NCBI GenBank assembly: GCA_009777815.1
Contig: WRLB01000012.1
Span: forward strand, 1 to 34,915
From: Bacteroidota bacterium
GTDB taxonomy: Bacteria > Bacteroidota > Ignavibacteria > Kapaibacteriales > UBA2268
DNA: 34,915 bases
Direction of reading: 5' to 3'
The notes beneath the pieces are model-generated. The model did no database searches, was not told the DNA's origin, and worked only from the letters and a program-made list of their open reading frames with translations. Below are positions 1-34,915 of the stretch, one piece after another. Position 1 is the first letter of the stretch. Each line of letters opens with the position of its first letter. A program made the translations under genes and the position numbers.

Positions 1-13
1 AGGCCTTTTTTTT

Positions 14-3000
14 ATGAATAACTACATTAAATTATTCAAAAAAGTTTTAAAGACGGCTAGCCAAAGAGCGATGATGCTGTCACAAGGTGTTCAGAAGATA
101 AAGAACGCCACGAAAGATTTCTATACATATAATAATTCAAGCAAAACGAAATCTTTCAAAGAAGTTTTAATGCTGGCAAGCTGTATTGCAATGATGCTGG
201 CAATCTACACGCCACAAGCAGAGGCGGACATCATACAAGTAGGCGATGGAACAGATATTAGTTCAGTGGCTACAACTACAGGTGCTCATCCATTTGGATT
301 AATGAACTGGGGTAATGGCACATGCACTTATTTACTTACTGAAAGTGAAATTACAGCAGCCGGCGGACAAGCAGGTCCTATAACTCAGGTAGGATTATAT
401 CTTACTACTGTTCAAAATATGATTGTTACGGGTCCTATGAGCGTTTACCTTATGAACACTACTTTAACTACGGTTCCGAACCCTCCAGTTATTGGATCAA
501 TGACTCAAGTTTACTCTGCACCAACATTTCAATGGAGTACCACATTAGGATCTATAGCAAATGCTTGGACTATGATACCATTAACTACATCATTTGATTA
601 TACAGGTGGAAACTTACTTGTTGCGTTTTGTAATACAACATTAACTAGTAATAGAGGAGGGAGTACATCCACCGTATATCTTCAGGGAAGATCGTCGGTA
701 ACAGGTAGGCATTTAGTACAATATGGTGATGGTGCTTCACAAACCTGTACAGCAATATCTAATACTACTACTAGTTATGTTTTTCTTCCTAACTTTCTCT
801 TAGATATTGAGATGGACGACCACGACAACCTGGAAAACACTTATAAAAGTGCCAAAGTGTTTCAATCGGATGTCACATCGGTAGATAGAGGCGATTTAGA
901 TGTTCCTGTTTTGAGATTAGAGGTCAAAACAAAAGGAAACTTGCCACCACCACAGTTTATAGATACTATAAAGTTTTCAGGCAAGGGTTCTAATCTAAGT
1001 AACAAAATAAGCAAAGCAAAACTTTATTACACGGGAGAATCAGCAACATTTAACCCGAACAGTGCTGAACTGCTTGGCACATTTGATTTTGCTTCTGTCA
1101 GTAACACGGATACGTTTAAGTTTGTCTTGCCGACTCCAAAAAGTTTGTCGCCGAATGGCAGTTATAACTTCTGGCTTGTATATGATATACATTTTATTGC
1201 AGTTCGTGGCGGAACTATAGACGGCAAGTTTGAAAGTATGCATATGTATTCTACGGCAGGAACAACGCAGATGGACCCGGCTGTAGATGACCCAGACCCC
1301 GAGGGGGAATTAATGGTAAAAGGAGCATATCCAGAACATATTTATGATCCACTATTTACTATTACAGTTGGAGAAGAGCCATATGTTACTTTACCAAATC
1401 CAATTTATGTAACAGATAATAACGGACATTCTCTTGCGCCTAGCACAACATACCATGATGATTGTTATAGTCCTTTAAATAGTGTAACTATTCCTTTTCC
1501 TGTAAATTGGGATGGCACTATATATCCTACAGGAACAAACATATGGTTACACGCTAATTTGCATATAGTAATGGGAGCGACAAATATTACTTATTCTTCT
1601 ACTCCTTCGTTTAGCAACAATTCATATAACCACTACTGGGCGCTTTATACAGGAGATAATGCATTGGGGTACTCCGGTGGTGCTGGAGCACTTGGTGCTA
1701 CTACGTCTCTTGGTTATCAAGTACTCGGCACTGCACCAAATAGGCAATTTGTTATCCAATGGACAGGCGGTGATCTAAGAACTAGATCTAGTGCTTGTAA
1801 TTTAATTTTTCAATTTATAATATATGAAAACATAAATTATCAAATGACACTAAATAAAATGCGACTTCATTTTGGTCCTTCAGTATCACCAAATACAAAT
1901 GCTAGTCATTATGCAGTATTTAAAGGTAATAATAGATGGATTAATATTTTGCCTGGAACAGGCGGAAATGTTTATAACTTTGAACAACATTCTACAACAG
2001 CTGGGTGGAATTCTGCTAATTTTTCGCAATATATTGTTCCTAACAGATACATAGATTTTGGTACTTTGGATGTGGATCCTAAATTAGAAGTAGTAAATTT
2101 AACACCTTGTTGCAACAATAATTTTTTAGTTGATACACGTCCTACGGGGCTTGAAGCCCTTACTTCCTTTACATTGGAAGTGTCTGAATTGCAAGATCGA
2201 TATCAAGGTCAGCCAATAGAGTGTTTTTACCGTATATATGGTCCATTGCCTTCGAATAATTTGATTTATGAGATGGTTGCTCCTGGCAATCCTTCGCAAA
2301 ATTATGTTGCATTTACTTCAAACGATGCAGATATAAATGGCTTAATAACATATAATGTTATGCAGGCGGTAGGTACTGCTGTTTGGTCTGGTGATGGTAG
2401 ATCATTAGATTTTACCAATCCTGCAATAAGATTGGGGCAATACAGAACAGAACTTCTTGTTCGTCTTCCAAGCGAACGACCAGGTGAAGATTATGATTAT
2501 GTGGATCACAGCGTTACTTTTAATATAATTGCTGATAATGATTTGGTGGCAAATGTAATTTTAGCCCCTGAGAGGTTAAAAGAGTATCCTATTAATGCTC
2601 GTCCTTTGGAATTAGGTGCATCGTTTTGTAGCAATGGTTTTAACCCCGTAGATAGTTTTAATGCTCAAATTAGGGTTTATACTTGTGATTATGACCCTGT
2701 TACAGGCGAAGTTACAAACAGGGTTTTGTATGCAATTTATCCAAATGATGGTATAAATTTAATATCTCCAAGCAATTATTATACTTGGCGTGCTATTGCG
2801 GGTTCCCCGTTAGAAACACAAGGATGTGTAACGTTAGATTATAGACATTTCGGTTATTTTACTCCAGAGATTAGCAGTTATTATGATTTTGAAGCAGTAT
2901 GTTGGTTTGCCAATGATTTAATAAATGACCGAGATACATCTAATAACGTATTTCCGCGTGCTGGTGAGAGTTATCCAATAAAAGCACAATCAGAGATATA

Positions 3001-6000
3001 TCCTTGTTTATTAGGCGATGATCGTATTGGTTTTTTAGAGCCGCGTTCAGATGTGACAAGTTTAGGTCGTTATCTTTATATTACCACATATTTAGAGAAT
3101 CACGGCTTAGTGGATATATCAGAGTCCTATAATTTATTTATGGAAACTTGGATAACTGAGCAATCAACAGGTAATATAGTATGGCCTGCTACCGGCACTC
3201 CACATAGATATATGGTTAAACGTGGTGGCACGGGTGAAGGTCCAGTTGGAATTCCATGTGTAGATGCTAATAATAATTTATATGGTTGGCGAGTAGACAG
3301 AAGTAGCGGAAGGTTTACAATACATTCAAGAATAGATTGGCGTACTCCTGTTCCAGGATGGCCCGGAACTTGCCGTGATTCTGTAACCTTTAATTTTACT
3401 GTAATTGATGGCTTGATAGGAAATTATAACGTAGGTGTAGGTCAGCATTTCAGAACAATAAACGAGACAATAGATTCATTACATTTCCGTGGTGTTGCTG
3501 GTCCGGTGACATTTGTATTAACAGATGAAGTATATAATGAAAGGGCTTGGACTTCAGTAATGAGGGACGCACCTGCATTAGATTTTCGTTCTAAAATACC
3601 GGGCGTATCAACTACAAGATTTAATCCTGCTACGGGCAGAGACACTACAATAATATATGAAGTTCGCTATGTTCCTTCGTTTCAGCGTTCTAATCAGCGT
3701 GGTTCTATTAGAGTAAATTTAGAAAGTTTGAATGGCGTAGGAATGTGGTTTGGTGCCGCCGATGATTCGGTGACATCAAGAACAGAAGAGCCAATGCTTA
3801 ATTTAGTTCCAAATTTAGAGAAACGTGATTTTAATCAAAGCGATGGACATATAACTTGGGATGGCGGTATAAATAAATCTATCCGTTTAACTTATAGAAA
3901 ACCAACAGGTCTTCCAACAGAATTGATTCCATATTTACGTGGTGAAGAGTTTAGATCGCCTGTGTATATAACTAATGGTAGAAATATCACAATAAAGAAT
4001 TGTATAATAGAAGACGGAGTTAATCAACCTCGTTCAAAGGCGTATTTATTAGGCGGTAATTACTATGCTGGTCCAGATTTAATGTATATTAAGGACTATG
4101 AAAACTATATAGGACAGATGAATAACTCTTATAGTGCAGGAATTACAGTTAGAATGAAGCCACCTTATCAAGAAAGATATCAAGAAAACAGATTTAGATT
4201 AGATACTATTCCGTGCTACAATAATGTTTTTTCAGGTAATGAAATAAATCAATTTTCATATGGTATAGTAAATATAGGTCTGAATTTCCGAATGGTGTCT
4301 TCTCCTTTCTTAATTGATGTAAAAGATACTATAGATATGACACTTGACGATTTAAATAAAAGCATAGATATGACACCAACAGGATCAATTATAATTACAA
4401 ATGGTCCTGATACAACAATACAGATTCGTGTTTATCGTCAAGAATCATCAATCAATATCCGTAGCAGTTTATATTACAAGCACCACACAGAAATAGTTCG
4501 TGGTATAACAACAAATACTTATACTGTTATTGTTGACTCCGCACTTGGTGGCGTAATGCGTATGTTTAATAGAAATAATACAATTGAAGATAATTTGATA
4601 TACGATATAGGCAGAATAGGAATAATTATGGGTAACGATGAAAACTCTATTATTCGCAATAACAGAATACATGGTATAACAGGTGAAATAGAACATCCTA
4701 TCGGTTATAATTATACTACGGGACAGACAATTATGGGACCAGCAGATGATGAAGCAGATTGTGCAGGAATATATTTAGGTGGTAGGCACCGTGCCGATTC
4801 TGTATTAGTGGATGGCTTTATGGTTATAGGAACGCAAGTATATAAGAACGAAATATCTAATATATCTTCGGCAAAATCCATAAGCGGAATTAAGTATGAA
4901 CAAACGATGCTCACAGAAAAAATGACTAACTTGGATATAGAATTCCCCGATGCTTATGAACGCGTAAATATATATAGTAATATTATTTGGGGACTATTAC
5001 CAAGAAATAATAATGTGCATAGATATGGAATCAATGTAGGTATATCTAAAAAATATAAATTAGAAGGCGATGATATCTGGCAACCTTCTGATACATTATA
5101 TCTCAGCACCGCAAGAGATTCTTACTTTATGAACTACCTATTGGTAGCAAATAATACAATTATTATGGAAGAAGACGGAATTAATACTTCACGAGGCGAT
5201 TACTATGGATTAAAAGTTCAAAAAGTGCTAAACTCCCGTATAGTTAATAATGCTGTAGAAATGATGGATACTACATTCTTGTTCCCGAATATTAGCACTA
5301 ACTTTGCAGCAGCAGTATATTACCAAGCACCAACAATTGCAGAATCAAATAATTATATTGATTACAATGTGTATGCGTATAGCAAAAATGAAAATGTGCT
5401 TGTTGATGCTTATAGAACTGTTACAACAGATATATCGGGCGTTATAGTTGATGAAGGTTATAGAAGCGAGTATAAAACGCTATCTAACTGGCAAAACTGG
5501 ATGAAAACAGATCTATTTTCTACTAATAATTCATTTATAAGTGATTTTGAAACAACAGATGAGTTATTCCCTAAATTTAGATACAGAGTAGATCCTTTGC
5601 CAATAAATAATCCTTTAGAAAAACGTGGAATGTATTTAATTGAAGCCGAAACAGATATTGATAATGTTGATAGAACAAAAGGCGACCAACGTTTAGACAT
5701 TGGTGCACAATACTTAAACGGCATTAGATTTACATCTGACGTGGAAGTTCTAAATATAATAGACCCTGCTACTTATTATTCAGGTAGAGGACCTTTATCG
5801 GATGCTGAATACTTTATGAGAAAAGATGAACCACTTAAAGTAAGAGTTCTGTTAAGAAATAATGGTAACGGAGTATTAAGCAATCATCCACTTACTTTAA
5901 GAATTTTCCAAGAACCTGTTGCTACTAACAGTATAACTGTTAATATACATAACAATAATTTTAATGACACATATTATAACGATGAACGTAATCATAGTAA

Positions 6001-7915
6001 TGACAATTCTGTATTTCCTATTATTCCAACTACTATTGGAGCAGAATTCACTGAAACAAAAAATATAACTATAGCCCCAGGTGAAGGTCATATTGTAGAG
6101 TTTGAAGTCCCTGCTAATACATTTAAACCTTATTGGGAACTACAAGGTCATACTGTGCCGATGCAGTTTATAAATATGCGGGTAAATGTAACGCCACGTT
6201 ATCTATTCGTTGCAAATGTAGATGTAGCAGGTGATATGGATCCAAATAACAACGAATTCTCTAAATTAGCAAGGTTCTACATTAAGAAAACTCCTAATGA
6301 TATATTAGTTACTGTATCTAATACACATTATCCTGTTACGGACTACGTGACAGTTAATGGAGTTCTTACTCCTGTTCCAAAAAGAACTGTTACAAATATG
6401 GATTATGTTGCAGGTAGGTTAAATTTTGATACAATTATTGCTGGATTCCGCCGTATTAACTACATTATTTCGGCTGATGAAGAACCAAGATTTGACTATG
6501 ACATTATAGATAGAAGTGTTTGGGATTACAGAAATATTGATTATACTATGTATAAAACATTGTTCTACTCTGACGACTTACCAATGGAACAGTTCAGGTG
6601 GGAAGTTAATAGATATGACTTTACTAAACGTTATTTCCAAGATAAGTGGTTAATGAGAAACCTAACCGACTTCTTACAAAGAGGAACTTCAACTAATAAA
6701 ACAAATTTAATAATACTTAGTGAAGAGTTCTTAAAAGACCTATATCTTGCTGATTTTTCATTATTGTATTTGAACAGAAATGCAAAAGATTTTTTGATAC
6801 ACAACTATTTAAGAACGAATTTAGTTTACGATAGTTTAACAGAAAATGGACCATTAGAATACCATCCTATATCTCCATTATATAGAAAATCTCAGGCAAC
6901 GGTAGGTGTTCCGCCAGTAGATGTATGGACATTTGTAGGACAAAAATATACATTTGCTAACAGAATGGGTTCCCTTACAGGCAGAACAATATCGGATGGA
7001 GTTATATTCAATATCAAAGAAACAGGTTGGTCGTGGACTGAAGGTGCCAGAACAGTTATGGATGCTGACCCTTACGGTTTGCTAATTAGCGCTGTTGATA
7101 ATATGGTAGGATTTAATAATATTGGTTTAGTGTTCGATACTGTGGTTCGTCCTCAAATTCCTTTGTTAGACCTTTCCAGACCAATTCCTGACCAATATAG
7201 AATTGCTTCATTAGCACAAAGCACAACGAAAAATACTGTTACTATGGTAACATTCGATTGGAGACATTATGCTGAAGTAGATAACCTATTGAAAGGAATT
7301 TTCGACTTCTTAGATAAAAATAGTATAGGAACTGATGAGGATGAACTTCCAATAGCACTATATGATTTTGATGCTGTGCCTATTTCTAATAGAGTAGAAT
7401 TAAGTTGGAGCACTGTTAAAGAATCTAATGTTAGAACATTTTTAATAGAACGTGCTAATGTTAATAACAATCATATTGGTTCTTTCAAAGTAGTTGATGT
7501 TATTGATGTTGAAAACGCTGCTATAGTAAATAACTATAATCTTACAGACAGAAATCTTAATTATGATACTGAATACGCATATAAGTTAAAAATTATTGGT
7601 GTTAATGGCGAAATAAAGTATTCCGATACCCGCAAAGTAAGAACAGAATCTGTTATATTTGAAGTATCTGATATTACGCCTAATCCAGTAACTTTAGAAT
7701 CTGAATTTACACTTGTTACAGGTCAAACACAAGATATATACATTTCTATATACGATTTATCAGGTAAAGAAGTAATGCTACTTAACAATAAAAAGTTATC
7801 GTCAGGTTCATATAACTTCACTATAAATGCATTTGATTTAGTATCAGGAAGTTATACTCTTGTTATCAAAAACGAGCAAGAAACTATAACAAAACAATTT
7901 AACGTTGTTAAATAG
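14..7915 (+). CDS. Giant secreted beta-helix protein with T9SS C-terminal sorting domain
   Basis: Predicted cell-surface or secreted protein of 2633 aa; function unknown. An unusually long basic N-terminus (about 50 aa) precedes the hydrophobic segment LMLASCIAMMLA and a likely cleavage site after AEA (residue 71). Residues about 272-435 resemble the BNR-associated N-terminal beta-sandwich found in Bacteroidota secreted proteins. Residues about 1316-1763 have NNTIEDNLIYDIG- and IIRNNRIHG-type repeats, typical of a right-handed parallel beta-helix. Residues about 2100-2440, ending near FDWRHYAEVDNLLKG, look like a globular domain that I recall from Ignavibacteria/Kapabacteria T9SS proteins (low confidence). 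A fibronectin-like segment (about 2449-2540) leads into the type A T9SS domain (ITPNPV... ISIYDLSGKEV... SGSYTLVIKN, about 2555-2633). The frame is open to the left window edge, so the true start could lie upstream of the ATG used here. Residues 1-70 and the 830-1320 nt stretch look more GC-rich than the rest, which may reflect a mosaic origin. Confidence 0.85.
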   Translation: MNNYIKLFKKVLKTASQRAMMLSQGVQKIKNATKDFYTYNNSSKTKSFKEVLMLASCIAMMLAIYTPQAEADIIQVGDGTDISSVATTTGAHPFGLMNWGNGTCTYLLTESEITAAGGQAGPITQVGLYLTTVQNMIVTGPMSVYLMNTTLTTVPNPPVIGSMTQVYSAPTFQWSTTLGSIANAWTMIPLTTSFDYTGGNLLVAFCNTTLTSNRGGSTSTVYLQGRSSVTGRHLVQYGDGASQTCTAISNTTTSYVFLPNFLLDIEMDDHDNLENTYKSAKVFQSDVTSVDRGDLDVPVLRLEVKTKGNLPPPQFIDTIKFSGKGSNLSNKISKAKLYYTGESATFNPNSAELLGTFDFASVSNTDTFKFVLPTPKSLSPNGSYNFWLVYDIHFIAVRGGTIDGKFESMHMYSTAGTTQMDPAVDDPDPEGELMVKGAYPEHIYDPLFTITVGEEPYVTLPNPIYVTDNNGHSLAPSTTYHDDCYSPLNSVTIPFPVNWDGTIYPTGTNIWLHANLHIVMGATNITYSSTPSFSNNSYNHYWALYTGDNALGYSGGAGALGATTSLGYQVLGTAPNRQFVIQWTGGDLRTRSSACNLIFQFIIYENINYQMTLNKMRLHFGPSVSPNTNASHYAVFKGNNRWINILPGTGGNVYNFEQHSTTAGWNSANFSQYIVPNRYIDFGTLDVDPKLEVVNLTPCCNNNFLVDTRPTGLEALTSFTLEVSELQDRYQGQPIECFYRIYGPLPSNNLIYEMVAPGNPSQNYVAFTSNDADINGLITYNVMQAVGTAVWSGDGRSLDFTNPAIRLGQYRTELLVRLPSERPGEDYDYVDHSVTFNIIADNDLVANVILAPERLKEYPINARPLELGASFCSNGFNPVDSFNAQIRVYTCDYDPVTGEVTNRVLYAIYPNDGINLISPSNYYTWRAIAGSPLETQGCVTLDYRHFGYFTPEISSYYDFEAVCWFANDLINDRDTSNNVFPRAGESYPIKAQSEIYPCLLGDDRIGFLEPRSDVTSLGRYLYITTYLENHGLVDISESYNLFMETWITEQSTGNIVWPATGTPHRYMVKRGGTGEGPVGIPCVDANNNLYGWRVDRSSGRFTIHSRIDWRTPVPGWPGTCRDSVTFNFTVIDGLIGNYNVGVGQHFRTINETIDSLHFRGVAGPVTFVLTDEVYNERAWTSVMRDAPALDFRSKIPGVSTTRFNPATGRDTTIIYEVRYVPSFQRSNQRGSIRVNLESLNGVGMWFGAADDSVTSRTEEPMLNLVPNLEKRDFNQSDGHITWDGGINKSIRLTYRKPTGLPTELIPYLRGEEFRSPVYITNGRNITIKNCIIEDGVNQPRSKAYLLGGNYYAGPDLMYIKDYENYIGQMNNSYSAGITVRMKPPYQERYQENRFRLDTIPCYNNVFSGNEINQFSYGIVNIGLNFRMVSSPFLIDVKDTIDMTLDDLNKSIDMTPTGSIIITNGPDTTIQIRVYRQESSINIRSSLYYKHHTEIVRGITTNTYTVIVDSALGGVMRMFNRNNTIEDNLIYDIGRIGIIMGNDENSIIRNNRIHGITGEIEHPIGYNYTTGQTIMGPADDEADCAGIYLGGRHRADSVLVDGFMVIGTQVYKNEISNISSAKSISGIKYEQTMLTEKMTNLDIEFPDAYERVNIYSNIIWGLLPRNNNVHRYGINVGISKKYKLEGDDIWQPSDTLYLSTARDSYFMNYLLVANNTIIMEEDGINTSRGDYYGLKVQKVLNSRIVNNAVEMMDTTFLFPNISTNFAAAVYYQAPTIAESNNYIDYNVYAYSKNENVLVDAYRTVTTDISGVIVDEGYRSEYKTLSNWQNWMKTDLFSTNNSFISDFETTDELFPKFRYRVDPLPINNPLEKRGMYLIEAETDIDNVDRTKGDQRLDIGAQYLNGIRFTSDVEVLNIIDPATYYSGRGPLSDAEYFMRKDEPLKVRVLLRNNGNGVLSNHPLTLRIFQEPVATNSITVNIHNNNFNDTYYNDERNHSNDNSVFPIIPTTIGAEFTETKNITIAPGEGHIVEFEVPANTFKPYWELQGHTVPMQFINMRVNVTPRYLFVANVDVAGDMDPNNNEFSKLARFYIKKTPNDILVTVSNTHYPVTDYVTVNGVLTPVPKRTVTNMDYVAGRLNFDTIIAGFRRINYIISADEEPRFDYDIIDRSVWDYRNIDYTMYKTLFYSDDLPMEQFRWEVNRYDFTKRYFQDKWLMRNLTDFLQRGTSTNKTNLIILSEEFLKDLYLADFSLLYLNRNAKDFLIHNYLRTNLVYDSLTENGPLEYHPISPLYRKSQATVGVPPVDVWTFVGQKYTFANRMGSLTGRTISDGVIFNIKETGWSWTEGARTVMDADPYGLLISAVDNMVGFNNIGLVFDTVVRPQIPLLDLSRPIPDQYRIASLAQSTTKNTVTMVTFDWRHYAEVDNLLKGIFDFLDKNSIGTDEDELPIALYDFDAVPISNRVELSWSTVKESNVRTFLIERANVNNNHIGSFKVVDVIDVENAAIVNNYNLTDRNLNYDTEYAYKLKIIGVNGEIKYSDTRKVRTESVIFEVSDITPNPVTLESEFTLVTGQTQDIYISIYDLSGKEVMLLNNKKLSSGSYNFTINAFDLVSGSYTLVIKNEQETITKQFNVVK

Positions 7916-7936
7916 TTTCTTATTACACAAAAACAT

Positions 7937-7964
7937 AAAGGACTACATTCGTAGTCCTTTTTTT
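7937..7964 (+). terminator. Rho-independent terminator of the giant T9SS gene
   Basis: Perfect 10-bp stem AAAGGACTAC/GTAGTCCTTT with a 4-nt loop, followed by a T run, 22 bases after the stop codon. Confidence 0.9.
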
Positions 7965-8011
7965 ATATGTGTAAAAATATAAATAAAAAAGTTTTTTATT
8001 TCAAAAAAAGT

Positions 8012-8019
8012 TATATTTG
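8012..8019 (+). promoter_or_regulatory. -7 promoter element, copy 1 of 3
   Basis: TATATTTG matches the Bacteroidota TAnnTTTG consensus. It lies 218 bases before the lipoprotein ATG. No TTTG -33 element is seen at the usual distance. Confidence 0.5.
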
Positions 8020-8073
8020 TATTTTATGTTTAACATATAAATAAAAAAGTTTTTTTATTTCAAAAAAAAATAT

Positions 8074-8081
8074 TATATTTG
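8074..8081 (+). promoter_or_regulatory. -7 promoter element, copy 2 of 3
   Basis: TATATTTG in the second tandem copy, in the same orientation and context as copy 1. Confidence 0.5.
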
Positions 8082-8135
8082 TATTTTATGTTTAACATAT
8101 AAATAAAAAAGTTTTTTTATTTCAAAAAAAATTAT

Positions 8136-8143
8136 TATATTTG
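8136..8143 (+). promoter_or_regulatory. -7 promoter element, copy 3 of 3 (closest to lipoprotein gene)
   Basis: TATATTTG. Initiation about 5 nt downstream would give a leader of roughly 90 nt. That leader carries an AAGGA ribosome site (8224-8228) before the ATG at 8237. Confidence 0.6.
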
Positions 8144-8236
8144 TATTTTATGTTTGGCATAAAACAATAAAAAGTTAGATTATTTTTTTTCATAAATGTG
8201 GTGGCACCCACGTAAAAAACTGCTAAGGATAAACCC

Positions 8237-8563
8237 ATGTTAAGTAAATTATTTTACTTGTTGTTTGCAATGTTTATTGCATTGACGCTAAATGCGTGTG
8301 GTGGCAACAAAGAAGAAGCTACCCAAGAAGATCAAGACGTAGCAATAGAAAATGTTACAAATGAAGATGCTACACCAAGCGTAGATGATATGCTTTTAGA
8401 ACTTGATCAGTTAGCAGATGCTTTCTTAAAAGCAAAAGAAGAAAATCAACCTACTGACGAACTTCTTAATACTGCTAATGAATTAAAACTAAAGTTGGAA
8501 GATGCTGAAAGGTCAGAAGACCAAATAGCAAAATATGACGAGATAGTTAAAAAATTTGAATAA
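8237..8563 (+). CDS. Small acidic lipoprotein
   Basis: 108 aa, no recognised family. A signal peptide (residues 1-20) ends in the lipobox LNAC, so Cys21 should be lipidated and the protein anchored in a membrane facing the periplasm or surface. The mature part is very acidic (EEATQEDQDVAIENVTNED), then forms a predicted amphipathic helix from about residue 50 to the end (LLELDQLADAFLKAKEE... LKLKLEDAERSEDQIAKY). The start is supported by an AAGGA site 8 bases upstream and by the signal peptide. The gene stands alone, with three tandem promoters upstream and a strong terminator downstream, which suggests high or finely tuned expression. Small, abundant, helical lipoproteins of this type are often envelope structural proteins, but that role is only a guess here. 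Confidence 0.85.
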   Translation: MLSKLFYLLFAMFIALTLNACGGNKEEATQEDQDVAIENVTNEDATPSVDDMLLELDQLADAFLKAKEENQPTDELLNTANELKLKLEDAERSEDQIAKYDEIVKKFE

Positions 8564-8643
8564 ACTATCCTATCCAACTATATACAAATGAACTATAAAA
8601 CAGATAAAATATCCTAAAGAGTTCGTTATGTATAAAAAATAAG

Positions 8644-8675
8644 CGGCGACACCATTTATGTGTTGCCGTTTTTTT
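8644..8675 (+). terminator. Terminator of the small lipoprotein gene
   Basis: Stem CGGCGACAC/GTGTTGCCG (one G-T pair), 7-nt loop, then a run of seven T. Confidence 0.9.
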
Positions 8676-8763
8676 ATGTTAGGTATCAATTAATCGTTCC
8701 TGTGCAATGTGCATAATATATAAAAGTGTTATGTAGCATTAAACATAGCAGGACAAAAAATCT

Positions 8764-10218
8764 CTATTCATCTTTCAGCATTTGTTTTAGTATCATAAAA
8801 CTTTTGCCGCTGACGGCTTTACCTTTCATTTCTTTTTCTTCTTTTTCGGATAGTTCTTCTTCTGATGTGTTATGTTTTTCTACTTGCATTCTTGCTTTTC
8901 TGAATATAACTCCTTTTGCTTCTTCAATATCTGTTGTATCAAAATCTGTTATATCATCGCTTTCGTGACGAACTTTTTTAACTGCTTGGAGCATTGTATT
9001 ATCTAATTCTTGGTTCAGTGCTTCTTCGCTACTATCTATATCTTTGAATAGTATATCGCCGCTGTATTCTTTTTGCAATCTATCTCTATCGCTAAAATAT
9101 TCTATTCCGCTTATATCGGGTATTGTAAATTTACTTTCTATTTCTGTTAATAAGTTCCTGTCGAATTCATTTTTTAATATCTCTTTTTCTTGTGCAAGTT
9201 CTGCTGTTGTTGGTGGAGGCGGAAGTTCTATTACTTTTTGCATAAATTTATTCCGTTTGCTTTGAACTATGCGTTCTTTTTCTGCTTCTAATTCTAACAT
9301 CTTTTGTTCTTCTTCTGCTTTTATTCGTGCTTCTTCTTCTTTTAATATGCGTAATTGTTCTTCTTCTACTATTCTGCGTTTTTCTTCTTGGATGCGTAAT
9401 CTTTCTATTTCTTCGAAACGTTTTCTTTCTTTATCTATTTTATCTCTTAATAGTTCGTCTGCTTTTAATTTTTCTTCTGCGAGCAATCTATTCTTTTCTT
9501 CTTCTAATTTAGCCATTTTTTCTCTTGTTTTATTTTCTGCAACCATATAGAATACTAAATGCATCAACACTCCTATCAAAAAATAACAAAAGCAAAACGA
9601 AGTAAATAATACCAATGCCGTTGGGGCTATACCTACATCTAAAATGAAAAAAAACAATATTATTAAAAACATTGATATTAAAAAATTAACGTGATTTAAT
9701 ATCTTAAATGGCAACTTTTTTAATCGTTTTATTCGTTCTTTTTCTTCTTTATATACTTCTAAAATCCGTCTATTTTTATCATTATGTTTTTTTAATGCTT
9801 CTTCTATTATTATTATTTTTCTTAACTCGAAGGGGCTTTTGATTGCTTGTTTTTTCTTTAAATTTTTTATTAGTTTGAACACACCGAAAGGCAATCCTAC
9901 TATTGAAATCATTAGTAAAATTGCATTTCTAATACCTTTTTTTATATTTTTTTCTTCTTTACGTTGTTTAATTTGCAGTTCTTTATCGTTTTCTAAAATA
10001 TCTGCATATTGTTTGATTTTCAGAGCAGTTTTTCTTAATTGTTTTTCTTTTAATTCTGCTTTAGTTGATTTTTTATTATTGGATATATTATCAGAAATAG
10101 GAAGCGAATTGCCATTAGTTTTAGCAATTTCGCCTTTAACATTAGCATCTGCTTTTACGATTTGATTATTATTTTCTGTTATATTGATTTCCTGCAATTC
10201 TTTATTTTTCTTTGGCAT
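8764..10218 (-). CDS. Coiled-coil membrane protein of unknown function
   Basis: 484 aa; no family recognised. The N-terminal 95 residues are polar and lysine-rich. Hydrophobic segments lie at about 98-118, 174-194 and 199-226, the last two forming a hairpin. A long charged coiled coil follows (about 228-320; KRFEEIERLRIQEEKRR-type, rich in E, K and R). After it come a proline stretch (IELPPPPTTAE, about 331-340) and an acidic C-terminal region. The layout suggests a membrane-anchored scaffold or cytoskeletal/envelope linker with a large cytoplasmic coiled coil. The gene is transcribed leftward, away from the sRNA-like array that starts right at its 5' end. No convincing minus-strand TAnnTTTG element lies immediately upstream. 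Many antisense open frames here are by-products of the low-complexity coiled-coil codons. Confidence 0.8.
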   Translation of the reverse strand: MPKKNKELQEINITENNNQIVKADANVKGEIAKTNGNSLPISDNISNNKKSTKAELKEKQLRKTALKIKQYADILENDKELQIKQRKEEKNIKKGIRNAILLMISIVGLPFGVFKLIKNLKKKQAIKSPFELRKIIIIEEALKKHNDKNRRILEVYKEEKERIKRLKKLPFKILNHVNFLISMFLIILFFFILDVGIAPTALVLFTSFCFCYFLIGVLMHLVFYMVAENKTREKMAKLEEEKNRLLAEEKLKADELLRDKIDKERKRFEEIERLRIQEEKRRIVEEEQLRILKEEEARIKAEEEQKMLELEAEKERIVQSKRNKFMQKVIELPPPPTTAELAQEKEILKNEFDRNLLTEIESKFTIPDISGIEYFSDRDRLQKEYSGDILFKDIDSSEEALNQELDNTMLQAVKKVRHESDDITDFDTTDIEEAKGVIFRKARMQVEKHNTSEEELSEKEEKEMKGKAVSGKSFMILKQMLKDE

Positions 10219-10253
10219 AATTTTATTTCACTTTTTTTTATTATTTTTGTAAT

Positions 10254-10347
10254 TCAATATTATTTTTTTCATAATATTCACATTTTATGTGAATTGTTCC
10301 TTAAATATATTTTTAACAGATAAGAAGCAATTTTTATCTGTTTTTTT
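10254..10347 (+). ncRNA. Putative small RNA, unit 1 of 4
   Basis: The promoter-like TATTTTTG is at 10242-10249. The predicted transcript of about 94 nt holds hairpin ATTCACAT/ATGTGAAT (10276-10283, 10287-10294) and ends in terminator AACAGATAA/TTATCTGTT (10315-10342) with T7. The only ATG is followed at once by a stop codon (ATG TGA), so it is not coding. Start is inferred, end is from the T run. Confidence 0.45.
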
Positions 10348-10391
10348 ATTACAAATAACTTTATTTCATTTATTTTTATTATTTTTGTAAT

Positions 10392-10485
10392 GTATTTTTT
10401 TTTATTCATAATATTCACATTTTTATGTGAATTACCTTTAATTATATTTTTAACAGATAAGAAGCAATTTTTATCTGTTTTTTTT
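10392..10485 (+). ncRNA. Putative small RNA, unit 2 of 4
   Basis: TATTTTTG at 10380-10387; hairpin ATTCACAT/ATGTGAAT (10413-10420, 10425-10432); terminator stem 10452-10479 with T8. Very similar to unit 1, but the linker after the first hairpin differs. Confidence 0.45.
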
Positions 10486-10529
10486 ATTACAAATAACTTT
10501 ATTTCATTTATTTTTATTATTTTTGTATT

Positions 10530-10625
10530 TTATTTTTGTGTTATATATGATTTCACATTCTTATGTGAATATTCTCCTTTATAGTTATTTTTAACAGATA
10601 AGAAGCAATTTTTATCTGTTTTTTT
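10530..10625 (+). ncRNA. Putative small RNA, unit 3 of 4
   Basis: TATTTTTG at 10518-10525, with a second one at 10531-10538 that could start a shorter transcript. Hairpin TTCACAT/ATGTGAA (10552-10558, 10563-10569); terminator stem 10593-10620 with T run to 10625. Confidence 0.45.
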
Positions 10626-10669
10626 ATTACAAATAACTTTATTTCACTTTTTTTTATTATTTTTGTAAT

Positions 10670-10768
10670 CCCTTCTTAACTATTTTCTATATAGTTATCT
10701 AATTAATAAATTTTTAAAATACAAAATAAGGTTATAACAGATAGGAAGCAATTTTTATCTGTTTTTTT
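10670..10768 (+). ncRNA. Putative small RNA, unit 4 of 4 (divergent hairpin)
   Basis: TATTTTTG at 10658-10665; terminator stem 10736-10763 with T7. The first hairpin is in the corresponding place but with unrelated sequence, TAACTAT/ATAGTTA (10677-10683, 10691-10697). Structure is kept while sequence changes, which favours a functional RNA over simple duplication. Confidence 0.45.
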
Positions 10769-10844
10769 ATAAACTCTATTTCGGAATCCCCTAATTTACT
10801 ATATTTAGACACCATTTAATCTTAAATTATGTAAAAATTACATT

Positions 10845-11042
10845 AATCGGATGCGAAATAAGCAGTCGATTTAACTGCTTAAGCAGTCGATTTGACTCCT
10901 TAAGCAGTCGATTTGACTCCTTAAGCAGTCGATTTAACTGCTTAAGCAGTCGATTTGACTCCTTAAGCAGTCGATTTGACTCCTTAAGCAGTCGATTTGA
11001 CTGCTTAAGCAGTATCCGATTCTGCTTATTTCGGATCCGATT
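10845..11042. repeat. 21-bp minisatellite enclosed by 21-bp inverted repeats
   Basis: Seven 21-bp units from 10862 to 11008 (GCAGTCGATTT-R-ACT-S-CTTAA). Flanks 10845-10865 and 11022-11042 are inverted copies matching 20 of 21. Units of the AACTGC type are themselves palindromic (AAGCAGT/AACTGCTT). On the minus strand a TTG-started frame (10827-11054) reads a 7-residue repeat NRLLKES. With no promoter or ribosome site seen, I do not call it a gene. Confidence 0.85.
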
Positions 11043-11115
11043 CACTTTTTTCAATACAAAGAACTAATTTTTTTTAACTAATTATTAATAAAATTTAACC
11101 CGCTAATAATAAATT

Positions 11116-12252
11116 TTAACGGATTGCAAATAAATATTCATTCAATATATCATTATTTGCCTGCTCTATATCATCAGGAATACGCTGCCCATTACTAAAA
11201 TAACTTATCGGAATATCCTTATTATGCAGCGCCGTTATAACATTGCCAAGCCCAAAACTTTCATCTGTCCGCGTAATAATTGCCGAACTTATATCCAAAG
11301 AACTATAACCCCGTATATTACTACTCAAAAAACTCAAAGAACTCGTAGCACTCAATATCAAATTAGTTTTATTATTATACATAGACATAGTATTTATCGT
11401 ATCTTGAAGGGCAAGCAAATCATTTATCTCGCTCTTATTATTAGGATTTTTCCCCTCAGTATCTATAAAAATCATATCATATTTTGTTTCTTCATTTAGC
11501 ACCTTACTTAACTCCTCGTTGCTATAAGTATTTATAAAATTAATGCCCGCAATCCCTGTAAGCATCTGTAATTGTTCCGTTGCACCGACCCTAAAAGTAT
11601 CAGTAGAAATAACTAAAACCTTTGCTTCATTTATCAATTTCGCACCTATCGCAATTTTAATAAGTGCAGTAGTTTTGCCACATCCTGCCGAGCCAATAAA
11701 AGTAATTATTTGCTTCGTTTTATCATTTTTTTGCTCATCATTAATAAGATTTACGAACGAAATATCAGCAAGCAAAAGTTTTCTTGCCTCATTTATCGCC
11801 TTTTTATAATCATTTGCAAGCCCTTTAGCACTAATCTTACCAATAATATTAAGACACATATCTTCACTAAAATCAGAGTCCTTCATTATCTTATAAATGC
11901 GCGACAATGGCTCCGTCATCGTCCCAATATATTTATATTTAACATTTTCATAAACATCGGCAATAATGCTTTTAATAGAATTAACTTCAGCAAAAAGTTT
12001 CTGATTCAGCGTATTATCAAGCGAATTAAGTAGCAAATTGGGATGAGACGTTTTAGTATTTTCTTGGGACATTTTATTATTTTCTTGAGGCGATTTAATA
12101 GTTTCCAAACCTGCAACTATTTCCACAGCATCCATTCCTGTTTTAGTTTTCGTAGGTCTATTAGACAGAATAACTGCATCATTTCCGAGTTCTTTTTTAA
12201 TTAATTCGGTTCCTTCTTTCATATTAGCGGCGATAAACTTTTTAATTTTCAT
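11116..12252 (-). CDS. flhF: Flagellar biosynthesis SRP-family GTPase FlhF
   Basis: 378 aa, cytoplasmic GTPase of the SRP/FtsY/FlhF family. In flagellated bacteria FlhF helps choose the site of flagellum assembly, often with FlhG. The N-terminus (MKIKKFIAANMKEGTELIKKELG) is the typical FlhF start, followed by a poorly conserved linker and an N-type helical region (about 80-175). The G domain has P-loop GSAGCGKTT (187-195), STDTFRVGATEQL (about 217-228), FIDTEGK and TRTDES in place of the usual TKLDE. Its length is normal or slightly short for FlhF. No other flagellar gene lies in the window, so it is an isolated locus here. A degenerate promoter (TA, four bases, TTTG) lies upstream at about 12290-12300. 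FtsY and Ffh are less likely because of the N-terminal region and lack of an M domain. Confidence 0.9.
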   Translation of the reverse strand: MKIKKFIAANMKEGTELIKKELGNDAVILSNRPTKTKTGMDAVEIVAGLETIKSPQENNKMSQENTKTSHPNLLLNSLDNTLNQKLFAEVNSIKSIIADVYENVKYKYIGTMTEPLSRIYKIMKDSDFSEDMCLNIIGKISAKGLANDYKKAINEARKLLLADISFVNLINDEQKNDKTKQIITFIGSAGCGKTTALIKIAIGAKLINEAKVLVISTDTFRVGATEQLQMLTGIAGINFINTYSNEELSKVLNEETKYDMIFIDTEGKNPNNKSEINDLLALQDTINTMSMYNNKTNLILSATSSLSFLSSNIRGYSSLDISSAIITRTDESFGLGNVITALHNKDIPISYFSNGQRIPDDIEQANNDILNEYLFAIR

Positions 12253-12557
12253 AACATTATTTGGATATAATTAAACCACAATAACTATTACAAAAAAATA
12301 TGCCAATTAACAGAAAACCTCACCCAAATTACACAGAAATAGCATAAATACACACACTTACGGCTTACTTAACAACTTAACATAAAAAGCACAATATTAC
12401 ACATAAAAACATTTATGCTTATTATTATGCAAAAACGTGCGAGCGGGGATAGTATTTATTTTACACGGCAACCTATAATCCTGTCCTGCTGAAACAAGTT
12501 CAGCAGGACAACGTTTTTGTTAGAAATGACAGCATTTTAGAAATCACTATAAAAAAA
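12253..12557. other. Intergenic region with one dispersed palindrome
   Basis: No gene supported. It contains the dispersed palindrome at 12483-12509, listed separately, and otherwise AT-rich sequence. The flhF promoter lies at its left end. Confidence 0.6.
12483..12509. repeat. Dispersed palindrome (GAAACAAGTTC core)
   Basis: Perfect 11-bp stem GTCCTGCTGAA/TTCAGCAGGAC with loop ACAAG. Same family as copies at 14382, 14540, 16806, 18939 and inside mutS2. Confidence 0.85.
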
Positions 12558-12578
12558 CAGGTCTTTATAAAAGACCTG
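12550..12578 (-). terminator. Terminator of the 12605-14094 operon
   Basis: On the minus strand: stem CAGGTCTTT/AAAGACCTG, 3-nt loop, then a T run. Confidence 0.85.
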
Positions 12579-12604
12579 CTTGAAGTGAAGTAAAAAGTGA
12601 ACTT

Positions 12605-13348
12605 TTAGTTTGGGATTCGAGTCCTAGAATGAAATACTTTACCTGTTTCTTTGTCAATAAAATATATGATGACAATTTTGTTATCTATTAATGATACATC
12701 ATATATGTTTTTATAACTTGACTCATATATAGCACCAGGTATATTTGTTGCTGTGCCACCATAAGTTCCTTCTATGGCACTTAGCAATACCATCATTCCC
12801 AAGTCCTCGCCCGTAGGGTCAGAAAATACTGCAGTAGGAGTATTTGAAACATTTACATACTGTAATTCTTCATACACTAACGTATCGCCTGTTAATGCGT
12901 CAACTATGTAAACATATGAAGGCGAAGTATTTGTTGTATGTAATTCTGCTCCTTGAAAAATATATGCACTTCCGCCAATATATGCATCAGTGTATTGATC
13001 ATTGTTGCAATAACTAATTGTATCACCATTACTAATAACGCCGTATCTTGATATAGCATTTAGTTTAGTTATTGAAACCGAATCACTATTTAAATAGTAT
13101 TTTATTGTTGTGTCAAGCGAAGTTCGTCCTAATTGAACATCCCAATGAAAATCAGTTTGGTCGGAAAAAATAATTTCACGTCCTTGGGATAATTCAAATT
13201 CCCTTGCTTGATTTAAAAGTTCTCTTACTTCAATTTTAAATTGGTCTATATTAGTTGAATCAGCAAACGTGAACGTTGACTGACTATAAATATATTGTGG
13301 CAGACCTAATGATAATATCATTAATATTAAGATGATTGGTTTTGTCAT
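12605..13348 (-). CDS. Secreted protein of unknown function
   Basis: 247 aa with a signal peptide (hydrophobic LILMILSLGLP, likely cleavage before QSTFTF around residue 22). No family recognised. The mature part is rich in Thr, Tyr and Asp and appears all-beta towards the end (KIVIIYFIDKETGKVFHSRTRIP). It lacks an evident T9SS sorting domain or lipobox, so it may be periplasmic or outer-membrane associated. Its ATG shares the A of the upstream gene's TAA (TAATG), which implies translational coupling in a two-gene operon. A terminator follows 27 bases after the stop. Confidence 0.8.
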   Translation of the reverse strand: MTKPIILILMILSLGLPQYIYSQSTFTFADSTNIDQFKIEVRELLNQAREFELSQGREIIFSDQTDFHWDVQLGRTSLDTTIKYYLNSDSVSITKLNAISRYGVISNGDTISYCNNDQYTDAYIGGSAYIFQGAELHTTNTSPSYVYIVDALTGDTLVYEELQYVNVSNTPTAVFSDPTGEDLGMMVLLSAIEGTYGGTATNIPGAIYESSYKNIYDVSLIDNKIVIIYFIDKETGKVFHSRTRIPN

Positions 13349-14094
13349 TATCTGGTACCTCCGGTATAAAGAGTGTTATTAGAAATAAGAAATTGCATAT
13401 AATTTATTGTTTCATTATATTTATACACAATTATATAAGTAGAATTACATTGAATGTCTTCATAAACAATGCTATTATTTATAGAGTTAGATTGACTTTG
13501 TAATAGTAGCCCACCATTAACGCTGTATACAGCAATTTCAGTTTGCTGATGTTTCGGAATTATTGTTAGAGTATTACTATTATATTCTAAAGACAGCATA
13601 TATATAAAATCTGATTCATCAAAACTAATAGTTTTTCTTCCTGGAAATTTTACTATTCCAGCATATGGACTCCAATCGCCGCCACAAAGAGGCATAACAT
13701 ATCCAATGAAAACATACGTAGGTGGTATAATTCCTATCATATACATATCACCAATTCCAAAATAGAGTCCTCCATTAATAGTTAATGGCCCGCTATATTT
13801 TAGAGGTTCAGCTTTTACTTCATTAGTAATAGCAACTGAAAAAAAGATAAGAAGGACGATTGTTGAAAACTTTAACAGTCGTCTATTGAAAAACTTATAT
13901 ACACCTCCTTTTGCTAATCCAGTAACGCTGGACATCGTTCTATTCATTATAGATGTCTTTGTATTCGCTATTATATCAATAACTGATAAATAGTTACTAT
14001 TATTTAATTTGGTGCCTTTATTTTCTATTTTTACTATAGGCACATCTGCTTTTTGCAGATTTAAACTTTTTGTTGGCTTTTTTCTGATAGCCAT
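13348..14094 (-). CDS. Exported protein with long N-terminal leader and T9SS-like C-terminus
   Basis: 248 aa, unknown function. About 70 polar, basic residues precede the hydrophobic segment FSTIVLLIFFSVAIT (77-91) and a likely cleavage site near EVKA-EP (95). Such a long n-region is unusual and recalls the ~50-residue leader of the giant protein at 14. The C-terminal third (ISFDESDFIYMLSLEYNSN... AVYSVNGGLLLQSQS... TYIIVYKYNETINYMQFLI) has the sheet pattern of a degenerate type A T9SS domain. The upstream start is supported by GGAG (14100-14103, 5-base spacing) and the promoter at 14121. Internal Met50 and Met54 have no such signals. First gene of a two-gene operon with the secreted protein at 12605. 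Confidence 0.75.
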   Translation of the reverse strand: MAIRKKPTKSLNLQKADVPIVKIENKGTKLNNSNYLSVIDIIANTKTSIMNRTMSSVTGLAKGGVYKFFNRRLLKFSTIVLLIFFSVAITNEVKAEPLKYSGPLTINGGLYFGIGDMYMIGIIPPTYVFIGYVMPLCGGDWSPYAGIVKFPGRKTISFDESDFIYMLSLEYNSNTLTIIPKHQQTEIAVYSVNGGLLLQSQSNSINNSIVYEDIQCNSTYIIVYKYNETINYMQFLISNNTLYTGGTR

Positions 14095-14120
14095 ATATTC
14101 TCCGAATATTATATTGATTA

Positions 14121-14128
14121 CAAAAATA
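14121..14128 (-). promoter_or_regulatory. -7 element of the 14094-12605 operon
   Basis: TATTTTTG on the minus strand, giving a leader of about 20 nt with a GGAG ribosome site. Confidence 0.7.
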
Positions 14129-14381
14129 AACTTTTTTTATGAAATAATTACACAAAACAACTAAAATTTTATTTTTTTATATAAAAAAGGCATTTTTTAA
14201 AAGATTCTTTTTCAAAAAAAGCGGAAATGTGAAGTATTTTACACACTTTTAAAAATATTCAGTATTTGCATCTTAAAAAAATAAAAATAAGTGTCTAATA
14301 AAATATTAATGAGAAAGTGCATAATAATTTGCAGCGTTTTCGCAGAAAATATTATGGTAATGATGATTGAGAATTTGCAGA

Positions 14382-14576
14382 TTCCGAAACAAGTTCAGCA
14401 GGACAGGTTTTTCGTTATTGTCATTCCGAACTTGTTTAGGAATCCCCTAATTCATCACGGGGGCAAGCCCCCGTGTTAAATAATCGCCTTTTTAACAAGG
14501 GGGCTTGCCCCCTTGCTGTATAATTGGATATCAGATATAGATGCCGAAACGAGTTCAGCAGGACAGGTTTTTTGCT
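14382..14576. repeat. Cluster of dispersed palindromes between operons
   Basis: Most of this 497-base gene-free stretch (14095-14591) is repeats. Palindrome halves lie at 14382-14406, 14420-14450 and 14540-14570. Two GC-rich perfect palindromes, CACGGGGGC-AA-GCCCCCGTG (14456-14475) and CAAGGGGGC-TT-GCCCCCTTG (14496-14515), sit between them. No gene is supported; open frames here come from the repeats. Confidence 0.8.
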
Positions 14577-14591
14577 CGCATAACACTGAAT

Positions 14592-16757
14592 TTACTTTTT
14601 ATCTTCTTCTTTATTTTTTGCTACTGCATATTTAACTCTGCGATGTATTTTGCCCTTAATTTCTGCGTATAGAACTTCTTTTATCGTCTCTAATTCACGC
14701 AAACTGACATCGGAATTATTAAATTGCCCGTCCTTTATTCGCTCTTCGATATTCTCTTCGAACAACTTTTGAAAACCTTCAAAATGGTCTGATGCTTTAG
14801 AAATTGCTTCTGCGAAATCGCATATCATTAGTATAGTTGTCTCTTTTGATTGAGGAATAGGACCAGGGTATCTAAAATCATTTTCGTTGATAATCTCGCC
14901 ATCTTTTGCTTCATTTAGAGCAACATTGTAGAAATGCTTAACTAAAAAAGTTCCGTGATGTTGCGGAATAAAATCAATAATAGATTGCGGAATATTATAT
15001 TTTTTTGCTTTTTCTATTCCATTAATTACATGAGAGATAATCTTTTTTGCACTTTCGTGCGGAGTGAGTTTTTTATGTGGTTCTAACCTATATTGCTCCT
15101 TATTTTCTGTAAAAGCGGTAGGATTATTGGCTTTTCCAATATCGTGGAATAAAGCCCCTACTTGCACCAATATATGATTTGCACCTATTGCTTTAGCGAC
15201 TATAGTTGCTAATTGCGAAACCTCGCGTGAATGTTCGAACGTTCCTTGCGTTCTCTCTCTTAATTCAGCAATCAGTGGGTGGTCTATATCGCTTTTCAGG
15301 TATTCATTTAGTTTAATATTAGTAATAATTCCTTTATTATATTTATTAAATGCTAAAAGCAAGCAAAAAGTGACAACCGGCGCCGTAATAGCATTAATAA
15401 GCGTTAGCAACAGTTGTGGCATCATATTATTAAAAGTATTACCCCGCTCCAGACCTATCACAAATATAGATAAAACAAAGCCAATAAATATGAAAATAAT
15501 AGAACTAAATAGTTGAGACCTATCCTCAATATCTCTAACCGAATATGCAGCAATAGACCCCGTAAATAGCATAGTTAGTCCGATAAAATAATCGTTTCCA
15601 CGAACGCCAGCAAGAACCATAGCCATAGAAACAGTAGTGTAAAATGCAGTTCTTGAATCATAAGTAATAGCAATAAACATAGACAAAGCAGGTATTAAAA
15701 CCAGATATTCTAAAGGTAGTTCGGGTTTGTGTGCCTGTATTTGGAAGGTTGACCATCCCAAGAATGCAACAATTACAACAGTAGAACTTAAAATAAGTAA
15801 ATTGATATTATCTTCCCATATTTTCCTTCTCAACATCACAATAAACATAATAAGGATAGAATATTGTATAGTAGTGAGTCCGAAGTTTCCTAATAGTTTT
15901 AGCAAAATATAATCATCTTCTTTAGCGATATTAGAGTTAGTATAAGATTTAATTATATTAATTTTTTGTTCGGTTAGTCGTTCGCCTCGTTCGACGATAA
16001 TTTCGCCTTTATGAACCATACCGAGTGTTTTACGGACAGATTGTTCTGCTAAAATCATTGCTCTATTAGTAAGTTCTTCAGAATACGTTAAATTAGGTTG
16101 GAGCATCTTATAAAACATTTCAACAATCAGAGGAGCCGTAGTATCATTAAAATTAGCCGAACAAAAGTTTTGTAAATCAATAGATAACATTTGCTTATCA
16201 TAAACCAATGCCTTTTCTATATGATATTCTATATTAGGGTAGATGCGAACAGCAAATAAATCACTCACCTTAAACCTATCCTTTAATTGGTCAATGTAAC
16301 CATTTTTGTAAACTTGCTGTAAGAAAGGGAGTAGATGTATATTAATTTTTCTTATTTCATTCAATTGAATCGGTTCTTGTTGCTGATAAAATAAAGTTAT
16401 TAGCGAATTAGTAACAAATGCAGAAAGGTTAGTTTCATCTTTGATAATTAAACACTCTACTAAATGATTTGTTCTATCTATTAAATTAGTATTAGCATAT
16501 CCATCTAATATAAATATCGGCGGCACACTATCTCTTGCAATTTGAACTTCTGCCTTATACTCAATATTCGGCTTATAAACAGAAAAATGATAATCAGCAA
16601 CCAAAGTAGGTGATGTCCAATAATAACCCACACTTAACATATTCATATCCGAACTAACCATACTTTGCTTGTAATTCATAAACGACAAGATACTAATAGC
16701 AGTAATAGTAGCAGCAATAATAACAATCTTTATCTTAAAAGAATTCCTAATACCCAT
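14592..16757 (-). CDS. 7TM-HD family phosphodiesterase (PgpH-like)
   Basis: 721 aa integral membrane protein. An N-terminal membrane anchor (about 9-26) precedes an extracytoplasmic 7TMR-HDED domain with PPIFIL near residues 80-90. About seven membrane helices follow (roughly 290-475), then a cytoplasmic HD domain with metal-binding HSREVSQLA, HDIGK (538-542) and QHHGT. This architecture is that of PgpH, which hydrolyses the second messenger cyclic di-AMP, and the key HD residues are present. Length is near that of family members (about 700-870 aa). In many genomes it sits near ybeY and dgkA; here it stands alone between repeat-rich gaps. The upstream -7-like element is imperfect (TATTTTTA). 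Activity on c-di-AMP is from family knowledge, not shown by the window. Confidence 0.88.
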   Translation of the reverse strand: MGIRNSFKIKIVIIAATITAISILSFMNYKQSMVSSDMNMLSVGYYWTSPTLVADYHFSVYKPNIEYKAEVQIARDSVPPIFILDGYANTNLIDRTNHLVECLIIKDETNLSAFVTNSLITLFYQQQEPIQLNEIRKINIHLLPFLQQVYKNGYIDQLKDRFKVSDLFAVRIYPNIEYHIEKALVYDKQMLSIDLQNFCSANFNDTTAPLIVEMFYKMLQPNLTYSEELTNRAMILAEQSVRKTLGMVHKGEIIVERGERLTEQKINIIKSYTNSNIAKEDDYILLKLLGNFGLTTIQYSILIMFIVMLRRKIWEDNINLLILSSTVVIVAFLGWSTFQIQAHKPELPLEYLVLIPALSMFIAITYDSRTAFYTTVSMAMVLAGVRGNDYFIGLTMLFTGSIAAYSVRDIEDRSQLFSSIIFIFIGFVLSIFVIGLERGNTFNNMMPQLLLTLINAITAPVVTFCLLLAFNKYNKGIITNIKLNEYLKSDIDHPLIAELRERTQGTFEHSREVSQLATIVAKAIGANHILVQVGALFHDIGKANNPTAFTENKEQYRLEPHKKLTPHESAKKIISHVINGIEKAKKYNIPQSIIDFIPQHHGTFLVKHFYNVALNEAKDGEIINENDFRYPGPIPQSKETTILMICDFAEAISKASDHFEGFQKLFEENIEERIKDGQFNNSDVSLRELETIKEVLYAEIKGKIHRRVKYAVAKNKEEDKK

Positions 16758-16805
16758 TATATATCATTATAATTATTGTAAAAATAAGGTTTTTTGTATG
16801 TCATC

Positions 16806-16875
16806 TGTCATTCCGAACTTGTTTCGGAATCCCCTTATATAAATTAGTAGATGCCGAAATAAATTCAGCATAGCA
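16806..16875. repeat. Composite dispersed palindrome (~70 bp)
   Basis: Half A (TTCCGAACTTGTTTCGGAA then TCCCCTTATAT) and half B (AGATGCCGAAATAAATTCAGCA) lie in the same order as in the two copies inside mutS2. Lies between pgpH-like and aspA genes. Confidence 0.8.
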
Positions 16876-16887
16876 TATTTGATTTAT

Positions 16888-18339
16888 TTACAAATTAAAA
16901 TTACACATACTATTAGGGTCAAGTATTTTATCTAATGTGATTTTATCTAAAATACCTTTTTCTAATACTAATTCATATACGCCTCGTCCTGTTTCTAATG
17001 CTTCTTTGGCGATCGTGGTGCTTGTTTTATAACCAATAATAGGATTAAGTGCAGTTACTATACCGATATTATGAAGAACCATCTCTTTACATCTATCAGC
17101 ATTTGCAGTAATACCATCTACGCAATAAATACGCAAAGTATCCATTGCATTAATCAAATATGAAATAGATTCATGCAATGCTTCTACAATTATTGGCTCC
17201 ATAACATTTAGTTGAAGTTGTGCCGCCTCAGATGCAAAATTAATTGTAGTATCATTACCAAAAACCTTAAAACAAACCTGATTAACTACCTCAGGAATAA
17301 CAGGATTAACTTTACCCGGCATAATAGATGAACCGGGCTGCATCCGAGGAAGATTAATCTCATATAATCCAGCACGCGGACCAGAAGTTAATAAACGCAA
17401 ATCATTACATATTTTAGATAGTTTAATACCAAGACGCTTTATTGCACCATGATATGAAACAAAGCCAGATGTATCAGGAGTTGATTCAATTAAATCAGAA
17501 GATAATTCTAAATCAAATCCCGTCATCTTTGCAATTTCTCCTACACACATTGCAGGATATTTAGAATGACAATTAATACCCGTACCTATTGCAGTTGCAC
17601 CCATATTAATGTATTCAAGCCAAGAAACACCGCAATTTAAGTTTTCAACCTCGTAAGAAAGTGTATTAGCAAACGCATTAAATTCTTGACCAAGTGTCAT
17701 CGGAACAGCATCCTGAAGTTGTGTCCTTCCCATTTTTATTACATCTGAAAAATCTTTTGCTTTAGTTCTAAATGATTCTATAAGTAAATTTAGAGAACTA
17801 ATTAAATCTCTATTATAAAGCAAAAAAGCAAGATGAATTGATGAAGGATAAGCATCATTTGTAGATTGAGAACAATTAATATGGTCATTAGGACTAATAG
17901 TTTTATAATCACCTTTTGATAAACCAAGTATCTCTAATGCCCTATTAGCAATAACTTCATTGGCATTCATATTAGTTGATGTCCCCGCACCACCTTGTAT
18001 TAAATCCACAATAAAATGTTCATGATGCTTTCCTGCAATAATTTCATCGCACGCTTGACATATTGCATCGCAGATATCTTTACTTATAAAACCAAGTGCT
18101 GTATTAGTAATAACTGCTGCTTTTTTTACATATCCGAGACCAACAATTAGATATGGAAAATCTTTTATTGTCTTTTCACTTATTTGAAAATTTTCTATTC
18201 CACGTAAAGTTTGCACACCGAAATAAACTTCTTCGGGAACTTCTCTTTCGCCTATTAAATCGGCTTCTTTTCTTGTTTTACCTGATAATTCTAATCCTGT
18301 AATTTTTGATATTAAATTAAATAGTTCTTTTTTATCCAT
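16888..18339 (-). CDS. aspA: Aspartate ammonia-lyase
   Basis: 483 aa from the chosen start (MDKKELFNLI). Converts L-aspartate to fumarate and ammonia in the cytoplasm. The fumarase/aspartase signature GSSIMPGKVNP is followed by VIPEVVNQV, which is typical of aspartase; class II fumarase usually has TQCEA. Other conserved blocks are QGGAGTSTNMNANEV, SQSTNDAYPSS and GRTQLQDAVPMTLGQEF. The frame is open another 47 residues upstream, but a TATATTTG promoter at 18373-18380 lies inside that extension, and the family begins near the internal ATG. The gene stands alone. In an anaerobe it can link aspartate use to fumarate respiration; that role is inference. Confidence 0.93.
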   Translation of the reverse strand: MDKKELFNLISKITGLELSGKTRKEADLIGEREVPEEVYFGVQTLRGIENFQISEKTIKDFPYLIVGLGYVKKAAVITNTALGFISKDICDAICQACDEIIAGKHHEHFIVDLIQGGAGTSTNMNANEVIANRALEILGLSKGDYKTISPNDHINCSQSTNDAYPSSIHLAFLLYNRDLISSLNLLIESFRTKAKDFSDVIKMGRTQLQDAVPMTLGQEFNAFANTLSYEVENLNCGVSWLEYINMGATAIGTGINCHSKYPAMCVGEIAKMTGFDLELSSDLIESTPDTSGFVSYHGAIKRLGIKLSKICNDLRLLTSGPRAGLYEINLPRMQPGSSIMPGKVNPVIPEVVNQVCFKVFGNDTTINFASEAAQLQLNVMEPIIVEALHESISYLINAMDTLRIYCVDGITANADRCKEMVLHNIGIVTALNPIIGYKTSTTIAKEALETGRGVYELVLEKGILDKITLDKILDPNSMCNFNL

Positions 18340-18372
18340 TTTAATTTTATATAAATACTTAATATTATATTG

Positions 18373-18380
18373 CAAATATA
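18373..18380 (-). promoter_or_regulatory. -7 element of aspA
   Basis: TATATTTG on the minus strand, 34 bases upstream of the chosen ATG. It decides against the longer open frame starting at 18480. Confidence 0.7.
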
Positions 18381-18587
18381 ACGTTTTTTTTGAAAACAAA
18401 ACATTATTTTCACATTTTAATAATTTAAATAAAAATGAAAAAATATCTTTATATAATCTCATAAAAACAAAAAGTTCCATGTTTTGTCAACCACAGCATA
18501 ATATCTTTAGATATTATAGTATATAGAACTCAAATTGTTTCTATGTGAAACATAAAAATTAAGAGATAGTTAAGTATTAATTTTGAT

Positions 18588-18857
18588 TTATAATTTTATT
18601 ATTTTATCCATTTCATCTCTTATTTGTTTGGCAATGCTATTAACTTCTATAATTTTAATTAGACGCGATGCAGCGTTTATTTTTTCCTCAGCCCTTTCAT
18701 AATCTTCATTTTTTATAATATTATTGATATTTTCAATAATATCTGTCATCATCTTCCTATGTAGAATAGCAGTTGAATCTAAATAACTACATAGTCCTTC
18801 ACCTTTTTGTGCGAGTTGGTCTAATTTTTCTTGGAGTTTTAATTTTTTGTTTTGCAT
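18588..18857 (-). CDS. Small alpha-helical coiled-coil protein
   Basis: 89 aa, no family recognised. Entirely helical by composition (LKLQEKLDQLAQKGEGL... DIIENINNIIKNEDYERAEEKINAASRLIKII), charged, without signal peptide or membrane segment, so probably cytoplasmic. A clear promoter (TATTTTTG, 18896-18903) and conventional ATG make it credible as a gene despite its size. It may form a helical hairpin or dimer. Confidence 0.7.
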   Translation of the reverse strand: MQNKKLKLQEKLDQLAQKGEGLCSYLDSTAILHRKMMTDIIENINNIIKNEDYERAEEKINAASRLIKIIEVNSIAKQIRDEMDKIIKL

Positions 18858-18895
18858 TTTTATTAGTATTTAACTGTTAAACAATTTTTTATTTG

Positions 18896-18903
18896 CAAAA
18901 ATA
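18896..18903 (-). promoter_or_regulatory. -7 element of the small coiled-coil gene
   Basis: TATTTTTG on the minus strand, 38 bases before the ATG. Confidence 0.65.
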
Positions 18904-18932
18904 AGAAAAAATAATTTAATTGCAAGCCAATA

Positions 18933-18959
18933 GAAAAAATGCCGAAACAAGTTCGGCAT
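18933..18959 (-). terminator. Dispersed palindrome serving as terminator of the YfhO-family gene
   Basis: On the minus strand ATGCCGAA-CTTGT-TTCGGCAT followed by T6. A copy of the dispersed palindrome family placed 27 bases after the stop codon. Confidence 0.75.
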
Positions 18960-18985
18960 AAAATAGTAATTAATACAGATATTTT

Positions 18986-21646
18986 TTACATTTTCTTTCT
19001 TTTTCGTTCTAACACTATTCCGATAATTAGTGCTATGATGACGGCAATGTTAGTGCCTGCACTTAAATTACGACCAAGTGTGAACATTTCAGATGTGAAC
19101 TTAAATTCTACTGTATGTTCTCCCGCAGGAACAACAACGCTTCTAAAACCAAAATTTGTTTTATATATTTCTGTTTCTTGTCCGTCAATATATGCCTTCC
19201 AACTGACAGGATAATACATTTCTGATAGGACTAATAAATGTTGTCCTTTTGTTTCGGTTTCTATTTTTATATATTCATTTTTATATTCTACGATTTTTGC
19301 TTTAGGAACAAAATCAGGAACAACAACACTATCGGCGAGTTTATAAGTAGGGTCTGTTTTTTGTAATTGCATTTCTAATTCTTTCATTTCTAAAGCGTAT
19401 TGACCGCTTGGAACTATATCTTCGGAGAGTGGCTTTTCAATATAAGCAAGTGTTTTTGGATTAAAATTGTGTGTATAATAACCTATTGTTTTATCAAGTT
19501 TAGAATTTAGTTGCATCAATATTTTATAATCGTCAGGTTCTACTATAACCGAATCTACAAAAAATGCTCTACTACAATACGAAGGATTATAATAAATATA
19601 ATGTCCTGTTTGTTGAGATTGGAATAACGGCTGACCGCCTAATTCTTTATCACTAATTATATATTTTACATTCATTAAATCCCACAAAAACGGATGTGAA
19701 ACAGTAGAAGTAGAGCCACCACACATAATGTCCATCATATCTTGGTATGTTCTCAATTTTGTAGGTATATACCCATTAACGTTTTCTATAAAAAAGTAAG
19801 CAGAATAGTTAGGAACATTAGAAGCAAGGTCGCATATTCTAAATCTTTCGTTTTCTAAATCGCTTTTTATATAATTAATAATATCTGTTTGTTGGAAGGG
19901 CTGTTTTTCGATTGACTTTGAAACAAACTCCATTGACCTATTAGATATTCTCCATAAATCAATCATAGTAATTATAATAACAGCAATAACAAAAACATTT
20001 GGAGAAAGTTTTTTATTAACAAAAATATAAGATAAAATAGCAAGTATAAAGCAAAGTAGTCCGATTATAGTCCAATCAGAAACAGCATTATCAAAAGCAA
20101 ATTGTGCAATATATGGTGCAGTTTGTTCGCCGTAATATTTATTTAGTGCGTTGCTGACATCGGCTATATAAGATGTTTCAAAACCATTTGCAAATATAAA
20201 ACCTGCAATAATAAATATACCAATGCTACACAAAAATATTAATAAAGGTATTTTATCTGTATTAGGTAGTGTTTTAAAGTTTCCATATTTTTCACGCATT
20301 TCACATAATGCTTTCAGTCCAAATGCTGCAAGTATAGGCATAGCAAAATGTAATAATACATATACCATTACGGGTGCCCTGAAACTACTAAACATTGGAA
20401 CGTAATAGAAAAATAAATCATATAATACAGGCATCGTGTATCCAAATGAAAGTAGTATTGCAAAGATAGAAGTAATAGTTAATGCCTTCACAAATACGCT
20501 TTCTCTGAAAAATCTAAATATACCAATAAGTGCTAAAAACAGCACTATTGCTCCCATATAAGGAGTAGCATCTTCGAATGGTTTTTGCCCCCAGTATGTA
20601 TTTAATCGGACTTCCTGATTGTTAGTTAGATACCCCGAATAATTTACTTTACCGAATCCGTGATAACTCGGCACAAACATATCTATTAGTTCTTCAGGAC
20701 TATTAGACCACGATGTAGCATATTTATAATCTTCTTCTGTTCGTTTGTTGGACACTGCTTTATCTGTTGTTGTCTCATTTATTCGTTCTGTTATTGGCGA
20801 TGAGCCACGAGTAGAATAAGGCACATATTCTAATGTTACTAAATACTTATCAGCAGACATTAAAAATGCTAACGCCGATGCAATAAAAAATGCACCGATT
20901 AATTTGACAACTGACATCCAATTTTCTTTTTTCATTAATTTTGATACTAAATCAAAAATTAAATATATTACCACCACACAAGCAATATAAAATATAATTT
21001 GGACGTGTCCTCCCGCCAACATTATATGCATTAGAATGGTTAATATAACGACATTAAGCAAGGATATTTTTTCTTTAATTTTTTCCATCATAAAGAATAT
21101 CCACGGCGTGACTGCAAAGGTCATTTCTTTTGCATTATGCCCTATTATTATCCAAGCAAGTATTCCTGTGCAAAAGATAAATGCAAATGCTGTCCAAAAC
21201 GAAATTAATCTTTCGAACTTATGTTGCCTCATCAGGAAATACATTCCCGATACCATTATTAAATACCAAAACATCCACTTTGCTGCATCGCTGTTAAATA
21301 TATATCCTAATATTTCGGCTGCATATTGGAATGGTAAATATGTGAAATCCCAGATTTTAACAGCATGAAATATTGCTGCAGCATATCCAGGTAACCCTGC
21401 AAATATATAAGGTACCCACTGAGGAAATTGGTCTGCTTGCTCTAAAAAGTTTTTAAAACATACTCCAATTATACTATCGCTTGCTCCCCAAAAACTGCCA
21501 TCACCAAACAATGGTTCTCTGAAAAATATAAGTATCAAAACACACAATAATGTTACTAAAATTGCGTTTTGAAATTTTTCGGGTATAATATTTTTAGCGA
21601 TATTATTTTTTTGATTTGAAGGTTTTTTATTTAAAGTTTTTGCCAT
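18986..21646 (-). CDS. YfhO-family multi-spanning membrane protein
   Basis: 886 aa. A hydrophilic N-terminus (about 30 aa) is followed by many membrane helices (about a dozen, to residue 560) and a last helix at about 860-880. A large extracytoplasmic soluble domain lies between. The N-terminal loop FREPLFGDGSFWGASDS resembles the conserved acidic loop of GT-C-type transferases. YfhO proteins are implicated in glycosylation of cell-wall or membrane polymers in Gram-positive bacteria. In Bacteroidota they are widespread and poorly defined, so substrate is unknown. The gene stands alone, with promoter at 21674 and an upstream element shared with the rubrerythrin gene. Length is normal for the family. 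Confidence 0.85.
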   Translation of the reverse strand: MAKTLNKKPSNQKNNIAKNIIPEKFQNAILVTLLCVLILIFFREPLFGDGSFWGASDSIIGVCFKNFLEQADQFPQWVPYIFAGLPGYAAAIFHAVKIWDFTYLPFQYAAEILGYIFNSDAAKWMFWYLIMVSGMYFLMRQHKFERLISFWTAFAFIFCTGILAWIIIGHNAKEMTFAVTPWIFFMMEKIKEKISLLNVVILTILMHIMLAGGHVQIIFYIACVVVIYLIFDLVSKLMKKENWMSVVKLIGAFFIASALAFLMSADKYLVTLEYVPYSTRGSSPITERINETTTDKAVSNKRTEEDYKYATSWSNSPEELIDMFVPSYHGFGKVNYSGYLTNNQEVRLNTYWGQKPFEDATPYMGAIVLFLALIGIFRFFRESVFVKALTITSIFAILLSFGYTMPVLYDLFFYYVPMFSSFRAPVMVYVLLHFAMPILAAFGLKALCEMREKYGNFKTLPNTDKIPLLIFLCSIGIFIIAGFIFANGFETSYIADVSNALNKYYGEQTAPYIAQFAFDNAVSDWTIIGLLCFILAILSYIFVNKKLSPNVFVIAVIIITMIDLWRISNRSMEFVSKSIEKQPFQQTDIINYIKSDLENERFRICDLASNVPNYSAYFFIENVNGYIPTKLRTYQDMMDIMCGGSTSTVSHPFLWDLMNVKYIISDKELGGQPLFQSQQTGHYIYYNPSYCSRAFFVDSVIVEPDDYKILMQLNSKLDKTIGYYTHNFNPKTLAYIEKPLSEDIVPSGQYALEMKELEMQLQKTDPTYKLADSVVVPDFVPKAKIVEYKNEYIKIETETKGQHLLVLSEMYYPVSWKAYIDGQETEIYKTNFGFRSVVVPAGEHTVEFKFTSEMFTLGRNLSAGTNIAVIIALIIGIVLERKRKKM

Positions 21647-21673
21647 ACAATTATTAAATTACTTTATAAACTT

Positions 21674-21681
21674 CAAAAATA
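21674..21681 (-). promoter_or_regulatory. -7 element of the YfhO-family gene
   Basis: Minus-strand TATTTTTG, 28 bases before the ATG. Confidence 0.7.
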
Positions 21682-21712
21682 CGTTTTTTTTGTATAAATA
21701 TACTTATGTTAC

Positions 21713-21807
21713 CTGTTGTGCATTATTTTTTAGAACCATAATGTTTTTTTTGAAGCAATGCCAAATCCAATAGATGCAAAATGCAAAAAAACATTAATGC
21801 ACAACAG
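21713..21807. repeat. Nested inverted repeat upstream of the YfhO-family gene
   Basis: Perfect 13-bp inverted repeat CTGTTGTGCATTA (21713-21725) / TAATGCACAACAG (21795-21807), enclosing a second pair, TAATGTTTTTTT (from about 21739) / AAAAAAACATTA (21785-21796). Lies in the 337-base gene-free stretch 21647-21983, which otherwise holds the promoter and a degraded dispersed palindrome (21892-21951). Confidence 0.8.
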
Positions 21808-21891
21808 ATTAATTTGATATTAAAAATAATACAAAAATAATAAAATAACAAAACCACAATCTATGACAGAGAAAAGTATAATAAGAGAGAT

Positions 21892-21951
21892 TTCTAAACG
21901 AGTTCAGTATTACAAGTAAAAATCTGTCATACTGAACTTATTGCTGCATCT
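21892..21951. repeat. Degraded dispersed palindrome
   Basis: TTTCTAAACGAGTTCAGTA and CTGTCATACTGAACTTATTG are degenerate halves of the dispersed family, between thiC and the YfhO-family gene. Confidence 0.6.
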
Positions 21952-21983
21952 TTTTTATAAATTATCATATATTTACTATAACT

Positions 21984-23243
21984 CTAAAAATAATTTTTAT
22001 ATATTTTCATAGAACAATAATTCCCACACATAGTGCAAGGATTACCTTTATCTATATCATTAAATACACACTTATCAATGGCATATTCTCGTTGCTTTTG
22101 CCAATCTAAACTATATCTTGCCTCACTCATTAATTTATCTTGCTGAATAGAATCAATATGTCCGTTTGCTATATCTACGGTATGTGCGGCAATTTTTGCA
22201 GCAATAATTCCTTCTCTAACATCTTTTACATTAGGCAAATTCAAATGCTCGGCAGGAGTAACATAACATAAAAAATCTGCACCATACATTCCTGCCATTG
22301 CTCCTCCAATAGCAGATGTAATATGGTCATAACCAGGTGCAATATCAGTAACTAACGGTCCGAGAACATACAATGGAGCGTAATCGGTAAGCATTTTTAT
22401 TGATTTAATTATACTTTCAATTTTATGAATAGGGACGTGTCCTGGTCCTTCTATCATTGCTTGAACACCTGATTTTCTTGCTCTTTTAACAAGTTCGCCG
22501 AGGATTATTGTTTCGGCAACTTGTGGTTGGTCGCCTGCATCATTGCCACAACCTGGTCTTAATCCATCACCAAGCGAAAGAGTTACATCGTAAGTGTGAG
22601 CAATTTCAAGCAATCTATCATAATATTCGTATAGCGGATTTTCATTTCCTGTTGCCTTCATCCAAGCAGCAAGCATAGAGCCGCCACGAGAAACAATTCC
22701 CGTAGTTCTACGATGTTTTTCCACCTGCGACACAACAAAACGAGTCACACCACAATGAACAGTAATAAAATCTACTCCCGATTTACAATGTTTTTCTATA
22801 TCAGAAAAAATTTTTTCAACTGATAAAGTTGCTATATCGTTTTTTTCATCTATTGCTTCTTTACCTGCTTGATACATAGGAACGGTGCCTAATGGAAGAT
22901 TGCTGGCAGCAAGAATTTTCTCTCTCGTTATGTCAATATTTTGCCCCGTAGATAAATCCATCAAAGCATCTGCCCCCGTAGATTCTATTATTTTAACTTT
23001 TTCTAATTCTTCTTCGTTAGATGAGGATTCAAGCGAAGTCCCAATGTTTGCATTTACTTTAATTTTCAATCCTTCACCGATTCCTATGGGAATAACATTT
23101 TCACGTGAATTATTTTTTAGAATAACGACTCTTCCTGTTGCTATGTTATTAGAAATTATTTTGGGAGAAATTCCTTCGGCTTTTGCGACAAGTTCTACTT
23201 CAGTGGTAATAATACCTTTTGTAGCATTTTCTATTTGTGTCAT
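21984..23243 (-). CDS. thiC: Phosphomethylpyrimidine synthase ThiC
   Basis: 419 aa radical-SAM enzyme that rearranges aminoimidazole ribotide to the hydroxymethylpyrimidine phosphate of thiamine. Visible are ALMDLSTGQNID, the TVHCGVTR block, SRGGSMLAAWM, SLGDGLRPGC, EGPGHVPIHKI, VTDIAPGYDHI and the C-terminal cluster motif CTMCGNYCSMK (C-x2-C-x4-C) that binds the [4Fe-4S] cluster. It is the short ThiC form, without the N-terminal extension of proteobacterial enzymes. ATG at 23243 is preferred over an upstream in-frame TTG (23255). The promoter (23269-23276) is only about 26 bases upstream and no TPP riboswitch fits in the leader. No other thiamine gene is nearby. Confidence 0.95.
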   Translation of the reverse strand: MTQIENATKGIITTEVELVAKAEGISPKIISNNIATGRVVILKNNSRENVIPIGIGEGLKIKVNANIGTSLESSSNEEELEKVKIIESTGADALMDLSTGQNIDITREKILAASNLPLGTVPMYQAGKEAIDEKNDIATLSVEKIFSDIEKHCKSGVDFITVHCGVTRFVVSQVEKHRRTTGIVSRGGSMLAAWMKATGNENPLYEYYDRLLEIAHTYDVTLSLGDGLRPGCGNDAGDQPQVAETIILGELVKRARKSGVQAMIEGPGHVPIHKIESIIKSIKMLTDYAPLYVLGPLVTDIAPGYDHITSAIGGAMAGMYGADFLCYVTPAEHLNLPNVKDVREGIIAAKIAAHTVDIANGHIDSIQQDKLMSEARYSLDWQKQREYAIDKCVFNDIDKGNPCTMCGNYCSMKIYKNYF

Positions 23244-23268
23244 AATGTGTAGCAATAATTTAAATATA

Positions 23269-23276
23269 CAAAAATA
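23269..23276 (-). promoter_or_regulatory. -7 element of thiC
   Basis: Minus-strand TATTTTTG. The leader of about 20 nt leaves no room for a riboswitch. Confidence 0.65.
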
Positions 23277-23289
23277 ATAAAATTAATTT

Positions 23290-23324
23290 TAAAATAAAAG
23301 TATCCTATCTTGCGGATAGGATAC
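23290..23324 (-). terminator. Terminator of tRNA-Arg
   Basis: Perfect 10-bp stem GTATCCTATC/GATAGGATAC with 5-nt loop, then ACTTTTATTTT on the minus strand, 14 bases after the tRNA. Confidence 0.8.
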
Positions 23325-23337
23325 ATAAAATATAAAG

Positions 23338-23411
23338 TACGCCGAACTGGATTCGAACCAGTGGCCCCCAGCTTAGAAGGCTGGTGCTCTATCCAGCTGA
23401 GCTACCGGCGC
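23338..23411 (-). tRNA. tRNA-Arg (anticodon UCU)
   Basis: 74 nt folding as a full cloverleaf: acceptor GCGCCGG/TCGGCGT (two G-U pairs), D arm GCTC/GAGC, anticodon stem CCAGC/GCTGG with loop CTTCTAA (anticodon TCT, reading AGA), T arm ACTGG-TTCGAAT-CCAGT, discriminator A. The CCA end is not encoded. Its own promoter and terminator flank it, so it is a single-gene unit. Confidence 0.97.
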
Positions 23412-23426
23412 CTCACATTTAAATTA

Positions 23427-23458
23427 CAAAAATAACTTTTTTATTTCAATTTTCCAAA
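23427..23458 (-). promoter_or_regulatory. Promoter of tRNA-Arg (-33 TTTG, -7 TATTTTTG)
   Basis: On the minus strand TTTG (23455-23458), 20-base spacer, TATTTTTG (23427-23434). Both elements and the spacing match the Bacteroidota consensus. The module is nearly identical to the one at 26856-26887. Confidence 0.85.
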
Positions 23459-23474
23459 TCTTTTTATTTTTTAT

Positions 23475-23511
23475 AAAAAAACGGCAAGAGCAGAAGCCCG
23501 CCCCTACCGTT
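23475..23511 (-). terminator. Terminator of the S74-lipoprotein-subtilisin operon
   Basis: On the minus strand a 12-bp stem AACGGTAGGGGC/GCTCTTGCCGTT (with G-U pairs), 8-nt loop, followed by T7. Confidence 0.85.
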
Positions 23512-23521
23512 TGTATAAAAA

Positions 23522-25240
23522 CTACCAAATTACGAAACCTGCACCTTCATCTATGGTTATAGATTCTATGACAACTTTTTCGGTAGCATTTAACTCTAAT
23601 GTTACTCCGTTAGTTACTGTTGTATTCTTAACATCAATAACACAACCCTGAACTTGAGGACGATTAGTATTAATAATTTCATCGTGGATATTCTTCCAAC
23701 AATCTGCTCTTAAAACAGCTTTGTAGGCATCTACGAGACCATAGCCCATTTGTTCATGCCAAGTGCCGTTACGGCGGTCCGTATTATTGTTATGATAGGA
23801 ATATCCGCCTACTTTCTGTGCAGTTCGCTCAATAATTTCTTTTACTTGCTTCTGCGTAAGCGTTGGATTTTTTGATAACATTAATGCGGCGACACCAGCT
23901 ATATGTGGTGCCGCAGCAGAAGTGCCACCAAATTCCATATCATAAGTACTGATAGTAGCCGTAGTCGGAACATTCGTACCTGGAGCAACAATATCTAATG
24001 TCTGTCCAAAACAACTACCTGGTTTAGAAAATGGTGACCAAGGATCACAGGAATTTGGTACAACGTCTATTCTGCCTGACCTAATTCCACATCTATCAAC
24101 TGCACCAACAACAATAATATTCGGATTAGAATTTGCTGGATAAAGAACATCAATATTATCATTGCCAGAAGAAAATACAACTATAGTTCCTTTATTGCTT
24201 CTACCTTGTGTTAAAGCGTTAGATATAGCATTATCTATAAGATGGCTATTAAGTGCTGATGCATCTCCCCACGAATTACTAATTATTGAAGCACCATTTT
24301 GCCAAGCCCAATTTATTCCATTCGCTAATTCCTGATGAATATTTGGTGTATTGCTTAAACTATGGCTAATATCCATTAACATACAGTTTGGAGCAATTCC
24401 TGCCATTCCCAAATTATTGTTAGAATTCGCACCTATTATTCCTGCACATGGAGTTCCATGATTTTGATTAAAAAAGTTTAAGTATAATATACTTGGTGAA
24501 ACTCCTGTTTGTGCATCATAACTTAATGAATGAATATTTGGCAAATCGGGATGGTTTCTTTGAATACCTTGATCTAACACTGCAACAATTATATTAGAAT
24601 TACCAGTTGTAATACTGCTAGCATTACAATAATTAATGTCTATTCCTGGTGTTCCGCCATTCTGTCCTGTGTTTCTAAGGTTCCATTGATTACCAAAATG
24701 TGTATCATTAACACATTGAGGTTTATAATGAACAAGAAAATCCACTTCTGCAATAGAAAATAATTTACTTTCATAAAATAAATTTGCCATTTCTAAAGCA
24801 TTACCAGTTGATTTTTTACTACAAGACAAAGTATACCATAATGGCATAAATTCATTGTTACCAAGTATTTCAACATTGTTTTCTTTTGCCGTTCTTTCTA
24901 ATAGTCCTACGTCTTTTTTATCTTTTAATCTGACATAAAATAAATTAGAAAAATTTAAAGTATCATTACTTGGAATAATAACGGCAGGTGAAACATACTC
25001 TACTAGTTCGTTTTCCTCAAAATTACCTAAAGCCCAGTTTAATGTTTTATTAAAAACTCTTTTTGAGTTTATTTCTAAATTTTCTATTTTTTGTTGAGCA
25101 TCAAAAAATAGATAATAGTTTCTATGTTCAATTTTCTTAATAGAAACTTTTTCTTCTTTAAACCAATAATAATCCTGTGAAAATGTTGGCACTGAATAAA
25201 GAATTACAAATAATGATAGGATAATGATTTTATTTCCCAT
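23522..25240 (-). CDS. Secreted subtilisin-family (S8) serine protease
   Basis: 572 aa exported protease. A signal peptide (IIILSLFVILYSVPTFS, cleavage about residue 22) is followed by a prodomain-like region (to about 175). The S8 catalytic domain has Asp in VAVLDQGIQRNHPDL (about 223), His in NHGTPCAGIIG (about 261), oxyanion Asn in SSGNDN (about 360) and Ser in GGTSAAAPHIAG (about 441). The C-terminal ~40 residues form a short beta segment (LELNATEKVVIESITIDEGAG) like those ending some Bacteroidota exported proteins; there is no clear T9SS type A domain. ATG at 25240 is chosen because GGGAG precedes it by about 10 bases; an upstream in-frame GTG at 25255 would overlap the previous gene. 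Third gene of the operon, 2 bases after the lipoprotein stop. Confidence 0.92.
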   Translation of the reverse strand: MGNKIIILSLFVILYSVPTFSQDYYWFKEEKVSIKKIEHRNYYLFFDAQQKIENLEINSKRVFNKTLNWALGNFEENELVEYVSPAVIIPSNDTLNFSNLFYVRLKDKKDVGLLERTAKENNVEILGNNEFMPLWYTLSCSKKSTGNALEMANLFYESKLFSIAEVDFLVHYKPQCVNDTHFGNQWNLRNTGQNGGTPGIDINYCNASSITTGNSNIIVAVLDQGIQRNHPDLPNIHSLSYDAQTGVSPSILYLNFFNQNHGTPCAGIIGANSNNNLGMAGIAPNCMLMDISHSLSNTPNIHQELANGINWAWQNGASIISNSWGDASALNSHLIDNAISNALTQGRSNKGTIVVFSSGNDNIDVLYPANSNPNIIVVGAVDRCGIRSGRIDVVPNSCDPWSPFSKPGSCFGQTLDIVAPGTNVPTTATISTYDMEFGGTSAAAPHIAGVAALMLSKNPTLTQKQVKEIIERTAQKVGGYSYHNNNTDRRNGTWHEQMGYGLVDAYKAVLRADCWKNIHDEIINTNRPQVQGCVIDVKNTTVTNGVTLELNATEKVVIESITIDEGAGFVIW

Positions 25241-25242
25241 TT

Positions 25243-25713
25243 TTAATACTCCCACTCCCTAATTAAAGCAATACCACCCATATTTAGTGGATATAGAACA
25301 TGAATAAAATATTGAATAAAATGGTCTATAATCAATGTATCATTATCAAGAGTAAATTCGGTAATATGAGTTCCATCATCCCTTGACCAGGTATAAGGCA
25401 AAGGCAAACCAGATAATTTTATTTCATTTTTAGAGATAATGCTATAATCAACATTATCATACCATCGCTTCCACATATCTTCAGGATAGCGATCGTCATA
25501 GGCATATGCAGTAAGCGTTGTTTCTGTAAAAGTAACTTTAACGCCTATATTTTCAGTAGAACCGACTTGGTACCAAGTTCCAACAATAGAATTACTTTCT
25601 TTCGTTGAATCTTCTGGTTGTGGCTCTGGCGGACCGCCGCCAGAAGCATCACATGAACCTAACATCATTAAGCATATTATAAGCGTGCCCGCTATAAAAA
25701 CTTTTTGTGACAT
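25243..25713 (-). CDS. Lipoprotein of unknown function, lipocalin-like size
   Basis: 156 aa from the chosen start (MSQKVF). Signal peptide with lipobox LGSC (Cys about 21), then a Gly/Pro linker GGGPPEPQPE. A beta-rich domain follows, starting SIVGTWYQVGSTENIGVKVTFTE; the GTWY opening recalls lipocalin-like/DUF proteins of Bacteroidota, but I cannot name a family. A strong AAGGAGG site (25722-25728) overlaps the upstream gene's stop. It sits about 2 bases from ATG 25719 but 8 from ATG 25713, so the second ATG is favoured. Middle gene of the three-gene operon between the S74/T9SS protein and the subtilisin. Confidence 0.85.
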   Translation of the reverse strand: MSQKVFIAGTLIICLMMLGSCDASGGGPPEPQPEDSTKESNSIVGTWYQVGSTENIGVKVTFTETTLTAYAYDDRYPEDMWKRWYDNVDYSIISKNEIKLSGLPLPYTWSRDDGTHITEFTLDNDTLIIDHFIQYFIHVLYPLNMGGIALIREWEY

Positions 25714-25721
25714 TGGCATAC

Positions 25722-25728
25722 CCTCCTT
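25722..25728 (-). promoter_or_regulatory. Strong Shine-Dalgarno site AAGGAGG
   Basis: AAGGAGG on the minus strand, overlapping the stop codon of the S74 gene. It is uncommon here, where most genes lack such sites, and its spacing favours the start at 25713 over 25719. Confidence 0.7.
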
Positions 25729-26830
25729 AATTATCCGTAAGGATCATTCGTTTAGTGTCTATCTCTTTGCCGTCAACTATTAAGGAATATAAATACATTC
25801 CCGGCTTTAGTTCGCTACCATTGACAAAGAGCGATGCGTAACCTTTCGTTACATTGAGTTTCATTAGTTGGCTTCCTACCATATCGTAAATGCAAATAAA
25901 AGCATTTGACGCATTTTCAGGAACATAGAATTTAATTTCAGTTCTTTCTGAAAACGGGTTAGGATTGTTCTGATAAAGAACAGCAGATGAAATATTAGAA
26001 GGCGCACTTTCTCTATTTTTGCCTTTCATTTCGTTAATTTCTGCTTTTAATTCTTTAATTGCATCAACTAATACAGGTATCAAACCTACGTAGTTTACAG
26101 CCAAGTAGCCCTGATCATCTTCATATACTAAATCAGGATATACTTCTTTTAATTCTTGAGCGATGAACCCGAAATATGTTCTTGTATCGGCGTTTCGCTC
26201 TGCTATCTTACTTTCGAAGTCAGATATTCTTGAATTAAAATCTTGTTCAGGCATATATTTATTTTCTTGTTTAAAGAGTTCTAACTGCTCTTTTAATGCC
26301 TGGTCTGATGCTTTATATTGCACCGAGTTAACCTTGAATAAATTATCAAGATTATTGATTGGCTGGATGTCACGCTTGTATCTGCGGTCAGAATTACATA
26401 CACCATTAGAACTACGAATCAAACCATCAACATCTAATTTATAAGAATTAGAAGGATTAGATTTGTGAATTCCAACACTTCCATTACTACTGCTAATATA
26501 CACAGCATATACTGTTGATGCAGGAAGGGTCCCATATAGGTCAACAGCATTCCAAACTCTCCCCATACTAAATCCATAAGTATTATGACCTATATACCAT
26601 AGACCTTCATTACCAGAGGATAAATTACCTTGTCCAAAACTTATTTGACATGGATAAGTTGCATCAGATCTACCTATTCGCATAGCATTACTCGTAGTAG
26701 AGTTAGATACATAAATTTTTTGTGCGTTCGCTTCTATAAGAGAAAGTGAAGTGAACACTACGATAGCGAGGAATATTTTCGCTATAAATTTGTTTGCGGT
26801 CTCTCCCGCCGTCAAACAAAATACTTTCAT
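25727..26830 (-). CDS. Secreted S74-peptidase (tail-fibre chaperone) domain protein with T9SS domain
   Basis: 367 aa. A signal peptide ends near ANAQ (residue 37). A beta-rich stalk (about 38-140) follows. A peptidase S74 intramolecular chaperone domain begins NSDRRYKRDIQPI, with the Ser147-Lys152 dyad expected for self-cleavage, and includes YFGFIAQELKEVYPDLV and YVGLIPVLVDAIKEL. A short coiled coil (about 255-270) leads into a type A T9SS domain (LYQNNPNPFSERTEIKFYVPE... PGMYLYSLIVDG). In phage tail fibres S74 trimerises the fibre and cuts itself off. Here it may shape a trimeric surface fibre exported by T9SS. The start is supported by GGAG (26837-26840) and the promoter at 26856. First gene of the operon with the lipoprotein and subtilisin. 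Confidence 0.9.
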   Translation of the reverse strand: MKVFCLTAGETANKFIAKIFLAIVVFTSLSLIEANAQKIYVSNSTTSNAMRIGRSDATYPCQISFGQGNLSSGNEGLWYIGHNTYGFSMGRVWNAVDLYGTLPASTVYAVYISSSNGSVGIHKSNPSNSYKLDVDGLIRSSNGVCNSDRRYKRDIQPINNLDNLFKVNSVQYKASDQALKEQLELFKQENKYMPEQDFNSRISDFESKIAERNADTRTYFGFIAQELKEVYPDLVYEDDQGYLAVNYVGLIPVLVDAIKELKAEINEMKGKNRESAPSNISSAVLYQNNPNPFSERTEIKFYVPENASNAFICIYDMVGSQLMKLNVTKGYASLFVNGSELKPGMYLYSLIVDGKEIDTKRMILTDN

Positions 26831-26855
26831 TTTGTTCTCCGAAAAATTATTATTA

Positions 26856-26887
26856 CAAAAATAACTTTTTTATTTCAATTTTCCAAA
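26856..26887 (-). promoter_or_regulatory. Promoter of the S74-lipoprotein-subtilisin operon
   Basis: Minus strand TTTG (26884-26887), 20-base spacer, TATTTTTG (26856-26863); the surrounding 40 bases nearly match the tRNA-Arg promoter. Confidence 0.85.
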
Positions 26888-26966
26888 TTTTTTTATTTTT
26901 TAATATTTTTTCTTGTATTACAAATAAATTGCAATCTATAAAAATAAAAATTTCTGTCTTTTATTG

Positions 26967-26988
26967 TACCGAATTTGATACGGCATAA
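26967..26988. repeat. Degraded palindrome downstream of mutS2
   Basis: TACCGAATTTGATACGGCATA is a decayed relative of the dispersed GCCGAACTTGTTTCGGC family, 20-40 bases after the mutS2 stop. Confidence 0.45.
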
Positions 26989-27006
26989 CATTTTTATAGT
27001 TACATA

Positions 27007-30000
27007 TCACCTAAAATACACGAAGGTTGCGCCGCTGCCACCTTCATATATCTCGCCCAATCTAAAACTTTTTATTGCTGTAAATGTTTTTAAGTAGTTA
27101 TGTATTACTTCTCGCAAAACGCCTGTTCCCTTCCCGTGAATTATGCTTACAAAGTCCACACTGCCGTGAATTGCGTCTGAAATAAATTTATCTACTTCTT
27201 GTAATGCTTCTTCTGCTCGGTAGCCACGCAAATCTAATTTTGTATTAACGTCTAATTTTAATGGGATGGCTTTTTTTGCTTGTTGGATTACTTTTTTTGT
27301 TAAATATAATTGATGAAAAGGCAAGCGAAACTTTAAACCATTAAAACTTACTAATGCTATTTTATCTTTATTATCTGCTTCTAAAACCACGCCTACTCTA
27401 TTATTGCCGACCATACCCACGGTATCATTAAATTCTAAATGTTCTGCTAATTGCAAATTATCTTTTTTAGTTGCTTCTGCGTGTTGTATCTCGGATGTTT
27501 CGGCTGCTAAGGTGCGTTTTGCTTCTTTAAATTGGCGTGTTGCTTCTAAATCATTTTTCTTTGCATTTTTTAGTTCTTTGAGCGTATTTTCTACTAAATC
27601 GGTTGCATTTTTAAGTATTTTTTCTGCTTCTAATTTTGCATCGTTGATAATTTTATTTTTACTTTCTGTTATTTTATTTTGCTGATTATTATAATTTTCT
27701 TTAACTTTTTCTGCTTCTAATAACTGCCGCCGACATTCTAAAACTAAATGCTCATATTCTTTTTTATGCTTATGCAAACTTGCTATACTTCGCTCTAATT
27801 GTTTATGTTTATTCCCTAAATACTTCTTTGCCCGATTTAAAAGAAGTGGACTAAATCCTACATTTTTTGCAAGATAAAAAGCAAATGAATTACCAGGAAG
27901 ACCTTCTTTAAACACAAATGTTGGCTTTAGTTCTTTTGCATCAAATTCAAAAGAATCGTTTTGTATAACTGCATTATTTTTATTATTTAAAGCATAAACT
28001 TTGAGTGAAGATTGATGCGTAGTTACGATAAAAAATAAGCCCAATTCTATAAAAGTATCTAATATACCTGATGCGAGTGCGGCACCTTCACGTGGGTCCG
28101 TGCCTGAACATATTTCATCAATAAGAACTAAATAATTACTGTTGTTATCCCGAGCGTTTACCACCCCTACCCCTCCACGGGAGGGGAACTGTTCCCCTCT
28201 ATGGAGGGGTGGCAGTGCAATAGCACTGACGGGGTGGTTATTTTCATTATCATCCCGAGCAAAATCTTCGTTATCCCGAGTAAAATCTATGTTATCCCGA
28301 GCAAAATATATATCATCCCGAGCAAAATCTATGTCATGCCGAACTTGTTTCGGCATCCCCTTATATTTATCAGAAGCATTTATTAAATAATCAGTAGATG
28401 CTGAAACAAGTTCGGCATGACAGGTAGGAATTTCTCCTCTTTGGGTAGGAATTTCTCCTCTTTGGGTAGGAATTTCTCCTCTTTGGGTAGGAATTTCTCC
28501 TCTTTGGGTAGGAATTTCTCCTCTTTGAGTAGGAATTTCTCCCTTTTGGGTAGGAATTTCTCCCTTTTGGGTAGGAATTTCTCCCTTTTGGGTAGGAATT
28601 TCTCCTCTTTGGGTAGGAATTTCTCCTCTTTGGGTAGGAAAACCTACTGAATTTAGCAATAAACTTCTGTCATGCCGAACTTGTTTCGGCATCTCCTTAT
28701 ATATTTCAGTAGATGTCGTAGCAAGTTCATTATGGCAATTTGCATTCGCACTCACTACATCTAAAATATCTTTAAGGCGATTTAATTGAAATGAAAAAGT
28801 AGATAAATTTTGTTCCAAAGATTGTCCATCACCAATAGAAGAATATACATTTATAGGGCATATACGTGCTTCGCCTAAAGGAAAAATACCTAACTGCGTC
28901 ATCATTATAGCAAGTCCCGTTGTCTTCATAGCAATAGTTTTGCCTCCTGCATTTGGTCCCGAAATTAGATGTCCTCTTTTGTTAAAATTAAATGAAATAG
29001 TTAGCGGAATAGCATTTTTATGTCCCAATTTATTTACTAAAAGTGGATGCCGCATATTTTTTAGTTCAATCACGCTATCATTAGTAATAATTGGCTTAAT
29101 TCCGCCATTATCTATCGCATATAGTGCTTTCGCATTCATACTATCAAGATGCGATAAAATAGCATAATTATCAAGCAATTCAGCAGAAATAACAGCAATT
29201 AGTTTAGTCAGTGCCTTCAATATATTATTGATTTCACGCAGTTCAGCACTATGCAAAAGTGCTAATTCATTATTCAAATCAATCACCGCATTCGGCTCAA
29301 AATATACAGTTGCTCCCGTCTGCGATGCCGAATGAACTATGCCCTGCAAACGTCTTTTATGCGATGCTTTTATAGATAGCACAAAACGACCATCTTTAAT
29401 AGTATAAAAATCATCATTTACTAAATCAGCATCAGCATATTCTCGCACCAATTTAGTCATTCGCGAATGTAATTGCGAATTACTATTACGCAATTCTGCT
29501 CTAATTTTAGATAATTGAGGGGTAGCATTGTCGCGAATATTTCCATTTTCATCTATAGTTGCATTTAATTTTTTTTCTAATGTTTTATCTTCATACATCA
29601 AAGAAATTTCATCATAAAGGAGTGTGTATTTACTTTTTTTTGGACTAATAAATCTTTTCAAACCTTTAGCAAGCCGCACAATTGCTACAATTTGTTGCAT
29701 TTCTTGTATTTCCAACACTGCTCCATCTATTTTAGAACGTTTTACATAATCTCTAATATCTTCTATTCTTTCTAATGGGAAGTTTTCATCAGTAGTATTT
29801 AATTCAAATAGTTCTTGGACTTGTTGTAATTCTTTATTAAGGATATTTATGTGTGGGAATTCGGTATTTAGTATAATTTCTTTTCCTTGCGGGGTAAGAC
29901 AATACTGAACTATAAGTTGTAAAACATTATATAGTTCCAGTTCATTTTTAGTATGTTCGTTGAGTTTATAATGTATTTGCTTTATATTATTTTCTTCCAT
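27007..30000 (-). CDS. mutS2: MutS2 ATPase/nuclease with a ~200-residue repeat-derived insertion
   Basis: 997 aa; ordinary MutS2 is about 780-800. MutS2 acts on branched DNA and on stalled or collided ribosomes. Residues 1-415 are typical: core/lever helices, QGIVHSASQTGATVYFEP, Walker A GPNAGGKT (348-355) and signature GDGQSLEQNLSTFSFQL. Walker B LVLIDEICSGTDPREGAAL resumes at about 624; then comes a coiled coil (about 730-830) and a C-terminal Smr nuclease domain (LDLRGYRAEEAL, IHGKGTGVLRE). Residues about 419-619 are foreign to the family: two dispersed palindromes read as MPKQVRHD and CHAELVSAS, ten PTQRGEI/PTQKGEI heptads, a second 7-residue array and a PPLHRGEQFPSRGGVGVV segment. The frame is intact throughout. 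The promoter at 30009 leaves almost no leader. Confidence 0.95.
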   Translation of the reverse strand: MEENNIKQIHYKLNEHTKNELELYNVLQLIVQYCLTPQGKEIILNTEFPHINILNKELQQVQELFELNTTDENFPLERIEDIRDYVKRSKIDGAVLEIQEMQQIVAIVRLAKGLKRFISPKKSKYTLLYDEISLMYEDKTLEKKLNATIDENGNIRDNATPQLSKIRAELRNSNSQLHSRMTKLVREYADADLVNDDFYTIKDGRFVLSIKASHKRRLQGIVHSASQTGATVYFEPNAVIDLNNELALLHSAELREINNILKALTKLIAVISAELLDNYAILSHLDSMNAKALYAIDNGGIKPIITNDSVIELKNMRHPLLVNKLGHKNAIPLTISFNFNKRGHLISGPNAGGKTIAMKTTGLAIMMTQLGIFPLGEARICPINVYSSIGDGQSLEQNLSTFSFQLNRLKDILDVVSANANCHNELATTSTEIYKEMPKQVRHDRSLLLNSVGFPTQRGEIPTQRGEIPTQKGEIPTQKGEIPTQKGEIPTQRGEIPTQRGEIPTQRGEIPTQRGEIPTQRGEIPTCHAELVSASTDYLINASDKYKGMPKQVRHDIDFARDDIYFARDNIDFTRDNEDFARDDNENNHPVSAIALPPLHRGEQFPSRGGVGVVNARDNNSNYLVLIDEICSGTDPREGAALASGILDTFIELGLFFIVTTHQSSLKVYALNNKNNAVIQNDSFEFDAKELKPTFVFKEGLPGNSFAFYLAKNVGFSPLLLNRAKKYLGNKHKQLERSIASLHKHKKEYEHLVLECRRQLLEAEKVKENYNNQQNKITESKNKIINDAKLEAEKILKNATDLVENTLKELKNAKKNDLEATRQFKEAKRTLAAETSEIQHAEATKKDNLQLAEHLEFNDTVGMVGNNRVGVVLEADNKDKIALVSFNGLKFRLPFHQLYLTKKVIQQAKKAIPLKLDVNTKLDLRGYRAEEALQEVDKFISDAIHGSVDFVSIIHGKGTGVLREVIHNYLKTFTAIKSFRLGEIYEGGSGATFVYFR
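28161..28237. repeat. GC-rich palindromic element inside mutS2
   Basis: Outer arms CCACCCC/GGGGTGG enclose CCCCTCCACGGGAGGGG and CCCCTCTATGGAGGGG and GCAGTGC-AATA-GCACTG. Much richer in GC than its surroundings. Confidence 0.8.
28252..28335. repeat. 21-bp tandem array (4 copies) inside mutS2
   Basis: Units ATCCCGAGCAAAATCTNNGTT begin at 28252, 28273, 28294 and 28315, running into ATGCCGAAC at 28336 in the same phase. Translated on the minus strand as DIDFARD-type heptads. Confidence 0.85.
28333..28422. repeat. Composite dispersed palindrome, first copy in mutS2
   Basis: TGCCGAACTTGTTTCGGCA, spacer with CCCCTTATATTTATCAG and TCAGTAGATG, then CTGAAACAAGTTCGGCATGA. Same two-half order as the intergenic copy at 16806-16875. 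Confidence 0.85.
28423..28648. repeat. 21-bp minisatellite (10 copies plus partial) in mutS2
   Basis: Ten units GGTAGGAATTTCTCCTCTTTG or its CCCTTTTG variant (28423-28632), then a partial unit. Three adjacent units carry the variant, showing spread by unit duplication. Encodes PTQRGEI/PTQKGEI on the minus strand. Confidence 0.95.
28669..28737. repeat. Composite dispersed palindrome, second copy in mutS2
   Basis: Starts GTCATGCCGAACTTGTTTCGGCATC, then CTCCTTATATATTTCAGTAGATG, then a decayed half GTCGTAGCAAGTTCATTATGGCA. Confidence 0.85.
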
Positions 30001-30008
30001 AGTTTATG

Positions 30009-30016
30009 CAAAAATA
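30009..30016 (-). promoter_or_regulatory. -7 element of mutS2 (near-leaderless)
   Basis: Minus-strand TATTTTTG only 8 bases before the ATG, so initiation is expected within about 5 bases of the start codon. Confidence 0.55.
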
Positions 30017-30079
30017 AGGAAAAATTGCGAGAGATTTTGTGAAAATAAATTATAGCCATCTTATTTACACAAAAAATGT

Positions 30080-30087
30080 TATATTTG
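30080..30087 (+). promoter_or_regulatory. -7 element of the LRR protein gene
   Basis: TATATTTG 22 bases before the ATG at 30110. Confidence 0.7.
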
Positions 30088-30109
30088 TAACTAATATAAA
30101 TTAAAAATT

Positions 30110-31249
30110 ATGCGTATATCAAAAAAATCTTTTATCGTAGCAATAATATTTGCTATAAGTTTTAGTGCAAAAATGAATGCTGATTGCACTAACACATTAG
30201 TTATTACTGACATTACTAATCCACCCGTAATAACAGAACCTACCTGTATAAAATTTGATGAAAGTATTACAGAAATACCTGAAAGGTTGTATTATGAACT
30301 TGAATATCCTGAAAGAGGTGGTAAGAATATTACAGGTATAATTGGAGAAAACATAATAAACATTGGTATAGAATCTTTTTGTTATTGGGGAATGGGTGGA
30401 GGTCAAATTGCAGAGTTGTATTTGCCAAATGTAATAAATATTGAAGAACGGGCATTTATGTTTAATCTTATAACAGAATTAAATTTACCAAATGTCGTAA
30501 CTATTGGAGGACTGGCTTTTCGTAATAATCTTATAACAGAATTATATTTGCCAAATGTAACAAGTATGGAAGTATTTGCATTTGCTTACAATCAAATCAC
30601 AGAATTGTTTTTGCCGAATGCAATAACTATTGATCACGGAGCATTTATTGACAATCAAATCACAGAATTATATTTGCCAAATGTAGTAACTATTAGAGAG
30701 GGAGCATTTGCTGACAATCAAATCGCAGAATTATATTTGCCAAATGTAGTAACTATTGAAGGGTGGGCATTTCACAAAAATCCTATAAAATTAGTAACTT
30801 TAGGCACAGATTTTACAATTCCTACATTAATAAAAGCAGATAGTACTGAATTGGGACCATTTTACGCTGTAAAAACCGAAGAAGCAGATTTAATATTAGG
30901 TGAGTTTGTTTTGCCCGAAAGAGATGGCAATAAGTGGAATGGCTATACTTGGAAGAGTATCACAATATTAGGTATAGCAGAAAACAGCATAGCAACGCAT
31001 CTAACAATTTCGCCAAATCCTACTTATTCTGATGCAATAATAAGTTTTTGTTTGCTTGAGAGTTGCGATATAACTTTTGAGATTTGCGATGTTTTAGGGA
31101 ATGTTTTATATGCAATTTCTAACTTTTACGATACAGGTGAGCATAACGAAACCCTTAATACAAGCGACCTTTTAAGTGGCAACTATCTTTGCCGAATGCT
31201 CGCAAAAAATAAGCAAATCGCAAGCGAGAAGTTCGCCGTGGTAAAATAA
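30110..31249 (+). CDS. BspA-like leucine-rich-repeat surface protein with T9SS domain
   Basis: 379 aa. A signal peptide (SFIVAIIFAISFSAKMNA, cleavage about residue 24) precedes six LRR_5/BspA-type repeats at a strict 21-residue period (starting Ile100, 121, 142, 163, 184, 205; consensus ITELYLPNVVTIxxxAFxxNQ). A type A T9SS domain closes the protein (about 305-379; LTISPNPTYSDAIISF... FEICDVLGNVLYAI... LLSGNYLCRMLAKNK). BspA-like proteins usually bind host or partner surfaces; the target here is unknown. The DNA repeats are about 63 bp and very similar, indicating recent expansion. Single gene with its own promoter, convergent with the rubrerythrin gene. Confidence 0.9.
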   Translation: MRISKKSFIVAIIFAISFSAKMNADCTNTLVITDITNPPVITEPTCIKFDESITEIPERLYYELEYPERGGKNITGIIGENIINIGIESFCYWGMGGGQIAELYLPNVINIEERAFMFNLITELNLPNVVTIGGLAFRNNLITELYLPNVTSMEVFAFAYNQITELFLPNAITIDHGAFIDNQITELYLPNVVTIREGAFADNQIAELYLPNVVTIEGWAFHKNPIKLVTLGTDFTIPTLIKADSTELGPFYAVKTEEADLILGEFVLPERDGNKWNGYTWKSITILGIAENSIATHLTISPNPTYSDAIISFCLLESCDITFEICDVLGNVLYAISNFYDTGEHNETLNTSDLLSGNYLCRMLAKNKQIASEKFAVVK

Positions 31250-31273
31250 TTATTAAATGAACTTTTAAATAAT

Positions 31274-31304
31274 TAGGGGATGCTGAAACAGGTTCAGAAT
31301 GACA
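31274..31304. repeat. Dispersed palindrome half
   Basis: GGGGATGCTGAAACAGGTTCAGAATGACA, a family member 25 bases after the LRR gene. Confidence 0.7.
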
Positions 31305-31324
31305 TTTTTATATACACAACATAA

Positions 31325-31353
31325 CCAACAACAAGCATATCGCTTGTTGTTGG
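31325..31353. terminator. Long perfect hairpin between convergent genes
   Basis: 12-bp perfect stem CCAACAACAAGC/GCTTGTTGTTGG with a 5-nt loop, midway between the LRR gene and the rubrerythrin gene. No T run follows on either strand, so termination is probable but not typical. Confidence 0.5.
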
Positions 31354-31400
31354 TGAGATATCCCCTGCAGGGTTAATACAAATAATTCAGAAAACTAAAA

Positions 31401-31952
31401 TTATTTATTAAAATATCTGTTGTAAAGACCTTGAAATGCCTGACCATGTCTTGCTTCGTCTTTACACATTTCATGCACTGTATCATGAATTGCATCTAAA
31501 TTTAGTTCTTTAGCACGAGTTGCAATTCTTTTTTTATCAGCACACGCAGCGGCTTCTGCTTCCATACGTAGTTTTAGATTGGTTTTAGTATCCCAAACCA
31601 CTTCGCCGAGCAGTTCAGCAAATCTTGAAGCATGTTCTGCTTCTTCCCAAGCAATTCTTTTATATGCTTCTGCTACTTCGGGATAGCCCTCTCTGTCGGC
31701 TTGACGGCTCATTGCTAAATACATTCCAACCTCAGTGCATTCGCCATTGAAATGTGCTTTCAAGCCATCTAATATTTCTGCATCAACGCCCTTGGCAACG
31801 CCAATACGATGCTCGTCAGCCCATTCTAAACCACCTTCAGATGTTATTTCATTAAATTTTTCTTTTGGTTGCTTGCATTGAGGGCAAAATTCTGGAGCAT
31901 CTTCTCCAATATGTGTGTATCCACACACGCTACAAACAAATTTCTTTTGCAT
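31401..31952 (-). CDS. Reverse rubrerythrin (peroxide-reducing)
   Basis: 183 aa cytoplasmic non-haem iron protein. The N-terminal rubredoxin-like site C7-x2-C10 ... C23-x2-C26 ([12 protein letters not shown]) is followed by a four-helix ferritin-like domain with diiron ligands in [24 protein letters not shown] and [11 protein letters not shown]. The rubredoxin part at the N-terminus defines reverse rubrerythrin, an NADH-linked peroxide reductase of anaerobes such as clostridia. Length is normal. Single gene with a TATTTTTG promoter. Its upstream DNA matches that of the YfhO-family gene, which may indicate shared control. Confidence 0.92.
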
Positions 31953-31983
31953 TGTTTTAACCTATGTTTATTATAAAACTATA

Positions 31984-31991
31984 CAAAAATA
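31984..31991 (-). promoter_or_regulatory. -7 element of the rubrerythrin gene
   Basis: Minus-strand TATTTTTG, 32 bases before the ATG. Confidence 0.7.
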
Positions 31992-32022
31992 AGGTTTTTT
32001 TTGTATAAATTAAATATTACCC

Positions 32023-32033
32023 GTTGTGCATTA
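32023..32033 (-). promoter_or_regulatory. Upstream element TAATGCACAAC shared with the YfhO-family gene
   Basis: GTTGTGCATTA (plus strand) lies 39 bases upstream of the -7 element here and 41 bases upstream at 21715-21725. The 50 bases between promoter and element are alike in both. Confidence 0.45.
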
Positions 32034-32105
32034 CTCAATTTATTAATATATCTCCATTGCCAATTTGGAATCAAATTTTAACATAAAAAAACTATATTTA
32101 ACGAT

Positions 32106-33422
32106 ATGAATATAGCGAAAAACCTAAAAAATATATCTTGGACTGCGCTTGATAAAATGACTTTTGTGCTATATGGCATTGCATCTGTTGTTTTGTTGCG
32201 AGTTACTGATAGTTTTGAACTTGGATTATTTACCTTATTTAATAATGTTCACAATTTAATTTTTTCTATTGGCTATTATATTGGTTTTCAATCGTTATTA
32301 CATTTTTCAAACGATAAAAAGCAAAATCCTGTTATAAATTTCTATGCTATTTTGAACGCAACTATTATAGTTGTGGTTCTAAATGCGTTGGTTATTGCTG
32401 CTAAATATCCGTTGGCAAATATATTTAATGAAGAACATTTAGTAGATATAATTGATGCTTTGCCAATAATTATGCTTTTAAGCATTCCTCGTTATTTTAA
32501 TGTTGTTATTTGTTATAGAGAAACAAAAATTGCACGTCTATTTGCTATAAATCTTATTTATTTTGGAAGTATTAGCGGAATTATTTTTTACAATGTTTGG
32601 AACAATTCATTTTTAACACATCGTGATTTAATTAATATCACATATATTGGCAGTGCTTTATCGGTAGTTGTTGGAACAATTTTGAATATTAAATACTGGA
32701 AATTTAAACTGCCGAATAAAGATACTATTATAAAATATAAAGATATTATCTCTTATTCTGCAAAGTTTTCTATCGGCAGTATAGCACTTACTATCCCGAG
32801 AACATTAGATGCTTATGTTATACAATACTTTTTCGGCACTAATGTCGTTGGACTTTATGCTCCTGCAAAAACAATATTCCGTTTTGTTGAGGATTTAACG
32901 ACTGCTATTGGTCTTACAATTTATTCGCATACAGTTAAGTATTTTGCTAATAACGATATGGTTAATATAAATAAATTAGTTAGCAAAACTATTTCTATAA
33001 CTTTTATATTCTTTTTTGCTTTAACTATATTTTGTTGGATATTTGGAAGTAATTTATTTGAATTATTTTTGCCTGCAAGATTTACTGCCGCACTACCAAT
33101 TTTTAATTGGCTAATGTTATCTTCATTATTTTTATCATTTACATTATTAAGCACCACCATAAATGCTGAAGGAAAGCCCGAATTAGTATCCAAATACACA
33201 TTAGTTGCAGTTATATTTTGGCTAATTTCATTTTGGTTTGTGTCTGTATCATTCCCCAATACTATTGAAGTTGTTGCGATTCCATATATTATATTTACAT
33301 TTATTTTATCTGCATTATTCTTTAACTACGCAAAAAAACATTACAACCTAAAATTGCATCAATTATTTAGATTTTTCTCTGATACTTATAATTTTGTTAA
33401 AGATAAAATTAAAAATAAGTGA
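32106..33422 (+). CDS. Polysaccharide flippase (MOP superfamily, Wzx-like)
   Basis: 438 aa inner-membrane protein with about 11-12 predicted helices and short loops. Family features include the N-terminal KNISWTALDKMTFVLYGIASVVLLRVTDSFELGLFTLF, like MOP/RfbX exporters, and the mid-protein SAKFSIGSIALTIPRTLDAYVIQYFFGTNVVGLYAPAKTI, the usual second half-repeat of these flippases. It probably moves lipid-linked sugar units across the membrane for a surface polysaccharide. The window has no glycosyltransferase cluster, so the substrate is unknown. A possible -7 element TATATTTA (32093) sits just before the ATG, suggesting a near-leaderless start. Confidence 0.88.
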   Translation: MNIAKNLKNISWTALDKMTFVLYGIASVVLLRVTDSFELGLFTLFNNVHNLIFSIGYYIGFQSLLHFSNDKKQNPVINFYAILNATIIVVVLNALVIAAKYPLANIFNEEHLVDIIDALPIIMLLSIPRYFNVVICYRETKIARLFAINLIYFGSISGIIFYNVWNNSFLTHRDLINITYIGSALSVVVGTILNIKYWKFKLPNKDTIIKYKDIISYSAKFSIGSIALTIPRTLDAYVIQYFFGTNVVGLYAPAKTIFRFVEDLTTAIGLTIYSHTVKYFANNDMVNINKLVSKTISITFIFFFALTIFCWIFGSNLFELFLPARFTAALPIFNWLMLSSLFLSFTLLSTTINAEGKPELVSKYTLVAVIFWLISFWFVSVSFPNTIEVVAIPYIIFTFILSALFFNYAKKHYNLKLHQLFRFFSDTYNFVKDKIKNK

Positions 33423-33773
33423 CGTTACACAAACTTCTAAATCTGTCTTTCTAAACTTGTTTCACCATCTCTTAAATTATTCTACTTTAACACGGGGATT
33501 TATCCCCGTGCTAATTTTTACTCATATTTAGCATCTTTTTGCTAATATTTAACAACTTTTTACTCGGAATTAATAAAAGATGAGGTTTAAAGACAATTCA
33601 TTAAGTTTTACGAGCAAAAGACGAGTAAATCCGAGCAAATTATTAGTAATTAAAGGAGGGATGGAGAAAGGTGACAGAATAAATATTTTACTTTATAACA
33701 TTAAAGCAGAATAAACTTTAACAGTAGTGCTATGTTCTATATTTTTTGTTTTAAAATGTTTAAGGATAAGCAA
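33423..33773. other. Gene-free stretch with palindromes
   Basis: Contains a decayed dispersed palindrome (33444-33470), and a perfect palindrome CACGGGGAT-TT-ATCCCCGTG (33491-33510) that may end the flippase transcript. It also has repeated GCTAATTTTTA/GCATCTTTTTGCTAATA and ACGAGCAAAAGACGAGTAAA motifs, plus AAAGGAGGG directly before an ATG opening a 17-codon frame (33661-33714). No convincing gene. Confidence 0.6.
33491..33510. repeat. Perfect GC palindrome of the CACGGGG...CCCCGTG family
   Basis: 9-bp stem, 2-base loop, followed by CTAATTTTTA. Same family as 14456-14475 and 14496-14515. Confidence 0.75.
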
Positions 33774-34760
33774 TTACAACTCGTCCCATCTCAAATAGAT
33801 AGCCCCCCAAGTAAAACCTCCACCAAAAGCAGTTAATATAATATTATCACCACGTCTAAGTTTCCTTTCTTCACTCAATAAAGACAATGCTATTGGTATA
33901 GTTGCTGCTGTGGTATTACCTGTTTTATCTATGGTCACAGCAACTTTTTCATCAGGAATATCTAATCTTTCACCTACTGCTTTTATAATTCGCAAATTTG
34001 CTTGGTGAGGAACTAACCACGTTATATCTTTTGGTTTAAGTTTATTTCGTTTCATTAGCAAACTGGTTGAGTTAGCCATCTCTGTTACAGCATTTTTATA
34101 TACTGCTTGTCCTTCTTGGTAAATATAATGTTCTTCGGGCTTAACGGCATTGTTCCATGCAGGTAAAAAACTTCCACCTGCAATTTTCTTTAAATGCTTA
34201 CCACCTTCGCCATCAATATGTAAGTCCGTATCTATAATTCCTAACTTTTTGTCGCTTGATTTTTCTATTATACATACACCTGCACCATCACCAAAAAGAA
34301 CTGCTTGATTTCTGTCGTTAAGATTAAGAATAGAAGTCATTTTATCTGCTCCGCATAGCAACACTTTCCTTGCTACTCCTGATTCTACAAAGGATACAGC
34401 AGTTTGTAATCCGAACAAAAATCCCGAACAAGCAGCAGAAATGTCATATCCCCAAGCATTCTTACATCCAAGTTTATCTTGCACTACACAAGCAGTAGCA
34501 GGAAATACATAATCAGGCGTAACAGTGCAAACCAGTATACAATCTATTTCTTTTGGCTTAATTTTTCGTATTGCTAAAACTTTTTTAGCGGCAGGAATTA
34601 TCATATCACTTGTAGGACCTTCTAAATAGAATCTACGTTGTTTTATTCCTGTTCTCTTTAAAATCCACTCATCAGAGGTGTCAAGATAATTTTCAAAATA
34701 CGAGTTATCTATAATTGTTTGTGGAATATAATGTGCTATTGCAGATATTGTTGCTGACAT
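33774..34760 (-). CDS. fabH: 3-oxoacyl-ACP synthase III (FabH)
   Basis: 328 aa cytoplasmic ketosynthase that starts fatty-acid synthesis by condensing an acyl-CoA with malonyl-ACP. The catalytic triad is complete: Cys111 in DISAACSGF, His252 in VPHQANLRI and Asn282 in KTGNTTAATIP. Other family blocks are TSDEWILKRTGIKQRRF, CTVTPDYVFPATAC and LFGDGAG, and the C-terminal GGGFTWGAIYLRW. Length is typical. It stands alone with its own promoter, without the plsX, fabD or acpP neighbours common elsewhere. Related KAS III-like proteins of secondary metabolism are less likely given how standard the motifs are. Confidence 0.95.
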   Translation of the reverse strand: MSATISAIAHYIPQTIIDNSYFENYLDTSDEWILKRTGIKQRRFYLEGPTSDMIIPAAKKVLAIRKIKPKEIDCILVCTVTPDYVFPATACVVQDKLGCKNAWGYDISAACSGFLFGLQTAVSFVESGVARKVLLCGADKMTSILNLNDRNQAVLFGDGAGVCIIEKSSDKKLGIIDTDLHIDGEGGKHLKKIAGGSFLPAWNNAVKPEEHYIYQEGQAVYKNAVTEMANSTSLLMKRNKLKPKDITWLVPHQANLRIIKAVGERLDIPDEKVAVTIDKTGNTTAATIPIALSLLSEERKLRRGDNIILTAFGGGFTWGAIYLRWDEL

Positions 34761-34788
34761 AGTTATCTATAATGTTAATTTATAATTG

Positions 34789-34796
34789 CAAAAATA
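34789..34796 (-). promoter_or_regulatory. -7 element of fabH
   Basis: Minus-strand TATTTTTG, 29 bases before the ATG. Confidence 0.7.
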
Positions 34797-34864
34797 ACGT
34801 TTTTTTTTGTTAAAAAGATACTTTTTTATTTTCAATGTTATAAAATTCCTTCTTTTTTCTGCAT

Positions 34865-34895
34865 AAAAAAACCTCCCCATTCTGATATGGGGAGG
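34865..34895 (-). terminator. Terminator of a minus-strand gene beyond the right edge
   Basis: Stem CCTCCCCAT/ATGGGGAGG, 6-base loop, T7 on the minus strand. Confidence 0.85.
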
Positions 34896-34915
34896 CGTGT
34901 TTTAGTTGATGTTTT

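Follow-up and report, generated by a model that had tools for sequence, protein, structure and literature searches.

The window analysed here is a 34,915-nucleotide stretch of a Kapaibacteriales (Ignavibacteria, Bacteroidota) assembly (contig WRLB01000012.1), and between positions 10222 and 10770 it carries four tandem plus-strand units, each made up of a promoter (TTTATTTC-N12-TATTTTTG), then a small hairpin and finally a terminator with a U tail. The array lies between two minus-strand genes, one for a 484-aa coiled-coil membrane protein of no Pfam family (8764–10218) and one for an flhF-like SRP54-type GTPase (11116–12252). The nearest records by flhF protein belong to Ignavibacteria, Candidatus Kapaibacterium and unclassified Bacteroidetes MAGs; the closest named one is MAG AS23ysBPME_80, perhaps of digester origin. 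In the closest relative by this protein, a MinD/FlhG-type ATPase gene stands between flhF and the membrane-protein gene, all three directly adjacent. Here that ATPase gene is absent, and the interval from 10218 to 11116 is taken up by the array and a tract of 21-bp repeats. No match to the ATPase protein was found in the organism’s own genome, which is 73% complete. The repeat tract beside the array (10845–11042) consists of seven 21-bp tandem repeats (TAAGCAGTCGATTTGACTCCT) and is enclosed by the two arms of a long inverted repeat, AATCGGATGCGAAATAAGCAG / CTGCTTATTTCGGATCCGATT.

Repeats of other kinds are also present. A MutS2-like gene (27007–30000) contains in-frame 21-bp repeats. It also encodes peptides, among them MPKQVRHD and CHAELVSAS, that resemble translations of an intergenic palindromic repeat of this genome (TGCTGAAACAAGTTCAGCATGAC) and are reminiscent of the Rickettsia palindromic elements. 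It is followed by a leucine-rich-repeat-like surface protein gene with 63/126-bp tandem repeats (30110–31249). Elsewhere in the genome, near a contig end (L289 1400–1959, G000:C7), several palindromic and tandem repeat families are densely mixed next to an array of the third class described below.

The four units are regularly spaced. Their promoters are 138, 138, and 140 bp apart and their terminators 137, 141, and 143 bp apart, and Tandem Repeats Finder reports a period of 138 bp with 3.3 copies and 88% matches. Unit 1 has its promoter at 10222–10249, a CATAA motif (the complement of a TTATG start context, of putative function) at 10270–10274, a body hairpin predicted by folding (ATTCACAT/ATGTGAAT) at 10276–10294, and a terminator hairpin at 10315–10342 followed by a T tract to 10348. 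Unit 2 repeats this arrangement, with promoter at 10360–10387, CATAA motif (again of putative function) at 10407–10411, predicted body hairpin at 10413–10432 and T-tailed terminator hairpin at 10452–10479. In unit 3, the promoter (10498–10525) is followed by a second TATTTTTG at 10531–10538, a predicted body hairpin at 10552–10569 and a T-tailed terminator hairpin at 10593–10620. Unit 4 comprises a promoter (10638–10665), a predicted body hairpin (10677–10697) whose sequence is unlike that of units 1–3, and a T-tailed terminator hairpin (10736–10763, the AACAGATAGG variant). The terminator of the array has a 12-bp stem, a GCAA loop and a tail of seven to eight T; in unit 4 an A-to-G change turns an A-U pair into G.U. 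All four units fold better than their dinucleotide shuffles (z = −4.7, −5.9, −3.8, and −2.2).

An earlier note on this DNA, made from the letters alone, had described four small-RNA-like units with their own promoter, hairpin and terminator, and the positions of promoters and terminators together with the folding against shuffles bear this out. The hairpins it named, TTCACAT/ATGTGAA in units 1–3 and TAACTAT/ATAGTTA in unit 4, are present as claimed, and its reading that structure is kept while sequence changes within the array agrees with the sequence. Its picture of the array was incomplete, as it missed the second TATTTTTG of unit 3 (10531) and the occurrence of the same type of unit elsewhere in the genome; some 30 other loci and two additional terminator classes escaped it because they lie outside the window. 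Its suggestion that transcription may also start in the opposite direction from the linker is not supported, since a complete TAnnTTTG box is lacking on the array's minus strand.

In Bacteroidota, the −7 promoter element is known to read TAnnTTTG. Allowing one mismatch, the pattern TTTATTTC-N12-TANNTTTGTA has 63 matches in the organism’s own genome versus four for the reversed pattern; several of these matches precede ordinary genes, and others stand ahead of further arrays. A similar pattern gave 27 matches versus none reversed in the directly read stretches of this genome, and one and two matches in two samples of relatives with similar GC. The array promoter is the genome’s own consensus promoter. 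Within the window, seven promoter matches were found versus 0.28 expected. Upstream of a 108-aa lipoprotein-like gene (8237–8563), three tandem 62-bp promoter-like copies (TTTATTTC-N12-TATATTTG) at 7977–8155 form a promoter array without terminators.

Searches beyond the window place the array within a much larger set. Roughly half of the 1.94-Mb genome, a Kapabacteria/Ignavibacteria-type MAG, was read directly and the remainder was covered by pattern searches; together these yield ~107 such terminators in three classes (~95 of the main type, four of the window type and eight of a third type), spread over about 36 loci, at least 19 of which are tandem arrays. Since several arrays lie at contig ends, these counts are lower bounds, and the class is known from this one MAG. 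A search for a promoter box followed by a short body and an AACAG...CTGTT hairpin gave 26 matches in the genome and none for the reversed control, and the main terminator (AACAGCA[GT][GA]GC with a TTCG loop, up to three mismatches) has 92 matches and none in the control. Taking the main type, its long-loop variants and the window’s four together gives 99 class I and II terminators at 32 loci; 19 of these loci contain at least two units, and the largest contains nine. At 88 of these 99 terminators the promoter box is in register, and at 86 it is exactly TATTTTTG.

A scan for clustered promoter-terminator units that ignores the stem sequence found 20 clusters of at least two units in 1 Mb of the genome; it misses the window array because it requires three G-C pairs in the stem. 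Two of the 20 clusters have the third terminator type, ACACA..TGC..TGTGT, which occurs at eight sites genome-wide with no control matches, and by eye its units likewise carry their own promoter and terminator. The window array and the main type have the same promoter type, spacing and outer terminator stem (AACAG/CTGTT), and one main-type unit, on contig C28, begins TAATGTATTTTTTTTTTATTCATA, almost matching the start of window unit 2 (TAATGTATTTTTTTTTATTCATA). The inner stem and loop differ between the two, and the window bodies are among the longer ones. Judged from sequence, common descent of the window array and the main type is likely but not proven. The arrays sit in ordinary intergenic DNA, some pointing the same way as the next gene and others converging on it, and no common neighbour gene was found across them.

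Searches outside this genome covered 53 others from the family, where the main-type pattern does not occur except for a few isolated matches in four of them. The array pattern was not found in GTDB r220 contigs or in viral contigs, collections from which records very near the organism’s own genome may have been left out. In 748 kb from six relatives there were no clusters of two or more units; single terminators were about as frequent there as in the organism’s own genome (13.2 versus 12.0 per 100 kb). DNA similarity searches in relatives returned AT-rich low-complexity matches only. A covariance model of the four units, as proposed in the earlier note, recovered those same four units when run over 119 genomes, and otherwise just two weak matches in the organism’s own genome. 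The Rfam search proposed alongside it agrees with the view that the units belong to no known family: the window matches nothing in Rfam 15 at either the curated or the relaxed threshold, and neither the window nor six other loci matched any of the 4227 models of that release, which may lack the FopS model discussed below. Comparable multiplication of sRNA genes was not found in any relative examined, and no such arrays were found in the open-access literature on this group.

Across the units, conservation is concentrated at the two ends. Mean pairwise identity is 0.91 for terminators and 0.76 for promoters, versus 0.56 for the bodies, and shuffled bodies reach 0.54. The terminator stem has 95.8% standard pairs, and its pair 8–19 switches between G.U and U-A, with both sides changed in eight distinct sequences. 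The covariation score of this pair is 0.152 versus 0.113 in shuffled alignments, and one in 500 shuffles is as high, although related rows make the test imperfect. Non-redundant bodies fold at −208.7 kcal/mol versus −134.8 ± 10.9 kcal/mol for their shuffles (z = −6.8), whereas 60 ordinary leaders taken from other sites of this promoter in the genome fold no better than their shuffles (−113.7 versus −115.8, z = 0.2). Random intergenic pieces of this repeat-rich genome gave folding ratios of 1.05, 1.49, and 1.65, sometimes equal to the bodies, and folding by itself therefore does not set the arrays apart. Near-identical bodies occur as eight pairs within arrays and 15 pairs between arrays, at times with differing terminator variants; a single-linkage grouping of bodies by identity was set aside, as low complexity merged most of them. 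The earlier note had taken the units to be non-coding, and this agrees with the closed ATG frames of the bodies, which average 2.06 codons versus 1.89 in shuffles; with frame lengths equal to those of shuffles, we rejected the idea of coding units.

The most enriched 3-mer and 4-mer of the non-redundant bodies are CAT and CATA (17 versus 5.1 for CATA). CATA is held by 37 of 87 bodies, versus 12.3 expected, while TATG is at expectation, and four of the eight third-class bodies have it as well. Because 61% of the predicted start codons in this genome are preceded by T, CATA reads as an anti-start motif. Where bodies match real genes across the ATG, the matches exceed in length those of shuffled bodies (9.75 versus 8.09 ± 0.23). 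With CATA fixed and the flanks shuffled, there was no gain in complementarity to real start regions (11.32 versus 11.32), and extended pairing with start regions did not exceed this control. Taken together, the flank control and the CATA enrichment support the motif and not extended pairing. The matches between bodies and gene starts showed no frame effect, which counts against pairing at starts and led us to reject the idea of bodies as inverted copies of real gene starts.

Several known systems are informative for comparison. LhrC in Listeria, Qrr in Vibrio and PrrF1/F2 in Pseudomonas comprise two to about seven similar, neighbouring sRNA copies. The units described here likewise lie side by side with separate promoters and terminators, but they are an order of magnitude more numerous and their bodies are mostly unrelated. 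Dispersed palindromic repeats such as REP, RPE and MITE-like elements repeat one conserved element; our units resemble them in being dispersed, palindromic, lineage-specific and intergenic, but differ in keeping promoter and terminator constant around a variable middle. To our knowledge, multicopy sRNA families so far run from a few to some fifteen copies. Multicopy (sibling) sRNA genes are recognised by repeated copies that each carry a promoter and an intrinsic terminator of their own, and this is what we find here. The closest parallel may be the FopS family (family of paralogous sRNAs) of Bacteroides thetaiotaomicron, whose members base-pair close to start codons and are bound by the RRM protein RbpB, and which has 14 copies with a conserved single-stranded 5′ seed, R1 (PMC11697453); according to its authors, a covariance model has been deposited in Rfam (PMC11697453). 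Like FopS/GibS (~65–70 nt, PMC11697453), the units here are multicopy, from Bacteroidota, and have TAnnTTTG-type promoters and an intrinsic terminator, and this genome also encodes an RRM protein (C45:2162). Unlike FopS, they number ~107, the terminator is the conserved part, and the 5′ body varies and is often hairpinned; the bodies have no extended 5′ sequence in common.

From the architecture and its comparison with random expectation, we consider it highly probable that the units are genuine sRNA genes. The promoter and terminator architecture, the copy number, the diversified bodies that fold above random and the CATA enrichment can all be read in the DNA, and transcription of the units is predicted. 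On this reading the genome would hold a dispersed class of non-coding RNA genes, very short and independently transcribed, with the window array as one of its loci. Each gene would combine a general promoter, a variable and often hairpinned body, and one of three related intrinsic terminators; such units would be copied locally and turn up at other loci as well. Their predicted transcripts of ~50–105 nt would make up a diversified family of trans-acting sRNAs, in which a CAUA-containing stretch may pair with the start-codon regions of mRNAs, possibly aided by the genome’s RRM-domain RNA-binding protein as a presumed partner. Because FopS acts near starts and an RRM protein is encoded here, a base-pairing family is our leading idea. 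As an overall explanation, such a diversified family of trans-acting sRNAs, with CAUA pairing as its preferred mechanism, has, in our estimate, an even chance of being right; pairing at start codons, taken by itself, we propose tentatively. Equally tentative is the notion of a modular sRNA repertoire resembling a cassette library, in which interchangeable hairpin bodies would be copied and diversified between arrays within a constant promoter-terminator frame.

Other explanations account for parts of the same evidence. The units could be a self-propagating or neutral repeat, a promoter-terminator segment that is tandemly duplicated, perhaps transcribed, and without function. Their strong lineage specificity, the abundance of other palindromic repeats in the genome, the near-identical bodies within and between arrays and the lack of common neighbour genes would all suit such a repeat. 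Neutral copies would, however, be expected to decay evenly, whereas here the box and the terminator stem are near-constant and the bodies are at shuffled-level identity; the compensating pair in the terminator stem also speaks against it, and we regard this explanation as unlikely. Rather improbable, in our view, is that the RNAs serve as protein ligands, with many hairpin RNAs of similar 3′ end binding or titrating the RRM protein or another RNA-binding protein; the body would then be free to vary provided a hairpin and a short CAUA-like motif remain. This would account for bodies that diverge in sequence yet fold above random, and for a short motif enriched without extended target complementarity in a genome that encodes an RRM protein; but 37 of 87 bodies, fewer than half, hold the motif, and nearly all relatives have RRM proteins but no arrays. 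A tandem constant frame with variable inserts also recalls a CRISPR-like or other guide array, in which constant repeats would separate guides for a nuclease; a CRISPR-like array would have identical repeats and unrelated spacers read from one shared leader promoter. Against this are the separate promoter and terminator of each unit, bodies that form paralogous families and often fold on themselves, the absence of the pattern from viral contigs, and the lack of any recognised nuclease gene among the ORFs adjoining the window array, which together make a guide array very improbable.

If an expanded family of trans-acting sRNAs is indeed what these arrays encode, similar sRNA arrays between genes may be going unnoticed in uncultured relatives of the Bacteroidota, because gene callers and Rfam are both silent on them. 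With ~107 very short units, mostly in arrays, whose signals are frozen and whose bodies are free, this genome would allow the birth, copying and diversification of sRNA genes to be studied, and if the modular repertoire were true, a single bacterium would hold more than 100 short RNAs.
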